A DNA stretch of 64,000 nucleotides from Chryseobacterium balustinum (GTDB lineage: Bacteria > Bacteroidota > Bacteroidia > Flavobacteriales > Weeksellaceae): assembly GCF_900168205.1 (NCBI RefSeq), contig NZ_FUZE01000001.1, forward strand, positions 310,001 through 374,000, given 5' to 3'. Every line of letters starts with the position of its first letter. Within the stretch, counting starts at the first letter, position 1. Below, piece by piece: positions 1-64,000 of this stretch. The position numbers and the translations under genes were made by a program. The notes under the pieces are model-generated. The model saw only the letters and a program-made list of their open reading frames with translations, had not been told where the DNA came from and made no database searches.

Positions 1-45
1 GGTTTTTTCAAAAATTACCTACCTTTAGAAAAATAAAATTTATCA

Positions 46-1887
46 ATGAGAAAATCGTTTATCATCCTTTTTGCGTTTATTATTTCGCAGTTTCAGGCAC
101 AGCAAAATGCCTATTACCAGCAGGCTGCACAATATAAAATGGATATCGACGTCAATGCAGAACAATTTACTTATCAGGGAACTCAAACTTTAAAATACCG
201 CAACAACTCGCCCGACGAGCTCAACGTCGTGTATTTCCACTTGTATTGGAATGCTTTTAAGCCTAATTCAATGATGGATCAAAGAGTGGCAAGTCAAGGG
301 AAAAATGGAGATTCTAGGTTACAGAAAGACGGAATTTCAAGATTAGCTTCGATTCCTAAAAATGAAGAAGGCGCACAAAATATTCACTGGATTAAACAAA
401 ACGGAAAAGAACTGAAGTTTGAAATTCAGGAAACCGTAATGAAAGTGTATCTAAATGAAGCTATCAAGCCTAATTCAAAAACAACTTTCACAATGGAATG
501 GGATGCTGTGATTCCTCAGCAAATCAGAAGAAGCGGAAGAAATAACCGTGAAGGAGTTGATATGACGATGACGCAATGGTATCCTAAAATTGCAGAATAC
601 GATTATGATGGTTGGGCAACTTTTGATTATATAGGAAGAGAATTTCACGCCCCGTTCGCAGATTTTGATGTAACGATTAAAATCAATAAAGATTACGTTG
701 TTGGAGCTGGAGGAACGCTTTTAAATCCAAAAGAAGTAAAAGGGTATGATGCTTCAGCACAAATTAAAGCGGATCAAAATAAAGCAATCTGGAAATGGAC
801 AGCCAAAAATATGCTCGATTTTGCCTGGGCTGCAGATAAAGATTATTCGGTAGAAAGTTTCGATGTCTCTCAAGGCCCGAAAGTGTATTTTGTATATCTG
901 AAGAGTGATAAAACGAAAGCTTGGGGTGAAGCGAAACCTTATGTTACCAAATATTTCCAGATTATGAATTCTAAATTCGGGAAATACGCTTATCCTTCTT
1001 ACGCTTTCATTCAGGGTGGCGATGGCGGAATGGAATACGGAATGTGTACTATGATTTTGGGTGAAGCAAAAAACATTGAAGATTTGATGGGATTGATGGC
1101 TCACGAAGGTTCTCACTCTTGGTATCAGCAAATGTTGGCAACCAACGAACCTGTAAGACCGTGGATGGATGAAGGATTTACAAGTTATGCAGAAAGCTAC
1201 GTGATGCATCAGTTATTTCCGCCGAAAGACGATAGACCGAATGCTTTCGTTGAAAAGATTGATGCTTATAGAAAGTTTCTAAAAAAAGGAATTGAAGAGC
1301 CTGCAGTTTGGTTGGGCGATCATCACGACAATGGAACAGCATATTCTTATGCAAGTTATGTAAAAGGTGAATTGTATCTGGTGCAATTAGGATATATCGT
1401 TGGAGAAGAAAATTTAGCCAAAATCATGACCGAATATTTCAAAGAATGGAGCATGAAACATCCTACCGACAGAGATTTCCTTCATATTGCACAGAAAGTT
1501 TCCGGGATGGATTTGAAATGGTTTCATCATTATTGGATTAATACGACAAAAACCATCGATTACGGAATTAAAGACGTACAGTACGGCAATAGCTCTACAA
1601 CGATAACTTTAGTTAATAACAGCCAGATTCCTATGCCGATCGATTTTAGCGTAATTACTGCCGACAATAAAATGGTTAATTATCAAATCCCATTAAACAT
1701 GACGCATACCTGGAAAACCAAAGATGCGTTCGGCGAGTTTACTACTCTAAAATATTGGCCTTGGACGCAGAAAGAATATACATTAACGATTCCGTACAAC
1801 AAATCTCAGTTGAGAGTTTTAGGAATAGACTTCAGTCATAGATTGGCTGATGTAAATCCTGAAGATAATTTTGTTGAAGTGAAATAG
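46..1887 (+). CDS. Secreted M1-family zinc metallopeptidase (aminopeptidase N-like)
   Basis: The 613-aa product starts with a signal peptide (FIILFAFIISQFQAQ) and is probably periplasmic or surface exposed. The zinc site is visible: HEGSH at residues 353-357, with the third ligand Glu376 in WMDEGF, which is the HExxH-x18-E spacing of M1 peptidases. A GGMEYG motif stands where the exopeptidase GAMEN motif is expected. The family removes N-terminal residues from peptides. There is no T9SS C-terminal domain. It is a single gene followed by a terminator. The ATG lies about 20 nt after a TACCTTTA box at the window edge. Confidence 0.9.
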   Translation: MRKSFIILFAFIISQFQAQQNAYYQQAAQYKMDIDVNAEQFTYQGTQTLKYRNNSPDELNVVYFHLYWNAFKPNSMMDQRVASQGKNGDSRLQKDGISRLASIPKNEEGAQNIHWIKQNGKELKFEIQETVMKVYLNEAIKPNSKTTFTMEWDAVIPQQIRRSGRNNREGVDMTMTQWYPKIAEYDYDGWATFDYIGREFHAPFADFDVTIKINKDYVVGAGGTLLNPKEVKGYDASAQIKADQNKAIWKWTAKNMLDFAWAADKDYSVESFDVSQGPKVYFVYLKSDKTKAWGEAKPYVTKYFQIMNSKFGKYAYPSYAFIQGGDGGMEYGMCTMILGEAKNIEDLMGLMAHEGSHSWYQQMLATNEPVRPWMDEGFTSYAESYVMHQLFPPKDDRPNAFVEKIDAYRKFLKKGIEEPAVWLGDHHDNGTAYSYASYVKGELYLVQLGYIVGEENLAKIMTEYFKEWSMKHPTDRDFLHIAQKVSGMDLKWFHHYWINTTKTIDYGIKDVQYGNSSTTITLVNNSQIPMPIDFSVITADNKMVNYQIPLNMTHTWKTKDAFGEFTTLKYWPWTQKEYTLTIPYNKSQLRVLGIDFSHRLADVNPEDNFVEVK

Positions 1888-1912
1888 CTTTTAGTTTAAA
1901 TAAATAATAATC

Positions 1913-1949
1913 AATCCCCGAAGAATTTTTCTTTGGGGATTTTGTTTTA
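1913..1949 (+). terminator. Rho-independent terminator after the M1 peptidase
   Basis: AATCCCCGAAGA pairs with TCTTTGGGGATT around a short A/T loop, followed by a T-rich run. Confidence 0.75.
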
Positions 1950-2055
1950 ATGCAGAATCATTGTTGTTTTGTTTCAAACAAATTGCGGGAAACAAAACAC
2001 AAATTACTTTTATCTTCCACAGTTTGTTTGGAACCTCCGCCAATTGTGTTTTGTT

Positions 2056-2104
2056 ACAAGCAGTTGGTTTGAAACAAAAGTAAAAGTTGTTTGGTTTCAA
2101 AACA
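2056..2104. repeat. Degenerate relative of the 42-bp repeat at 39.5 kb
   Basis: The stretch around AAAGTAAAAGTTGTTTGGTT is very close to AAAGTAAAAGTTATTTGGTC in the tandem array at 39457-39624. The surrounding 1955-2150 holds further decayed GTTTGAAAC/TTTTGT-like words. No gene is seen between 1888 and 2177 apart from the terminator. Confidence 0.5.
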
Positions 2105-2177
2105 CTAGTTTTGTGACTTCCGTCAAAGTTGTGCAGGTTGTTGACAGTTGTTTTTGAGTATATTTGAGAAAATTAAT

Positions 2178-2729
2178 ATGATGAAAAAATTAATGTTATT
2201 CAGTTTAATGTTTTTATCAATTCAAATTTTCTCCCAGAATTTCAATAAAGAAGATTGTGATAGATATTTAAAACAAACAGGTTTAAAATATTTAGAATGT
2301 ATTTATCAGTTTGAAAAAACAGATCCAAAAGATAAAATTTATCAATTCTATAAGTGGTCTGCATTTGGGAAAACAATTTTCACCAATGTCGAAAAAAGAA
2401 AATCTGGGTATTTTTTGACTTCTCATGAGTTAAATCAGCCAATTTATAACGAAAAAACATCTGAGTTTGAATATCCTATTACTGTATGTCAGAAAAGAAA
2501 ACTTTCCGAAAAAGAATTCAATGATTTTGAGAATGCATTAAATAAAAACAAGTTTTGGGAAAAACAAACTTACGATTTAAAACCAATTTGTTCAGATGGA
2601 TCCGGAATTGTTTTCCAAGCGCTTCATAATGGAGATTACAGGAATTATTCTAATGGAAATTGTGCTTCAGTAGATGAGTACCTGAACGTTCTTTATGCTG
2701 AAATTAAAAAACTTTTAAAACTATATTAA
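2178..2729 (+). CDS. Small secreted protein of unknown function
   Basis: About 183 aa from the ATG at 2178 (MMKKLMLF...). An upstream in-frame ATG at 2148 would put ten residues before the signal peptide, so the inner start is preferred. A signal peptide ending IQIFSQ is clear. The mature protein has four or more Cys residues (DCDRY, LECIYQ, PICSDG, GNCAS), which suits an oxidised periplasmic protein. The family is not recognised. Its stop codon overlaps the start of the next gene by one base. Confidence 0.65.
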   Translation: MMKKLMLFSLMFLSIQIFSQNFNKEDCDRYLKQTGLKYLECIYQFEKTDPKDKIYQFYKWSAFGKTIFTNVEKRKSGYFLTSHELNQPIYNEKTSEFEYPITVCQKRKLSEKEFNDFENALNKNKFWEKQTYDLKPICSDGSGIVFQALHNGDYRNYSNGNCASVDEYLNVLYAEIKKLLKLY

Positions 2730-3157
2730 TGATGAAAACTTATACTTACTCTATTTGCCATCCGGATAAAAAAGAGATTGAATATAAAAAAGAAATACTC
2801 TCGCCGAAAAATGTTTTAGACATAGCAAAGAATTATCCTTGGATGGAGCGGTTGAAATTCTCAGACAGTTTAGACCAGGAATTGATTTATTACAATCCGT
2901 CGTTAGATTTTACATGCATTCAGGATGGGAGGTCTTTTTGTTTAACATCCGATTATAATAAAGAAGAGGAGTTAGAATTTTCCTTATGGTATAACAGACC
3001 TAAAAATGTAAAAATCTTATTCGGGCTTTTGGGGAGGCGAGAAAAAATGGTTCTTGATGATGTTTGGTCAATTGATTTTCAGACCTCATTACAACATCTT
3101 CAGTATTTTGTAGATGGAGAATATGATAAAATTGAAAGCCTTTTTATAAAATTCTAA
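2729..3157 (+). CDS. Hypothetical cytoplasmic protein
   Basis: 142 aa with no signal peptide or membrane segment. It is rich in charged and aromatic residues. The start overlaps the stop of the preceding gene (TAATG), so the two are probably translationally coupled. A second ATG follows directly. The pairing of a secreted small protein with a coupled cytosolic one is unexplained. I do not recognise a family. Confidence 0.6.
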   Translation: MMKTYTYSICHPDKKEIEYKKEILSPKNVLDIAKNYPWMERLKFSDSLDQELIYYNPSLDFTCIQDGRSFCLTSDYNKEEELEFSLWYNRPKNVKILFGLLGRREKMVLDDVWSIDFQTSLQHLQYFVDGEYDKIESLFIKF

Positions 3158-3245
3158 TTATCGGAAATTGCAACTATCCCCATATTTAGTGACAAATTAT
3201 GTAACATTTTTAAACTTTTCTTTACTAATATTTAAAAAGTAAATT

Positions 3246-4709
3246 ATGTTTAAAAGATTTTTGAAGCTGGAATGGAAAAGTTTTTTTAGAGGATCTTCGG
3301 TAGGGATCAATCTTGCCATGAAGATCTTTAGAATTATCGGGATTTGCTTCTTCATTTTGTGGCTCGCAATGATGTCTTTTATTGCATACTTCTACGTGCA
3401 GGAAGAAATGAAGGAAGATCCGCTGAAGGTTATTTCGCGTTTCATGATCATCGGCTGGTTGATTGATCTGGTTTTTAAATATATGCTTCAGCAGATTCCG
3501 ACTCAGAATATCAAACCTTTTCTTACGCTGAATATTCCCAAAAAAATCGTTGTTAATTATACTTTGGTTAAAACATTTCTCACTCCGCTGAGCTGGTTTA
3601 ATTCAATATTTATCGTAACATTTTGCGGGATTTTGGCTTTCAATGGTTACGGTTTTCTTGGGGTCTTCACTTGGTTTATAGGTATTTCTTCGTTATTTTA
3701 CCTGAATAATTTTATCAATCTTTTATTTAATGATAAAGAAAATATCGCAATTGGGGTTGGAGTTCTAATTGCTGTTTTTGCAGCTTTAAATTATTATCAA
3801 ATTGTTCCTGTTTTATCGTATTCAGAAAAGTTTTTCTATGCTCTTTACGAGAGTCCTTATTTTGCGGTAGTTCCTGTGATGCTCTTTTTCATTCTTTGGA
3901 AAATCACTTTCAACTACATCCGAAAAAGTTTTTATCTGGATGAAGGGTTGGAGGCCAAAAAAGAAATAGGAAAAACCGAAAACATTGCTTTCCTTAATAA
4001 ATACGGAGCCATCGGAACTTTTATCAACAACGATATTAAAATGTTGAAACGTAATAAAGTCACAAAAGGCGTTCTTATCGGAAGCTTTATGTTTCTGTTT
4101 TACGGTTTGTTGATGTTTGCGAATGATATGTACAGCGGCCCGGCATGGATGATGTTTATGGGGCTTTTCGTAACGGGAGGTTTTCAGTTTACTTTCGGGC
4201 AGAGAGTTCCTGCTTTCGACAGTGCTTATTATCCTTTGATGATGACTCAAAATGTTCCCTACAAAGAATATCTTAAAGCGAAATGGTGGCTGATGAATAT
4301 TGTTACGGCAGTTTCTATCGTTCTAGCCTTGTTTTATGCCTATTTCGGATGGAATATTTATTTCGCCTTCTTCGCAGCAGGATTATACAATATAGGGGTG
4401 AATTCTCAGCTAACTCTCTTGTCGGGGGCGTATAATAAAAACCTTATTGACCTTAATTCAAAAGAAAAAAGGATCGGACAAAAAAATACAATCACTTTCA
4501 AGGCATTTATTTTAATGGTTCCTAAAATGCTTTTACCAATGGCGGTTTTTTATGCAATGAATTATTTTTTCGGAATTTCTGCTGCTGTCATTTCTATCGG
4601 GATATTAGGTCTTATTGGATTTATTTTCCGAGAAAAAATATTCGATATTATTATCAAAAAATATAAAACTGAAAAGTACAGCACTTTGGAAGCGTTCAAA
4701 AAAGATTAA
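3246..4709 (+). CDS. DUF5687-type ABC transporter membrane protein
   Basis: 487 aa with about ten to twelve hydrophobic segments and short loops, opening MFKRFLKLEWKSFFRG, which is typical of the DUF5687 proteins of Bacteroidota. These act as the membrane half of an ABC exporter whose substrate is unknown. The gene is followed after 90 nt by an ATP-binding protein, which supports that role. Confidence 0.8.
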   Translation: MFKRFLKLEWKSFFRGSSVGINLAMKIFRIIGICFFILWLAMMSFIAYFYVQEEMKEDPLKVISRFMIIGWLIDLVFKYMLQQIPTQNIKPFLTLNIPKKIVVNYTLVKTFLTPLSWFNSIFIVTFCGILAFNGYGFLGVFTWFIGISSLFYLNNFINLLFNDKENIAIGVGVLIAVFAALNYYQIVPVLSYSEKFFYALYESPYFAVVPVMLFFILWKITFNYIRKSFYLDEGLEAKKEIGKTENIAFLNKYGAIGTFINNDIKMLKRNKVTKGVLIGSFMFLFYGLLMFANDMYSGPAWMMFMGLFVTGGFQFTFGQRVPAFDSAYYPLMMTQNVPYKEYLKAKWWLMNIVTAVSIVLALFYAYFGWNIYFAFFAAGLYNIGVNSQLTLLSGAYNKNLIDLNSKEKRIGQKNTITFKAFILMVPKMLLPMAVFYAMNYFFGISAAVISIGILGLIGFIFREKIFDIIIKKYKTEKYSTLEAFKKD

Positions 4710-4799
4710 TTTTTGAAGAGCCAAGGTAAAAGTTAAAGGTAAAAGTGAATTGGCATGTCAAAATAAACCTCCATCACCCAACATTAAACACCCAACAAC

Positions 4800-5543
4800 A
4801 TGATTACAATCCAAAATTTAAAAAAAACTTACGGTACAGCAACCGTTCTTAATATAGAAAATCTTGAAATTACAAAAGGCGAAACTTTCGGTTTGGTCGG
4901 AAACAATGGAGCCGGAAAAACAACGCTTTTCAGTTTAATGCTCGATCTTATTCAGCCTACAACAGGATTTGTAAGCGTTGAAGGAATTAAAGTAAACGAA
5001 TCTGAAGCCTGGAAAAACAAAGTTTCAGCGTTTATTGATGAAACCTTTTTGATCGGTTATCTTACTCCTGAAGAATATTTCTATTTCATCGGCGAATTGA
5101 GAGGGCAGAATAAAGCTTCGGTAGATGAGTTTTTAAAACAGTTTCATGATTTATTTAACGGAGAAATCGTAAATGCAGGAAAATACGTTCGTGATCTTTC
5201 AAAAGGAAATCAGAAAAAGGTAGGGATTGTAGGGGCTTTAATTGGTAAGCCGGAAATCATTATTTTGGATGAGCCTTTTGCAAATCTGGATCCTTCTACA
5301 CAAATTAAACTTAAAAATATGATTCGTGATTTTGCGAATGAAAATGGAGTGACATTTTTAATTTCCAGTCACGATCTTGCGCATACCACAGAAGTTTGTA
5401 ATAGAATTGTGGTAGTAAATAAAGGTGAAGTTGTGCGTGATATTCAGACAACTCCGGAAACATTACAGGATCTCGAAAAATATTTTGCAGATCAGGTAAG
5501 TTTAGGTAAACAAGAAGTGTCTATAGAAAAAGAATCTATTTAA
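4800..5543 (+). CDS. ABC transporter ATP-binding protein
   Basis: 247 aa. Walker A GNNGAGKTT lies near residue 36, the signature LSKGNQKK near 138, Walker B IIILDEP near 158 and the switch His in SSHDL near 190. It is a single nucleotide-binding domain of the type that pairs with a separate permease. It most likely powers the DUF5687 protein just upstream on the same strand. Confidence 0.9.
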   Translation: MITIQNLKKTYGTATVLNIENLEITKGETFGLVGNNGAGKTTLFSLMLDLIQPTTGFVSVEGIKVNESEAWKNKVSAFIDETFLIGYLTPEEYFYFIGELRGQNKASVDEFLKQFHDLFNGEIVNAGKYVRDLSKGNQKKVGIVGALIGKPEIIILDEPFANLDPSTQIKLKNMIRDFANENGVTFLISSHDLAHTTEVCNRIVVVNKGEVVRDIQTTPETLQDLEKYFADQVSLGKQEVSIEKESI

Positions 5544-5667
5544 ATATAAATTGTAAAAAAAATATACTATTCATTTTCAGTTGGTTATGTTGTTTTGATT
5601 GAAAAAATAAAATTTTCTGTAACCATTTTAAACTTTTGCTGTCTTTACTATAGAAATAGAATAAACC

Positions 5668-6228
5668 ATGAAGCTTTTGTTTAAGAATAAAAAAGAGGAT
5701 TTGCTGAGCCGCCTTAAAAGGCAGGATCCGGCTGCGCAGAAAATCTTTTACGACCAAAGTGTAAAAAAATTCCTGAGTGTGGCAAAAAGCTACGTCAGCG
5801 ATTTGTATCAGGCGGAAGATTGCGTGATTAAAGCATTTTGCAAGATTTTTAAACATATCGAAAGCTTTCGTGGTGAAGGAAACTTTGAAGGTTGGGCGAG
5901 AAAAATTGTAGTCAATGAATGTCTTAATTTTATCAAAAGCCGCAAGACGGTTTTTTATCTCGACGACGTTCATGCTTCTGTTTTGGAAGATTTACATGAA
6001 GAGGCAATAGATTTTGATTTTAATGCTCAGGAACTTTTAGATCAGCTTCCGGATGCGTACAGAATGGTTTTCAACCTTTACGTGATTGAAGAATATTCGC
6101 ATCAGGAAATTGCAGATACGCTAAATATTTCTTTGGCAGTAAGCAAAACCCAACTCTTCAGAGCAAAAGAAAAATTGAGAAAGATCTACTTTCAACAACA
6201 AAAAAAACTGAAAAATGAACACGTTTAA
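5668..6228 (+). CDS. RNA polymerase sigma factor, ECF type
   Basis: 186 aa. Region 2 is visible as AEDCVIKAFCKIFKH and FEGWARKIVVNECLNFIKS. Region 4 is visible as LPDAYRMVFNLYVIEEYSHQEIADTLNISLAVSKTQLFRAKEKL, with its helix-turn-helix. The last 14 bases overlap the next gene, which encodes a membrane-anchored protein in the usual anti-sigma position. It probably directs transcription of its own operon in response to an envelope signal. Confidence 0.88.
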   Translation: MKLLFKNKKEDLLSRLKRQDPAAQKIFYDQSVKKFLSVAKSYVSDLYQAEDCVIKAFCKIFKHIESFRGEGNFEGWARKIVVNECLNFIKSRKTVFYLDDVHASVLEDLHEEAIDFDFNAQELLDQLPDAYRMVFNLYVIEEYSHQEIADTLNISLAVSKTQLFRAKEKLRKIYFQQQKKLKNEHV

Positions 6229-6823
6229 AAATAATTTAGAATATCAGATCAAAAAGCAAATCGATGAACGGGAAGTAGCTCCGTCAAGAGATTTGTGGTC
6301 AGAAATTCAGTCTCAAACCGAAAATACGAGTTCAAGAAAATCTAACTTTAACTGGGTTTTACTTGCTGCATGTTTTGTTTTGATATTTGGCTTGGGTGCG
6401 GTTTTGTTTTTTAATAACGAATCCGAACCAAAAATACAGGTTGCAGAAACAGTTAAAACACCTTCTTTGAAAGAAGAAAGTTCAGTACAGTCGGAAAAAA
6501 TAAAGTCGCAGGAAGTTATCATTAAAGAAGATCACGGAAAACTGTCTCAGATAAAAAATATTCCTTCGGAAGAAAAAATAGAGAAAATAGTTCCTGTCAA
6601 CAATAATCTGCCTTTACTCAAAGAAAATCCTTCTGGAATAGCTTCTCACATGACGCTGAATTCGCCAACGAAAATTATGGCGAAAGCTGATTCTGTAAAG
6701 ATTCAGAAAAAGAAAAGATATGTAGATCCTTCAACGCTGCTTTTCTCGGTAGAGCATAAAGATGTTATCGAAAAATCTAAGGACGGAAGCAATGTTGCGA
6801 CCATCGACCTCAATACAAAATAA
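6215..6823 (+). CDS. Probable anti-sigma factor, single-pass membrane protein
   Basis: 202 aa. A short cytosolic N-terminus (about 45 aa) is followed by one membrane helix (WVLLAACFVLIFGLGAVLFF) and a charged periplasmic part of about 135 aa. Topology and the 14-base overlap with the ECF sigma gene are what is expected of an anti-sigma factor. No zinc-binding motif is seen in the N-terminal part. Confidence 0.7.
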   Translation: MNTFKNNLEYQIKKQIDEREVAPSRDLWSEIQSQTENTSSRKSNFNWVLLAACFVLIFGLGAVLFFNNESEPKIQVAETVKTPSLKEESSVQSEKIKSQEVIIKEDHGKLSQIKNIPSEEKIEKIVPVNNNLPLLKENPSGIASHMTLNSPTKIMAKADSVKIQKKKRYVDPSTLLFSVEHKDVIEKSKDGSNVATIDLNTK

Positions 6824-6852
6824 TCCAATTTAAACTAAAAAAATATAATATC

Positions 6853-7890
6853 ATGATTAAGAAATTTATCATTACAGGAATGTTGTGCCTTGTTGCAACC
6901 TCTATCAATGCACAAAGAAAAACATTAAGTTTAAATCTTCAGCCAAAAGAAGATACTACAGTAAGTCCGATTGTAAAGGAAAAAGTAGAAGAATACGCTG
7001 CGAAAATAAATACTATTATTCAGGAAGAAAAGAAGCTGATGGAAAGTGAATTGTTGGTTCTGCAGGCTAAAAATTTAGACAAAATAGAATTCGACAAGCA
7101 GAAAGCTCAGGTTGCAGACAGTTATTCTGAAAAAATAGATCAAAGAATTGAAGCTTTAGGGTTTGATTTGGATACTGTAATTCAAAAGCAGGTAAGATAT
7201 TCTCTTTTGAATTCTGATGTAGCTTCTAATGAAGAATTGAAACAGAAATTGATGAAGAAATTCCGTGCTACGAAAGATTTTTCAGGATATTTCTCTTACG
7301 GAATTATGACGCTGACGAATGATAAGCCAGATAATGATTTAGATAAGAATTTAGGATATGCCAATAATCTTGAATTTGGATTAAAATTTAATTATCAGTT
7401 CAGCAGAACAAGCCCATGGGGATTTATTTCGGGGCTTGGTTTTTCTTGGAGAACCGTTCGTGCTGACAATAATATGGTTTTCGCAAAACAAAATGGAGAA
7501 GTTTCATTGTCTAAATTTGAAGGAAGTTTAGATAAAAGCAAATTGAGAACGGGATATCTGATGGTTCCGCTTGGTTTTCAGTATAATTTTTCTAAACTAA
7601 AAAATGCAGGAATGGATATTCAGTACAGACCCTATTCAGACGGTTTCAGAGTGGGAGCCAACGTTTATGGCGGAATTAAAATGTCAACCAATAATATTGT
7701 GAAAGGAGACGATCAAAATATCAGAGACCGTTCAAATTATCAGGTAAATCCTTTTGTTTACGGAGCTCAGTTTACCGTGTCTTATGATAATATAAGCCTT
7801 TTCGTGAAAAAAGATTTCAGCAATTTCTTCAAAGATTCTTATTTTGAAAATGATAAAGCTTTGGTTTTTGGGGTAGCATTGGGATGGTAA
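6853..7890 (+). CDS. Outer-membrane beta-barrel-like protein
   Basis: 345 aa with a signal peptide ending SINAQ. A charged, helical N-terminal half (about residues 40-130) precedes a stretch of alternating aromatic and polar residues (FSYGIMTLT, NYQFSRTSPWGFISGLGFSWR, LVFGVALGW) ending in an aromatic residue, as in outer-membrane barrels. It lies 29 nt after the anti-sigma gene in the same operon and may be the envelope protein that the sigma system controls. Confidence 0.6.
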   Translation: MIKKFIITGMLCLVATSINAQRKTLSLNLQPKEDTTVSPIVKEKVEEYAAKINTIIQEEKKLMESELLVLQAKNLDKIEFDKQKAQVADSYSEKIDQRIEALGFDLDTVIQKQVRYSLLNSDVASNEELKQKLMKKFRATKDFSGYFSYGIMTLTNDKPDNDLDKNLGYANNLEFGLKFNYQFSRTSPWGFISGLGFSWRTVRADNNMVFAKQNGEVSLSKFEGSLDKSKLRTGYLMVPLGFQYNFSKLKNAGMDIQYRPYSDGFRVGANVYGGIKMSTNNIVKGDDQNIRDRSNYQVNPFVYGAQFTVSYDNISLFVKKDFSNFFKDSYFENDKALVFGVALGW

Positions 7891-7913
7891 CTTAGATGAA
7901 TGAATCAACAATA

Positions 7914-8942
7914 ATGAATAAGCTTTTAGGATTCATCTGCGTTTTTTGTCTAACGATCAATATCAATGCACAAAAAATAAAGACATCACAGGATAGTACA
8001 AAAGTATTCTACGATAAAGTGTTTAAATCTTTAGAAGTAGCGTATTTACACAAAAAAGATTTTAACTGGAAGAAACTCAAGGCTGAAACATTTGAAAATC
8101 TTGAAACGGCAAAAGACTTTAAAAGTTCTTTGAAAGAAGTGAAAATTTTGCTTGAAAAAATCGGGGCTGATCATTCTAAAGTAATGTACCAAGGAAAGAA
8201 TTACGGTCCTGCAGTAGAAATCTCATGGGAGAATTTCAGTGATCAGTGGATGACAAAGTTTGCTTCTAAACCACAATTTGAAGCAAAAATTTTAGATGAA
8301 AAATATGTTTATATTTTAATGCCAAATATTTCATTTGAGGATTTTAGTTCTGAAAATGTTCATAGAATTGCTCAGCCTTTATATGATAAACTAGCTGAAT
8401 TAAAAACCAATAATAAATTGGAAGGTTGGATCGTAGATCTTCGCTTAAATACAGGTGGAAATTCTGCGCCAATGCTGTTAGCTTTATATGATTTGTTGGG
8501 AGATAATGTAGTTTGGGGAACTCTTGATGCAGATAAAAAACTGATTAATTCTACTAAACTGAATAAAGGAGTTTACGATCAGGGAGAAAAGAAACCTTCT
8601 TATATAAAGCCAAGCGGAGGATTAGCAGATAAATCTAAAGTTGCAGTAATTATAGGTGGATTAACGGCAAGTTCAGGTGAAGTGACTGCTTTAGCTTTTA
8701 AAGGAAGATCAAATACCATTTTTATAGGAGAAAAAACTTTAGGGAAAACGACTTCCAATATGGTGGTAACGTTACCTTTTGATGCAAGGATGCCTTTAAG
8801 CATTGGGTATGATTGTGATAGAAATGGAAATTATTATGAACAGATCATACCAGATATTACTGTTTCAAAACAGGATAATTTTGATGATTTGCTCCAAGAC
8901 AGAAATATTCAGGAAGCAATACAATTTTTCACCAAAAAATAA
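7914..8942 (+). CDS. S41-family (tail-specific) protease, secreted
   Basis: 342 aa from the ATG at 7914, which directly precedes a signal peptide ending NINAQ; the ATG at 7896 would add six residues. The S41 core is visible: the strand DLRLNTGGNSAPM, then TASSGEVTALAFKG with the catalytic Ser, and the Lys in GEKTLGKTTSN. No PDZ domain is evident. It is the last gene of the sigma/anti-sigma operon. S41 enzymes degrade or process proteins in the periplasm. Confidence 0.85.
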   Translation: MNKLLGFICVFCLTININAQKIKTSQDSTKVFYDKVFKSLEVAYLHKKDFNWKKLKAETFENLETAKDFKSSLKEVKILLEKIGADHSKVMYQGKNYGPAVEISWENFSDQWMTKFASKPQFEAKILDEKYVYILMPNISFEDFSSENVHRIAQPLYDKLAELKTNNKLEGWIVDLRLNTGGNSAPMLLALYDLLGDNVVWGTLDADKKLINSTKLNKGVYDQGEKKPSYIKPSGGLADKSKVAVIIGGLTASSGEVTALAFKGRSNTIFIGEKTLGKTTSNMVVTLPFDARMPLSIGYDCDRNGNYYEQIIPDITVSKQDNFDDLLQDRNIQEAIQFFTKK

Positions 8943-9021
8943 TTTCATGACAAACTAACAAATACTTCAATTTGGCATAAGAATTGAGTAGTAAAAAGCA
9001 ACATTCACATTAACAAACAAA

Positions 9022-9056
9022 AACACTCCGAAGAATCTTCTACGGAGTGTTTTTGT
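9022..9056. terminator. Bidirectional terminator between S41 protease and fumC
   Basis: ACACTCCG and CGGAGTGT pair, with extra pairs inside, around GAATCTT. A T-run follows on the plus strand and an A-rich stretch precedes it, so it can serve both convergent genes. Confidence 0.8.
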
Positions 9057-9070
9057 TTATGTTTTGAGCC

Positions 9071-10465
9071 TTATTTCAAGCTTCCCACCATATCTTCTGG
9101 TTTTACCCATTCGTCAAATTGTTCAGAAGTTACAAAGCCAAGATTGATGGCTTCTTCTTTCAGTGTTGTTCCGTTTTTATGAGCGGTTTTTGCAATTTTT
9201 GCTGCGTTTTCATAACCGATGTGTGTATTCAAAGCGGTTACCAACATCAAAGATTTATCTACCAATTCTTTGATCCTTGCGTGATTCGGTTCTATTCCAA
9301 CGGCACAATGATCATTAAATGAAATACATGCATCAGCAATTAGCTGAGCTGATTGTAAGAAATTATAAGCCATTACCGGTTTGAAAACATTCAGCTCATA
9401 ATTTCCCTGGGTTCCGGCAAAAGAAATGGTAGTGTCGTTTCCTAAAACCTGCGCGCAAACCATCGTTAAAGCTTCATTTTGTGTAGGATTCACTTTTCCT
9501 GGCATAATAGAAGAACCCGGCTCGTTTTCCGGAATATGAATTTCCCCGATTCCTGAACGAGGTCCCGAAGCCAATAATCTTACATCCTGAGCAATTTTGT
9601 ATAAAGAAACCGCCAATTGTTTTAAAGCTCCGTGAGTTTCTACAATAGCATCATGAGCAGCCAAAGCTTCAAATTTATTTTCGGCAGTTACAAAAGGAAG
9701 ATTGGTGAATTTTGCAATATATTCAGCCACTTTTACATCATAACCTTGAGGTGTATTTAAACCTGTTCCCACTGCGGTTCCGCCTAAAGCAAGCTCGGAA
9801 AGATGAGGTAATGTATTTTTTAACGCTTTGATTCCGTAATTCAATTGGGCAACATATCCTGAAAATTCCTGACCTAAAGTAAGTGGAGTAGCATCCATCA
9901 AATGCGTTCTTCCGATTTTTACAATGTCTTTAAATTCGATTGCTTTTTCGTTCAACGTATTTTTTAGTTTCTCAACTGCAGGAATGGTTACCTCAACCAC
10001 TTTTTTATAAGCCGCAATGTGCATCGCAGTTGGATAAGTATCGTTGGATGACTGAGATTTATTGACATCATCATTCGGGTGAACTTCCGATTTATCGCCT
10101 AAAGTTCCACCATTGTTTACATGCGCTCTGTTAGAAACCACTTCGTTCACATTCATATTAGATTGCGTTCCCGAACCGGTTTGCCAGATTACCAAAGGAA
10201 ATTGATCATTTAGTTTACCTTCTAAGATTTCATCGCAAACTTTAGCAATCATATCTCTTTTTGAAGCAGGAAGAACTCCCAAATCGGTGTTGGTAAATGC
10301 TGCAGCCTTTTTTAAATAAGCAAAAGCTTCGATAATTTCGTGAGGCATAGAACCTTCCGGACCGATTTTGAAATTGTTTCTTGAGCGTTCCGTTTGTGCG
10401 CCCCAAAACTTATCAGCAGGAACCTGCACTTCACCCATGGTGTCTTTTTCTATTCTGTAATTCAT
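9071..10465 (-). CDS. fumC: Class II fumarate hydratase
   Basis: 464 aa, normal length for the family. The enzyme interconverts fumarate and malate in the TCA cycle without an iron-sulfur cluster. The superfamily signature [16 protein letters not shown] is present, as are [13 protein letters not shown] and the [14 protein letters not shown] substrate-binding segment. The gene is divergent from a class I fumarase 287 bp away. Confidence 0.95.
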
Positions 10466-10698
10466 TGTGATTGAAATTTTTATTTCTGTTTAGTTTTAAT
10501 TTTTAACTGCAACAATTGTCCACTCACTTTGTCATTCTTTAGGAGTCTAGGCTTAATTTTTTAATAAAGCTGTTGAGATTCCTACGGAATGACAAACGAG
10601 ACGTTTATTTTTTGAGAATCTTTGTGGTTTATAAAATTAATCATTAACTCAGAATCTTGCAATTTATAATCATTATAAATACGATTATAAGTCGCTGA

Positions 10699-10734
10699 TT
10701 TTGCTCATGTTTTTTTTCGTAAGCCGTATTTTTG
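10699..10734 (+). promoter_or_regulatory. Promoter of the class I fumarase
   Basis: TTTTG at 10699-10703 and TATTTTTG at 10727-10734, a match to the Bacteroidota -33/-7 pattern with a 23-nt spacer. The ATG is at 10753. I see no other feature in the 10466-10698 intergenic stretch. Confidence 0.6.
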
Positions 10735-10752
10735 CACCGAAATAGAAAGTAA

Positions 10753-12360
10753 ATGGATTTTAAATATCAAGATCCGTATCCAATTTTGAAAGATGATACG
10801 GTGTACAAAAAATTAACTTCAGACTACGTTAAGGTTGAAAAGCATGGCGAAAGAGAAATTTTAACGATCGATCCGAAAGGATTGGAATTGCTGGCTGAAG
10901 AGGCAATGGCAGACGTTTCTTTTATGCTTCGTTCTTCGCATTTAGAAAGTTTGAGAAGAATTATCGATGATCCTGAAGCGACTGATAACGACAGATTTGT
11001 TGCTTATAATTTATTGCAAAATGCTGCAGTTGCTGTGGAAGGAGCTTTGCCTTCTTGTCAGGATACAGGAACGGCAATTGTGATGGGTAAAAAAGGTGAA
11101 AATGTTTATACCGGCGTTGAAGACGGCGAGTATTTAAGCAAAGGAATTTACAATACCTACCAAAAAAGAAACTTAAGATACTCTCAAGTCGTTCCTTTAA
11201 CGATGTTTGATGAGAAAAATTCGGGTTCAAATCTTCCGGCACAAATTGATATTTATGCTAAAAAAGGAGATTATTACGAGTTTTTATTCTTAACGAAAGG
11301 AGGAGGTTCTGCTAACAAAACTTTCCTTTATCAGAAAACAAAATCTTTACTGAATGAAAAATCTTTGGAAGCTTTTGTAAAAGAAAGAATTTCAGATTTG
11401 GGAACCGCAGCTTGTCCGCCTTACCATTTAGCTTTGGTCATTGGTGGAACTTCTGCAGAAGCAAACTTGGCTGCTGTGAAAAAAGCATCTGCAAAGTATT
11501 ATGACAATCTTCCGACTGAAGGAAATGAAGCTGGTCAGGCTTTCAGAGACTTGGAATGGGAAGCAAAAGTTCAGAAAATTTGCCAGGAAAGTGCAATCGG
11601 GGCTCAGTTTGGTGGAAAATATTTAACGCACGACGTTAGAGTAATCAGGCTTCCTCGTCACGCAGCTTCTTGCCCGGTTGGAATGGGAGTTTCTTGTTCG
11701 GCAGATAGAAATATTAAGGGGAAAATTACCAAAGACGGTATTTTCTTAGAGCAATTGGAGCAAGATCCGAAGAGATTTTTACCTGCAACTCCGCCACATT
11801 TGGAAGAAGCAGTTGAGATTAATTTGAATAAACCAATGCCTGAAATTTTGGCTGAGCTTTCAAAATATCCAATCAAAACAAGATTAAAATTAAATGGAAC
11901 TTTGATCGTTGCAAGAGATATTGCTCACGCAAAAATCAAAGAATTATTGGATGCTGGACAACCAATGCCTGAATATTTTAAAAATCACCCGATCTATTAT
12001 GCAGGACCGGCAAAAACTCCGGAAGGAATGGCTTCAGGAAGTTTCGGACCTACAACGGCGGGAAGAATGGATGTTTATGTAGACGAATTCCAAAGTCATG
12101 GCGGAAGTATGGTGATGCTGGCAAAAGGGAACAGAACAGCAGATGTAACCAATGCTTGTCATAAATACGGAGGTTTTTACATCGGTTCGATTGGTGGACC
12201 TGCTGCAATCTTGGCAAAAGACAATATTTTGTCGGTTGAGGTAGTTGATTTCCCTGAATTAGGAATGGAAGCGGTAAGAAAAATTGAAGTGAAAGATTTC
12301 CCGGCATTCATCATTACCGATGATAAAGGAAACGATTTCTTCGCCAACCTTGCTCATTAA
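10753..12360 (+). CDS. Class I fumarate hydratase (4Fe-4S)
   Basis: 535 aa, single-chain class I enzyme. The N-terminal alpha domain has [13 protein letters not shown] and the C-terminal beta domain has [27 protein letters not shown]. Candidate cluster ligands are the Cys residues in CQDTG, AACPPYH and the later CQES or CPVGMG segments. It catalyses the same reaction as FumC but is oxygen- and iron-sensitive, so the two enzymes probably serve different iron or redox conditions. Confidence 0.9.
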
Positions 12361-12491
12361 AATTTTAGGCTTGAAAGTGAAATGTAAGAATTTTAGAGTA
12401 GAATTGTAGTCTAATATCTAACATCTAACTTCTAATATCTAAATTAATTAGTTTAAAATAAAAATAAATAATAAAAATAGGGCGTATATCT

Positions 12492-12522
12492 TTTGGAACA
12501 AAAGAAAAAAGTCCTATTTTTG
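12492..12522 (+). promoter_or_regulatory. Promoter of the His-tailed membrane protein
   Basis: TTTG at 12492-12495 and TATTTTTG at 12515-12522, spacer 19 nt. This is a textbook Bacteroidota promoter 18 nt before the ATG. Confidence 0.7.
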
Positions 12523-12539
12523 CTTAAAATTTAAGAAAC

Positions 12540-12830
12540 ATGATGTTATCAGCATTTTGGCCGTTTTACCAATTCCTTTGGACAATCTATTTTATTTGTA
12601 TGTTCCTTGTAGGGTTCTGGTGTATCTTAATGTTTTTCGGTTTTATTATTCCTTTGTGGTTAACTGAGGGTTTGAAAGAATATTTTGGTAAAGTAAAACC
12701 TTTTGATCCAGAACAGATCAGAAGTAAATTGCTTACCGAGCAAGAAGGTGTTGAGGTAATCTTCAGCCAGCCTAAAGGTCATGGTCCTTTCGTTCACGAT
12801 AGCCACGGGCACAATCACGGACATCATTAA
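12540..12830 (+). CDS. Small membrane protein with His-rich tail
   Basis: 96 aa. One or two hydrophobic segments occupy about residues 1-45 (FWPFYQFLWTIYFICMFLVG, then FGFIIPLWL). The protein ends in a His/Gly cluster (HDSHGHNHGHH), which could bind metal. A strong promoter precedes it and a terminator follows, so it is a single-gene unit. The family is not recognised. Confidence 0.7.
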   Translation: MMLSAFWPFYQFLWTIYFICMFLVGFWCILMFFGFIIPLWLTEGLKEYFGKVKPFDPEQIRSKLLTEQEGVEVIFSQPKGHGPFVHDSHGHNHGHH

Positions 12831-12896
12831 TTGATTGTCATTGCTTTCTCACATGAATTCCGAGAAAGTAATATCAAAGCAAAACAACATATATTA

Positions 12897-12930
12897 AACC
12901 ACTAATTTATTTTAGTGGTTTTTCTTTTTT
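12897..12930. terminator. Terminator between the small membrane protein and the AraC gene
   Basis: AACCACTAA pairs with TTAGTGGTT around TTTATT, followed by a T-run on the plus strand. Confidence 0.75.
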
Positions 12931-13823
12931 TACCCTAATCTCAGCTTTTCAGGCGATACTCCAAACTTTTTCTTAAAAGCACGGGTGAAATTCTGTACGT
13001 ATTCATAACCGCATTCTATAGCAATTTCTTTAATCATTATTTCTTTGTTGACAATCATTTTTTTTGCTTTCAACATTCTGAGTTCCGAAATATAATCTAC
13101 AATTGTGGTTTGGTAATGTTCTTTAAATTCTTTTCTCAACTTATTCTGATTAATGCCTATGATTTTAGAAATCTCTTCTATTTTCAGATTCTTATGATAA
13201 TTTTCATCTAAAAATTTCTTGATCGTTTCTGGCGTTTTAGACAGATCTTCTTCGATATCTTTTTCATTAAACTGTTCAAAGATCAGAATTAATAGTTTGA
13301 TGATTTTTGCTTCAATAAATAGTTTTTGCATAACTCCTATTTTAGAATATCCAGAAATTTCCTTCAAAATCATGTGCATTTCTACGGTCATATTGGGTGG
13401 AGTCTGCTTGTGAAGAAAAATAAAATTATTATTCTTCATATTTTTCAGAATTTCGGCACTTTCAACGTTAGAATGCGGATCGATTAGATTAAAAACATAT
13501 TGATGATTGATCTGTATCTGCAAGTACTTTAAAACTTCCTGATTCTCTGTCCATAATTCTGCACGATTTTCTAATGAAGAATAATGCAGAATGTATTGGT
13601 TTTTTTGAAATTTAAAATAAGTACCACAATCTGATGCTCTCAAATTGATATTTGGACTCAGCAAAAACAAAAGATTAAAACTAGATTCTCCTTCAATAAA
13701 ATGAGATTTTAGATAATTTTCTGTTGTTTCGTCTTCATTAAAAACCACTTTAATGTCCTCAGATTGAAATAGTAAGCCTCTTTTCTTCTGCTTCATTGTG
13801 CGAAGTGTTTTTGTTTCTATCAT
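12930..13823 (-). CDS. AraC-family transcriptional regulator
   Basis: 297 aa if it starts at the ATG at 13823 (MIETKTLR); MKQKKRG at 13796 is an alternative. The open frame continues upstream but encodes a hydrophobic stretch lying over the promoter, so I leave it out. The C-terminal 100 residues form the double HTH of AraC proteins (IEEISKIIGINQNKLRKEFK, and IKEIAIECGYEYVQNFTRAFKKKFGVSPEKLR). The N-terminal 180 aa is an uncharacterised sensing domain. The gene diverges from a T9SS protein whose promoter carries a candidate operator. Confidence 0.85.
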   Translation of the reverse strand: MIETKTLRTMKQKKRGLLFQSEDIKVVFNEDETTENYLKSHFIEGESSFNLLFLLSPNINLRASDCGTYFKFQKNQYILHYSSLENRAELWTENQEVLKYLQIQINHQYVFNLIDPHSNVESAEILKNMKNNNFIFLHKQTPPNMTVEMHMILKEISGYSKIGVMQKLFIEAKIIKLLILIFEQFNEKDIEEDLSKTPETIKKFLDENYHKNLKIEEISKIIGINQNKLRKEFKEHYQTTIVDYISELRMLKAKKMIVNKEIMIKEIAIECGYEYVQNFTRAFKKKFGVSPEKLRLG

Positions 13824-13844
13824 AATTGAAGCAAGCCTGCATCC

Positions 13845-13873
13845 GATAAGTAAAAATTTGAAAATGATAACTA
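13845..13873. promoter_or_regulatory. Candidate AraC-type operator, site 1
   Basis: ATGATAACT at 13865-13873, with a weaker CGATAAGT 22 nt upstream at 13844-13851. The box ends 19 nt before the -7 box TACTTTTG and occupies the place of a -33 element, which is otherwise missing. The same box at the same distance precedes the paralogous gene at 16271. Confidence 0.5.
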
Positions 13874-13892
13874 GGAATTTAAGATGCAGATT

Positions 13893-13908
13893 ACTTTTGC
13901 AAAAGTAA
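13893..13908. promoter_or_regulatory. Palindromic divergent -7 element
   Basis: TACTTTTGCAAAAGTA is a perfect 16-bp palindrome. Each arm is a TAnnTTTG -7 box, one reading toward the T9SS gene (plus) and one toward the AraC gene (minus). Confidence 0.55.
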
Positions 13909-13942
13909 ATTAAATTTAGAATAAATAAAAACAATATTAATT

Positions 13943-16066
13943 ATGTTTAAAAATTTATATTCTTCTATAGCAAAAGTTGGTTTAAGAGCTTTTGTGCTAT
14001 CGATTGCAGGAAGTAATTTTATAAATGCTCAGCAGTGGCAAAATGCAGGAAATACATCAATAATATCTGCTAATGGAAGTGGATTTAATGATTTGGTAAT
14101 AGATAATACAGGAAATTATTATGTTTCTTACTACGATCTTTCTGTGGATAAAGGTTCGGTACAAAAACTTAACGGGGCTTCATGGTCTTATCTAGGAGGT
14201 TCGGCTGGTGTTACTGATGATTATGCTAATCATAATTCTTTATCCGTGGCACCCGATGGTAATGTTTATCACTTAAGTAAGGGAAACAATATGGATGTCA
14301 ATAAATTTTCTGGAGCTGTATGGTCTTCTTTGATTTCTATTCCTACGAGTGGTTTTGCAGGATATCCATCTTCAGTGGTTTCATCAGATAATATTTTATA
14401 TACTTATGTTCAGGGTACCGTAAGACGTTTTGTAAATGGTGTATGGCAACAAATAGGGGCTAATGTAGTTTCTGGAACCGCTTACCATAGCAAAATCAAA
14501 CTTGGAACTAATGGAAAAGTCTATGTTTGCCAGATCTCTAATGGTGTGGTAAGTGTCTATGAAAATACATTGACGGCGTCATCTACTACAGCTTGGACTT
14601 TGGTGGGAGGAGCTTCTTTGGGAAATGCTTTTACTGAAAGTGTATATGCTACCTTAGATTTTACGATGGGTACTGATAATAGTTTGTATGTGGTGTATGG
14701 TAAAACATTAAATAATCCTAATGACCCCAACAGTTTACTTAGAAAAATTAATGTAAAGAAATTTGATGGTACTAGTTGGTTGCAATTAGGAGACGAAAAT
14801 TTTGGTGTAGCTGAAAGCAATCTAGATTTTTCAATAGCTGTTACTCCACAAGGAAAGCCGTTTGTTGCTGCAAGCAGTTGGTATGAAAACGAAGGTAAAA
14901 ATACGGTATATGAAATCAATTCAGCGACTAATACATGGAGCCCATTCGGAGGGAATTATGTGTCTGATGGTTCTACACACTACAATGATTTAGAATTTGA
15001 TGCCAACACTAATAGTTTGGTTCTAGCATATTCTTTAGATGATTATTTTTCTCAAGGAATTACTGAAGGAACAGTTGTGAAAAAGTTTGCTTTACAGGTT
15101 CAGCCATCATGCAATAATACAGACCCAGGAAATAGTCCCGGAGATTTAGGATGTGTAACATTTAACTACAAAGGTCAATCGGTTACATACACCACAGTAA
15201 GAGGAACGGATGGTAAAATCTGGCTTCAGCAAAACCTTGGAAGTACTAAAGTAGCATCATCACTTACAGATTCTGATGCTTACGGAGACTTGTTCCAGTG
15301 GGGAAGATGGGATGATGGTCACCAGCTTAGAAGCTCTACATTATCTGCAACAGCTCCTTCACCAAATAATCCTTCAGGTTTAAATAATGGAAATGCTGCA
15401 TTTTATTCTGCTGGATATAATTCTTCTTCAAACTTTTGGTCAGGAGGAACTGATTCTGATAGCTGGACTGCAGAAAACGTTTCGGCTGCAACAGCAACAA
15501 AAGGAGTTGACCCTTGTAAAGCAATTGGCTTAGACTGGAGACTTCCAACAGTTGGAGAAATTGATGCGGCGGTGGCTGCAGAAAATATTTCAGAATATAA
15601 TTCAGCTCTTTCAAGTCATTTAAAGCTGATTCCTGCAGGAATGAAAGATTATAGCGGTATTTTCTCTCCAGGAACAAGGCTTTATCTTTGGTCGTCATCA
15701 GCATCACCTTATACAGGGTCTGGTCAGCATTTATATATCAGTGGATTCTCAACGTTGTCTAACAGCGCCAGCAGAGATGCAGGAATGTCTGTAAGATGTA
15801 TAAAAGAGGTTGCTACAGGATTGGGAACTACAGAAATTAAAAAAATCAGCGTTGGTGTTTATCCTAACCCGACCAATGGGATTTTAAATATCAAAACAGA
15901 TTCTGAAATCAATACGGTGAACGTAACCAATATTGTGGGACAGAGATTGAAAATACAGTATTCTAATCATCAAATTAATATGCAGGGATTGCCAAATGGA
16001 GTCTATATTGTAGAATTAGTATTGAAAAACGGACAAAAAATCTCTAAGAAAGTAATTAAAAACTAA
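13943..16066 (+). CDS. T9SS-secreted protein with Fib_succ_major domain
   Basis: 707 aa. A signal peptide is followed by about 350 residues of repeated beta-strand units (NGASWSYLGGSAG, FDGTSWLQLGD) that look like a beta-propeller. Next comes a Fibrobacter succinogenes major paralogous-type domain (about 405-625; TVRGTDGKIWLQQNLG, DAYGDLFQWGRWDDGHQ, DPCKAIGLDWRLPT, SVRCIKE). A type IX sorting domain (VYPNPTNGILNI ... KKVIKN) covers the last 75 residues. It is presumably surface attached or released. It is closely paralogous to the next gene, including its 5' leader. Confidence 0.85.
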   Translation: MFKNLYSSIAKVGLRAFVLSIAGSNFINAQQWQNAGNTSIISANGSGFNDLVIDNTGNYYVSYYDLSVDKGSVQKLNGASWSYLGGSAGVTDDYANHNSLSVAPDGNVYHLSKGNNMDVNKFSGAVWSSLISIPTSGFAGYPSSVVSSDNILYTYVQGTVRRFVNGVWQQIGANVVSGTAYHSKIKLGTNGKVYVCQISNGVVSVYENTLTASSTTAWTLVGGASLGNAFTESVYATLDFTMGTDNSLYVVYGKTLNNPNDPNSLLRKINVKKFDGTSWLQLGDENFGVAESNLDFSIAVTPQGKPFVAASSWYENEGKNTVYEINSATNTWSPFGGNYVSDGSTHYNDLEFDANTNSLVLAYSLDDYFSQGITEGTVVKKFALQVQPSCNNTDPGNSPGDLGCVTFNYKGQSVTYTTVRGTDGKIWLQQNLGSTKVASSLTDSDAYGDLFQWGRWDDGHQLRSSTLSATAPSPNNPSGLNNGNAAFYSAGYNSSSNFWSGGTDSDSWTAENVSAATATKGVDPCKAIGLDWRLPTVGEIDAAVAAENISEYNSALSSHLKLIPAGMKDYSGIFSPGTRLYLWSSSASPYTGSGQHLYISGFSTLSNSASRDAGMSVRCIKEVATGLGTTEIKKISVGVYPNPTNGILNIKTDSEINTVNVTNIVGQRLKIQYSNHQINMQGLPNGVYIVELVLKNGQKISKKVIKN

Positions 16067-16097
16067 CATTTATTTTAACATTTGATTTGTATTTAGG

Positions 16098-16122
16098 CGA
16101 CAATTTCACCATGGAATTGTCG
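16098..16122 (+). other. Hairpin in the intergenic region between the T9SS paralogs
   Basis: CGACAATT and AATTGTCG form a perfect 8-bp stem with a 9-nt loop, 31 nt after the stop codon. No T-run follows at once, so it may protect the 3' end rather than terminate. Confidence 0.4.
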
Positions 16123-16167
16123 GCTAATGCTTTTATATTCAGATTAATGACAATCATCATGTTTGAT

Positions 16168-16197
16168 ATGATAACTAAAAAATCGGAAATGATAACT
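16168..16197. promoter_or_regulatory. Candidate AraC-type operator, site 2 (direct repeat)
   Basis: Two copies of ATGATAACT at 16168-16176 and 16189-16197, in direct orientation 21 bp apart (two helical turns). The second ends 19 nt before TAATTTTG at 16217-16224, the -7 box of the next gene. Direct half-sites about 21 bp apart are typical of AraC proteins. Confidence 0.55.
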
Positions 16198-16216
16198 CTT
16201 TAGGTTTTTTCAAGAC

Positions 16217-16224
16217 TAATTTTG
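16217..16224 (+). promoter_or_regulatory. -7 box of the second T9SS paralog
   Basis: TAATTTTG. There is no TTTG at the -33 position, which suits activator-dependent expression. Confidence 0.5.
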
Positions 16225-16270
16225 CCGAAAATTATAGAATAATTTAGAATAAATAAAAATAGAATTATTT

Positions 16271-18352
16271 ATGTTTAAAAATTTACAATCAAAAGCAAAG
16301 CAATTCGGAGCCGGAATCGGTATCCTTTCGATAGCAGTAAGCTCATTGAATGCCCAACAATGGGTAGATGTGGGCTCTACAGGAAGTATTTCTGCCGGAA
16401 CAAGCAGTTATAATAATCTTGCCATTGATGCTCAGGGAAATTATTATGTTTCTTACTATGATGTTTCTGTTCAGAAAGGTTCTGTACAGAAATTTAATGG
16501 CTCGTCATGGTCATATGTTGGAGGAAGTGCAGGAATTACTACTGCGACAGCAACCTATAATTCGCTTTCTTTGGATGCATTTGGAAATGTGTATTACACC
16601 AACCAATGGGGGTATCCCAACTCAGGAATGGAGGTGAGAAAATTTGAAGGAACATCATGGAATTTACTTCCCCTTCCATTCACAGATACAACAAATTATC
16701 AGGCGTCTGCAGTAGCACCTAATGGTATTCCTTTCGTTTATGGATCTGTTGGTTCAGGAACGGTAAAACGTTTTGTGAGCGGAGTTTGGGAACAGGTTGG
16801 CCCAACTAATATTGCGGGTGCAAACCCTACTCATGCAGAAATGGTAATCGGAACAAATGGGAAAGTATATGTTTGCCATGTTGCCTCAGGGGTAAGAGTT
16901 TATGAAAACAATGCAACGGCTTCTGCCACTGATGCGTGGGCTCTTGTAGGAGGTGTTGCCGTAGGAAGCGCTTTTACAGAGGGTGCAAACGCTACTTCTG
17001 ATATTGCAATAGGCTCAGACAATACTTTGTATGTCATATATTCTTCTACGTCGGCTAATAACAGAAGGCTGAATGTGAAAAAATTTAACGGAACAACTTG
17101 GGAGCAGATTGGAAATGCCGATTTTGGAATTTCAAATGATCTGTATAATGTTTCTATTGCTGTAACTCCTTCTGGTAAGCTTTACACAGTAGCAAGCGGG
17201 TGGGCTGTAAACGGAGGGAAAAATACTGTTTATGAATTTGATGCTGCAACCAATATGTGGGCAACTTTTGGTGGAGATTTTGTGTCAGATGGTACTGCTT
17301 TATACAATGATTTACAATATGATACGGTAAGCAATACATTGGTTCTTACTTATTCTCAAAATGGAGTAAGGGTAAAAAGAGTTCAATTACCCAATAACAC
17401 TCCTGGGTGTAATAATGCTGATCCAGGAACCAATCCGGGAGATACAAGTTGTGTAACTTTCACTTACAAAGGTCAACAAGTAACTTATACAACAGTAAGA
17501 GGTGCAGATGGAAAAGTTTGGCTTCAGCAAAATTTAGGAAGTAGACAAGTAGCGACTGCTATGGCAGATGCCGAGTCTTACGGAGATCTTTTCCAGTGGG
17601 GAAGATGGGATGATGGCCATCAAAACAGAAATTCTGCTACAACAACAGTTCCTACAACCAATAATCCTACAGGTCTTGCCGGAATGTCTTCATTTATTTT
17701 AGGGAACAGTCCTGCGTGGTGGTCAACAAATGCTTTGAGTGATTTATGGAATGGAGCAAATACTTCAGCAATAACTTCAGAAGTAAGTGTTGATCCTTGT
17801 AAAGCAATCGGTGCAGGTTGGAAATTACCTTCTCAGGCTGATTGGGTGGCTGCTGTAGGTGCAGAAGGAATGTCTAGTGCGGCTAATGCATTTACAAGCA
17901 AATTAAAATTACCGGCGGCAGGTTATAGAAGTCAAAGTACGGGCGGATTTACTTATGTGGGCGAAAGAGGATATTATTGGAGTGGAGATGTTGCCAATTC
18001 TGGAGGAAAATATTTATATAATTCTACAGCGTTAGCGAATCCAAATTCTGGCGGACCAAGAGCTCAAGGCCAATCTGTAAGATGTATAAAAGACGTTACC
18101 ACAGGTTTAGGAACTTCAGATATCAAAAGAAATATTATCGGAATTTACCCGAATCCAACCAACGGAATTTTAAATATTAAAACAGATTCTGATATTGATA
18201 AAGTAAACGTTACCAATATAGTAGGGCAAAAAATGAATGTTCAGTTTTCAAATAACCAAATCAATATGCAGCAACTTCAGAAAGGAGTTTATATTGTTGA
18301 ATTACAATTGAAAAATGGACAGAAAGTTTCTAAAAAAGTGATTAAAAACTAA
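16271..18352 (+). CDS. T9SS-secreted protein with Fib_succ_major domain (paralog)
   Basis: 693 aa with the same plan as the gene upstream: signal peptide ending SSLNAQ, propeller-like repeats (NGSSWSYVGGSAG), Fib_succ_major domain (TVRGADGKVWLQQNLG, SYGDLFQWGRWDDGHQ, DPCKAIGAGWKLPS) and T9SS sorting domain (IYPNPTNGILNI ... KKVIKN). The leader AATTTAGAATAAATAAAAA and the first codons ATGTTTAAAAATTTA are also shared, so the duplication included the 5' end. Confidence 0.85.
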   Translation: MFKNLQSKAKQFGAGIGILSIAVSSLNAQQWVDVGSTGSISAGTSSYNNLAIDAQGNYYVSYYDVSVQKGSVQKFNGSSWSYVGGSAGITTATATYNSLSLDAFGNVYYTNQWGYPNSGMEVRKFEGTSWNLLPLPFTDTTNYQASAVAPNGIPFVYGSVGSGTVKRFVSGVWEQVGPTNIAGANPTHAEMVIGTNGKVYVCHVASGVRVYENNATASATDAWALVGGVAVGSAFTEGANATSDIAIGSDNTLYVIYSSTSANNRRLNVKKFNGTTWEQIGNADFGISNDLYNVSIAVTPSGKLYTVASGWAVNGGKNTVYEFDAATNMWATFGGDFVSDGTALYNDLQYDTVSNTLVLTYSQNGVRVKRVQLPNNTPGCNNADPGTNPGDTSCVTFTYKGQQVTYTTVRGADGKVWLQQNLGSRQVATAMADAESYGDLFQWGRWDDGHQNRNSATTTVPTTNNPTGLAGMSSFILGNSPAWWSTNALSDLWNGANTSAITSEVSVDPCKAIGAGWKLPSQADWVAAVGAEGMSSAANAFTSKLKLPAAGYRSQSTGGFTYVGERGYYWSGDVANSGGKYLYNSTALANPNSGGPRAQGQSVRCIKDVTTGLGTSDIKRNIIGIYPNPTNGILNIKTDSDIDKVNVTNIVGQKMNVQFSNNQINMQQLQKGVYIVELQLKNGQKVSKKVIKN

Positions 18353-18388
18353 TTCGTTTTTTGGAATTTGATAGTGTTTCAAAAAATG

Positions 18389-18421
18389 AAAGGCTTAGAT
18401 TATAAAATCTAAGCCTTTTTT
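18389..18421. terminator. Bidirectional terminator
   Basis: AAAGGCTTAGAT pairs perfectly with ATCTAAGCCTTT around TATAAA, with T and A runs on the two flanks. It lies between convergent genes. Confidence 0.85.
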
Positions 18422-18448
18422 ATAAGCCAATATGTAGGCTAAATATTT

Positions 18449-18748
18449 TTACATAAACTGTTCCAACAGTTGGGTCAATCGATTGACGTCATGCACACCG
18501 CTTTCTTTATACAACAATTCTCCTTTTTTGAAAACTGCCAAAGTAGGAACGCCTCGTACATTGTATTGTGAAGCGATCGCAGGATACTGATCAATATCAA
18601 TTTTTATAATTCTGGCATTTTCGCCAACGTTTTCTTTTACTGTATTCAGAACCGACGACTGCACTTTGCATGGTTGACACCAAGTAGCAAAAAAATCGAT
18701 AAGTACCGGTCTTTCAGAATCTATTATTTCTTGGAATTTTTGAGACAT
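18449..18748 (-). CDS. Thioredoxin
   Basis: 99 aa, thioredoxin fold with active site ATWCQPCK and the cis-Pro loop GVPTLAVFKKGE. Here the usual Gly-Pro of WCGPC is Gln-Pro. It is cytosolic and reduces disulfides or persulfides. It is the last gene of a three-gene sulfur operon and probably recycles the rhodanese partners upstream. Confidence 0.9.
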   Translation of the reverse strand: MSQKFQEIIDSERPVLIDFFATWCQPCKVQSSVLNTVKENVGENARIIKIDIDQYPAIASQYNVRGVPTLAVFKKGELLYKESGVHDVNRLTQLLEQFM

Positions 18749-18763
18749 TGTATTTCGTTTTTA

Positions 18764-19129
18764 TTATTTTTCTTCCTGAATGGCTTTTACATTTTTCCAG
18801 GTCGTACCATCATAAACGTCAACTCCGTTTTTCTTCAAAATTTCTACAGCTTGGTCTGCCTGTATACCTTTGTTGCAAAAAACGACTACTTTTTTGCCTT
18901 TTAGCGAATTTATATTGTTGCTTAACTCAGCCAACGGAATATTCACGGCATCTTTTGCCGTAGCTTCAGCATATTGCTCAGGAATTCTTACATCAACCAA
19001 AATAACATCGGTGCTATTTACAACCTGTTTAATGTTGGTTTGAATATTGTTTTCTGCTACAGCTTGTGTTTTGCAGCTGCTTAGCGCAAATACTGAAATC
19101 AGAATTAACGCACTTACTTTTACTCTCAT
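18764..19129 (-). CDS. Rhodanese-like lipoprotein
   Basis: 121 aa. A lipobox (FALSSCK) indicates a lipoprotein. One rhodanese domain has a visible active-site loop, FCNKGIQADQA, with its Cys, and a DVRIPEQYAEAT segment. It would accept or transfer sulfane sulfur in the periplasm. Its ATG abuts the stop codon of the upstream persulfide dioxygenase gene, and thioredoxin follows 15 nt downstream. Confidence 0.85.
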   Translation of the reverse strand: MRVKVSALILISVFALSSCKTQAVAENNIQTNIKQVVNSTDVILVDVRIPEQYAEATAKDAVNIPLAELSNNINSLKGKKVVVFCNKGIQADQAVEILKKNGVDVYDGTTWKNVKAIQEEK

Positions 19130-20539
19130 TTATAAAGTTTTAGATTGGCATACAAAATCTGAAACAGGAAGTTTTTCTGTTTTTTTGATGCCGTTAAAAC
19201 CGCCTTCTATTTCTGTGAAATTTCTGATCCCGTGTGAGTTAAGGATGCTTGCCGCGATCATGCTTCTGTAACCTCCTGCACAATGCAAAAAGAAATGTTC
19301 AGAATCATCAATGGATGTAACCCAATCGCTGATCGTATCCAAAGGTCTGCTGTAAGCATTATCGACATGTTCAGCAGAATATTCACCGATTTTTCTTACA
19401 TCAATGACTTTTGAATTTTCATTAAATGCTTCTGCAAATTCGGCAGGGGAGATTCTTTTTACTTCGTCGATTTCTTTCGTTGAGTTTTTCCATGCTTCAA
19501 AACCTCCTTTTAAATATCCTAAAACATGATCAAAACCAACTCTGCTTAATCTTGTGATCACCTCTTCTTCAGTTCCTTCCTCAGCAACCAGCAATAAAGG
19601 ATGTTTTACGTCTACAATAAGACTTCCTACCCAGGGTGCAAAATCTCCTTTTAAACCGATATTGATAGCATTTGGAATAAATCCTTTATGAAAATCTGCA
19701 GGTCCTCTTGTGTCTAAAATTAAAGCTCCGGTTTCTTCAGCAAAACTTTCAAAATCTTCTACTGAAACGGGGTTTAAACCTCTGTTCATCACAGTGTCTA
19801 AACTGTCGTAGCCTCCTTTATTCATGGCAACATTCATCCCGAAATATTTGGGTGGCGCCGTTAATCCGTCTAAAACTTCTCTTATAAAAGATTCTTTATC
19901 AGGTTGATTCAGAGCATAATTTGTTCTTTTTTGATTTCCTAAAATATCTACCGTTTCTTTCTGCATGTTTTTTCCGCAAGCAGAACCCGCTCCATGAGCC
20001 GGATAAACCGTAATGCTGTCGTCTAAAGGAAGAATTTTACTGTGTAAACTTTCGTATAAAATTCCCGCAAGATCTTCTTGTGTCACGCTTCCTGCTTTCT
20101 GAGCAAGATCAGGTCTTCCGACATCACCTAAAAATAAAGTGTCTCCGGTGAAAATAGCAGTTTCTACACCGTTTTCGTCAATCAGAAGGTAAGTAGTACT
20201 TTCCATCGTATGACCTGGAGTGTGAAGAGTTTTTATTTTGACGTTTCCGATTTCAAAAATCTGATTGTCTTCAGCGATAATAGCCTCAAATTCAGGTTGT
20301 GCGGTGGGTCCGTAAACAATTGGAGCATCTGTTTTTTTGCTTAAATCTAAATGCCCCGAAACAAAATCTGCATGGAAATGAGTTTCAAAAATATATTTTA
20401 ATGTTACATTGTCTTTTTCCAGGCGGTCAAGATATGGTTTTACTTCTCTCAGCGGATCGATGATCGCTGCTTCATTTTCTGATACGATATAATATGCACC
20501 TTGTGCTAAACAGCCTGTATATATTTGCTCAATTTTCAT
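19130..20539 (-). CDS. Persulfide dioxygenase-like MBL protein fused to two rhodanese domains
   Basis: 469 aa. The metallo-beta-lactamase domain (1-250) has the iron ligands in HFHADFVSGH, the His of PGHTMESTTYL and the Asp of FTGDTLFLGDVGRPDL, as in ETHE1-type enzymes that oxidise persulfides to sulfite. The first rhodanese domain (about 265-360) has no Cys at its active loop (VAEEGTEEE) and is probably structural. The second (about 370-460) keeps HCAGGYRS. It is the first gene of a sulfide-detoxifying operon. Confidence 0.88.
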   Translation of the reverse strand: MKIEQIYTGCLAQGAYYIVSENEAAIIDPLREVKPYLDRLEKDNVTLKYIFETHFHADFVSGHLDLSKKTDAPIVYGPTAQPEFEAIIAEDNQIFEIGNVKIKTLHTPGHTMESTTYLLIDENGVETAIFTGDTLFLGDVGRPDLAQKAGSVTQEDLAGILYESLHSKILPLDDSITVYPAHGAGSACGKNMQKETVDILGNQKRTNYALNQPDKESFIREVLDGLTAPPKYFGMNVAMNKGGYDSLDTVMNRGLNPVSVEDFESFAEETGALILDTRGPADFHKGFIPNAINIGLKGDFAPWVGSLIVDVKHPLLLVAEEGTEEEVITRLSRVGFDHVLGYLKGGFEAWKNSTKEIDEVKRISPAEFAEAFNENSKVIDVRKIGEYSAEHVDNAYSRPLDTISDWVTSIDDSEHFFLHCAGGYRSMIAASILNSHGIRNFTEIEGGFNGIKKTEKLPVSDFVCQSKTL

Positions 20540-20649
20540 TTTAGGGTTGAGAATTTTTTGTTCTTTGATTTACAAAAATCGGGTTTTATTTTTTAATACG
20601 AGTTAAAATAAAATATCTGTTATGATAGAATAAATCTATAAAGACTTAT

Positions 20650-21705
20650 TTATTCTAAATTATAAAATAGTTTTAAGAAAATTTCATCAAGTTCTTTAGA
20701 AATCTTATGGTCTGTTTTAAACTGAGCGTAAGATTTTTTATGAATCTCTCCTTCAGGGTAATCTATCACGCCCATATATTTGTCATAAATATAATTTTCA
20801 ATTTGTTTATTATCAGAAATTAGAATCATGTCATCAAAATATTTTTGTGTCTCAAGCGTCATTTTCCAATTGTTTTTGTTTGTTTTGAAAAATTGTAGCA
20901 TCTTTTCTGTGGCATAGATTTCAGATTCAATTTTCATATCATTAAAGCCGGTCATGATATCTTTTATATCCGAATTATTTTTCAGCCATTCTATTTTTGC
21001 TTCTGCAGCAACAATGGTTGCTTTAGCCATCATAGAATCTCTTTTAACAATGGGAGAAAGTAAAACATCAGGAGCATCGTTTACAGGTAATGTTTTTGTT
21101 GTAGCAATATCCAAAACGCTAAAATAGTTTTCTGTTTTCTGCTTTAGGTCAGTCAATTGCTCGTTGGTCATTTCATCGCTTGAAATTCTTATTTTAAATG
21201 TCCATCCACCACTTTCATAAATAGAAAGCAAAGAGTTTTTTTCAACGGGTCTTACTCCATTAAAAAAATCAGCTTCAACCATCGAGTTTTTGAATAATGA
21301 ATAAATGTAATGCACATTAAGCTTATCATTCGAAAGTTTTCCGAATAAAGGTTTCATCTCAACATAAGATTGAGAGTTTTTATTGATTGCAACCAGATAG
21401 CTCAAAAATTCATCTCTTAAAGACTGATTATTAATTTCACTTTTCGGATAAATATAAATTGTAATTACAGTTTTGTTTTTCTTAGATTGTTTCTGGACAT
21501 AACTAATTCCTATATTTTTATTTTTAGAATCATAAGTACGCACCGTTTCTCTCTGAAAACCAGCCCAAAGTTTTGGAAAAACTGTTTTTGTCCATTGATG
21601 AGTAAAGTCTTCTTTTATTTTAAGATCAACAGGTTTTTGATTCTGTTGAGAGAAAACAATACCCGAAATAAAACAAAGGAGAAAACAAATATTTTTTATA
21701 AACAT
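20650..21705 (-). CDS. Secreted protein of unknown function
   Basis: 351 aa with a signal peptide ending GIVFSQ. The mature part is polar and mixed helix/strand with no repeats or membrane segments. The family is not recognised. It is divergent from the HerA-like gene and followed at a distance by the sulfur operon; no functional link is visible. Confidence 0.6.
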   Translation of the reverse strand: MFIKNICFLLCFISGIVFSQQNQKPVDLKIKEDFTHQWTKTVFPKLWAGFQRETVRTYDSKNKNIGISYVQKQSKKNKTVITIYIYPKSEINNQSLRDEFLSYLVAINKNSQSYVEMKPLFGKLSNDKLNVHYIYSLFKNSMVEADFFNGVRPVEKNSLLSIYESGGWTFKIRISSDEMTNEQLTDLKQKTENYFSVLDIATTKTLPVNDAPDVLLSPIVKRDSMMAKATIVAAEAKIEWLKNNSDIKDIMTGFNDMKIESEIYATEKMLQFFKTNKNNWKMTLETQKYFDDMILISDNKQIENYIYDKYMGVIDYPEGEIHKKSYAQFKTDHKISKELDEIFLKLFYNLE

Positions 21706-21842
21706 AATTAATGTATTTACTTTTTGCAGAGATTATCTTCTGAAATCTGCTCTAACCGCTAATTTAAATTTATTTTATAAAAAACCATAAAAATGAATGT
21801 GATAAAGTAAAAGAGATTATTAAAACTTTTTACAAAAAACTT

Positions 21843-21850
21843 TATCTTTA
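21843..21850 (+). promoter_or_regulatory. Likely -7 box of the HerA-like gene
   Basis: TATCTTTA, one base off TAnnTTTG, 17 nt before the ATG. The rest of 21706-21867 shows nothing else. Confidence 0.4.
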
Positions 21851-21867
21851 GGTATTAAAAATATCAA

Positions 21868-23394
21868 ATGGCAGACAAAACAAAATTTATTGAAAATCTT
21901 TCTACAAGATATACTCCCAAAGGAGAACATATTATTTTAGGAAAAGGAATGTTGGATGGTGAAGTGGTTACTGAAGTCAACGTTACGATTCCTTTAAAAA
22001 CCATCAACCGTCACGGTTTGATAGCCGGAGCTACCGGAACCGGAAAAACAAAAACACTTCAGGTTTTCGCCGAACAGCTTTCTCATGCCGGAATTCCATC
22101 TTTGGTTTTAGATATTAAGGGAGATTTTTCTGGAATTGCAGAATCTGGACAAATGAATGCTATCATTGAAGAACGATATGCAAAAACACAGCTTCCATAC
22201 AATCCGCAAGCTTTTCCGGTAGAATTGATGAGTATTTCGGGTGGAAAAGGTGTGAAATTACGTGCAACCGTTACAGAATTTGGTCCTGTTTTGTTAAGCA
22301 AGATTTTAGAACTAAATGATACGCAGCAAAGCATCATGTCGATTGTTTTTAAATATTGTGATGACAAAGGTTTGCCTTTAATTGATTTAAAAGATTTAAA
22401 AAAAGTTCTACAATATGTAACCGATAATCCACAAGGCAAAGCAGAATTGTCTGCCAATTATGGTTCTATCGCTCCGGCTTCTTTAGGTGCGATTTTAAGA
22501 TCAATTGTAGCTTTAGAACAGCAAGGTGCTGCAGATTTCTTTGGTGAACTGAGCTTTGATGTTCATGATTTATTGGAAACACGTGATGGAAAAGGAGTTA
22601 TCAATATTTTAAGAGTTGCCGACATTCAGAACAAGCCACAATTGTTTTCAACATTTATGCTTTCGCTTTTTGCTGAAATTTATATGACTTTTCCTGAAGA
22701 AGGCGACAGCGGAAAACCAAAATTGGTTTTGTTTATCGATGAAGCGCATTTGATTTTTGATGAATCTTCAAAAGCTTTGGTTTCGCAAATCGAAACGATG
22801 GTAAAACTGATTCGTTCTAAAGGGGTCGGGATTTATTTTATTACTCAAATTCCGGGCGATGTTCCTGAAAATGTGCTTTCGCAATTGGGTTTAAAAATTC
22901 AGCACGCATTGAGAGGTTTTACCGCAAAAGATAAAAAAGAAATTTCTAAAGCTGTAGAAAATTATCCTACAACAGAGTTTTACAATGCTTCCGAGCTCAT
23001 TCAGAATTTAGGAATTGGGGAAGCCTTTATCACGGCTTTGGATGAAAAAGGAATTCCAACACCGCTTGTTCATACTTATTTAATTTCGCCAGAATCACGA
23101 ATGGATGTGTTAAAAGATGCAGAAGTTTCAGAATTAACATCAAGGTCAGCTTTAGTTTCAAAATATGAAAAACCAATCGACAGTGAATCTGCCTACGAAA
23201 TTTTAGTAAAAAGAATGGAACAGGCTGTTGAAAATTCGGCTCCAACTCAAAAAACAAAACCCGTAAAAGAAGAACCGGGAATGTTTGAGCAGGTCTTAAA
23301 AAGCAGTGCAGGAAGAACTTTTGCCAATACGTTGATGAGAGAAGGTGCAAAAGCGATTTTGGGAATGTTTGGCTTGGGCGGAAGAAAAAGATAG
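21868..23394 (+). CDS. HerA-like ATPase (DUF853 type)
   Basis: 508 aa. P-loop GATGTGKTKTLQ near residue 53, Walker B LVLFIDEAHLIF near 290 and ITQIPGDVPENVL near 325. These are HerA/FtsK-superfamily motor proteins found widely in bacteria, often without a nuclease neighbour. The last 30 residues (FANTLMREGAKAILGMFGLGGRKR) are the usual family tail. It probably acts on DNA or as an intracellular motor; its substrate is unknown. Confidence 0.88.
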   Translation: MADKTKFIENLSTRYTPKGEHIILGKGMLDGEVVTEVNVTIPLKTINRHGLIAGATGTGKTKTLQVFAEQLSHAGIPSLVLDIKGDFSGIAESGQMNAIIEERYAKTQLPYNPQAFPVELMSISGGKGVKLRATVTEFGPVLLSKILELNDTQQSIMSIVFKYCDDKGLPLIDLKDLKKVLQYVTDNPQGKAELSANYGSIAPASLGAILRSIVALEQQGAADFFGELSFDVHDLLETRDGKGVINILRVADIQNKPQLFSTFMLSLFAEIYMTFPEEGDSGKPKLVLFIDEAHLIFDESSKALVSQIETMVKLIRSKGVGIYFITQIPGDVPENVLSQLGLKIQHALRGFTAKDKKEISKAVENYPTTEFYNASELIQNLGIGEAFITALDEKGIPTPLVHTYLISPESRMDVLKDAEVSELTSRSALVSKYEKPIDSESAYEILVKRMEQAVENSAPTQKTKPVKEEPGMFEQVLKSSAGRTFANTLMREGAKAILGMFGLGGRKR

Positions 23395-23521
23395 TGTTTT
23401 GAGTTGCCTGTTTTTGGATTTCTTAAAGTAAATTCATTATTTTAGCAGAATTGCCTTTTAGTAAAATCAATATTTCAAAAGGTTTGATTTTTGATTTATA
23501 GAAGATTAAGTTTAGATTATA

Positions 23522-24745
23522 ATGTATTCAATCATAGATATAGAAAGCAATGGTGCAGGTTTTAGAAAAGAATGCATTATAGATATCGCCATTTTCAAGT
23601 ATGATGGTCATAAAATTGTTGATCAATTTATTTCACTTGTCAACCCAGAAAGTGATATTACTCCATTTGTTCAGAAACTTACCAATATTAGCCCTAAAAT
23701 GGTGAAAACAGCTCCTAAATTCCACGAACTGGCCAAAAGAGTAGTGGAAATTACAGAGGGAACCACTTTGGTTGGACATAACATTGATTTCGATTATAGA
23801 ATGCTTCGCCAATCATTTCAACGGTTGGGGTATGATTTTAAAATCAATACTTTAGACACCATTCCTTTGGCGAAAAAGTTGATTCCGGATGAGGTAAGTT
23901 ATTCTTTGGGGAAATTGGTAAAATCATTAGGAATTCCTTTGGTGAATGCGCATCGTGCAGAAGGTGATGCAAGAGCAACTTTAGAGTTATTTAAATTGTT
24001 GCTTTCAAAAGATACGAATAATGAGATTATTCAGGAGCAGCACGAGGAAACAAATGCTAAAAATTACATCAATAAAATCAAGCTGTTAACTCAGGATTTA
24101 CCAAACGAAAAAGGTTTTGTTTATTTCCAGAATGAAGCAGGAAAAATTATTTTTTCAGATTATGTACAGGATATTAATAAGTTTTCTAAAAAGCTTTTTA
24201 ATTCTAAATCAAAAAAATGGGAAAATATTCAGACTGAGGTTGAGCAAATCAATTTTGAATTGACTGGAACTGATATTATTGCCAAGCTGATTTTAAACTC
24301 AAAAGGAATAAAAAAGAGAGAAACATTGCCTTTCGGACTGTATTTTAGAAATGATAAATATGTAGTTGAAAAAAATACTTTAAATAAAACTGAAAAACCA
24401 ATTCTTAAGTTTAAAGCTTTCACACAAGGCTCAAAAGCGGTGCAGTTTATCAGTAAGATTGAAGAATTTAAAGATATCAATGCCTTCAAAAAGAAGATAG
24501 ATTTCAGAAAAAGAAACGAACTTTGGTTGGGAAGCGGAAGAAAATTAGGTGAAAAACTTTTCCTGATTATTGATAACGGAAAAGTTACTTCTTATGGTTT
24601 TTATGAATTGTTTACACAGATTCAGACGATGAGTAAAATTGCAAAACTAAAAATAGATTTGCCGTTACCAACAAATGATCTTATTAATGATTTGCAATTG
24701 GCAATACTTCGTGGTGATTTTGAAACCTTGCCATTGCCGAAATAA
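23522..24745 (+). CDS. DnaQ-like exonuclease with a degenerate GIY-YIG domain
   Basis: 407 aa. The N-terminal 165 residues are a DEDDh 3'-5' exonuclease: DIESNG (first acids), GHNIDFDYRML and HRAEGDARATLEL. Residues about 190-270 resemble the UvrC/Cho GIY-YIG fold (LPNEKGFVYFQNEAGKIIF ... FELTGTDIIAKLIL), but the catalytic GIY and YIG triads are replaced (GFVYF, IIFSDYV). The rest is unrecognised. The usual arrangement in these two-domain proteins has an active GIY-YIG nuclease, so this one probably lost that activity. Confidence 0.7.
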   Translation: MYSIIDIESNGAGFRKECIIDIAIFKYDGHKIVDQFISLVNPESDITPFVQKLTNISPKMVKTAPKFHELAKRVVEITEGTTLVGHNIDFDYRMLRQSFQRLGYDFKINTLDTIPLAKKLIPDEVSYSLGKLVKSLGIPLVNAHRAEGDARATLELFKLLLSKDTNNEIIQEQHEETNAKNYINKIKLLTQDLPNEKGFVYFQNEAGKIIFSDYVQDINKFSKKLFNSKSKKWENIQTEVEQINFELTGTDIIAKLILNSKGIKKRETLPFGLYFRNDKYVVEKNTLNKTEKPILKFKAFTQGSKAVQFISKIEEFKDINAFKKKIDFRKRNELWLGSGRKLGEKLFLIIDNGKVTSYGFYELFTQIQTMSKIAKLKIDLPLPTNDLINDLQLAILRGDFETLPLPK

Positions 24746-24821
24746 AGGCACTTTTTTAGAATCACAAATGTTTTTCTAAGGAAGAAAATGATTTTCAAAT
24801 TAATTTTCGCAAAATAAATAG

Positions 24822-24829
24822 TATTTTTG
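24822..24829 (+). promoter_or_regulatory. -7 box of the lysA transcript
   Basis: TATTTTTG. A transcript beginning about 7 nt downstream would contain the leader ORF, the pause hairpin and the terminator described below. Confidence 0.6.
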
Positions 24830-24848
24830 CAAAAGAATAAAAAAAGCA

Positions 24849-24920
24849 ATGCAAAATTTTAAACAAAATAAAACTGGTAAAAAGGGAACTATAAAGTTCT
24901 CTAAGGTTTGGAATATTTAA
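24849..24920 (+). CDS. Candidate 23-aa leader peptide of lysA
   Basis: ATG to TAA within the lysA leader; six of the 23 codons are Lys, including a Lys-Lys pair at positions 11-12. A hairpin (GGGAAC 24884-24889 with GTTCTC 24896-24901) lies inside it. Translation would cover this hairpin and end one nt before the antiterminator arm. No known peptide function is implied; it may be a regulatory leader only. Confidence 0.45.
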   Translation: MQNFKQNKTGKKGTIKFSKVWNI

Positions 24921-24921
24921 G

Positions 24922-24985
24922 GAGTTGCCTTGCATAAAAAATAATTATTGCGGCAGACTCTTTTCGGAAGAATCTGCCTTTTTTT
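24922..24985 (+). promoter_or_regulatory. Transcription attenuator in the lysA leader
   Basis: The terminator is GGCAGACTCTT (24952-24962) pairing with AAGAATCTGCC (24968-24978) with one mismatch around TTCGG, followed by seven T (24979-24985). The antiterminator is GAGTTGCC (24922-24929), which pairs with GGCAGACTC (24952-24960) with one bulged G. The two structures exclude each other. lysA begins 16 nt after the T-run. Confidence 0.6.
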
Positions 24986-25001
24986 ATGTAAAATTGAAAT
25001 T

Positions 25002-26201
25002 ATGAATTCAAAAGAATTGTTAAAGATTGCCAATGAATTTGGCACGCCGGTGTACGTTTACGATGCAGAATCGATTAAAATTCAATACGAAAAACTTACA
25101 TCTTCTTTTTTAAAACACACAAAGTTCTTCTATGCTGCAAAGGCATTGACAAACATCAATATTCTGAAATATGTCAAGAACTTGGGTGCTTCTTTGGATT
25201 GTGTTTCAATAAATGAAGTTAAATTAGGCTTAAAAGCAGGTTTTACCAAAGAGAAAATCTTATTTACACCCAACTGTGTTGATTTAGCTGAAATCGAAGA
25301 AGCAATGACACACGGAGTTCACATCAATATCGATAACATCTCTATTCTTGAGCAGTTCGGTAACAAATACGGAAATACATATCCTATTTTGGTAAGAATC
25401 AATCCGCATATTTTTGCTGGAGGTAATTACAAAATTTCTACAGGTCATATCGATTCTAAATTTGGAATTTCTATTCACCAGGTTCGCCATATTGAAAGAG
25501 TGATGAAATCTACCAATTTGAATGTGGAAGGTCTTCACATGCATACCGGAAGCGAAATTAAAGATCCGGATGTTTTCCTTCAGGCTCTTGATATTATGTT
25601 GGAATTGTCTGAGCATTTCCCGAATCTGAAATATCTGGATATGGGAAGTGGTTTCAAAATTCCTTACCAAGAGAGTGAGGAAGAAACCGATGTAAAAACA
25701 TTGGGTAAAAAAGTAGAAAGAGTAATTGCCGAATTCTCAAAATCTACAGGAAAAAAATTTGAACTTTGGTTTGAACCAGGGAAATTCTTAGTTGGGAAAA
25801 GCGGGTACTTATTAGTGAAAGCGAATGTGATTAAGCAAACTACAGCGACGGTTTTTGTGGGAGTAAATTCAGGATTTAATCATTTGATCCGTCCAATGTT
25901 TTACGATTCTTATCATCAGATTGAAAATTTATCTAATCCAAAAGGGGCAGAGAGAATTTATACTGTTGTAGGAAATATCTGTGAAACTGATACTTTCGCT
26001 TGGGACAGAAAGCTGAACGAAGTAAGAGAAGGTGATGTTTTGGCATTCCACAATGCGGGAGCTTATGGTTTTGAAATGAGTTCAAACTTTAATTCAAGAT
26101 TAAAACCTGCAGAAGTTCTTTTCTTAGACGGAAAGGTTCATTTAATCAGAAAAAGAGATGAATTTGAGGATCTTTTGAGAAATCAGATTGAAATACTTTA
26201 A
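25002..26201 (+). CDS. lysA: Diaminopimelate decarboxylase
   Basis: 399 aa from the ATG at 25002; an in-frame TTG upstream would read through the terminator hairpin, so it is rejected. The PLP-binding Lys lies in FFYAAKALTN, with HMHTGSEI, YLDMGSGF (glycine loop), the FEPGKFLV segment and NICETDTFAWDR at the dimer active site. It catalyses the last step of lysine synthesis, decarboxylating meso-diaminopimelate. The leader suggests control by attenuation. Confidence 0.9.
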   Translation: MNSKELLKIANEFGTPVYVYDAESIKIQYEKLTSSFLKHTKFFYAAKALTNINILKYVKNLGASLDCVSINEVKLGLKAGFTKEKILFTPNCVDLAEIEEAMTHGVHINIDNISILEQFGNKYGNTYPILVRINPHIFAGGNYKISTGHIDSKFGISIHQVRHIERVMKSTNLNVEGLHMHTGSEIKDPDVFLQALDIMLELSEHFPNLKYLDMGSGFKIPYQESEEETDVKTLGKKVERVIAEFSKSTGKKFELWFEPGKFLVGKSGYLLVKANVIKQTTATVFVGVNSGFNHLIRPMFYDSYHQIENLSNPKGAERIYTVVGNICETDTFAWDRKLNEVREGDVLAFHNAGAYGFEMSSNFNSRLKPAEVLFLDGKVHLIRKRDEFEDLLRNQIEIL

Positions 26202-26213
26202 GAAATAATATGG

Positions 26214-26240
26214 CTCCACAAGAAATTGTGGAGTTTTTTG
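26214..26240 (+). terminator. Terminator after lysA
   Basis: CTCCACA pairs with TGTGGAG around AGAAAT, followed by TTTTTTG. Confidence 0.85.
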
Positions 26241-26382
26241 TTTAATTTAAATCTCAGAAAACAATCATTGATTCTTTTAGAAGCTTGACAAATGCTTACA
26301 TTTGATTTTCTATAATAAAGTTTTAAAAATCTTGGTAATTAATTGCCAAATATATCTGCAAATACAATAAAGAATAGTTATA

Positions 26383-27618
26383 ATGAGTAGTTCTCTGAAG
26401 AAATTCTATATCATCGCTTGGGCATTCGGATTGATCTTTTATTTTTTAGATTATGTGATTCGCTCTGCTCCTGCGGTAATGATTCCTCAATTGGTAGATA
26501 ATTTCAATACCACCGAGCTGAAACTTATCAGCATGATAGGAACATATTACTACACATATTCTACCTGCAGTTTGATTGCAGGGATTGCTTTAGATAAGTT
26601 CGGAGCAAAAAAATCTCTTTTTGTAGGAACTTTAATTTTAGGAGTTGGCTGTCTTTTATTTTTACTTTCAACCCAGTTTTCGGGAGTTTCAGGAAGGCTT
26701 TTGCAGGGAGCGGGTTGCGCATTTGCTTTTCCGGGATGTGTTTATCTTGCGAGTAAAGGGTTTTCATCAAAATCTTTGGCAACAGCAATTGGAGTTACTC
26801 AATGTATAGGAATGCTGGGTGGAACTGCGGGACAGTTTGTGGTTGGACCTTGGATAGAATCAGGAGTCAGTATTCATACTTTTTGGCTTTGGTCCGGAAT
26901 TGCTACAATTATTACAGCATTTTGTTTATTTTTTGTTATTCCTAAAGACCAGAAAAGTGAAAACGCTTCCGATAATGAGCCAAAACATTTAGGATATTTA
27001 GAACCTTATAAAATCGTTTTTAGAAATCCTCAATCTTGGCTTTGCGGAATTATTTCAGGGTTACTTTTTGCTCCGACAACTATTTTTGCCATGACTTGGG
27101 CGGTTGCTTTTTTCGAAAAAGATAAGCAGTTTGCCTTTCACGAGGCGGCAGTAACGAGTGCAATGGTTGCATTTGGTTGGGTTTTTGGTTGTCCACTTTT
27201 AGGCTTTATTACAGATAAAATAGGACGACGAAAACCGGTGTTAGTTGCTGGTGCAGTTTTGATGATTTTAAGTTTGCTGCAGATGATTATATTACCAGAC
27301 TTATATTCTGCAAAAGTGAGTATGTTTATTTTAGGAATTGGTTCGGGTGCAGCGATGATCCCATATTCTGTTATTAAAGAAACCAATCCGGATTATGTAA
27401 AAGGAAGTTCTACGGGAGCAATCAACTTTATTACTTTTGGCGTGACGACATTATTGAGTCCTGTATTTAGTAACTTTTTTGGAAAAGATTTAGGCTTATC
27501 TGATGCAAATATTCATTTTCAAAATTCTCTTTTTTTCTGGATTGGAGGAATTGTTTTGGCAATCTTGATATCATTTTTGCTGAGAGAAACAGGAAGCAAG
27601 GCTCAAAAATCTATTTGA
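26383..27618 (+). CDS. MFS transporter
   Basis: 411 aa with about twelve membrane helices. The loop 2-3 motif is GIALDKFGAKKSLFVG, and the matching motif between helices 8 and 9 is GFITDKIGRRKPVLVAG. It resembles the ACS/nitrate-nitrite-like group (GRLLQGAGCAFAFPGCVYLASKGF), but the substrate cannot be read from the sequence. It is a single-gene unit. Confidence 0.85.
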   Translation: MSSSLKKFYIIAWAFGLIFYFLDYVIRSAPAVMIPQLVDNFNTTELKLISMIGTYYYTYSTCSLIAGIALDKFGAKKSLFVGTLILGVGCLLFLLSTQFSGVSGRLLQGAGCAFAFPGCVYLASKGFSSKSLATAIGVTQCIGMLGGTAGQFVVGPWIESGVSIHTFWLWSGIATIITAFCLFFVIPKDQKSENASDNEPKHLGYLEPYKIVFRNPQSWLCGIISGLLFAPTTIFAMTWAVAFFEKDKQFAFHEAAVTSAMVAFGWVFGCPLLGFITDKIGRRKPVLVAGAVLMILSLLQMIILPDLYSAKVSMFILGIGSGAAMIPYSVIKETNPDYVKGSSTGAINFITFGVTTLLSPVFSNFFGKDLGLSDANIHFQNSLFFWIGGIVLAILISFLLRETGSKAQKSI

Positions 27619-27714
27619 GGCTTTAGATTTAAAACTGTAAAAGAATTTTATAATACATAGGAAACTTCTTTTTTTTTGGCTTAATTTTTTTTATTTAGTT
27701 TTAAAAAATATTTT

Positions 27715-28197
27715 ATGAAAACACTAGCATTATTTATAGGACTTTTTGCAGCAAATTTTGCATTTGCTCAAGATCTTGAAGACAGAGACGAATCTTTTAT
27801 CGTAGAAAATAATAAAAATCTATTAAAAATAGACATTAAAGAGCCTTTTATGCAGGTTGCTGTTAAAGGTTGCAACGATTTTCAGGCAGCAAGTTTTGAC
27901 GGCGGAGCTGCGGCTTACAAAGCTATTCTCAGAAAATATATGTACACGTATCTGAATTCAGATTTTTATACTTTAACAGGTGATTTTACCTTCACTCTCA
28001 CTATTGACGCAATGGGAAAAGTGATTGATGTAGCTGGTGATCCCAAAGTTTTGAACAGTGATGTTTTCTTTGATGACATGCAATATGTGGTAAGAAGGAT
28101 TAAAAAAGACTGGAAACCTGCAATGTGTAACGGCCAACCCGTAAAATCTGAAATGAAACTGAAGATGAGCTTCTCATCATTATCTGCCGATATGTAA
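27715..28197 (+). CDS. Secreted TonB C-terminal-like protein 1
   Basis: 160 aa with a signal peptide (LFAANFAFAQ). The C-terminal 90 residues have the strand pattern of a TonB C-terminal domain (DFTFTLTIDAMGKVIDVAGDP ... VRRIKKDWKPAMCNGQPVKS). There is no membrane anchor or Pro-rich linker, so it is not a normal energy transducer. The paralog starts 3 nt after the stop. Confidence 0.65.
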   Translation: MKTLALFIGLFAANFAFAQDLEDRDESFIVENNKNLLKIDIKEPFMQVAVKGCNDFQAASFDGGAAAYKAILRKYMYTYLNSDFYTLTGDFTFTLTIDAMGKVIDVAGDPKVLNSDVFFDDMQYVVRRIKKDWKPAMCNGQPVKSEMKLKMSFSSLSADM

Positions 28198-28200
28198 ATA

Positions 28201-28614
28201 ATGAAAAAATATTTTTTTGTACTTATTCTATTAATAGGATTTAAAAGTTTTGCTCAAGAATCTAAAGTTGAATCTGAAAAATTTACTGTAACAGAGAAAG
28301 CTGAATTTCCGGGAGGTGATGAGGCTTTTACGAAAGAGTTTTTAAAAATGATTCATGGCTATATTGATTTGAGGAAATATGCGGTCAATGGTCAGTTTAC
28401 TTTTCTTTTCGATGTCAATACGGAAGGAAAGATTGAGAATCTTAAGGTTTTACCTAAAGTAAAAGATAGCGAATTGTTTATAGATGATATGAATTTCGCC
28501 ATTAAAAGAGTTAAGAAAAAGTGGAGACCGGCAATGCGGGATGGAAAACCTATTGTTTCAAAAAAAATAATTAAAATAAATTTTACTTCAGATCATTTTG
28601 ATCATGGAGATTAG
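28201..28614 (+). CDS. Secreted TonB C-terminal-like protein 2
   Basis: 137 aa with a signal peptide ending KSFAQ. It has AEFPGGDEAF, the segment that begins many TonB_C domains in Bacteroidota, then QFTFLFDVNTEGKIENLKV and KRVKKKWRPAMRDGKPIVSK. It is paralogous to the gene before it and in the same transcription unit. Confidence 0.65.
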   Translation: MKKYFFVLILLIGFKSFAQESKVESEKFTVTEKAEFPGGDEAFTKEFLKMIHGYIDLRKYAVNGQFTFLFDVNTEGKIENLKVLPKVKDSELFIDDMNFAIKRVKKKWRPAMRDGKPIVSKKIIKINFTSDHFDHGD

Positions 28615-28671
28615 ATGATCGATTAATTATTATTAAAATACACCAATAAATGAATTAAATCATTTATTTTC

Positions 28672-28698
28672 GCCGTTGCATTTTGCGATGGCTTTTTT
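28672..28698 (+). terminator. Terminator between TonB_C-like genes 2 and 3
   Basis: GCCGTTGCA pairs with TGCGATGGC through two G-U pairs around TTT, followed by TTTTTT. It covers the upstream in-frame ATGs of the next ORF, which is why I choose the later start. Confidence 0.65.
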
Positions 28699-28711
28699 AT
28701 TAAATTTTTTA

Positions 28712-29404
28712 ATGATGAGATATAGATTTTATATTTTTCTATTCCTTTTAAATACGATTCTTTTTAAAGCTCAACTTCTAGACGAGTATCCCAAAAATCA
28801 AGATTTTTATGAAGGAGGGATGGCTCAATTTTATAAAGATTTGAATCAGGTTTTTATTAAAAACGGTCTTGAACGTTGTAATAATAGAGAATCTGAAATG
28901 TTTGTAGCACAAATTGAGATTGTAGACGGTAAAGCTCAAGTAACGAATAAAAATATTAAAGAAGATTGCCCGACTCAGTTGTTTATGAAAGGTCTCATTG
29001 AGATAAATAAATTAAACAATTGGAAAATGGTGTCAGATTCTCAAAAATTTACGATACCATTTTATCCAATAGATTATTTTGACAATTTCAAAAACGGCTA
29101 CACTCCGGAAGGATTAAGTAAAAATGCTGAATTTCCGGGAGGAATGGATGTATTTAGAAATCTGTTGATGGAAAATATAAAAAAGCAAAATATAAAAAAT
29201 CCAGGTGTACAGATTGTAATAAGATTTAAAATAAGTAAGGATGGGGTTTTGTATAATATTATAATAGAAAACCCTAAAGACTTAGACGAAGACTTAAAAA
29301 ATAAAATAATTAAAGCTGTTGAACAGATAGATACAAAATGGAAGCCTTATACTTCTAGAAACACCCCAGTTATCTCTAATTTTAGAGTTCCAATAAGATT
29401 ATAA
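28712..29404 (+). CDS. Secreted TonB C-terminal-like protein 3
   Basis: About 230 aa from MMRYRFYIF. The signal peptide ends ILFKAQ. The C-terminal half has AEFPGGMDVFRNLL, VQIVIRFKISKDGVLYNI and AVEQIDTKWKPYTSRNTPV, again TonB_C-like. The N-terminal half looks like a diverged second copy (YEGGMAQFYKDLNQVF, ...NKLNNWKMVSD). Function is unknown. A related gene lies at 42039-42695. Confidence 0.6.
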   Translation: MMRYRFYIFLFLLNTILFKAQLLDEYPKNQDFYEGGMAQFYKDLNQVFIKNGLERCNNRESEMFVAQIEIVDGKAQVTNKNIKEDCPTQLFMKGLIEINKLNNWKMVSDSQKFTIPFYPIDYFDNFKNGYTPEGLSKNAEFPGGMDVFRNLLMENIKKQNIKNPGVQIVIRFKISKDGVLYNIIIENPKDLDEDLKNKIIKAVEQIDTKWKPYTSRNTPVISNFRVPIRL

Positions 29405-29447
29405 AATTAATTAAAATAGGGTTCTGCCATTCTGGCATAAGATTTTG

Positions 29448-29455
29448 TATCTTTG
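29448..29455 (+). promoter_or_regulatory. -7 box upstream of miaB
   Basis: TATCTTTG; the -33 element is weak. The leader is about 90 nt. Confidence 0.45.
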
Positions 29456-29551
29456 CAAACTAATTTAATTTGAAATTTGATGTTTAGATCTAAAATTGTA
29501 TAGCAGTTTTAGTGTAAAACCTCAAATCTCAAGTCTCAAATATTAAAAACC

Positions 29552-30994
29552 GTGCAGGAAAAATATATAGACGAAACCAAACAAGGAGAAGCTTTTGCAA
29601 TTGCAGAAAAAGATGGGAATTCTAAGAAATTATTCTTAGAAAGCTACGGCTGTCAGATGAATTTTTCTGATTCTGAAATTGTTGCGTCAATTCTTAACGA
29701 GCAAGGCTATAATACCACTCTTAAAGTGGAAGAGGCTGATTTAATTCTTCTTAATACCTGCTCAATTCGTGAAAAAGCAGAGCAAACCGTAAGAATGCGT
29801 CTAGCTCAGTTCAAAAATCTAAAAAAAGAACGACCAAACATGACGGTTGGTGTTTTGGGTTGTATGGCTGAAAGGCTTAAGACTAAATTTTTAGAAGAAG
29901 AACAGTTGGTTGACCTTGTTGTTGGCCCCGATGCATATAGAGATTTACCCAATCTTTTAAAAGAAACTGAAGACGGTAGAGATGCCATCAACGTTATTCT
30001 TTCAAAAGAAGAAACATACGCAGACATTAATCCTGTCCGTTTAGGAGGAAATGGAGTTACAGCTTTCGTGACAATTACGAGAGGTTGCGATAATATGTGT
30101 ACTTTTTGCGTAGTTCCGTTTACCAGAGGTCGCGAGAGAAGTCGTGATCCGCATTCGATTATTGAAGAATGTAAAGGTTTGTGGGATAATGGCTACAAAG
30201 AAATCACTTTATTAGGTCAAAACGTTGATTCTTACCTTTGGTACGGAGGAGGTCCTAAAAAAGATTTTGCAAAAGCATCAGAAATGCAAAAATTAACGGC
30301 AGTTAATTTTGCTCAACTTTTAGATATGGTTGCAGTGGCAGTTCCGAAAATGAGAATCAGATTCTCTACTTCCAATCCTCACGAAATGACGGAAGAGGTT
30401 TTCAAAATGATTGCTAAGCATGATAATATCTGTAATTATGTTCATTTACCGGTACAAAGCGGAAGTGACAGGATTTTGCAATTGATGAACCGTCAACATA
30501 CGCGTCAGGAATATTTAGATTTAATTAAAAGAGGAAAAGAAATCGTTCCGGATATTTCATTTTCACAAGATATGATTATCGGATTTTGTACCGAAACCGA
30601 AGAAGATCATCAATTAACGATGAGCTTAATGCGTGAAGTAGAATATGATTACGGTTATATGTTCTCTTATTCTGAAAGACCGGGAACTCCGGCTCACAAG
30701 AAAATGGAAGATGATATTCCGGCAGATGTGAAGCAAAGACGTCTCGCAGAAGTAATTGCTTTACAAGGCGAGCTTTCAAGAAAAAGAATGGAAGGTTATG
30801 TTGGGAGAGTTCACGAAGTTTTAATTGAAGGAATTTCGAAAAAGAATAAAAACCAATGGAAAGGAAGAAATTCTCAAAATGCCGTTTGTGTTTTTGATAT
30901 GCAGGAAGGTCAAAAAATGGGTGACATTGTGAACGTTTTTGTTTTTAACAATACGCAAGGCACACTTTTAGGGGAAACAGTGAAAAGTAATTAG
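29552..30994 (+). CDS. miaB: tRNA-2-methylthio-N6-dimethylallyladenosine synthase
   Basis: 480 aa, GTG start at 29552. The UPF0004 domain has ESYGCQMNFSDSE, NTCSIREKA and VLGCMAERLK, whose three Cys hold one cluster. The radical-SAM triad is TRGCDNMCTFCVVPFTRG. A TRAM domain (YVGRVHEVLIEGIS...) ends the protein. It methylthiolates A37 of tRNAs that read UNN codons. Confidence 0.95.
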   Translation: MQEKYIDETKQGEAFAIAEKDGNSKKLFLESYGCQMNFSDSEIVASILNEQGYNTTLKVEEADLILLNTCSIREKAEQTVRMRLAQFKNLKKERPNMTVGVLGCMAERLKTKFLEEEQLVDLVVGPDAYRDLPNLLKETEDGRDAINVILSKEETYADINPVRLGGNGVTAFVTITRGCDNMCTFCVVPFTRGRERSRDPHSIIEECKGLWDNGYKEITLLGQNVDSYLWYGGGPKKDFAKASEMQKLTAVNFAQLLDMVAVAVPKMRIRFSTSNPHEMTEEVFKMIAKHDNICNYVHLPVQSGSDRILQLMNRQHTRQEYLDLIKRGKEIVPDISFSQDMIIGFCTETEEDHQLTMSLMREVEYDYGYMFSYSERPGTPAHKKMEDDIPADVKQRRLAEVIALQGELSRKRMEGYVGRVHEVLIEGISKKNKNQWKGRNSQNAVCVFDMQEGQKMGDIVNVFVFNNTQGTLLGETVKSN

Positions 30995-31058
30995 TTTTTG
31001 GTCATCGGCTTTAAACTTTAAAATAAAAAATATTATCAATTAACAAATAAACAAGACA

Positions 31059-31490
31059 ATGGAAAAGTTTCAGAAGTATTGCCTTAGTGTTTTATTGATA
31101 ATTATCTGCAGTAATATTTCTGCACAAATCAGCAGTGGGAATCTTCGAAGTGAAGATTGTAAACAGCTGTATGAAATTTACAATCAGTTTTTAAATTCTA
31201 AAGACAGCCATGCATTAGAAAAGATATTTTTAAACGAAAAATCGAGACGCAAGTTCGCAATAAGCGACAAACAGAATGCAGTAGATCTTTTAGGAAATCT
31301 TTTCTCTAAGAAAAATCAAAACTATTCTCATCATAAAATGGGCACAGCTTTTTCTGAAAAAGAAAAACATTGTCAGATTTTAATTAATTTTTTAAAAGAA
31401 AGTAAAGAAAATGTCTTTGCTGAAGACTTATATTTTAAAAGTAAAGTTTCAAAGATTAGAAATAAAGATTATTTAGAGGTAGCTGTTTAA
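31059..31490 (+). CDS. Small secreted protein of unknown function
   Basis: 143 aa with a signal peptide ending SNISAQ. The mature part is highly charged. Not recognised. It precedes the AAA+ regulator gene by 83 nt on the same strand. Confidence 0.55.
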   Translation: MEKFQKYCLSVLLIIICSNISAQISSGNLRSEDCKQLYEIYNQFLNSKDSHALEKIFLNEKSRRKFAISDKQNAVDLLGNLFSKKNQNYSHHKMGTAFSEKEKHCQILINFLKESKENVFAEDLYFKSKVSKIRNKDYLEVAV

Positions 31491-31573
31491 AATTTAAACA
31501 AATTATTTCAGCTAATTAAGAATCTACGATGATAAAGTAGACAAAATTTAATCAACAAATCTAAATTTTACTC

Positions 31574-32866
31574 ATGAGTAACGAGCTTCAAAATATAAAA
31601 AACCGCTTCGGAATTATCGGAAATTTTCCGGCTTTAAACCGAGCTTTAGAAAAATCTATTCAAGTAGCACCCACCGATATTTCCGTGCTGGTAGTCGGAG
31701 AAAGTGGTGTAGGGAAAGAATTTATCCCAAAAATCATTCATTCGGAATCCAAAAGAAAACATCAACCTTATATTGTCGTTAACTGTGGTGCAATTCCTGA
31801 AGGAACCATCGATTCCGAACTTTTCGGGCACGAAAAAGGTGCTTTTACAGGAGCAACAGCAACCAGAAAAGGATATTTTGAAGTTGCCGATGGCGGAACT
31901 ATCTTTTTGGATGAGGTAGGTGAATTGCCTTTACAAACACAGGTTCGCTTGTTGAGAGTTTTAGAAAGCGGAGAATTTATGAAAGTAGGGTCTTCACAGG
32001 TACAGAAAACGAATGTAAGAATCGTTGCTGCAACCAATGTGAATATGATGAAAGCAATTCAGGATGGAAGATTCCGTGAAGATTTGTTTTATCGTTTGAA
32101 TACGGTGCAGATTGATATGCCTGCTTTGAGAGAAAGAAAGGGCGATATCCATTTACTTTTCAGAAAATTTGCCATCGATTTTGCTGAAAAATACAGAATG
32201 CCGGAACTGGAATTAGATCCAAGTGCGGTACATTACATCGAAAATTATACTTTCCCGGGAAATGTGCGTCAACTAAGAAATTTGGTTGAGCAAATGACTG
32301 TTGTAGAGCGAGAAAGAAATATTACAGTTGCAAAATTGACAGAATATATTCCGATGGATGCTCATTTGCCAATGGTTGTGAATCAGCCAAGCGGGCAAAA
32401 GCAGACCGATTTTGGCAACGAGAGAGAAATTATGTATAAAATTCTCTTCGATATGCGAAATGATATTAATGATTTAAAATCCTTAACTTCGGAACTCATA
32501 AAGAATAGGGGAACTGCAGATCTCAGCAATCAGGAGAAAAATTTGATAAGCCGAATTTATACACCTGAACCTCAGCAGGCTGCCAATGCCAATTCGTTGC
32601 TGTATTTTGAAAATAACAACACCAATAACCAAAGTGTTCAGAACCCTACAATTATCTCAAATTCTGAAGATAATTACGAAGATTTTGAAGATATTGAAGT
32701 GGAAGAAAACAGACCCGAATCTTTATCTCTTCAGAACAATGAAAAAGATTTAATTGTAAAAGCTTTAGAAAAGCATAACGGAAGAAGAAACAGGGCAGCA
32801 GATGAGTTGGGAATTTCTCAGAGAACTTTATACAGGAAAATAAAACAATATAACTTAGAAGAATAA
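31574..32866 (+). CDS. NtrC-type sigma-54 activator without receiver domain
   Basis: 430 aa. The AAA+ domain begins near residue 10: Walker A GESGVGKEF, the sigma-54 contact loop GAFTGA (about 89-94), Walker B GGTIFLDEVGELP and the arginine-finger region REDLFYRLNTVQI. A loose linker (about 270-380, Asn/Asp/Glu-rich) separates it from a Fis-type HTH at the C-terminus (GRRNRAADELGISQRTLYRKIKQY). With no receiver, its activity must be set by level or by a partner. It heads an operon with a membrane protein and lptE. Confidence 0.88.
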   Translation: MSNELQNIKNRFGIIGNFPALNRALEKSIQVAPTDISVLVVGESGVGKEFIPKIIHSESKRKHQPYIVVNCGAIPEGTIDSELFGHEKGAFTGATATRKGYFEVADGGTIFLDEVGELPLQTQVRLLRVLESGEFMKVGSSQVQKTNVRIVAATNVNMMKAIQDGRFREDLFYRLNTVQIDMPALRERKGDIHLLFRKFAIDFAEKYRMPELELDPSAVHYIENYTFPGNVRQLRNLVEQMTVVERERNITVAKLTEYIPMDAHLPMVVNQPSGQKQTDFGNEREIMYKILFDMRNDINDLKSLTSELIKNRGTADLSNQEKNLISRIYTPEPQQAANANSLLYFENNNTNNQSVQNPTIISNSEDNYEDFEDIEVEENRPESLSLQNNEKDLIVKALEKHNGRRNRAADELGISQRTLYRKIKQYNLEE

Positions 32867-32881
32867 ACAACACCTAAAATC

Positions 32882-33589
32882 ATGAATGTAAATTTAACAC
32901 TTAAACCAATCAATTTTAAATTTGGCGAGTACATCAACAAAGGCTTTGAGCTTTTAAAGAAAGACTTTGGAGGAGTTTTCGTAGGCTTTTTAGTTACTTT
33001 ATTAATGTCTATAATTCCGTTTTGCGGACTTTTGGCAGTGGGAAATTACTATAAATATCTTAGAAAATTAACTAAAAACCAACCAGCAAGTGCGGGAGAA
33101 ATTTTTGATTTTAAAGATTTTATGCCGTATTTTATTCTCCAGTTAATTATTTTTGGTGGGATGATTGTTCTTTACATTCCGATGATATTTATTGCAGTAA
33201 TAGGAGGTGCTGCATCTTATGGTAGTGATGAACCGAGTGTAATGGGACCGATTTTAATGTTCCCATATATGTTTATAATATTTGCCGTAATTCTATATTT
33301 TGCTTTAAAGGGATTTTACATTCCTGCCTTAATTACTTTTAAAGGAGTTACAGACATTAAAACAGCTTGGAATATCTCAAAAGTAATGACCAAAGGAAAT
33401 CTTTTAAACATTTTCTTGTTCTCATTTGTTGTCGGAATTTTATCGCAAATTGGTGTTATTGCTTGCGGAATCGGGCTTTTCCTAACATTACCATTTATGT
33501 ATGCTGCCAATTATTTTGCATTTGAAGATGCTATTCAACAAATTGAATACGACGAAATTACCGAAATAGGTATCACAGAAAAATATTAA
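32882..33589 (+). CDS. Multi-pass membrane protein of unknown function
   Basis: 235 aa with about five or six membrane segments (VGFLVTLLMSIIPFCGLLAV, FILQLIIFGGMIVLYIPMIF, MFIIFAVILYFALKGFYIP, IFLFSFVVGILSQIGVIACG). It resembles the glycerophosphoryl-diester/DUF4013-like membrane proteins common in flavobacteria, but no catalytic residue is visible. It lies 15 nt after the regulator gene. Confidence 0.7.
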   Translation: MNVNLTLKPINFKFGEYINKGFELLKKDFGGVFVGFLVTLLMSIIPFCGLLAVGNYYKYLRKLTKNQPASAGEIFDFKDFMPYFILQLIIFGGMIVLYIPMIFIAVIGGAASYGSDEPSVMGPILMFPYMFIIFAVILYFALKGFYIPALITFKGVTDIKTAWNISKVMTKGNLLNIFLFSFVVGILSQIGVIACGIGLFLTLPFMYAANYFAFEDAIQQIEYDEITEIGITEKY

Positions 33590-33607
33590 GTTTAAAATTA
33601 TTTAAAA

Positions 33608-34132
33608 ATGAATCAGTTGAAAAATCTTTTCTTTTTAATCATATCTGTAGGATTTTTAAACTCTTGCTATTCTTTTTCAGGCTCATCTCTTACAGATGAA
33701 AAAACTGTACAGATCAATGAGTTTCCCAATAATGCAGCGTTAGTAAATCCTACTTTGGCGCAGCAGTTTTCTACAGATATTCAAAACAGATTCTTGCAGC
33801 GTACCACTCTAAAAGGAACGAAGCAAAATCCGGATATTTTGATTGAAGGTGAAATTACAGATTATTCAATTACTCCAACTACGATTAGCTCTACAACACA
33901 GCCGACCAGTGGTGGCGGAACGATTCAGGAATCACAAAATAAATTGACAATCACGGTGAAAGTTCGTTATGAAAACAAACTACATCCTGAATTGAGCTTT
34001 GAGAAAAGCTTTTCTGATGAAGCTGTGTTTAATAGTAGTCTTTCTCAAAGTGATATTGAAACTTCTCAGGTAAAATTGGCTACTGATAGAGTTATCAATA
34101 AAATATTTAACGACATTGTAGCGAACTGGTAA
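33608..34132 (+). CDS. lptE: LptE-type LPS-assembly lipoprotein
   Basis: 174 aa. The lipobox FLNSCYS gives an outer-membrane lipoprotein. The YSFSGSSL start, the FPNNAALVNPTLAQQFSTDIQNRF segment and the strand-rich rest match the LptE family of Bacteroidota, which plugs the LptD barrel for LPS export. It is 18 nt from the gene upstream and 1 nt from the one downstream. Confidence 0.8.
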   Translation: MNQLKNLFFLIISVGFLNSCYSFSGSSLTDEKTVQINEFPNNAALVNPTLAQQFSTDIQNRFLQRTTLKGTKQNPDILIEGEITDYSITPTTISSTTQPTSGGGTIQESQNKLTITVKVRYENKLHPELSFEKSFSDEAVFNSSLSQSDIETSQVKLATDRVINKIFNDIVANW

Positions 34133-34133
34133 T

Positions 34134-36230
34134 ATGATGAATACTAGAGTTTTAGAGTTACTAAAAAACCCGAAAAATATACAGTCAGAAGATTTACATC
34201 TTTTGAAACAAGAAATAAATTCTTTCCCTTATATTCAAAACATCCGTGCTTTGCATTTATACGGTGTTCATCTTTTTGATAAAGAAAATTATCAGAAAGA
34301 ATTATCAACTACTGCTGCTTATACCACCGATAAGAAAATTTTGTATCAGTTGATTAACGGGAAAATTTTACAGACAAAAACCGAAACGGTAAAAAAAGAA
34401 ACTGCGGTTATTGTTGAAAATAAAACAAAAAGTACCAAAGAGCCTTTTTGGTGGGTAAATGAGAAAAAAACCTTCCCTAAACATGATTATAAAGCAATTT
34501 CAGAATCTTTGGTTAGTCCGAAAGCTGAAATTAAGCATGTTGTTGTTAATGGTGAACCTAATAGAATCTTATTTGAAGGAGAAGAAAACTTCCTGGATGA
34601 AAAACATTCCGAAATCATCGATTTGGAATCTACACTGGAGGCTGGAGTAATTGTTACCCAAAAATCTTCTTTCCCAATTAAACGTGTTGTTGAAGAGGAA
34701 AAAACTCCAGATGATACACTTTCTGTAGAAGCTTCTACTGAAATTATTCCTCAGGAAAATACCATTGATTCTGCAGAAACTGCAGAAAAAATAAACGATA
34801 ATGCTGAGATTAATTTAGATACAGTAGAATCTTTGCCAGTAGAAGATGAAATTTCTACTGAAGGTATTGATTCAGAAAGTATCACAGAAGTTTTAAACCC
34901 GGAAAAAATTATTAATGAAGATGCAATTGATTCTGAAAAAACCGAAGAAAAAAGGAGTGATGAATCTGAGGTTAGTTCTGATGCAGTAGAATCTTTGCCA
35001 GTAGAAGATGAAATTCTGGAAGAAAAATCTATTGAAAATGAAATTTCTACTGAAAGTATTTCAGAAGCTTTAAATCCTGAAACTATCATTAATGAAGATA
35101 AAATTGATTCTGAAGATGTTGCTGAAAAAATCAATGACGAATCTGAATTAAGCTTTCATGGAACAGACTCGTTTTTTCCGGATGTGAAAATAGAAACAAC
35201 AGTTTCAGAACAAAAAGATTTGAAAGAGGCTCCAAAGTCTACTATCAATAATCATGAAGACGAAATGAGACGTCTGATTGAAGAGGTTGAGAAAAAGATG
35301 AAAGCCAATAAAAAAGATTCCGACACAAAGATAGCCGAGCCTGAAGAAGAAATTGGGAAAGAAATCAGTTTTGCCGAAACGCAGGATTTTGTAGTTGAAG
35401 CTGCCATTGAAAATGAAGCTAAAGTTAATCAAGAAATAGAAGCTATTCTAAAATTTGAAGAGGATTTTTCTGAAGATAAAAATGAAATACCTGTTTTAGA
35501 AGAAATAAAAGAAGAAAATTCTGTCTGGAAACCTATGAGCTTTGAAACGCATACACCAGATTCATTTAGCAAAAAAGTAGAATTAAAAGCTGAACAGACT
35601 GATAGTATAGAAGAAATAAAAGAAGTTTCAGGTGAAATTTTTTTAGAAGAAGAAAAATTGGAAACTATTACAGAAAGTATTTTAGAAGAAACGGCCAGTG
35701 AAGTTGAAACTCTAGAAGTTGAAGGCACTGATTCTAATGAAAAATTAGAAGCTCCTGTAATGAATTTTTCGTTCTTTGGAGCAGATATTTCAAGTTTGGC
35801 AATCAAAAAAGAAGAAGAAAATCAACCAGAAGAAAAAGTAGAAGAACAACCTTCAAAACCTAAGATTCAAACTGTTTTAGATAGTAATGTTCCTAGTTTT
35901 ATCAATACTTGGCAAAGCTGGCTAAAAATCGACAGAACAGATGAGATTGGAAAGGTCAAAATAGAGAGTAAAAATAAAGTGATTGAATCTTTTATAGAAA
36001 ACAATCCTAAAATAAGCCAGCTAAAGGATGAAGTGAATTTTGTGGTTAAAGAGAAGACAGATGACATTTCTCACCTGATGACCGAAACTTTAGCTACTCT
36101 ATACATTGAGCAGAAATTATACACGAAGGCCATTAAAGCATTTCAGGTATTGATCAATAAGTATCCTCACCGAAAAGAACATTTTGAAAATAAAATTAAG
36201 GAGATCAAAGATAGCAGAGGAAAAAATTAG
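34134..36230 (+). CDS. Large acidic repeat protein with C-terminal TPR-like segment
   Basis: 698 aa. There is no signal peptide. The middle is Glu/Ser-rich and low in complexity, with a tandem repeat starting at residues 212, 266 and 325 (periods of 54 and 59 residues; shared words ESLPVEDEI and NPEKIINED/NPETIINED). The last 60 residues look like one or two TPR units (LATLYIEQKLYTKAIKAFQVLINKYP). It is the last gene of the lptE operon. Function is unknown; possibly a scaffold. Confidence 0.65.
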   Translation: MMNTRVLELLKNPKNIQSEDLHLLKQEINSFPYIQNIRALHLYGVHLFDKENYQKELSTTAAYTTDKKILYQLINGKILQTKTETVKKETAVIVENKTKSTKEPFWWVNEKKTFPKHDYKAISESLVSPKAEIKHVVVNGEPNRILFEGEENFLDEKHSEIIDLESTLEAGVIVTQKSSFPIKRVVEEEKTPDDTLSVEASTEIIPQENTIDSAETAEKINDNAEINLDTVESLPVEDEISTEGIDSESITEVLNPEKIINEDAIDSEKTEEKRSDESEVSSDAVESLPVEDEILEEKSIENEISTESISEALNPETIINEDKIDSEDVAEKINDESELSFHGTDSFFPDVKIETTVSEQKDLKEAPKSTINNHEDEMRRLIEEVEKKMKANKKDSDTKIAEPEEEIGKEISFAETQDFVVEAAIENEAKVNQEIEAILKFEEDFSEDKNEIPVLEEIKEENSVWKPMSFETHTPDSFSKKVELKAEQTDSIEEIKEVSGEIFLEEEKLETITESILEETASEVETLEVEGTDSNEKLEAPVMNFSFFGADISSLAIKKEEENQPEEKVEEQPSKPKIQTVLDSNVPSFINTWQSWLKIDRTDEIGKVKIESKNKVIESFIENNPKISQLKDEVNFVVKEKTDDISHLMTETLATLYIEQKLYTKAIKAFQVLINKYPHRKEHFENKIKEIKDSRGKN
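34767..35200. repeat. Intragenic tandem repeat in the acidic protein
   Basis: Three units, the third partial, beginning at 34767, 34929 and 35106. The word TAGAATCTTTGCCAGTAGAA is identical in the first two. Confidence 0.6.
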
Positions 36231-36268
36231 AATGAAGGCAAAATTTTGCTGTCAATTCGAATCAAAAA

Positions 36269-36303
36269 AACAAAAAGCTCATGAAAATGAGCTTTTTGTT
36301 TTT
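36269..36303. terminator. Bidirectional terminator
   Basis: A perfect 14-bp stem (AACAAAAAGCTCAT with ATGAGCTTTTTGTT) closed by a GAAA loop, between convergent genes. The core recurs at 38163-38186. Confidence 0.85.
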
Positions 36304-37299
36304 TTAATAATTGTAAGAATATTGGTCTTCTTTATTTTCAATGGTGTGATTTGTAATTTTTACGCTGTGTTTAATATTGTCCGGAATAGTATGATAATAA
36401 AGAACAGCGGAGTTTCTGCTATCCGTTTTTATAGCAAATCTATCCTTGAAGTTAACTGCTTTTGTTTTTGAAAGTTTCCAGTCTTCTGATTTGTTAGACG
36501 CAACAAGGCTATCAATCACAGAATTTTTACCATAATTTACATACTCGGTGTATAAAGAACTTTTTGCTTCATCTGGTGTATCTTCTTTGAAATAAGCATC
36601 TTTAATGATATAAACATCAGATAGCATTAATGTTTTTCCTAAAGAATTGATCATCTTTTTTGAAAACGGACTTTTTGATGCAATACTGTTTTTAATTTCC
36701 TGTTTGGTTACCCAAATGCTGTCATTGGTATTTTCTTCATCTTTAGAAGAAAGATAATAGCTGATAGAATGAGGGATATTTATCATCATTCCTTTATTTA
36801 CTTTTTGTAATAAAAATTTGTCTCCTTCTCTTTTTAAAACTGCATAATTGTCTTCACCATAATTATCATTTTCAAAAGACATGATCACACTGTTTTTATT
36901 ATCTATAGAATCAAGCTGTTTGGTTAATAATACACCTTTGTTTTCCATCTCGGCGACGTACCTTTTTTCAGATTGATAATTGGCTATTTTCTCATAAGTA
37001 AAATAACCAAAAAATCCCAAAATTAAGATCAGAGGCAGTGCAAAAGCACCCATATGAACTCGGGAAGGATAGTGGTAAAGAAGCCTGTGTTGCAAATCAT
37101 TGATAAGATGATACGATTTTCCGTCTTTTCTTAAAACCCACTCTTGCCCAATCGGGAAAACCGGAATAAAATAAAGATGCGCATATTTCTGAATAAGCTG
37201 TATCTCTGCATTTTTCATTTCAGGATTATTTTCCAATCCCAGTTCTTTTGGCGATAATCTTTTAATGACAAAGTTATTGTGTCCGAAAACAATACTCAT
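36304..37299 (-). CDS. Membrane protein of unknown function, single internal helix
   Basis: 331 aa. About 75 cytosolic residues are followed by one membrane helix (FALPLILILGFFGYFTY) and about 230 polar residues outside. The N-terminal part (LIQKYAHLYFIPVFPIGQEWVL) resembles the zinc-ribbon-less domain found before membrane helices in other Bacteroidota proteins. No enzymatic motif is seen. It is divergent from a lipoprotein gene 62 nt away. Confidence 0.6.
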   Translation of the reverse strand: MSIVFGHNNFVIKRLSPKELGLENNPEMKNAEIQLIQKYAHLYFIPVFPIGQEWVLRKDGKSYHLINDLQHRLLYHYPSRVHMGAFALPLILILGFFGYFTYEKIANYQSEKRYVAEMENKGVLLTKQLDSIDNKNSVIMSFENDNYGEDNYAVLKREGDKFLLQKVNKGMMINIPHSISYYLSSKDEENTNDSIWVTKQEIKNSIASKSPFSKKMINSLGKTLMLSDVYIIKDAYFKEDTPDEAKSSLYTEYVNYGKNSVIDSLVASNKSEDWKLSKTKAVNFKDRFAIKTDSRNSAVLYYHTIPDNIKHSVKITNHTIENKEDQYSYNY

Positions 37300-37361
37300 G
37301 GTTCAATGTTATTAGTGTTGCAATATAAAAATTTTTGGTTATGTTTATAAAAAAATAACCT

Positions 37362-38126
37362 ATGAAATTCAAAACTACTCTTCAGTTACTTATTTTAATT
37401 ATAACGATGATTTCCTGCCATAAAGCTTCGGTTGCAGTTGATGTAAGTTATGACCCCGAAACCCAAAAAGGCATATTAAAAGTAGATGATAAATTTACAT
37501 TTAAGCTTTCAGAAGATTCTACAAGCACAACAATCACCATCACAGAAGGAAGTCATACATTTAAGCTTAATAACGGAAAAGAATTTACTCAGGTAATATC
37601 AAGTAAAGGTGGAATTTTGAATCTTAGCAATGAAGATTTTGTAGTAATGAGCCAACCTTACGGGATGGATGTTGAAAATTTGTCAGGACTTAATGCTAAT
37701 ATTGATTTTACAGCAGGAAATCATTTTGTGGTAATAGACAGTATGCTTTATTATTCTAAAACAGATTCTTTGGAAGAAGTTTCTGATGCTCGTTTGAAAA
37801 AAGCACTTGATATGAATAAAAGGCTCGATGGGAAAGGAAATTACATGAAATATCATAAACCTGCCAAGTTTATTGTAAAAGATTGGGACTTTGGTTTGAA
37901 TCAGGATTTTCCGAAAACCATTGAGACAAGATCTTCCGGAGGTGCTTCCGCTTTCAACACTCTTACTTATAAAACAAAAGTGATTCCTGCCACTTTATTC
38001 AAATTATATGCTTTGATGAGCCCTCAATATTTTGTAATACGGAATCTTAAAGATATAGAGTCTGGTAAAGAAGATATAAAAGAAGACATTGGAAAAACCA
38101 GTAAACAAATGGAATTTGATCAATAA
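37362..38126 (+). CDS. Lipoprotein of unknown function
   Basis: 254 aa. The signal peptide has a lipobox (ITMISCHKA). An immunoglobulin-like strand region (residues 30-90) is followed by a helical part with charged residues. Not recognised. Its start is 62 nt from the divergent membrane-protein gene, so the two may share a control region. Confidence 0.6.
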   Translation: MKFKTTLQLLILIITMISCHKASVAVDVSYDPETQKGILKVDDKFTFKLSEDSTSTTITITEGSHTFKLNNGKEFTQVISSKGGILNLSNEDFVVMSQPYGMDVENLSGLNANIDFTAGNHFVVIDSMLYYSKTDSLEEVSDARLKKALDMNKRLDGKGNYMKYHKPAKFIVKDWDFGLNQDFPKTIETRSSGGASAFNTLTYKTKVIPATLFKLYALMSPQYFVIRNLKDIESGKEDIKEDIGKTSKQMEFDQ

Positions 38127-38162
38127 GGCTATGCAAGAACTCTTTTTAGTTTTAAAATAAAT

Positions 38163-38190
38163 AAAAGCTCATGAAAATGGGCTTTTGTTC
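38163..38190 (+). terminator. Terminator with GAAA loop overlapping the prfA promoter
   Basis: AAAAGCTCAT pairs with ATGGGCTTTT around GAAA. The TTTG of its 3' arm (38184-38187) also serves as the -33 element of the next promoter. Confidence 0.7.
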
Positions 38191-38214
38191 TTCGTTGTCA
38201 ATTCCGTATCTTTG
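38184..38214 (+). promoter_or_regulatory. Promoter of prfA
   Basis: TTTG at 38184-38187 and TATCTTTG at 38207-38214, spacer 19 nt, 17 nt before the ATG. Confidence 0.7.
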
Positions 38215-38231
38215 CAAACTAAATTTTTAAT

Positions 38232-39317
38232 ATGTCTAAATCATTAATTCCAAAATTAGAAGCGATAAAGCAGAGATATAATGAGGTTGCCGATCTTATT
38301 ATTCAACCTGATGTCATTTCAGACCAGAAAAGATATTCTTCTTTAAACAAAGAATATAGTGATTTGGGGAAAATTGTAAAAGTTTACGATCAATATAAAG
38401 GGGCTTTAGATACGATCGAAGAGTCTGATGAGATCATTGCAGATGGTTCTGATAAGGATTTTGTAGAATTGGCAAAAATCGAAAAGTACGAAGCTTTAGA
38501 AAAGATCCCTGCATTTGAAGAAGAGCTTAAAGTTCTTTTAATTCCTAAAGATCCTGCAGACGATAAAAACGTTATTGTAGAACTTCGTGCCGGAACCGGT
38601 GGTGATGAAGCTGCAATCTTCGTAGAAGATGTCTACAGAGCTTATGCTATGTATTTTAAAACAAAAGGCTGGAAACATGAGATCACAGATTCTAGTGAGG
38701 CTGCTAAAGGATACAAAGAACTAATTCTAAAAATTGAAGGAGACGGAGTTTACGGAATCATGAAATTTGAATCTGGTGTACACCGTGTACAAAGAGTTCC
38801 TGAAACAGAATCTCAAGGTAGAGTACACACTTCTGCGATTACCGTTGCTGTTTTACCGGAAGCGGAAGAAATAGATTTTGAATTGAATCCTGCAGATATC
38901 GAGATGCAGACATCACGTTCAGGTGGAGCGGGTGGACAAAACGTAAACAAGGTTGAAACAAAGGTACAGTTGACGCACAAACCTTCAGGAATGGTGGTCG
39001 TTTGTCAGCAAGCCCGTTCTCAGTTGGCAAACCGTGAGTTGGCAATGGAAATGCTTCGTACCAAATTATACGATATAGAAGTTCAGAAATCAGTGGGAGA
39101 TATCGCTGCACAGCGTAAATCGATGGTTTCTACCGGTGACCGTTCTGCAAAAATTAAAACCTACAACTATCCGCAGGGAAGGGTTACAGATCACAGAATT
39201 GGTAAATCAATGTACAATCTAGATGCCTATATGAATGGTGATATATCTGAAATGATTGATGCCGTAATCATGGCAGAAAACGCTGAAAAAATGAAAGGTG
39301 AAGAAGATAATTACTAA
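38232..39317 (+). CDS. prfA: Peptide chain release factor 1
   Basis: 361 aa, full length. The catalytic GGQ loop lies in [14 protein letters not shown], and the anticodon-like PxT tripeptide region is [14 protein letters not shown]. It releases the finished peptide at UAA and UAG stop codons. It is a single-gene unit with its own promoter and terminator. Confidence 0.95.
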
Positions 39318-39340
39318 ATTATTTCTTTTAAATAAACACA

Positions 39341-39370
39341 AAGTTTCTGAGTAATCGGAAGCTTTTTTTG
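39341..39370 (+). terminator. Terminator after prfA
   Basis: AAGTTTCTGA pairs with TCGGAAGCTT with two G-U pairs around GTAA, followed by a T-run. Confidence 0.75.
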
Positions 39371-39387
39371 TTAGCAATCTCTTAAGA

Positions 39388-39431
39388 GTCCCGAAGGGAC
39401 GGTCTATTAAAGGATAGGATAAAATCCTATC
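39388..39431. repeat. REP-like double hairpin
   Basis: GTCCCGAAGGGAC (39388-39400) and GATAGGATAAAATCCTATC (39413-39431) are two perfect hairpins side by side. From memory, similar GTCCCGAAGGGACG units are dispersed in Bacteroidota genomes. Confidence 0.5.
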
Positions 39432-39456
39432 AACATTATTACATTGCATTTTAGTT

Positions 39457-39624
39457 ACAATTATCATTGTTTGTAATCAAAGTAAAAGTTATTTGGTCAC
39501 AAACAGGGTTGTTTTAAACCAAGTGCAACTGTATTTTATGACAAACAAGGTTGTTTTAGCTTAATGTAAAACAGATTTGATTACAAACAGTACTGTTTTA
39601 ACCTAATGTAAAATGTATTTACAT
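39457..39624. repeat. 42-bp tandem repeat, four copies
   Basis: Units begin at 39457, 39499, 39541 and 39583. The last three all begin ACAAACA, then have CTGTTTTA or TTGTTTTA; the first and last two have GTAAAA near position 26-31. A partial fifth unit follows. The period of exactly 42 bp is four helical turns. No gene is seen from 39318 to 39655. Confidence 0.7.
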
Positions 39625-39655
39625 CTAAACCAACCTGTTTGAGTAAAAACGAAAT

Positions 39656-40489
39656 TTAATACGCCCTCGAATACGATTTTTTCTCTTCTAGATATTCAAC
39701 TTTATCTCCGTATCCGGTTTTAAAAAGTGTTTTTACAGTAATTCTGTTCTTGTCACCTGTTGCACTTGGTAAATAGGTTACGAAATGCAAATGCGGACCA
39801 CTGCTCCAACCCGTATTTCCGCTGAGTGCAATAAACTGTCCTTTCGTTACGGTATCACCGATTTTTACTTGTGCTCCATTCTGTTGTAAGTGATAATACT
39901 GTGCAATCGTACCATCTGAATGTAAAATTGAAATATAATTTCCATAAGGAGCACAATTTCTGGTTGGGCAACCTTGATTATTGTTTTGTACCACATCAAT
40001 AACCAAACCTTCTCTTGCTGCTAAAATTTCAGTTCCATCCGGCATGATAAAGTCTAAAGAATTTTCGTTCTGATGAGAAAATGTTCCATTATATCCCTGA
40101 TGTATCCAAAAGGCTTTTCCTTTGCCAAATGGTAAGTCGTAGACGTAGTTTTTGTCATAGTTTTTTATAGTGATGTCTCCAATATAACTATTATAACCAG
40201 GCATTTTCTTTACGCCCCAACCTTTTTGCTTATCATTCACCACAAAATAAGTTACTCTCATTTTTGTGGTTTTTGCAGGAATTACCTGTGTCGTTTTAAA
40301 AAGTTCAGGCTTTTTCATATTATTTACTTCAGGTTGACCTTTAAAAACCAAAGAGACAGGATAAATTTCGAGATTGTCTGCATAGTACGTAATAGAGTCG
40401 CCGTTTCTTTCGGGATACATTTTTATATTTTTCTGAGCCATTATTGTTACAGCCTGAATAATGAGAATAAATGCAAAAATATTTTTCAT
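39656..40489 (-). CDS. Secreted M23-family metallopeptidase
   Basis: About 277 aa from MKNIFAFILII; the signal peptide ends TIMAQ. An in-frame ATG 48 nt upstream would add a non-secretory extension. Zinc ligands are in HQNENSLDF (His and Asp) and GPHLHF. The domain is a LytM endopeptidase (DGTEILAAREGLVIDV, GDTVTKGQFIALSGNTGWSSGPHLHF). Such enzymes cut peptidoglycan cross-links or glycine-rich peptides. Confidence 0.88.
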   Translation of the reverse strand: MKNIFAFILIIQAVTIMAQKNIKMYPERNGDSITYYADNLEIYPVSLVFKGQPEVNNMKKPELFKTTQVIPAKTTKMRVTYFVVNDKQKGWGVKKMPGYNSYIGDITIKNYDKNYVYDLPFGKGKAFWIHQGYNGTFSHQNENSLDFIMPDGTEILAAREGLVIDVVQNNNQGCPTRNCAPYGNYISILHSDGTIAQYYHLQQNGAQVKIGDTVTKGQFIALSGNTGWSSGPHLHFVTYLPSATGDKNRITVKTLFKTGYGDKVEYLEEKKSYSRAY

Positions 40490-40651
40490 AAGTGTTTGGT
40501 TTAAAACAAATCCATTACAAGTATAGACCATTTTCATTGATTTTAAAAGCTTATTTTAATGAAAAGTATTATTTTTACCTCTGAAAAATTAATATGGATA
40601 TTCATCTTTCATTAATAGATTTTGATGAATTTCCGACTGAAAAATATATCA

Positions 40652-41410
40652 ATGAATTCTATCGTAATCAATGTTGGAAACAGCAATATCAGATTTGGTC
40701 TTTTTGATGATGACAACTGTGATATTTCATGGATAATCAATACAAAACCTTACCGTACTGCGGATGAACTGCATGGTCAGATGTTGATCTTGTATCAAAC
40801 CTATAAAATTGATCCTAAGGCTATTAAAAAAGTAATTATAGGCTCTGTAGTACCGCAATTAACAAGAGAAATTACTTCTGCGATCAGAAAAATTCACGGG
40901 ATCGCTCCTGTAATGGTTGATAGAACGACTCCTTCAGAAGTTGTTGCGAAATCTAAACAGATGGGAACAGATATTTATGCGAATCTTGTGGCGGCTCACA
41001 ATATGTATCCGGGAAGAAAGAAAATCGTTTTAGATTTCGGCACCGCGCTTACCGCAAGTTGTGTAGCCGAAAATGGTGAATGTTTAGGGGTAATTATCGC
41101 TCCCGGAATTATCACTTCTCTAAATTCTCTCATCAGTCAGACTGCTCAACTTCCGGAAATTGAATTGGTAAAACCAAAATCTGTTTTAGGTTTAGACACC
41201 GTTACCTGTATGCAAAGCGGAATGGTTTACGGTTTTCTTGGAATGGTAGAAGGTTTTATTGACAGAATAAACAATGAAGTGAATGATGAGTGTTTTGTAA
41301 TCGCAACCGGTGGAGTTTCCCATGTTTACAAGCCTTTAACGGAAAAAATTCATATTGCAGACCGACTTCACACCTTGAAAGGACTTTATTTCCTTGGAAA
41401 AGATTTATAA
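40652..41410 (+). CDS. coaX: Type III pantothenate kinase
   Basis: 252 aa from the ATG at 40652 (MNSIVINVGNSNIRFG), which puts the phosphate-binding motif at the N-terminus as in the family; an upstream TTG/ATG would add ten residues. LDFGTALTAS and IIAPGIITSLNSL are the ASKHA-fold core. It phosphorylates pantothenate, the first step of coenzyme A synthesis. Confidence 0.9.
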   Translation: MNSIVINVGNSNIRFGLFDDDNCDISWIINTKPYRTADELHGQMLILYQTYKIDPKAIKKVIIGSVVPQLTREITSAIRKIHGIAPVMVDRTTPSEVVAKSKQMGTDIYANLVAAHNMYPGRKKIVLDFGTALTASCVAENGECLGVIIAPGIITSLNSLISQTAQLPEIELVKPKSVLGLDTVTCMQSGMVYGFLGMVEGFIDRINNEVNDECFVIATGGVSHVYKPLTEKIHIADRLHTLKGLYFLGKDL

Positions 41411-41478
41411 CTAAGGTTGAGATTAAGGTTGAGATTAATGAATTCTTATTCTCAGCCTTAACCTTTACCTCAACACCT
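41411..41478. terminator. Large imperfect hairpin between convergent coaX and tadA
   Basis: AAGGTTGAGATTAAGGTTGA on the left is partly repeated in inverted form on the right (CTCAGCCTTAACCTTTACCT). It probably terminates both genes. Confidence 0.5.
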
Positions 41479-41909
41479 TATCTCTTAGCCTTAAAAAACT
41501 CTTTCACAATCGTAGAACATTCGTTTTCCATAATTCCTGAAACAATTTCTGTTTTGGGATGTAGGCTTAAATTTTTATTGATAAAACCACGCTGTTCGTC
41601 TCTTGCTCCAATCACCACTTTTGAAATCTGCGACCAGGAAAGTGCTCCCGAACACATTACGCAAGGTTCTAAAGTCACATACAAAGTACAGTTGATTAAA
41701 TATTTTCCGCCCAAATAATTGGCTGCTGAAGTGATTGCCTGCATTTCGGCATGTGCCGTAACATCGTTTAATGTTTCAGTAAGATTATGAGCTCTTGCAA
41801 TCACTCGATTGTTGGCAACAATTACGCATCCGATAGGAACCTCATCTTTTTCTAATGCAATCTCAGCTTCCTGGAAAGCCATTCTCATAAAATATTCGTC
41901 TGTAAACAT
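41478..41909 (-). CDS. tadA: tRNA adenosine(34) deaminase-like nucleoside deaminase
   Basis: 143 aa. Zinc site HAEMQAI (His ligand with the catalytic Glu) and PCVMCSGAL (two Cys). The length and DEYFMRMAFQEAEIALEKDEVPIG start are typical of TadA, which converts A34 to inosine in tRNA-Arg. Confidence 0.88.
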   Translation of the reverse strand: MFTDEYFMRMAFQEAEIALEKDEVPIGCVIVANNRVIARAHNLTETLNDVTAHAEMQAITSAANYLGGKYLINCTLYVTLEPCVMCSGALSWSQISKVVIGARDEQRGFINKNLSLHPKTEIVSGIMENECSTIVKEFFKAKR

Positions 41910-42038
41910 AAAAATAAAGCTTAGTGCAAAACTAAGCTTTTCAATATAATATTTTTTGGAAATTTAGAATCTATAACCAATATAACACTTACCATCGAGT
42001 GAAAAAGCCAATTTAGTTAATTGTATGATTGTCTTTGG

Positions 42039-42695
42039 TTAGTCAAAATTAAGCACTAAAGGTAATCTGAAACGGTATCTTACAGGGTTTCCGTTAGTGT
42101 AAGCGGGAGAAAATTTTTCAGAAACAGAGTATAATGCAATTTCTGCCTGTCGGTTGAATGTGAAGTTGTCGCCTTCAGCTTTTACATCGCTGATCGTTCC
42201 GTCTTTTTCAACAATAAATGCAACGTTGGTTTTTATGTTTCCTGTTTCAGAAAATACACCACCTCCATAAAAAAGCTGTGCGACTTCTTTTCGTAAGGCA
42301 TTCATTCCGCCGGGATAATCTGCAGTTTTTTCAATTGATTTTGGAAAATCCTGCTGTGGAGACAGAGCTGTTTTAGAATTGATTTTTTTTAAATCTTCAA
42401 GATTTTTTACTTTAAGCAAAGCTGCAATCAGGGCTACATTTTCGATGCTGTCCATCTTTTTCATAAAAAAAAGGAAATCATTTTTGACAGCAGTTTTATA
42501 CAAAGGATTTTTTTCAGTATCAAACTTTTTTTTAAACTCCTTATTCAGCATTGTTCTGTGCTGGTTATAATAATTTTTCACCATCTTGAATTCTTCTGTT
42601 TGCTGAGAAAAACAAAATGTTGAAATGAGTATAAAAATTAGATATAAAGCCTTCAATACATGATTATTTATGTAAATATAATCAAAAAGATGCAA
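42039..42695 (-). CDS. Secreted TonB C-terminal-like protein 4
   Basis: Up to 218 aa. A signal peptide-like segment (YLIFILISTFCFSQ) begins about 15 residues in, so the true start may be later than 42695. The C-terminal part has ADYPGGMNALRKEVAQLF, NVAFIVEKDGTISDVKAEG and SEKFSPAYTNGNPVRYRFRLPL, as in TonB_C proteins. It is related to the three genes at 27.7-29.4 kb. It follows the WYL regulator gene by 4 nt on the same strand and may be co-transcribed with it. Confidence 0.6.
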   Translation of the reverse strand: MHLFDYIYINNHVLKALYLIFILISTFCFSQQTEEFKMVKNYYNQHRTMLNKEFKKKFDTEKNPLYKTAVKNDFLFFMKKMDSIENVALIAALLKVKNLEDLKKINSKTALSPQQDFPKSIEKTADYPGGMNALRKEVAQLFYGGGVFSETGNIKTNVAFIVEKDGTISDVKAEGDNFTFNRQAEIALYSVSEKFSPAYTNGNPVRYRFRLPLVLNFD

Positions 42696-42699
42696 AATT

Positions 42700-43620
42700 C
42701 TATTCTTTCAAATAACTGTTTAGTGATTCCTGTAAATGTTTTTTGATGTCTTCAACTAGATTTATAGGTTCTAAAACTCTTACTTCCTTTCCGAATGATA
42801 AAATTTCCTGCATAAAATCGTAAGTAGGGTGGAGGAAAAACTCAAAATAAATATCCTGCTGAGTTTCTTTAGTCTCTTTCTGAGACAGATGCAAAGGAAA
42901 ACTTCTGATGTATTCTCCTTGGTGTCGGCTGCATTTCAATACAATTTTTTGTGGATTTTGCTCGGTAAGATTCATCACGCCAAAAGCATTTTTGAAATGT
43001 TCTCTAAAGTTATACTTATATTTTTCCCTGAATTTTTGTGGAGTAATATCCAGATAATTGATTCTGTCTAAACCGAAAGATTTCAGTGCTTTGTCTTTGG
43101 TGTCAATCGCAATCAGATACCATCGGTCTTTAGATTCTTTTAATGCTAAAGGATGAACTTTTCGGGAAGTCATCAGTTTATTTTTATAATTGTAGTGTTC
43201 AAATAGGACAATTCTTTTGTTTCTGATGGCAAAGAAAAGATCATAAAAATGTTCAACTCCGGTTGGTTTTCTGCTTTCAAAAAAGATAAAATTGGCAAAA
43301 TCGGGATGATTGTTTAATGCATTGCTTACCTGAAAAGATTCTAATAATTTTTGGTTGTACTCATCGACTTCCATCATTGGTCGACTTTCGATATAGTATC
43401 GATTGTCACCTTTCTTTTTGTTGTGAATAGATAGATTAAAAAGATTGGATATCTCGCGAATATCCCTTTGCAAAGTACGAATAGAGTAGCTCTTGATTCC
43501 CGCATCCTGAAATTCGAAGGAATTCAAAAGATAATCTTCCATCTGCGAATACGTAGCCGGAGCGCTCTCTAATTTCTTAATGATTAAGGCATATCTCGTA
43601 AGGTAAAAATCTTTTTTCAT
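42700..43620 (-). CDS. WYL-domain transcriptional regulator
   Basis: 306 aa. The N-terminal winged helix-turn-helix (about 1-75) has YSIRTLQRDIREISNLFNLSI. The WYL domain (about 115-185) has the WYLIAIDTKDKALKSFGLDRI core. The C-terminal 100 residues are the usual WCX-like extension. Family members bind DNA as dimers and sense ligands through WYL; PafBC respond to DNA damage and BrxR/CapW control phage defence. Its promoter carries the same dyad, at the same distance, as the toxin-island promoters, so it is the prime candidate for their regulator and probably for its own. Confidence 0.88.
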   Translation of the reverse strand: MKKDFYLTRYALIIKKLESAPATYSQMEDYLLNSFEFQDAGIKSYSIRTLQRDIREISNLFNLSIHNKKKGDNRYYIESRPMMEVDEYNQKLLESFQVSNALNNHPDFANFIFFESRKPTGVEHFYDLFFAIRNKRIVLFEHYNYKNKLMTSRKVHPLALKESKDRWYLIAIDTKDKALKSFGLDRINYLDITPQKFREKYKYNFREHFKNAFGVMNLTEQNPQKIVLKCSRHQGEYIRSFPLHLSQKETKETQQDIYFEFFLHPTYDFMQEILSFGKEVRVLEPINLVEDIKKHLQESLNSYLKE

Positions 43621-43639
43621 TTCGTATCGTTTTCTAAAA

Positions 43640-43674
43640 CAAATATAGGCGGTAAATGCGACAAAGGGTGTCGT
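43640..43674 (-). promoter_or_regulatory. Promoter and dyad of the WYL gene (copy W)
   Basis: Read on the minus strand: ACGACACCCTTTGTCG (43674-43659), 11 nt, then TATATTTG (43647-43640). CGACA and TGTCG form an inverted repeat. It matches the island dyad at 12 of 16 positions and has identical spacing. Confidence 0.65.
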
Positions 43675-43738
43675 GTTTTATTTTTTTCTTTAAAAGTTTA
43701 AGCTAAAATATCTTAATTTGTCATTTTGTCATGATACT

Positions 43739-43771
43739 ATCGCTGTATCATCGCTATATGGTCGCTGTATG
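43739..43771. repeat. Three tandem 11-bp repeats upstream of the WYL gene
   Basis: ATCGCTGTATC, ATCGCTATATG and GTCGCTGTATG follow each other without gaps, about 120 bp before the WYL start codon. The rest of 43675-43860 shows nothing else. Confidence 0.55.
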
Positions 43772-43866
43772 CTTTTTTTATTTGGAACAAATTTTAAAAT
43801 TTTATTTATGTCAAAATGACAGGGGATTTTATGTAATTATAAATTTTTGTATTTTGAGCATATAAA

Positions 43867-43892
43867 AAGCACAGATTCAAAATCTGTGCTTA
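43867..43892 (-). terminator. Terminator at the end of the toxin/immunity island
   Basis: AAGCACAGAT and ATCTGTGCTT pair; a T-run follows on the minus strand. Confidence 0.8.
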
Positions 43893-43901
43893 AAAGTTCT
43901 A

Positions 43902-44207
43902 TTAATTAGGATTCCAAACACCATATGACGCAGGTTTCCAAGTGCCATCCTCATATCCTTTAATATAGTAATCAACATCCATGGCAGTGCCAAATGGAAT
44001 AACAATACCTGTATCATTTCTAACAAGAAAAGGTCCGTTTCCTGCTAATCGATGTTTCTTGTAATCTTTAGCTCCATAAAAATAAATTCTTCCATAAGAT
44101 TTATCAATTATAACATCTTTGGGAATAATTAACTCTACGTTTATATTTTCAGATATCATTTTTACATATCTTTCTGCGACTTTATCCATTTTTTCATTAT
44201 TTAACAT
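43902..44207 (-). CDS. Imm35/YrhB-type immunity protein, second copy
   Basis: 101 aa. The segment GNGPFLVRNDTGIVIPFGTAMDVDYYIKGYE matches what I know of the Imm35 (YrhB) immunity family. It is paralogous to the gene at 44328-44645 (both have the NxPFLV..(S/T)G.I..FGT pattern). Its own terminator follows. It probably protects against a papain-fold toxin variant. Confident of the paralogy; the family name is from memory. Confidence 0.65.
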   Translation of the reverse strand: MLNNEKMDKVAERYVKMISENINVELIIPKDVIIDKSYGRIYFYGAKDYKKHRLAGNGPFLVRNDTGIVIPFGTAMDVDYYIKGYEDGTWKPASYGVWNPN

Positions 44208-44300
44208 AATCTTATTTTACTTTTAGATATTCAAAATATTTATAATCTCAAGCATTCTCAGCGGAAATATAAAGTTTAAAAAATAGCTTTCGTTAACAGC

Positions 44301-44320
44301 AAAAAACCACCCGAAGGGTG
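44301..44320 (-). terminator. Terminator between the two Imm35-like genes
   Basis: CACCC and GGGTG pair around TTC, followed by a T-run on the minus strand. Confidence 0.7.
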
Positions 44321-44327
44321 TTGTAAA

Positions 44328-44645
44328 TTATTGAAAATCGCTAAGTCTTGGCATATCCGGCAATCTTCCTGCTTCATATTCCTCAATATAAAAATCTATT
44401 CCTCTTGAAGTTCCAAACTCAATTATCTTACCTGATTTACTTTCTACCAAAAATGGTGCATTACCTAACAGTTTTTCTTCCCAATCTTTAGTTTCCCAAT
44501 ATTTTTTCGAATGATATATAAAATATATACCATACTTTTTTTTGATCATTAATTCTTGTGGAAGAATAAGTGGCTCTCCAACTTTCTTTTCTATAGCTGC
44601 CAAATAGGTTTTGGCAACATTTATTATTTCATTTTCCGATAGCAT
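44328..44645 (-). CDS. Imm35/YrhB-type immunity protein
   Basis: 105 aa with GNAPFLVESKSGKIIEFGTSRGIDFYIEEYE. It starts 4 nt after the stop codon of the papain-fold toxin remnant, the tight spacing seen in every tip/immunity pair of this island. It is the likely cognate immunity gene of that toxin. Confidence 0.7.
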   Translation of the reverse strand: MLSENEIINVAKTYLAAIEKKVGEPLILPQELMIKKKYGIYFIYHSKKYWETKDWEEKLLGNAPFLVESKSGKIIEFGTSRGIDFYIEEYEAGRLPDMPRLSDFQ

Positions 44646-44649
44646 ATAA

Positions 44650-45398
44650 TTACTTTTTTTTAGTTTTTAATAATTTAAAATTATTTGGCATGTATGTCTT
44701 TTTAAGGTAATCTATAGTAACAAATTCCTGCGATATTGATTGAGCATCTTTAAGCACCAATCCCCTCTCTTCCATAAAAACATTTAATACATGATCATAA
44801 TCATTTGGCCCTCGGTCGCAGTATAGAATTCCTTTTTCTCCCACTTTGAAATAATTTTTATTTTGTAATGTTTCCAATTTTAACGTAAGAAAAGGTTCTC
44901 CATATTTGTTATTACCCTAAGTTTCTGTGCTTCAGAAACTTTTGCTACAATAATTTTACCAGTTCTTAAGAAGTCTTCTACAGCTTGTACGACATTTACG
45001 CAGTTACTATCAGCAATCTGTACCACAATTCCATTTACAACACGGTGATTAAAATAAATTAAAGCCTCGTCAAGGTACTTCATAGCATTTTCAGGGGTAA
45101 TATTGGCTTTTTGAAGTTTTTTGAGCCCTGCTTCAAATTCCTCTGCAGACATTTTAATATATTTATCAATGTCTTCAGCCATTCCGGCTTTTAGTCTAAC
45201 TTCTTCACGAATCTGTTTCTTTTCTACTTCATTTAGTTTTCTACTTTTTCCGTTTTCTTCAATAACAGCTTCATCTAATTGCTTTTCAAGTCTAGCAAAG
45301 TCTTCTTCTTTACCTACAAGTTTAGTAGCAGAACGTTTAAAGCCATTTCTAATTGCAAGAGTAAGTTCTCCACTCAAATATAATATTTCTATCCATAC
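44650..45398 (-). pseudogene. Orphan papain-fold toxin tip, frameshifted
   Basis: Two open frames form one protein. The first part (45398-44880) ends in DSNCVNVVQAVEDFLRTG, with the likely catalytic Cys (codon 45002-45000). The second (up to 44650) carries DHVLNVFMEERGLVLKDAQS, with the His and Asp. In the shifted frame the junction reads NKYGEPFLTLKLETLQNKNY without a stop, so one base seems to be missing near 44900-44925. This C-H-D layout fits papain-fold (Tox-PL-like) toxins. No start codon or delivery domain precedes it: a stop codon (45401-45399) and the next terminator lie just upstream. Confidence 0.65.
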
Positions 45399-45406
45399 TT
45401 ATTTCA

Positions 45407-45429
45407 CAAAAAACCACCCGAAGGTGGTT
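45407..45429 (-). terminator. Terminator between orphan modules
   Basis: AACCACC pairs with GGTGGTT around TTCG, followed by a T-run on the minus strand. Confidence 0.8.
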
Positions 45430-45454
45430 TAACAAATTAATCAGTATTTAAAAT

Positions 45455-45841
45455 TTAAATATGAATATCTGGTTCAAAATTATTTTCAATAATTTGTCGT
45501 ATTTCTTTTACTTCATATTGAGTAAGAGATGGGTTAACAATAATAATATTATTTTTGATTAAAAATAAATGTTTTAATTCTTTACAATTTTCAAGTAAGT
45601 CATTGTAAACATCTTTGTTTTCTAAAATATTGAATTGTTCAGTATTAAACATACTAAAATTTTTCAATGCTTTTCCTTTTGCCATTGCTCTATAAACAGT
45701 TTTTTGCCAAAACAATAAATCAGTTAAAGCATCATGAATCTTTAAAAAGTCTATTTTTTTATTTGATTTCAAAAAAGTAGGAACATTTGAGTAATCTTTT
45801 CCAAATTTAATGATTTCATTTACAATTTTTATTGTATCCAT
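45455..45841 (-). CDS. Probable immunity protein of the orphan metallopeptidase tip
   Basis: 128 aa, cytosolic, family not recognised. Its ATG lies 3 nt after the stop of the HEASH toxin remnant, and a terminator follows. Assigned as immunity from position only. Confidence 0.55.
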   Translation of the reverse strand: MDTIKIVNEIIKFGKDYSNVPTFLKSNKKIDFLKIHDALTDLLFWQKTVYRAMAKGKALKNFSMFNTEQFNILENKDVYNDLLENCKELKHLFLIKNNIIIVNPSLTQYEVKEIRQIIENNFEPDIHI

Positions 45842-45844
45842 ATT

Positions 45845-46117
45845 CTATTTTTTAGGGTATAAAGTTTTGATATGTTGTGTCTGTTGTATTTTTGTTTTAA
45901 ACATAGGTTCTTGACCTATGGCTTTTTGCCAATCTACTTGATGACTATAAGCCCTTTCTTCTTCATCCCAAAGATTTCCAATAATTTGCTTTACTTCTTT
46001 TTGGGATTTACCTTGTGCGATTAATTCTTTTTTTAATATATAATCTCTAGTATGTGATGCTTCATGTGATAAAAAGTCTAATAATTCCCCAGCTGCCGCA
46101 CGAATCTTTTCGTGTGG
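45845..46117 (-). pseudogene. C-terminal remnant of a zinc-metallopeptidase toxin tip
   Basis: About 90 codons open on the minus strand, ending in TAG at 45847-45845. The product has LLDFLSHEASHTRDYILKKE, with an HExxH zinc motif, and then EEERAYSHQVDW, which could supply a third ligand. The first ten codons are encoded by the REP end of the inserted transposon, and a stop codon lies at its border (46120-46118). The N-terminal part is not found on the other side of the insertion. Confidence 0.6.
46087..46117. repeat. REP element, left end
   Basis: 31 bp containing the hairpin GCACGAATCTTTTCGTGTGG and the foot CCCCAGCTGC. It is an inverted copy of 46760-46790, with two differences in the loop. 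Confidence 0.75.
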
Positions 46118-46126
46118 TCAATCATC

Positions 46127-46695
46127 TTAGATATCAAACATTCTAAAAATGACTATATCATCCAAAAGTCCTTTTTCATCAGAATAATCTAAAGCACTGC
46201 TATATCTATAATCTTCCGCACGGAAAACCAAACCTGCTTCAACTGGATTTTGGTGCACGTAATTTATTTTTTGATTGATTACATGATTGCTCCACAACTC
46301 AATAGGTTTATTATCATGTCTCCAAAATTGATATTGATTTACGTTGGAAGTTTTTGCACACCTTCTTTAAGAAAGAAATTCAAGAGAAATTCTTTTCTGC
46401 TTTCTCTAGGGTTTTCTTTAATAGCATTAACAATTGCCTTGCTTGTAAATCGTTTGAAATCACCAATCAGTAGTTCTGGTTTCTGACCATCGATACTTCG
46501 AAAAACTAAATGTACATGGCTTGACATAACGCACCATGCATGTATTTCTAAGCCTTTATTCTTCTGACAAAATATTAAACTTTCTAAAAGAATATCTTTG
46601 TATTCAGTTCGGATAAATACATCAAGCCAACCCACGACGGCAAAACTTATGAAGTATAAACCTTCAGGATTATGGAATTTGTAATTTCTGCTCAT
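46127..46695 (-). pseudogene. REP-associated tyrosine transposase (Y1 family), frameshifted
   Basis: Part one (46695 to 46339) has the HUH motif in WCVMSSHVHLVF and LIGDFKRFTSKAIVNAI. Part two, in another frame, has QYQFWRHDNKPIELWSNHVI and YVHQNPVEAGLVFRAEDYRY, the conserved C-terminal half. Adding one A to the A-run near 46357-46361 joins them as GVQKTSNVNQYQFW. Such enzymes act on REP hairpins like those at both ends here. Confidence 0.8.
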
Positions 46696-46759
46696 CTTTT
46701 ATGTTTTTTATAAAAATAAAAAATAATACAATTGGATGAGAAGATTTTTTTTTTTTAAG

Positions 46760-46790
46760 CCACACGAAGGGATTCGTGCGGCAGCTGGGG
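46760..46790. repeat. REP element, right end
   Basis: Inverted copy of the left REP: CCACACGAAGGGATTCGTGC hairpin followed by GGCAGCTGGGG. Confidence 0.75.
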
Positions 46791-46803
46791 TATAAAAAGT
46801 AAA

Positions 46804-46824
46804 ACGGCTCTAAAAAAGAGCCGT
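46804..46824 (-). terminator. Terminator after the module 2 immunity gene
   Basis: ACGGCTC pairs with GAGCCGT around a T-rich loop; TTTTACTTTTT follows on the minus strand. Confidence 0.8.
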
Positions 46825-46828
46825 AAAA

Positions 46829-47260
46829 TTAATTATTGTCATCCGTTATGCTTAAATACACAGGTTTGCCTTCAATTAAACACGAATCAATTAACTCAAT
46901 TAAATTGTATAATTTCCAAATTAGATGATCACTATCATTATGTCCTGTTGGTCGAGGGTCTAATTCGATTTCTTCTCCTAAAAAAGTAATTGTATAAACA
47001 GCTTCTCCTTTTTTATAAAGTTCTCTTGGTACTAAAAGCTCTTTTATTTTGTTTTCCAAAATAAACTTCATTTCTTCGGATTCTTCCTTTGATAAAGGTT
47101 GGTCTTTAAACTTTTCTGTATTTATTCGTGAAAGAGTACTTTTAGGAACAATAAACATATCTTCCACATCAAAGGTGGAAGATTTATTTTTAAAATTTTT
47201 AGTAAAGTCTTCAAAAGATTGATTAAATCTAACTGTATTTGAAATTAATATCATTTCCAT
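46829..47260 (-). CDS. Probable immunity protein of orphan module 2
   Basis: 143 aa, acidic and cytosolic, family not recognised. It begins 3 nt after the stop of the module 2 toxin tip and is followed by a terminator. Assigned as immunity by its position and by the pattern of the whole island. Confidence 0.6.
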   Translation of the reverse strand: MEMILISNTVRFNQSFEDFTKNFKNKSSTFDVEDMFIVPKSTLSRINTEKFKDQPLSKEESEEMKFILENKIKELLVPRELYKKGEAVYTITFLGEEIELDPRPTGHNDSDHLIWKLYNLIELIDSCLIEGKPVYLSITDDNN

Positions 47261-47263
47261 ATT

Positions 47264-48242
47264 TTATTTTTTTAAAAAATTAACAATTACTTCAGTTTCG
47301 CTAATCTTGTTTTTGGAAGTATTATACCTCACTTTTCCAAATCCTTTTGCTTTCATTTTAGAACCTGTAAAAGTTTCTAAAGCTGCTTTTTCATAAGACA
47401 TTCCGTCATCTACAGCTTCCCAGAATTTTTTGAGGTTTATAGATTGTCCGCCGTAGTCTTCATACATACTGGCTTTTTTCCACCAACCAATAACTCCATC
47501 TAACCTTCCAAATTTCTTATTAGATTGATAAAAAACTATTGCATCTGAAAGAATCAAATCTCCTAAACCTGAATATCTATATGTTATAGCTGTGGGAATA
47601 TTAAAATCACCCATCAACATTTTTTCATCTCCAAAAATAGGTAATTCGTTAAGCTTTGCAGCTTTTTCATCTAATAAACGAGTAAAACAATTTAATTTTT
47701 TCGGTATTTCCTTTTATTTTAATGCTATACACTAATTTATCTGTTTTTTCTTGCGCTCGCACGAGCTCTCCTATATAGTTTCCGAACTCATCTTTTAAAA
47801 GAAAACTGTTTTTAATCCCTTTTTCAGGTGTCTTCTCTAAAAGTGAAATATCATCTGCGATTACAATACGTCTTCTGTTGATAATTCCGTCGAGAATCTC
47901 TCCAACTTTTTCCACATCATAACTCACCCTCCTCAAATCCATCAAAGCCTTTTGATACGCTTTGTCATAACGATTACCCTGAGCAACAATTTCTCCTTTA
48001 TAAACTAAAGCAAATTTTCTACTCGGACTTATTGCTCCTATAATATCAGGATTAATTCCACTTCCTTTATTGATACTTTCCATAATGGCTGCTGCATCCA
48101 GCTCCATAAACCACGCTCCATTTTGTACCAAAGCATCGCATTCAACAGTTTTAGAAAAGAATCCACTGTTTGGGATTACCCATTCTGTTTGCTCAAACAA
48201 TCTCAAATCTTGTCTTTGGAAAGCTCCGCTATTTAAATCCAA
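47264..48242 (-). pseudogene. Orphan toxin tip module 2, frameshifted
   Basis: The first frame (48242-47667) starts, with no ATG, at FLDLNSGAFQRQDLRLFEQT, which matches FLDLNSGRFERSQLKFLDTT of the intact carrier at 48609-51017. A region homologous to the carrier linker follows (ALVYKGEIVAQGNRYDKAY; carrier: LFIYKGLPVAKGNKYVKNY). The second frame (up to 47264) holds the tip (ITYRYSGLGDLILSDAIVFY). Removing one A from the A6 run near 47696-47701 joins them as NTEKLNCFTRLLDEKAAKLN. The tip family is not recognised. The upstream terminator overlaps its first codons, so it is probably silent. Confidence 0.65.
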
Positions 48243-48264
48243 AAAAACCGCCTTTTTGACGGTT
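48241..48264 (-). terminator. Terminator of the first toxin operon
   Basis: AACCGTC pairs with GGCGGTT around AAAAA, followed by TTTTTTT on the minus strand. Confidence 0.8.
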
Positions 48265-48270
48265 TTAATT

Positions 48271-48603
48271 TTACATGTTTTCTATTTCTGAAAGTCTTAT
48301 AGTATAATCACCACTGAAATATTTATTTAGTTTAAAAATAATACTTTCATAGTATATTTTAAAAAATCTAAAAAGTTCTTCATTGCTATAAGGAGATTCT
48401 AATAATTCTTTATAATCATATTCGGGATGTTGTATTATCCATTCAAAAATCTCTTTATTTTTTAAAACGATATCAATTTTTAAATTTGATAGATCCGAGT
48501 CGCCTGTCATGTCTTTATACATATCTTTTAAAGTAAAGATTTCTCTAATTTTTTTTCTCCAAACTGCACCGTGTATTGCATCTAGAATTAATTTTTGCTC
48601 CAT
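48271..48603 (-). CDS. Probable immunity protein of the 802-aa toxin
   Basis: 110 aa, cytosolic, family not recognised. It begins 5 nt after the stop of the 802-aa carrier-toxin and ends just before a terminator. It is the last gene of the operon that starts with the 1356-aa protein. Confidence 0.65.
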   Translation of the reverse strand: MEQKLILDAIHGAVWRKKIREIFTLKDMYKDMTGDSDLSNLKIDIVLKNKEIFEWIIQHPEYDYKELLESPYSNEELFRFFKIYYESIIFKLNKYFSGDYTIRLSEIENM

Positions 48604-48608
48604 TGTAA

Positions 48609-51017
48609 TTAATAATTTGATTTGAATATAATTTTTTCTTTAGTATTTTCTACATTAAAATAATACCTTGCTTCTAATTCTTTTAAAGTGTTTTTCTTTA
48701 CAAAGTCTAAAGATGGTATATAATGACCACTATCATTTGTTACTTCCTTAATAACACCTTTCTCTATATATATTTCTCCTGCTACTGAAATAGGTTTTCC
48801 TGCTAAAAATGAAGAATGATCAAATTTACCATATGCGTAATTTTTTGAAATATACATTTTACCTTCTTCTGACATTACAAAAATCGCCATATTTGTTGGG
48901 ATTGAATCACCATCTATGGAAATGTAATTGCTTCCATTGGTATCTACTAAATTTCTTTTAACATCTACAATCTTGTCGTGTTGTACAAAAACCTCATAGG
49001 ATTCCCTTTCCTTTTCATTAAGGTATTTTACACCTCTTTCAAAATCCTTTTTTGAGCCTTCTTTATAAATTCGTTCCAAGTCTTTTGTTTCATATTTTCC
49101 TCCAGAAGCAGGCTCTTTATCCATGTATTTCCAAGTATCATCAAGAGCCTCGTCTATAACATTTACCATTTTCTCTTGGCTGTAGCTGGCCTGTCTTACT
49201 TTCCGCATTAAATCGGCATAGTTTTTTACATATTTGTTGCCTTTTGCTACTGGTAATCCTTTGTAAATGAACAAATATTCCTGTTTTGTTGCTTTTCTAG
49301 ATTCATTAGCTATTTCAATAAAACCTGCGCCAATATTTTCAAGCCACATTGCAGAGTTAGAATCAAAAGAACCACAACTAGGAAGAACCCATTCAGTAGT
49401 ATCTAAAAATTTTAATTGACTACGTTCAAATCGTCCTGAATTCAAATCCAAAAATAAGGAAATTGCCATAGTCCGCAAACCTTGCTGTACATTTTTTGCA
49501 GCTTTAGGCAGTAATATAAAAATACCCTTATAAACAGAAATAATTAACTGTGGTCCTGCTACAATAGCTCCTCCAACACCATAAATGATATCCCATTCTT
49601 TTAGAAACTGTTCACCACCCTGTAGCTTTGCAATTTCATGCCGTAAAGCTTGTACCGTGAGATCTATTCCCGCAAGACTTAGATCTGCCATTGCAGCTAA
49701 AATAAGATAAGGGTTTCCTGTTGTGGCTAAAGTAACTATTCCTAAAACAACAGCTATAATATCAGCCGTGATACGAATAAGATAATTAATGTCATCCCAT
49801 TTTTTGGCATCGGCCAAGGCTTTTACATAGATTGCAGGAACATACATTTTTATTGGAGGTAATTCTTCACCAGTTTGAGGATTAAAGTTTTTCTCATCTT
49901 CATTTATAAAATATACCATTTCTAAAGGAAAATATTCCTTTCCTTTTGTTAAGGCTTTTGTTCTGCTTTGACTATTAATGGGAATAGAAATTCCAAATTC
50001 GTCTGTTTCATATTCAGTTTCTTCATCAGATGTATATATCTGTTGTTGTTGAAGAAAAAATGATTTTTCATTAGACTGTCCAAAGCCTAAATCTTTTCCT
50101 GAAAGTTCAGTTACACTCGTAGCTATTTGATAATCCTCACCCACCCGAAATGTAGGAGCATTTTCTTTTGGGCGGTTATGGGAAAACAAACAGTATTGCA
50201 TTAAAATGTTTGCAAAAATCAAGCGGTTGAGTTGTGGTTTCCCGTTGATAAAACTAATTCCATCCAAATTATAATAGATTCGGTTGCAAAGTTCAGGCTC
50301 TGTCTTGAATCTATTAAGAATATATGTATTTGTTGAAAATGCTTTCAATGCATTTACTATAGCAGAACTTCCGTCTTTCCAACCGCTGAAGAACCCGGTG
50401 TCATCATATTCTGCTAACATAATAAGATGTTCCATGATTTTTTCATCATCTAATGACATTCTTTCAAAGACAAAATCGGGAGTATTAGTGTAAAGAAATA
50501 TTAGTTGTTCTGTTGTACTCGCTTGTTTAAAATAGAATTCATAAATTTTAGAAAAATATCCCCAATAATCATACGAAGAATCTTTTTCAAAATCACCATA
50601 ACCAACATATTGTACTAAATTTTTAAATTCATCATAAGAAAATGTTTCAAGTACAATTGCTTTATTTCTACGTAGCTCTTCAGTATTGGCTTGTCTGTGA
50701 AAAAAATACTTTAAACGGAAATATAGTTTTTTTTCATTTAAATCTATATCAAACTCTATTTCGTTTTGTCTTTGCACTAAATCTACGAGCTCTGTGTTTT
50801 TATTGAGATAAGTTTTTAATCTTATTGTGTTTTCATTATTGTCTGTAATAGAAGTTTGTTCTGCGTGCCAATCATAATTATCTATGTTATACTCCAAAAT
50901 ATAATAATTAGAAAGAATGTTTCTTCTTCGAAGCTCTGAACATAAATATTGTTTGTTGATAAAATCATCTGTTCTCCAATCTTCTAATATTTTTTTAGGA
51001 TTTTGTAGTTTTTCCAT
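48609..51017 (-). CDS. Carrier-toxin protein with SGHY-type tip
   Basis: 802 aa with no signal peptide. Residues 1-520 are a carrier part shared with the 807-aa protein (VGYGDFEKDS, VFERMSLDDEKIMEHLIMLAEYDDTG, IYYNLDGISF, LIFANILMQY), with hydrophobic stretches at about 415-450 and 476-502. A linker starts at FLDLNSGRF (about 521). The tip, roughly 640-802, has KFDHSSFLAGKPISVAGEIY and SGHYIPSLD; from memory the HSSFLAG...SGHY.P pattern also occurs in plant IQM proteins and other toxins, with unclear chemistry. An immunity candidate follows. It is likely a polymorphic toxin whose delivery route is unknown. Its start overlaps the preceding gene by 23 bp. Confidence 0.7.
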   Translation of the reverse strand: MEKLQNPKKILEDWRTDDFINKQYLCSELRRRNILSNYYILEYNIDNYDWHAEQTSITDNNENTIRLKTYLNKNTELVDLVQRQNEIEFDIDLNEKKLYFRLKYFFHRQANTEELRRNKAIVLETFSYDEFKNLVQYVGYGDFEKDSSYDYWGYFSKIYEFYFKQASTTEQLIFLYTNTPDFVFERMSLDDEKIMEHLIMLAEYDDTGFFSGWKDGSSAIVNALKAFSTNTYILNRFKTEPELCNRIYYNLDGISFINGKPQLNRLIFANILMQYCLFSHNRPKENAPTFRVGEDYQIATSVTELSGKDLGFGQSNEKSFFLQQQQIYTSDEETEYETDEFGISIPINSQSRTKALTKGKEYFPLEMVYFINEDEKNFNPQTGEELPPIKMYVPAIYVKALADAKKWDDINYLIRITADIIAVVLGIVTLATTGNPYLILAAMADLSLAGIDLTVQALRHEIAKLQGGEQFLKEWDIIYGVGGAIVAGPQLIISVYKGIFILLPKAAKNVQQGLRTMAISLFLDLNSGRFERSQLKFLDTTEWVLPSCGSFDSNSAMWLENIGAGFIEIANESRKATKQEYLFIYKGLPVAKGNKYVKNYADLMRKVRQASYSQEKMVNVIDEALDDTWKYMDKEPASGGKYETKDLERIYKEGSKKDFERGVKYLNEKERESYEVFVQHDKIVDVKRNLVDTNGSNYISIDGDSIPTNMAIFVMSEEGKMYISKNYAYGKFDHSSFLAGKPISVAGEIYIEKGVIKEVTNDSGHYIPSLDFVKKNTLKELEARYYFNVENTKEKIIFKSNY

Positions 51018-51372
51018 TTTCTGTGTTTTTATCCATTAAAAATTCCAATTCATTTACAGGAAAAAGCTCTTTGGTGATTTTGTTTTGGCAAAACTTTTTT
51101 ACCTGGTCTTCATCCAATACTAAAACATCTAAATGATAGTTTTCACCAACTAAAACTCTAGCATTTTTTACCTTACATCTTGCCTGTACCAATATATCCC
51201 AGTCTTTTCCTTGTAATTCGTCCCAGCGTTCCACAGGAAGTCTTCCTCTGCTGCCGAAAATGATGATTTTTTCAACTGCAGTAATGTCATTAATCTTGTC
51301 CTTTAAGGATGTGAGAATATAAGGCAGCACTTTGTAGTGCTGCCAAATAGACTCAGGTTTTACCTGGCTCAT
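50995..51372 (-). CDS. Small nucleotidyltransferase-fold protein
   Basis: 125 aa. KIIIFGSRGRLPVERWDELQ followed by GKDWDILVQ matches the GSR...DxD motif of minimal nucleotidyltransferases (MNT), with a longer loop than usual. No HEPN partner is next to it. It lies between the 1356-aa protein and the 802-aa toxin in one operon and overlaps the toxin start by 23 bp, so it may modify or chaperone one of them. The role is inferred from position only. Confidence 0.6.
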   Translation of the reverse strand: MSQVKPESIWQHYKVLPYILTSLKDKINDITAVEKIIIFGSRGRLPVERWDELQGKDWDILVQARCKVKNARVLVGENYHLDVLVLDEDQVKKFCQNKITKELFPVNELEFLMDKNTENGKTTKS

Positions 51373-51410
51373 TGTTACTTAATTAAAAATTAATAGTTAA
51401 TAATTAAGAA

Positions 51411-54400
51411 TTACAGTAAAAATTTGCTTAAAGGAACTTTATCTAAATATTCTGCTTGTGGAATAACCTGACCGTCTTTGTCTAGAATTCTTTCTGCTCC
51501 ATATGAGCTATATTCCGGAGAATGCATTTTCAGTATATCATGACTATCGTCTCCATCCGGTTTTGTGAAAGAGAAATTTTTAATTTTACTTACATTGATT
51601 TTAAATTTAATTCCTCTTTCCATTGGATAGCTTTCTAATCCTTCGATTTGAGAAAGTTCATCGGATAATGCTTTATATACCACAGCAAAAGAATCTGTTT
51701 GTTGCCATGTTGCGTCTCGGTCTATCGTAATGCTGTTTCCTAAACACAAATATTGTCTTGGAAAATAACCTTCTTTATCCGCTTCTCCAATATTTTGAAC
51801 TGTGGTATCCATATTCTTAAAACTAATCTCCATCCATTTATCACCAGACTGGCCAATTTGATTGTTGTTAAGCGCAAAATTACTTCCGCACATTTCACCT
51901 AACTGATCGTCAAATTTCACTCCCGGTTCACAGTTGCAAGGCAAAGCTTTTTCTACTCTCAAACCGATAGAATCTGCCTGAAGAATAGTCAATGAAGTAG
52001 GGATTTTCTCTCTCCACGGTTCACCTTGTTTTTTACCTAATGCAGAGCGCATTTCGTCTACAATTGATAAGAATAATGGATCGTCAATTACAGGAACTTC
52101 ACCGCCGTTCCAGATTTGTCCGGTTGCAAGGAAATGTCTTACAGCTTCTTCAAAGCCTGGTCTTACCGTAACAATTACTCTCGCCATACCCGACTGCATA
52201 AATGCTCTGAATGTAGGATCGTTATCATCAAATTGGTACATTGCTGCCCATTTTTCTCTGTTACCCCAATAATAAGGATAGAAATAGTAGCTCATAATAT
52301 CCCATTCAAATGCCTGTTCCATAAACTTTACAAAAGCTGCATACTGATCTAATTTTGCGTCTACTTTAATATCTGTATTTAAGAAAGTTTCTTCCCCTGA
52401 AGAATATCCGTTGTTGTGATATTTACCTTTGCCAAATGTTAATTCAACATTTGTATTTTGATTAATCATATAAGAGATACAGTTTCTTCTTAAAATTGTA
52501 TTCTCAATCTTTCTGTAGAAGCCTGGGTTTGAACCTTTTATTTGTACCCCTAAAGCTTTTGCTTCTGCTAAAGCTTGGTTGTATTTATCCATTTCTACTT
52601 GGTAGGCTTCGATAATTTTGTTGAAGGTGGATTGTAGCCAAGCATTTTTTGCTTCAGTAGAAAGATTGCATCGAATGTCTAAACTTCCTTCCATAATTGG
52701 ACTTTCACCTGCAGCAAATGAGTAAGCTAGTTTGGTTCTAACATTTAGATTTTCTAAGATTCCATATTTTTCTGTATCATGAATAGATTCAATCCAAGGT
52801 AAACGTCTTCCGGCGATAGTCATAAATGCTTGATGCGAGCCAAAAAAACCGTGTGGATAGGTGTTGAATGTATAAGTAACCTGATCCGCAATGTAACCTT
52901 CGGGGATTTCTACTTCTCCAGAACCATTGGTAACTTGTACTTTACCCTCATCCCCACCTGTGTGTGAAGCATCTCTTTCATGGAACGATTTGTTTATATT
53001 AAATGTTGCCATAGGAAATTCATCTATTTCAACATTATATTTACCTGTCCAAAACTTTAAAATTGTTTCACCCGTAAGACCATTTAACGACGTGAAATTT
53101 TCCATTTTATTAGTAGGAGATTCTCTTGGGTCAATAGGTTTTACTAATTTTTCGGCTTCATCAATCATTTTTATTCCTAAAGTATGAAGCTTGGCTGGTT
53201 CAGGAATCATAAATTCAAACATCATACGTTTGCCATAATTGTAGATTTGGTTTTTTACCACTTTATCTACCCATCTGTAAACTCCTACAACGTGGCTACT
53301 TCCTTTGGTGTTATCGAAACCGTGTTTATTATTTTCTTCGTATTCTTCTAAAACTTTATCAATACGCTCTTCTTTTACTTTCGTTACAATTCTGTCTAAA
53401 GCTCTTGCTGTGATGTCTTTAGCTTCGGTAACTGCTTGTCGGTTACTTTCTTCTTTAGAGTTGTGAGTAGCATAACTTGCATTTGCACTTGCCCCAAAAG
53501 ATACTTTTCCTATTCCCCAACTTGCAGTAACCCCAGCTTGTGCTGCAAAATCTTTAGATTCCTGCATGATTTTAGAAATCTCACTCTGCATTTCATACCT
53601 TTCGGTAGAAGTAGTGTCTGTCAATTTTTCTTTTTCAGATTCTGAAGACTTTGTGGTTTGAGATTCACTTCGTTTTAATCTTCTGGTAGAACGTTCTTTA
53701 TATTCACGCGCCATAATGTTTTCGATATGAGCAACGTCTCCTTCTACATAGCAGTACGTACTTTGTTCTACTTTTAAATAATCTGCGACACCAATATTTT
53801 TCATTCCAAATCCTGAAGGGATAAAAGAAGATGTTTCAGAAGGATTATACGGCGGGTTCTCTGGATTTTCCGGTGTTTCCGGTTTTGGCGGATCGACAGG
53901 CATACATCCATCGGCTCCTCTGAAGGTATATTGCTTAGTTATTCTGTCTAAATTATCCGGATCAATAACTAATTTAACATTGAAACGATAAGTGATCCCA
54001 TCTTTTGATGTAAATTCTCCTTCTACAACAAACTGTTCAACTCCAGAGGTTTTAGAAACTGGAATTCTAGGTACATCAAACAATAAGTAAGATCCTCCAC
54101 CTAAAGAAGATAAACTCGTAGAGGAAAGTTCCGTATCTTTTACAAGTACCTTATATTTCGCTGAAGCGATTTCAATATTGCTACTTAAAGCTAAAAGTAA
54201 GCTCCATTCGGATGAATTCTGAGCATAAGTTTTTATGCTGAAAGGAATATATCCTGCTGTATATGAATTATTATTTACGGGTATTACAACACCTCCCACT
54301 GTAGCAGAAACCTGTTGATCAAGAACGGTATTATTCAATACTGTTTGCTGTAAAACCTGATTATTTTGAGTAATATAGTGGTTCAATTCTTCAAATGAAG

Positions 54401-55481
54401 TAATTTCAGCTAAAGAATCTATAATGGTAGTTGTTCCAAATAATCTATTTAAAGTGTTTTGGTCTTGTGACTTTAAGGTTCTGCTTAATTGTGCTGCATC
54501 AATCTCAGGAATTTCAAATTGGAAATCAAATTCCGGTATTTCTACATCAGGAATTGTGATTTTCATGATCTCATCTTTGATGCGATGAAGCTCCGTATTC
54601 AGTTCACTGTTTGCATAGAACTTTTCAGGATCAGCGATACTGAGTTGAGTCAGATAATTAATTCTGTTCTCTAGAATTAACTTTTTTCTATCTGCTTCAG
54701 CTGAATCTTTTCTAGCTGATTGAATAATAGGTTTTACTTCTTTTTCATAGCTTGTATAAGCATTTTTGTATGTTTCAGCATATTTTTTTTTGTATGTTTT
54801 TTCTAATTTTGATAAAGTATTTGTAAGATTTTCGTTTTCTTTAAGACTTACAAAGGCTTCTGCCAATTTCATTGCTTTATTATCGAACATCACCCTCTGA
54901 GTAGATGAAGATGTTGATGTTCCATTAGAACCTGTAGAAGATACTTTAAATAGTTCTTTTGGTAAAACTACTTTTGCTTTTTTCATCTCTTCAAAAGACT
55001 CTTCAGACATATCATAATTTTCAAGAATATGTGCCAGATGGAGAAGCTGCATAATAAGTTCTTTCGCATAGAAATCTTTTTGGGTGACTACCTGATAAAC
55101 GAGATTATCCCAAAGAACAGCATCAACGGTTAAAGCTCCTAATGTTTTGCAAAGTGCAATCTGCTTGTCAAATTCTTGTTTGGTAGCAGTGGATTTATTT
55201 CTTGCAACCCAAACCGCAAAATCGTAAAATTTAAGATAAAGAGTTTTTAGAGAGTCTTCAGAATGTACCGTGAGATTGATTGCCGAAGGTTTTCTTAAAA
55301 TTAAGTTTAGGTTATTTGAAGAGTTTAGGTTAGAATCAATTTTACTATCATCTTTAGCTTTTTTCCCTCTGAAGATAAATCTTTTCTCTTTGTTTTTCGG
55401 ATCAGATAATTCAGGGTTTCTCATTGCTGCAAATCTGAATAGCGTTTGCGAAGAGTTATTTGTGTTTAAATTTGTTGACAT
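51411..55481 (-). CDS. 1356-aa protein of unknown family, first gene of the toxin operon
   Basis: No signal peptide or membrane helix is evident. Residues 1-330 are mostly helical with coiled-coil stretches (LSKLEKTYKKKYAETYKNAY). Residues about 400-520 are beta-rich. A Pro-rich linker (PPKPETPENPENPPYNP, about 527-545) precedes a charged helical segment (about 585-720; IENIMAREYKERSTRRLKRS, HGFDNTKGSSHVVGVYRWVD) and NYGKRMMFEFMIPEPAKLH. The C-terminal 500 aa is mixed, with a Cys pair CNCEPG. Size and layout suggest a structural, pore-like or particle component rather than an enzyme. It is transcribed from the dyad promoter copy A with a 250-nt leader. Confidence 0.7.
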   Translation of the reverse strand: MSTNLNTNNSSQTLFRFAAMRNPELSDPKNKEKRFIFRGKKAKDDSKIDSNLNSSNNLNLILRKPSAINLTVHSEDSLKTLYLKFYDFAVWVARNKSTATKQEFDKQIALCKTLGALTVDAVLWDNLVYQVVTQKDFYAKELIMQLLHLAHILENYDMSEESFEEMKKAKVVLPKELFKVSSTGSNGTSTSSSTQRVMFDNKAMKLAEAFVSLKENENLTNTLSKLEKTYKKKYAETYKNAYTSYEKEVKPIIQSARKDSAEADRKKLILENRINYLTQLSIADPEKFYANSELNTELHRIKDEIMKITIPDVEIPEFDFQFEIPEIDAAQLSRTLKSQDQNTLNRLFGTTTIIDSLAEITSFEELNHYITQNNQVLQQTVLNNTVLDQQVSATVGGVVIPVNNNSYTAGYIPFSIKTYAQNSSEWSLLLALSSNIEIASAKYKVLVKDTELSSTSLSSLGGGSYLLFDVPRIPVSKTSGVEQFVVEGEFTSKDGITYRFNVKLVIDPDNLDRITKQYTFRGADGCMPVDPPKPETPENPENPPYNPSETSSFIPSGFGMKNIGVADYLKVEQSTYCYVEGDVAHIENIMAREYKERSTRRLKRSESQTTKSSESEKEKLTDTTSTERYEMQSEISKIMQESKDFAAQAGVTASWGIGKVSFGASANASYATHNSKEESNRQAVTEAKDITARALDRIVTKVKEERIDKVLEEYEENNKHGFDNTKGSSHVVGVYRWVDKVVKNQIYNYGKRMMFEFMIPEPAKLHTLGIKMIDEAEKLVKPIDPRESPTNKMENFTSLNGLTGETILKFWTGKYNVEIDEFPMATFNINKSFHERDASHTGGDEGKVQVTNGSGEVEIPEGYIADQVTYTFNTYPHGFFGSHQAFMTIAGRRLPWIESIHDTEKYGILENLNVRTKLAYSFAAGESPIMEGSLDIRCNLSTEAKNAWLQSTFNKIIEAYQVEMDKYNQALAEAKALGVQIKGSNPGFYRKIENTILRRNCISYMINQNTNVELTFGKGKYHNNGYSSGEETFLNTDIKVDAKLDQYAAFVKFMEQAFEWDIMSYYFYPYYWGNREKWAAMYQFDDNDPTFRAFMQSGMARVIVTVRPGFEEAVRHFLATGQIWNGGEVPVIDDPLFLSIVDEMRSALGKKQGEPWREKIPTSLTILQADSIGLRVEKALPCNCEPGVKFDDQLGEMCGSNFALNNNQIGQSGDKWMEISFKNMDTTVQNIGEADKEGYFPRQYLCLGNSITIDRDATWQQTDSFAVVYKALSDELSQIEGLESYPMERGIKFKINVSKIKNFSFTKPDGDDSHDILKMHSPEYSSYGAERILDKDGQVIPQAEYLDKVPLSKFLL

Positions 55482-55540
55482 TTTAAAATTGTTTTACTTT
55501 TAATATTAAAATTTTTGAAGTCTCTTTTTATTATTGATCT

Positions 55541-55618
55541 TCAGGTTTTTAGCCTTATTTTTTTAAGGTGGTTTCCGGCAACGGGTTTTCCACCTTTATT
55601 TTTAATCGGAAGATTCAT
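55541..55618 (-). CDS. Candidate 25-aa ORF in the leader of the 1356-aa gene
   Basis: ATG at 55618 to TGA at 55541, Lys/Gly-rich (MNLPIKNKGGKPVAGNH...). It spans a hairpin (AAGGTGG with CCACCTT, 55564-55594). It occupies the place that the 77-aa ORF has in the duplicated leader at 55.96 kb. It may be a peptide or only a leader element. Confidence 0.3.
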   Translation of the reverse strand: MNLPIKNKGGKPVAGNHLKKIRLKT

Positions 55619-55669
55619 TTTTGTGTTTTTAATTGTTGAGTTTTAGACATATTTCGGGCTGTTCAACAT
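55616..55669. repeat. Duplicated leader, copy A
   Basis: About 54 bp, closely similar to 55960-56016 (shared words TTTAATTGT, ACATATTT, GGGCTGTTCA). On the minus strand it opens with ATG and MLNSPKYV, then a stop. Confidence 0.6.
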
Positions 55670-55738
55670 TTTGAGAATGTTAAATTCTAAGACTTTTTCA
55701 TGAAAATTGATATGATGAGTTGTGCTTGGTTACTACAT

Positions 55739-55773
55739 TAAATTTAAGATGTTACAACGACAGAACTTGGCGT
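55739..55773 (-). promoter_or_regulatory. Dyad promoter, copy A (1356-aa operon)
   Basis: Minus strand: ACGCCAAGTTCTGTCG (55773-55758), 11 nt, then TAAATTTA (55746-55739). Confidence 0.6.
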
Positions 55774-55782
55774 ATTAGAAAG

Positions 55783-56016
55783 TTAAATTTTAGTTTCAAT
55801 TTCTTCTTCAAGAATGTCATTTTCAAAATCGTCTCTGAAGAAATTTTCGATATCATTAAGGTAGTTTTCGTAATCTATTTCTGCGTTTTCGATGTCGCTC
55901 CATTCAATTGTAAAGAGGTCTTTTTTGGAGATTGTATCAGAATTGTGATTTGATGTTTCCATGTTTTGTGTCTTTAATTGTGAGGTTTTTTGAACATATT
56001 TTGGGCTGTTCAGCAT
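55783..56016 (-). CDS. Small acidic protein
   Basis: 77 aa from the ATG at 56016 (MLNSPKYVQ), or 59 aa from 55962 (METSNHNSD). It is strongly acidic toward the end (NDIENFFRDDFENDILEEEIE). It has its own dyad promoter (copy B). The first eight codons are shared with the leader of the 1356-aa gene, which favours the longer start. Its charge would suit a chaperone or inhibitor; that is a guess. Confidence 0.5.
   Translation of the reverse strand: MLNSPKYVQKTSQLKTQNMETSNHNSDTISKKDLFTIEWSDIENAEIDYENYLNDIENFFRDDFENDILEEEIETKI
55960..56016. repeat. Duplicated leader, copy B
   Basis: Counterpart of 55616-55669. In both copies the first ATG lies 69-70 nt from the -7 box. Confidence 0.6.
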
Positions 56017-56084
56017 TACTTTGTGTTGAATTCAAATGGATATAAAAGTTGTTTAGATTTGTTTTTGTGTCTTTGTTTATACTG

Positions 56085-56119
56085 TAAAGATATGGGCGAG
56101 GAGCGACAAAACTTGACGT
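56085..56119 (-). promoter_or_regulatory. Dyad promoter, copy B (small acidic protein)
   Basis: Minus strand: ACGTCAAGTTTTGTCG (56119-56104), 11 nt, then TATCTTTA (56092-56085). Confidence 0.65.
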
Positions 56120-56192
56120 GTTTAAAGTCTAAAATTTTATTTTTTAATTATAATAGAATAAGCTTATATTAGTCAATTATAATCTTAAAAGC

Positions 56193-57230
56193 TTATATTT
56201 TATTTCTAATTAATTTTTGTACAATTTGGTTTAAAATTTCTCTGTTGTCATCAATATAGCTCAATCCTGCCTGAATTAAATTCTCAATATTAGATCTTCT
56301 TACATTATCCATCGCAGGAGAAGCGTTTTTCAACGAAGGATTTAGACGATAATAATTCTTTTGATTTCTTTGCCCCAATGTCTGAAACATCTGGCAAAGC
56401 TGATAATCTACCGTTTCTGCATTGGCAGACATCAGAATATCAATAATTGGAGTCACCCAGCCGAGCTTTCCGGCTTTTTCCATTTTTTTAAACGAATATT
56501 TTTTCGATTCAATTCCGGTTCCGATTGAAATAATAATCATATCATTCACGGTCGGATAATTGGCTTTCTGATGATTTTTCAAAACTTCGGCAAAAGGAAC
56601 CTTTCTTGCCTCTGCGTAAGCACAAAGTGCCGGATTATTAGCAAACATTCCTCCATCAATTAAGCTGAAAATCTGTCCGTACATCGATTTTATCTGAACT
56701 GGAGTAAAATAAGTTGGTGCCGCTGAAGTCGCTCTGCAAACATCTTTTACATAAAAATTATCGGTGATTAAATGGGCTTTCCAGGAATTGAATAATTTTG
56801 CTCTTCTGTTTTCTATGTCATAGCTTGTTATTAAGCAGGGTTTTATCAGTTCTTTTAATTCTAAATTTCCAAAAAATTCGTTGAGGTTTTTTTCTAAAGC
56901 TTCCTGAGAAATTTTTTCATTCAGCAGTCCAAATGGGTTGATCAGTTTTTCCCAAAAAGAAACCTGAAAGATATCGCCGCCTTTTTCAGAATACAATTCC
57001 AAACCTTTCTGAATAGAATATTTTGCTTTTCTATGTTCGTCGGGACACAAAATAATCGCTGCGATTAATGCTCCCGTGCTGCTTCCTGCCACCAGATCAA
57101 AATAATCTCCAAGCTTTGCGCTTGGTTTGTCATGAATCTGCAGCTGTTCTTCTATGTAGCGTAAAATAATACAGGTGATGATGCCTCTTATTCCGCCTCC
57201 ATCTAAAGAAAGTAGGGTTGTCTTTTTCAT
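56193..57230 (-). CDS. Patatin-like phospholipase
   Basis: 345 aa with no signal peptide. The oxyanion loop is DGGGIRG (about residues 10-16), the nucleophile Ser lies in GSSTG (about 50-54), and the catalytic Asp in DGGMFANNPA (about 190). The fold is the CapV/FabD-like bacterial patatin. It would hydrolyse acyl chains of membrane lipids. It has its own dyad promoter (copy C), so it is co-regulated with the toxins and the lysin. Confidence 0.88.
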   Translation of the reverse strand: MKKTTLLSLDGGGIRGIITCIILRYIEEQLQIHDKPSAKLGDYFDLVAGSSTGALIAAIILCPDEHRKAKYSIQKGLELYSEKGGDIFQVSFWEKLINPFGLLNEKISQEALEKNLNEFFGNLELKELIKPCLITSYDIENRRAKLFNSWKAHLITDNFYVKDVCRATSAAPTYFTPVQIKSMYGQIFSLIDGGMFANNPALCAYAEARKVPFAEVLKNHQKANYPTVNDMIIISIGTGIESKKYSFKKMEKAGKLGWVTPIIDILMSANAETVDYQLCQMFQTLGQRNQKNYYRLNPSLKNASPAMDNVRRSNIENLIQAGLSYIDDNREILNQIVQKLIRNKI

Positions 57231-57254
57231 TTTTCTACTGTTATTTTGGTAGAA

Positions 57255-57289
57255 TAAAGATAGGGGAGGGAGGCGACAGAACTTGACGT
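57255..57289 (-). promoter_or_regulatory. Dyad promoter, copy C (patatin)
   Basis: Minus strand: ACGTCAAGTTCTGTCG (57289-57274), 11 nt, then TATCTTTA (57262-57255), 25 nt before the ATG. Confidence 0.7.
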
Positions 57290-57383
57290 GTTATAAAATT
57301 TAAGGTAACAAAATTAGTTAAGGATTTTCCTTTTTAACATTGTTTGCCTATCAAATTAAGATAAGTATTTCGAGAAATGAAAA

Positions 57384-57407
57384 ACCGCCTCTAAAGAAGC
57401 GGTAATA
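57384..57407 (-). terminator. Terminator of the second toxin operon
   Basis: ACCGC pairs with GCGGT, with TCT/AGA inside; TTTTTC follows on the minus strand. Confidence 0.7.
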
Positions 57408-57423
57408 TATTAATTGAATTATA

Positions 57424-57627
57424 TTAAATCTCATTTAATACCTCTTTTAAATCTTCTAAGTTCAGTAGATATTTTTCAATTATTAATTTAGAATCTATAT
57501 ATACTTCAATTTGATTTGAACTGGAAAAAAATATTTCTGCTTTTTGTGATTCTTCTTGTTGGAAGGTCATTGCATTAATTTCTTTCCAACCATTTTTTAT
57601 TAGATATTCTGTAAATGAATTTTTCAT
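57424..57627 (-). CDS. Small hypothetical protein, possible second immunity factor
   Basis: 67 aa, acidic, cytosolic, not recognised. It is the last gene before the terminator of the 807-aa toxin operon, 65 nt after the immunity candidate. The layout is compatible with an additional immunity gene. Confidence 0.5.
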   Translation of the reverse strand: MKNSFTEYLIKNGWKEINAMTFQQEESQKAEIFFSSSNQIEVYIDSKLIIEKYLLNLEDLKEVLNEI

Positions 57628-57692
57628 TAATTATTTATTACAATAAATCAAATTTAGACATCCATAATTAAAGACAAAGAAAAGGATTAAGA

Positions 57693-58082
57693 CTAAACCT
57701 TACCTTCTTTTAATATTTTGCAATGTTCAGGATGATGCCTTAACCATTCTAACAAATTTTTCCTTTCTTCTTCGTCCCATTTGTCAAATTCATTTTTAAT
57801 TTTAAAATAATCTGTAGGGTTTAGATTTTCTATTGCTGAAATTGCTACTGTCCATGCTGACTTAATCCCCAATCTTACATTTTGAAAATGTATTTTTTTA
57901 GCCATTTCTTCTAATAATAATTTAGAGTATTTTTGATAGTCATTATTAATTCTAAGACCAATTAATATTGCTGCATGTGATCTAGGCATATCGTGGGTTG
58001 CGTGTAGAAAGTTGTCAATAATATCTTTAGTGTCTCTATTTTTAATACTATTGATTGTTTCTTGTGAAAATATTTTATTCAT
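57693..58082 (-). CDS. Probable immunity protein of the 807-aa toxin
   Basis: 129 aa from the ATG at 58082 (MNKIFSQETI), 4 nt after the toxin stop codon; the frame is open further upstream but inside the toxin gene. All-helical looking (KIKNEFDKWDEEERKNLLEWL). Family not recognised. The tight spacing matches the other pairs. Confidence 0.65.
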   Translation of the reverse strand: MNKIFSQETINSIKNRDTKDIIDNFLHATHDMPRSHAAILIGLRINNDYQKYSKLLLEEMAKKIHFQNVRLGIKSAWTVAISAIENLNPTDYFKIKNEFDKWDEEERKNLLEWLRHHPEHCKILKEGKV

Positions 58083-58086
58083 TTTA

Positions 58087-60510
58087 TTAAAATTTGATGT
58101 TATATAGTTCTTCAAGATATCTTTTCTCATCCAAAGCATTTTCTAATAATTTTTTTGCAGTTTCAAATTCTTTATTTTTTCTTAAGAATTTAATTTCTGT
58201 CATGTAAGCATCATATTCCATACTCCATCGTAATTTGGGATTTTCCATTAGTCTTGCCATTCCAGGAAAACCCATTTTAAAATCATCTAAGAAATGTTTT
58301 GCTTCATGTAAAAGTGCTGTTATTGAAGCTTCTTCCGTTAATATAAGTCTTCCTGGTTCACCTGGAATAGTACTGGGTCCATATGCTAAATTTCTTTCAC
58401 TGTATTTAATTTCGCATCCTTTACTAATGATGTCATCAATTGTGTTATTCCATAATTTAGTATGGGATATTTTGCCTGAACCCCATATAATAAATGTAGG
58501 ATCTGGATCATAGCCATCTTTCCAAAACTTATCATATTTTATTTTTCTGATAATCTTATCTAATTCGTCTGTGGATTTCCCCAAACTCTTCCAAAAATAT
58601 TTTCTCAAAAAAGCTCCTGCTTCATATTGCCCTCCTTCAAAAATAGAAAAACCTTTGTAAAAAATTTCATATTTTTCTTGAGAAATCTTTTTTACAGAAA
58701 GTCCTTTTTTAACAATATCTTCTACAATAAATGCCAGATTTTCTTGTGGAGAAGACACTAGTTTAAGAAGTTTTTTTAAAAGACCATTTTTCTCACCGAC
58801 GATAACCACTTCTTCAATTACATTAGTAGAATTTCTTACTCGATAAGCTTCTAATTCTGTAATTAATTTCTCCAACTGCTTTGTAAAAGTAAGATAATTT
58901 TCTTTTACATTTTTTATGTTTTTAAGTCTTTCTAGAAGTGCAGGACCATGTATAAGAATACCTTCCATTATTACGGCGCTCATTATTCCTGCGCCTACAA
59001 AAGCATAGATTAAATCCCAGTTTTCTATAAACCATTTTCCTGCAGAACCTTGATCAGATAACCACTTTTGCACGTCTTCATTCATCAGTATCAAATCTAC
59101 ACTTGCCAAAGTAAGATCTGCAATTGCCACTGCAGAAAATCCTGAAGTTGTTCCTAATGTCATCACCCCTAAAATGATAGCAAAAATATCCCCACCAATA
59201 CGGATATGATGCATTACTTCCGCCCATTCTTTCTCATCAGCAATCGCTTTTATAAATAACGCAGTCACTAAATGTGAATTTCCTTCTTTATCGAAATAGG
59301 TCACCGGACTCATTGGATTGTAGAAATAACCGGGATCTACATTCTCCTCTACAGTAATTGTTTCATCTGTTGCAATATCATTTATTGGCTCTCCGTCTTG
59401 TCCTATAAGTGGACGTTCTCTAGTTTTTGCTACCGTTCTTTTCTGTTGTAGGAAAATAGCATCTTTGTAATCAAAATCCCAATCGAAACTGACAATTCCT
59501 TTAATGGTATTAAGAGTGTCATTTAGCTCCAAAATATTTGATTCAATATAATAATTACCGTAACTGGTGAGAACATTGGTAATTTTTGTTTTTGCATCTT
59601 GATCTTGTTGCGTAAACAAATTTAAGGTAGATGCAAATAGTATACGGTTAGAAATTGGCTGTCCCAAAATTTCAGAATGCCTATCAAGATTATCATAAAT
59701 TTCATTAACGAATTTTGGATTTTCATTAAGATAATCTACTACTTTGTCATAATCTCGAAACATTGCCAATACTGTTATCAACAAAGAACTGGTATCTTTA
59801 GTCCAGCTAAACCAGCCTGTATCATCCACTTCTGTAAGAATTTTGAGATGTTCTACAACTTTTTCAGTAGTGAGATGTATATGTACGATAAAACTTTTTG
59901 GCAAATCTGCATATACTTTGTATAAATCATCTGCTGTATTTTTAGTGTCCTTTAGAAAGTCAGTAAACTCCCTAATAAAAAACTTAGATGCATCATAATC
60001 GGTTTCCACATCTCCATAACCTAAATAAAGTAATAGATTTCTATATTCTTTAAAGCTATGCGTTCGCAATACGATTGCTACTTGCCTAGATCCTGAGTAA
60101 CAAAAAGAAAGGGAGTAAGTTAAACGTTGTTTACTATCAAAAAACACTTCCATAAAAGGTTTGTCATTTCCGAGATTTTGAGAAACTTTTATAGAGCCGT
60201 TTTTTAATGCGATTTTTGCTGAAATGTCAATATGGTTCTTACTATCATCCATAATGTACATTTGTGGTGTATCATTGAAATATTTTGCAAATGTATATTG
60301 CATTTTACTCCTATTTCTGTAGGCGAGCCTAATGCTGTCTAAAAGATTTTTAAGATTAATATATTCATCATCTTTATATTCTGCACTTTCTAGATTTTTT
60401 ATTCCTTGTAAAGGATTTTTATTTCCTTCGAACCCATTGCTCACTTCTTCAAAAGAAAGCATTTTAAATTCGGATAAATTATCACTCCATTCATCGTTAA
60501 ATTGTTTCAT
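58087..60510 (-). CDS. Carrier-toxin protein with zinc-metallopeptidase tip
   Basis: 807 aa with no signal peptide. It is paralogous to the 802-aa protein over residues 1-530 (LGYGDVETDY, KVVEHLKILTEVDDTGWFS, IYDNLDRHSEILGQPISNRI, and hydrophobic stretches at about 430-470 and 495-520). The tip has TALLHEAKHFLDDF with HExxH at 735-739 and MEYDAYMTEIKFLR downstream, where a third zinc ligand could lie. It probably cleaves a protein or peptide in the target cell. It is transcribed from dyad copy D with its immunity gene. Confidence 0.75.
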   Translation of the reverse strand: MKQFNDEWSDNLSEFKMLSFEEVSNGFEGNKNPLQGIKNLESAEYKDDEYINLKNLLDSIRLAYRNRSKMQYTFAKYFNDTPQMYIMDDSKNHIDISAKIALKNGSIKVSQNLGNDKPFMEVFFDSKQRLTYSLSFCYSGSRQVAIVLRTHSFKEYRNLLLYLGYGDVETDYDASKFFIREFTDFLKDTKNTADDLYKVYADLPKSFIVHIHLTTEKVVEHLKILTEVDDTGWFSWTKDTSSLLITVLAMFRDYDKVVDYLNENPKFVNEIYDNLDRHSEILGQPISNRILFASTLNLFTQQDQDAKTKITNVLTSYGNYYIESNILELNDTLNTIKGIVSFDWDFDYKDAIFLQQKRTVAKTRERPLIGQDGEPINDIATDETITVEENVDPGYFYNPMSPVTYFDKEGNSHLVTALFIKAIADEKEWAEVMHHIRIGGDIFAIILGVMTLGTTSGFSAVAIADLTLASVDLILMNEDVQKWLSDQGSAGKWFIENWDLIYAFVGAGIMSAVIMEGILIHGPALLERLKNIKNVKENYLTFTKQLEKLITELEAYRVRNSTNVIEEVVIVGEKNGLLKKLLKLVSSPQENLAFIVEDIVKKGLSVKKISQEKYEIFYKGFSIFEGGQYEAGAFLRKYFWKSLGKSTDELDKIIRKIKYDKFWKDGYDPDPTFIIWGSGKISHTKLWNNTIDDIISKGCEIKYSERNLAYGPSTIPGEPGRLILTEEASITALLHEAKHFLDDFKMGFPGMARLMENPKLRWSMEYDAYMTEIKFLRKNKEFETAKKLLENALDEKRYLEELYNIKF

Positions 60511-60533
60511 AATTTTGATTCTTTTGGTTTTTA

Positions 60534-60568
60534 CAAAACTATTCTCTCACAACGCCAAAACTCGACGT
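60534..60568 (-). promoter_or_regulatory. Dyad promoter, copy D (807-aa toxin)
   Basis: Minus strand: ACGTCGAGTTTTGGCG (60568-60553), 11 nt, then TAGTTTTG (60541-60534), a full match to TAnnTTTG. Confidence 0.7.
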
Positions 60569-60578
60569 ATAAAATTTT

Positions 60579-61079
60579 TTAAAAAACCACATATCCTTCT
60601 TCATCTGTTTTCAGCTTTGCAAGTGCTCTCCAAGTCGTTTTTACCAAACCTTTTTTAGTCGGAAAATTCTTCTTTTCAAAGTGGGGGAGATCTTTAAAAG
60701 TTTTCCAGTTTCCGCCCCAATCCCAACCGTGTTTTGCGAAAATTTTTACACATTCGTACCAGTCAGCAACTTTGTCATTGTCCCAGTCTTTTACAGTATC
60801 CCAACTCGCTATTTTTTTATTAATAATTAAACAGATATCAACGGCTAATCCGTAATTGTGGATGCTTTGTCCGGCTTTGGCATTCGTTACTTTTTTTCCG
60901 TTTGTAATTCTTCCGATAGCATAGAGTTTTTCCTGCTCCTCAAAACTTCGAAGCCCTTGAGTAATCTTAATTTTAGCTTTTCCGGTTAATGCTTCATCAC
61001 ATTCTTTGATGATTTGTTTTACTTCCTCCCTCACAAAAGGATGTAATTTTTCTATTCTCTGTAAGGTTATTTTATCCAT
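60579..61079 (-). CDS. M15-family peptidoglycan peptidase, endolysin type
   Basis: 166 aa from MDKITLQR at 61079; the frame extends a few codons further without need. It has the CwlK/T5-endolysin-like M15 core: TQGLRSFEEQEKLYAIGR, the zinc ligands His and Asp in SIHNYGLAVDI, and the His in DLPHFE after WDWGGNW. It cuts the L-Ala-D-Glu type bond of cell-wall peptides. There is no signal peptide, as in phage endolysins, so access to the wall needs a hole in the membrane. It is under dyad copy E. Confidence 0.85.
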   Translation of the reverse strand: MDKITLQRIEKLHPFVREEVKQIIKECDEALTGKAKIKITQGLRSFEEQEKLYAIGRITNGKKVTNAKAGQSIHNYGLAVDICLIINKKIASWDTVKDWDNDKVADWYECVKIFAKHGWDWGGNWKTFKDLPHFEKKNFPTKKGLVKTTWRALAKLKTDEEGYVVF

Positions 61080-61100
61080 ATTTTTAGTTTCTTTAGAAAA

Positions 61101-61135
61101 CAAATGTAGGGATGCAATACGTCAAAACTTGACGC
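61101..61135 (-). promoter_or_regulatory. Dyad promoter, copy E (endolysin-like gene)
   Basis: Minus strand: GCGTCAAGTTTTGACG (61135-61120), 11 nt, then TACATTTG (61108-61101). This copy is a perfect inverted repeat, CGTCAA and TTGACG around GTT. Confidence 0.7.
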
Positions 61136-61208
61136 ATTGAGGAGAAAAAAGGGACCATTTAAAATGAAAAAAATAAATTTTCTGGAACCACTGATCAATA
61201 CATTGGTA

Positions 61209-61224
61209 CGACAAAACTTGACGT
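61209..61224. promoter_or_regulatory. Isolated dyad, copy F
   Basis: CGACAAAACTTGACGT, identical to copy B, but no -7 box lies 11 nt away on either strand. It lies between the endolysin gene and the divergent Y-family polymerase gene. Confidence 0.55.
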
Positions 61225-61312
61225 GTTTTAAAATATTTAACTGTTTGTATTTCATGTAATTAAATTGAATGTTAAAATCGTTTTTAAACTTAAAATTATC
61301 TTTTAAAAGTCA

Positions 61313-61320
61313 TAGATTTG
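61313..61320 (+). promoter_or_regulatory. -7 box of the Y-family polymerase gene
   Basis: TAGATTTG, 25 nt before the ATG; no good -33 box is seen. Confidence 0.5.
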
Positions 61321-61345
61321 TACTTTCAAATAGTTTTTTTACCTC

Positions 61346-62620
61346 ATGTACGCTCTAGTCGATTGCAATAATTTCTTTGTTTCCTGTGAGAGAACTTTAG
61401 ATCCTTCGCTTGAAAACAAGCCCGTTGTGGTGCTTTCCAACAACGACGGATGTGTGGTGTCTCGAAGTCGGGAAGCGAAAAAGTTAGGGATCCCGATGGC
61501 AGCTCCTGCATTTAAGTATAAAGAACTTTTTAAACAGAATGATGTAAAAGTTTTTTCTGCAAAATTTGAATTGTATAATTTTAAAAGTCAGCAAGTCATT
61601 CAGTTGGCTAGTTCTTACGTTTTAGAATTTGAAACATACAGCATAGATGAGCTATTTTTAAATCTCACAGGCTTTAAATACATCAGCATTTATGATTATT
61701 GTCTTGAAATACGGGAAAGAATTAAAAATGAAGCAAAGATTCCCGTAAGCATCGGTATTGCACCTACAAAAACCTTGTGTAAAGTTGCCAACAGGATTGT
61801 AAAAGATTTTCCAGAACAATTTTATGAAGGGGTCTATATTTTAGATACTCCGGAAAAAATTGAGAAAGCTTTAAAATGGCTCAACATCGGTGATGTTTGG
61901 GGAATAGGTAGAAAACTTGCCGTAAAAATGCACGATAATGGTGTTTATAAAGCATGGGATTTGCTTCAAAAACCGGAAATGTGGGTTCGCAAGATCATGG
62001 GAATTCATGGCGTAAGAATGATTAATGAGTTGAAAGGAATTCGGCAGTTGGAATTAGATACGCCTTCGCCTAAAAAATCGATTGCCGTGACGAGAAGTTT
62101 TATGGAAATGCTTACTCAAAAAGACGATGTACGAGAACGGGTAGAAACATTCGGAATGTATTGTTCTGAAAGACTGAGAAAACAAAATACCTGCTGCAAA
62201 ATGGTAACAGTTTTCGTGCAGACCAATCGTTTCAGAAAAGATTTACCCGAATATAGAAATGCTAAAACTCAAATTCTTCCGAACCCGACCAACTCATCAA
62301 TTTTGATTGGTAGAGTCGTGAATGATTTGTTTGAATCTATTTTTGAAGAAGGCTTTCATTATAAAAAAGCAGGAGTTATTGTCAACGATTTTGTTCCGGA
62401 AGATCAAAGATTGATTAATTTATTTGAAGAAGATACACAAAATCAGCATTTACCTGTAATGAAAGCGATGGATGCGATGAATAAAAAATATGGTAAAGAT
62501 AAAGTACGTCTCGGAAGTATGAGTGGACAAAATACTTTCGGTCGTACCCAAATGTCGCCTGAATACGAAGCTTTTCTCAAAAATAATACACTTCCCGAAG
62601 CAAATTTCAGATTCCACTAG
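61346..62620 (+). CDS. Y-family DNA polymerase (UmuC-like)
   Basis: 424 aa. It begins with the palm motif [14 protein letters not shown], and the metal-binding SIDELFLN follows near residue 95. HhH region [14 protein letters not shown] reads here as [12 protein letters not shown], with the little finger after 240 and a DUF4113-like tail ([21 protein letters not shown]). Such enzymes copy past damaged bases and are usually DNA-damage induced. No umuD/lexA-like partner is beside it. It borders the toxin island, and dyad copy F lies upstream. Confidence 0.9.
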
Positions 62621-62696
62621 AAGTTTAGTTAGGGTTTTTCAAAAAATATTTTCAAACTTGTAAACCTCCAGCTTCCATCACCCAATTTCCATCTAA

Positions 62697-63311
62697 TTAT
62701 TTCTTCTTCTCGTATTTCCAGTTTCTGCCTTTTTCTTCTGAGATCCATTCTATGGCCTGTTCAATCCTTTTATTTCGGGTGCCTTCTGTTTTAGCTTCCG
62801 TAATCCAATTGATATATTCTTTTCTGAATGAAGGTGATGCTTTTTCAAAAACGGCCAAAGCTTTTTTATTTTGATCTAAAATATTTTGAAACTCATCAGG
62901 AACTGCGATTTCAGTTGTAGACGGTGCTGCTTTTTTCAATTTTACACCCATGTCGGTAAGTTCCATTGCTTCAAGAATAATTTTCTTAAGCTGAGGTTTT
63001 AAAGGAAGATCTTCGAGTTTGGTGATCTTTCCTAAACTGAACATATTGGATTGTTCAACATCCGTTTCAAGATTTTTTATGGTCTGCATTTCACCGTGCA
63101 ACCAAAATCCCATGCTGCAATATTGTTTAAATGAAACCATTGAGCAAAGAATTTTATCTTTATACATAAACGTCGGAAACTTCCATTTAATCGTTTCTTC
63201 TGCAACGGGGCAAAACTCGTGAACAATCTCTCGAATGTAATTTAAAATTGGCTTGGCAAAATCCTGAGATTTTTCAATATATTCATCAACTTTTGCGCTG
63301 TATTTTTCCAT
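62697..63311 (-). CDS. YdeI/OmpD-associated family protein
   Basis: 204 aa from the ATG at 63311. The N-terminal DUF1801-like part (ILNYIREIVHEFCPVAEETIKWKFPTFMYKDKILCSM) and the C-terminal YdeI motif (PSFRKEYINWITEAKTEGTRNKRIEQAIEWI) are typical. The biochemical role is unknown. It starts 4 nt downstream of the preceding stop codon. Confidence 0.85.
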   Translation of the reverse strand: MEKYSAKVDEYIEKSQDFAKPILNYIREIVHEFCPVAEETIKWKFPTFMYKDKILCSMVSFKQYCSMGFWLHGEMQTIKNLETDVEQSNMFSLGKITKLEDLPLKPQLKKIILEAMELTDMGVKLKKAAPSTTEIAVPDEFQNILDQNKKALAVFEKASPSFRKEYINWITEAKTEGTRNKRIEQAIEWISEEKGRNWKYEKKK

Positions 63312-63315
63312 ATTT

Positions 63316-64000
63316 TTAAGCAAATAATTTTACAACTTCATTCACCAAAAACTTCACCTGATCCGGTCTTCCTCTGTCGGTTTTAGGTAAATTGTTGTAG
63401 CTTCCGGTTCTTACAATTACCATTTTATTTTCCGGAATCATAATGATATATTGACCTTGAAGACCGAGGAAATAATAATGTTTAATAGGGTTGTCATTGT
63501 TGATCCAAAAGCCCATTCCGTAGATCTCATCAGACTTTTCGGTGGGCGTTCTCATCTGTTCGATAAAATCTAAATTCAGGATTTGCTCATCACCAACTTT
63601 TCCATCGTCTAAAAATAATTGTCCAAGTTTTGCAAAGTCCCTTGAATTGGAGTGAATACAGCAATATGTTTTTTCCATTCCGCTTTCATCAACGCTCCAA
63701 TCTGCGTTTTGCTCCATTCCTAACGGGATCCAGAATTTTTCAGATAAATAACTTGATAAAGATTGATTGACTGCTTTTTTTACCGCAAATCCTAAAAGCT
63801 GAGTAGAGCCGCTTTGGTATTCAAATCTTTCACCTGGCTTTTCTTTAAATGGCCTCGAAAACGTCGCTTTTAACAAGCTTCTTCCGTAATACGCCCGAGC
63901 ATTTGGCAAAAAAGGGTTTTTGTAATTTTCATCCCAGTTTAAGCCAGATTCCATTTGGGCAAGATGCTTTAAACTTACTTCTTTACCTAAAGGTTTATTT
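63316..64000 (-). CDS. Serine hydrolase (beta-lactamase class C-like), 5' part outside the window
   Basis: At least 228 codons, open to the window edge. The frame upstream of 63954 reads KEVSLKHLAQMESGLNW, the usual segment before the Tyr motif of class C-like serine hydrolases, so the gene does not start there. FEYQSGSTQLLGFAV holds the Tyr. The Ser-x-x-Lys motif lies outside the window. Family members are esterases or D,D-peptidases. Confidence 0.8.
   Translation of the reverse strand, partial: NKPLGKEVSLKHLAQMESGLNWDENYKNPFLPNARAYYGRSLLKATFSRPFKEKPGERFEYQSGSTQLLGFAVKKAVNQSLSSYLSEKFWIPLGMEQNADWSVDESGMEKTYCCIHSNSRDFAKLGQLFLDDGKVGDEQILNLDFIEQMRTPTEKSDEIYGMGFWINNDNPIKHYYFLGLQGQYIIMIPENKMVIVRTGSYNNLPKTDRGRPDQVKFLVNEVVKLFA

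Follow-up and report, generated by a model that had tools for sequence, protein, structure and literature searches.

The lysA gene of Chryseobacterium balustinum is probably preceded by a ribosome-mediated transcription attenuator, in which the lysine codons of a short leader ORF would sense charged tRNA-Lys. That the region is a transcription attenuator as such, codon specificity aside, can be held with more confidence. The first-pass annotation of the window (the whole stretch of 64,000 nucleotides analysed here) had read it as amino-acid attenuation, perhaps sensing lysyl-tRNA, and the comparative conservation of the predicted pairings and of tandem Lys codons supports that reading. In weighing the case for a Lys-codon attenuator, the interchangeability of antiterminator strands between leaders counts against it, and a scan of lysA loci that was blind to peptide content counts in its favour.

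Layout of the lysA leader and proposed mechanism

All of the elements previously claimed upstream of lysA, namely a -7 box, a 23-codon ORF, an internal hairpin, an antiterminator and a terminator, were recovered where they had been placed, on the forward strand. The leader follows an exonuclease-like gene whose end is at 24745, and its putative promoter is marked by the Bacteroidota-type sequence TATTTTTG (24822–24829), which we take to be a -7 box from the motif TANNTTTG. This box is largely invariant among 79 aligned leaders of the window's type (type A, below), and no clear -33 box was seen in the leader promoter. Region 1 (GCAATGCAA, 24846–24854), identified by folding, surrounds the leader start codon, could pair with 24925–24933, and contains a GCAATGC that is invariant in leader alignment A1. 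The leader ORF itself, supported by sequence and conservation, is MQNFKQNKTGKKGTIKFSKVWNI (24849–24920, TAA included), with 23 codons of which six, codons 5, 8, 11, 12, 16 and 19, specify Lys. Within it lies the internal hairpin (24871–24909), comprising an upper stem of 24883–24890 with 24895–24902 (24883–24902 as a whole) and a lower stem of 24871–24875 with 24905–24909. Region 2 (24922–24929), the 5′ strand of the predicted antiterminator, starts one base past the stop codon and can form eight pairs, with one bulged G, to region 3 (24952–24960), a helix that 24920–24921 and 24961–24962 can extend. Region 3 is common to the 3′ strand of the antiterminator and the 5′ arm of a predicted intrinsic terminator (24952–24985), which consists of a stem-loop at 24952–24978 followed by seven T (24979–24985). 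The putatively regulated gene is the ORF at 25002–26201, identified as lysA (diaminopimelate decarboxylase) by the equivalog model TIGR01048 (386 bits, compared to a cut-off of 297.9); in the lysA tree, the nearest rows to the window are from Chryseobacterium.

According to the proposed mechanism, transcription would begin just 5′ of the leader ORF. With Lys-tRNA plentiful, the ribosome would reach the stop codon and cover region 2, leaving region 3 to form the terminator and turning lysA off; with Lys-tRNA scarce, the ribosome would stall on an early Lys codon, such that regions 2 and 3 could form the antiterminator and the polymerase could enter lysA. In addition, the hairpin within the ORF may pause the polymerase to give the ribosome time to catch up; as long as the early codons are unoccupied, a stem between the start-codon region and region 2 may tip the balance towards termination. 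We infer stalling, the lysine response, polymerase pausing and termination in the cell.

To represent these states, 105 distinct leaders (79 of type A, 26 of type B) were folded with a 27-nt ribosome footprint barred from pairing, before the 3′ arm of the terminator appears, and the antiterminator was scored as formed if at least five pairs were present. Placed on the first Lys codon, the ribosome allowed the predicted antiterminator in 101/105 leaders (79/79 of type A and 22/26 of type B), on the tandem Lys codons in 94/105 (type B only 16/26), and on the last Lys codon in 89/105 (type B only 11/26). With the ribosome on the stop codon the predicted antiterminator formed in 0/105, a result that is largely built in, as region 2 lies beneath the mask. 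When no ribosome was present, the simulated antiterminator formed in 76/79 type-A and 13/26 type-B leaders; given that type A would also form it in this state, translation to the stop codon should be what silences lysA. For full-length RNA, the terminator was on average the stronger predicted fold in every ribosome state, and the choice must therefore fall during transcription.

Intergenic DNA often holds short ORFs and hairpins, and the arrangement might in principle be the terminator of the upstream gene together with an accidental ORF. The leader fold has a z score of -3.0, with none of 200 shuffles equally good. Terminator-like sites, defined as hairpins at or below -9 kcal that precede at least five T, number 51 on both strands of the window; three have a short ORF ending 20–45 nt before the arm, and the lysA leader is the one site where such an ORF is combined with an antiterminator that reaches -9 kcal. 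Retention of the layout across genera, with compensatory changes, likewise argues against chance, which we regard as scarcely credible. A consensus terminator scan reported no terminator at 24952–24985, and probably misses this one because of a mismatch in the stem.

The number of Lys codons carries no such distinction. The six in the window ORF compare to a shuffle mean of 5.45 (P = 0.46), such that composition explains the count, and the earlier caution that Lys codons are common in AT-rich DNA was justified. Lys exceeded composition at P < 0.05 in one of six leaders tested. As judged by comparison of the sequences, support for the Lys codons comes from their conservation, not from their number.

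Leader peptides and distribution among relatives

Two sets of lysA loci were used for comparison: (i) a named set, the best 80 of 579 confirmed lysA loci, which for that reason leans toward close relatives, and (ii) a second set of 80 chosen lysA loci from Weeksellaceae genomes. The leader is present in 65/80 loci of the named set. Within the second set it occurs in 5/8 loci of the window's own genus, 20/29 of g26, 5/6 of g9 (in the sixth the contig breaks off beyond the terminator part), 2/7 of g11, 2/2 of g7, 2/2 of g24 and 1/1 of g27, and it has thus been seen in seven genera (g1, g7, g9, g11, g24, g26 and g27). The mutually exclusive antiterminator and terminator claimed by the first-pass annotation are kept, as an alternative pairing, in nearly all of these leaders, but the presence of the leader itself is less general: leaderless relatives are common, amounting to 15 of the 80 named loci and all 25 loci in a further 13 Weeksellaceae genera. 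The best lysA tree requires seven gains or losses of the leader, and well-supported branches alone force two. The 15 leaderless loci of the Chryseobacterium group (L015, L032, L035, L040, L046, L047, L051, L061, L062, L064, L069, L080, L081, L083 and L084) are preceded by different sequence, in which a promoter-like motif resembling TACCTTTG lies near lysA.

A wider, strictly filtered search applied model R1, a covariance model of the leader, to 296 genomes of the order. It returned 40 places at E ≤ 0.01, of which 28 lie directly before lysA, all in Weeksellaceae (27 with E no higher than 1.2e-11 and one with 0.0077). Nine of the 12 other places were examined and none was attenuator-like, eight reading as gene ends followed by a terminator and one as neither; the places outside these nine are second matches of genomes G044, G081 and G242. 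Within the window's own genome, R1 gave one strong match and two weak ones, which show a terminator-like hairpin without a leader of this kind. No leader was seen before dapA or an aspartokinase gene in this genome, and ilvD had no match in it. In family f3, taken as Flavobacteriaceae, 57/60 genomes contain a lysA match, and none of the best 30 of these loci bears a comparable leader; three passed a loose filter with a Lys-containing ORF, none of which resembled the lysA leader, one reading as the tail of an upstream gene.

The leaders fall into two types by peptide. Type A comprises 79 distinct leaders (g1, g9 and one of g7) with the peptide MQNFKQ.KTGKKGAVKFSKVWNI, and type B comprises 26 (g26, g11, g24, g27 and one of g7) with the peptide ..SIKKVASKGKKFFSK..VD; Lys makes up about 25% and 27% of residues, respectively. 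Val-Asp stands directly before the stop codon in 15/26 type-B peptides (L118, L145, L146, L156, L161, L164–L169, L172–L174 and L189), and no RNA pairing that would account for this end was seen. Genus g7 bears both types, A in L133 (genome G103) and B in L189 (genome G132), which hints at leader replacement or transfer.

These 105 distinct leaders, reduced from 113, were picked by peptide patterns holding KVWN or GKK, so that KK and GKK frequencies within them are built in. A peptide-blind scan was therefore run as a check on this choice. Among 160 lysA loci, 102 combine a hairpin and T run with a short ORF whose end lies 20–45 nt before the arm, and in 99 of these 102 an antiterminator reaching -7.5 kcal is present as well; two g11 loci fail at the antiterminator step because region 2 sits inside their ORF. 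The distribution across the 160 loci is the same as that from the peptide patterns, and KK occurs in 99/99 and GKK in 98/99 of the leaders found. The Lys codons anticipated in related lysA leaders are thus conserved, with tandem Lys in every leader found irrespective of peptide content.

The same data bear on an attenuator lacking lysine specificity, which would sense general translation speed or starvation, its Lys codons reflecting AT-rich DNA. The Lys count lies within composition in five of the six leaders tested, as this reading would have it, but tandem Lys throughout the 99 peptide-blind leaders, in two diverged types of similar Lys content, argues for specificity. Codon 8 lacks Lys in 10/79 type-A leaders, and codon 7 is Lys in 10/10 of these; counting against the Lys-codon reading, K16 is replaced by Arg in 13/64 type-A leaders of the named set. 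The downstream gene makes lysine, and the genome has his and trp leaders whose codons fit their own amino acids (below). We consider an attenuator blind to lysine decidedly improbable.

Among the distinct type-A variants, 20/46 are synonymous, compared to 19–24% expected (binomial P 0.0001 to 0.003), and this excess indicates that the leader ORF is under selection as coding sequence. It is hard to reconcile with an RNA switch bound by a protein or metabolite (e.g. a riboswitch) in which the ORF would be incidental. Such a switch would fit the conserved internal hairpin, and the sequence leaves room for a ligand; however, no Rfam family reaches its gathering score in the window. Specifically, the seven Rfam matches at E ≤ 10 within 24700–25100 all fall far under their gathering scores and include neither the lysine riboswitch nor the T-box. 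We judge this alternative very unlikely.

Selection on the peptide could also reflect an arrest peptide, for which TnaC and SpeFL are the models: the conserved peptide itself, and not tRNA charge, would sense lysine, which in the exit tunnel would halt the ribosome at the stop codon, so that the ribosome covers region 2 and forces termination. In type A, conservation of the core TGKKGAVKFSKVWN extends past its Lys residues, W21 being present in 64/64 rows (rows that were picked by KVWN), and in the simulations a ribosome held at the stop codon would hide region 2. Against this, the C-termini are wholly unlike between the types (VWNI in A, SVD and others in B), and the internal hairpin already constrains the nucleotides of the ORF. 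No arrest-peptide lysine sensor is known to us in this phylum; if true, it would place nascent-chain lysine sensing alongside riboswitches, but we find it unlikely.

Conservation of the alternative pairings

Compensatory change was evaluated in alignment A3, which holds 42 leaders of both types (18 of the 79 type-A leaders were used, and two g11 leaders were left out). Taking the internal hairpin together with the terminator stem, standard pairs fill 96.3% of cells, and 77 cells are changed on both sides; none of 500 shuffles matched either figure. Other statistics were less discriminating: the number of pairs with two-sided change was reached by 33/500 shuffles, and that of pair types by 178/500. 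Sliding the pairing reduced the paired cells to 40–65%. The outer six pairs of the terminator are formed in all A3 cells, with compensatory changes, the upper stem of the internal hairpin shows compensatory changes between types A and B, and the lower stem is maintained in type A. RNAalifold, unaided, returned nearly the same two helices. Compensatory stem changes, which had been proposed as a check on related leaders, were thus seen between the two types for the terminator and the internal hairpin.

The antiterminator appears conserved in another manner. Cognate strands pair with a mean of -10.7 kcal (counting two g11 leaders at 0 kcal), compared to -4.2 ± 2.2 kcal when region 2 is shuffled; 21/26 type-B antiterminators, among them those of the two g11 leaders once region 2 is placed inside the ORF, fall below p 0.05 by comparison with shuffles, and 5/26 do not. 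Non-cognate strands from within a type are nearly as good, at -10.6 versus -11.3 kcal for cognate strands in type A and -8.4 versus -8.9 kcal in type B, which indicates that the antiterminator pairing is conserved more than covarying. In a fixed register, two-sided changes amount to none in type A and two cells in type B. Region 3, as predicted, must fit two partners.

One covariation was seen in the predicted antiterminator, in the form of a moving bulge. C at 24924 accompanies G at 24957 in 18/18 rows, and otherwise in 11/45, an association with a Fisher value of 1.3e-8 that ignores kinship. On the tree, where 63/81 rows carried both traits, about five of six independent pairs agree and none oppose (median p 0.06). 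In the g11 leaders region 2 lies within the last ORF codons, with antiterminators of -12.7 and -12.5 kcal; judging by this placement, region 2 would still be covered by a ribosome at the stop codon.

The start-codon stem of regions 1 and 2 is predicted at -9.6 kcal in type A, compared to -5.1 kcal when shuffled, with 43/79 leaders at p < 0.05. The same threshold is reached by 10/26 leaders of type B and by neither of the two g24 leaders. On these folding energies, the start-codon stem appears less well supported than the antiterminator.

Relation to known attenuators

Two further leaders in the same genome provide a comparison. The first, before hisG (L237, contig G000:C20, 2247–2197, minus strand), encodes the peptide MKPNFLTVHHYYHHLC with the run HHYYHH and is followed by a terminator; it has no Rfam match at gathering score. 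The second (L242, contig G000:C33) encodes MIISNNKNWWWHSNSSSGLMLLSCC, with three tandem Trp codons (WWW), likewise followed by a terminator, and the next gene is anthranilate synthase-like, the genome's best trpE match, albeit under the curated cut-off. By their anatomy, these his and trp leader peptides indicate that the attenuator class is in use in this genome. The lysA leader resembles them in its short ORF, whose codons match the pathway, and in the terminator that precedes the first gene, but it lacks their unmistakable HHYYHH and WWW runs, and the his and trp leaders were read in this one genome.

Ribosome-mediated attenuators are established for the trp, his, leu, ilv, thr and phe operons, and leader-peptide attenuation is textbook for several amino acids, with lysine usually a case for riboswitches or T-boxes. 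The lysA leader would share with the classic systems a leader ORF that contains codons for the product amino acid, the mutually exclusive antiterminator and terminator, and the predicted masking of region 2 once a ribosome reaches the stop codon. It differs in its lysine codons and its Weeksellaceae host, in the scattering of Lys through the ORF, where a single tandem pair takes the place of a long codon run, and in a region 1 that holds the start codon and not the control codons. Elsewhere among bacteria, lysine genes come under RNA control through the lysine riboswitch (L-box) and the T-box; the lysA leader matches neither model.

In 2010, leader-peptide systems had, to the knowledge of the authors of one report, been shown only in Proteobacteria and Actinobacteria, ermC apart (PMC2965389), and another report lists lysine, in the portion available, as L-box controlled and his, thr and phe as attenuated (PMC1262725). 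For Flavobacterium psychrophilum, strong clues have been described for leader-peptide attenuation before amino acid biosynthesis operons (PMC9723704), the same proposed class in a flavobacterium; the main text available contains neither 'lysine' nor 'lysA'. The first-pass annotation had called lysine attenuation by a leader peptide unfamiliar in this phylum, which stands for the lysine case, none having been found in print, but not for the class, given its suggestion in flavobacteria (PMC9723704). Also in this phylum, Bacteroides thetaiotaomicron 5′ UTRs contain sORFs reminiscent of leader peptides (PMC7366714); the example cited precedes a hypothetical protein gene, and the text available does not contain 'lysine'. 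The Sinorhizobium sORF SEP5 has been suggested to be a Thr/Lys leader peptide (PMC10117765), and, from the portion available, it has three Lys codons but also six Thr codons, and precedes an aspartate dehydrogenase gene, not lysA. The accessible portions of PMC8632094, PMC6386406 and PMC1273637 contain no lysine-codon leader before lysA. No description of such a leader was found in the open-access literature, parts of which were available, and novelty is thereby unproven. By comparison of sequences, the lysA leader would thus belong to a known attenuator class with a conserved layout, its lysine specificity not having been found described.

If the reading as a lysine-codon attenuator is correct, lysine would be added to the amino acids controlled by leader-peptide attenuation. 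Taken with the his and trp leaders, it would suggest a use of ribosome-coupled attenuation across several amino acids in these Bacteroidota. Because Lys codons are so frequent, such leaders readily escape notice, and a test for conservation could reveal others. Finally, the patchy presence of the leader inside one genus would make the gain and loss of such control testable.
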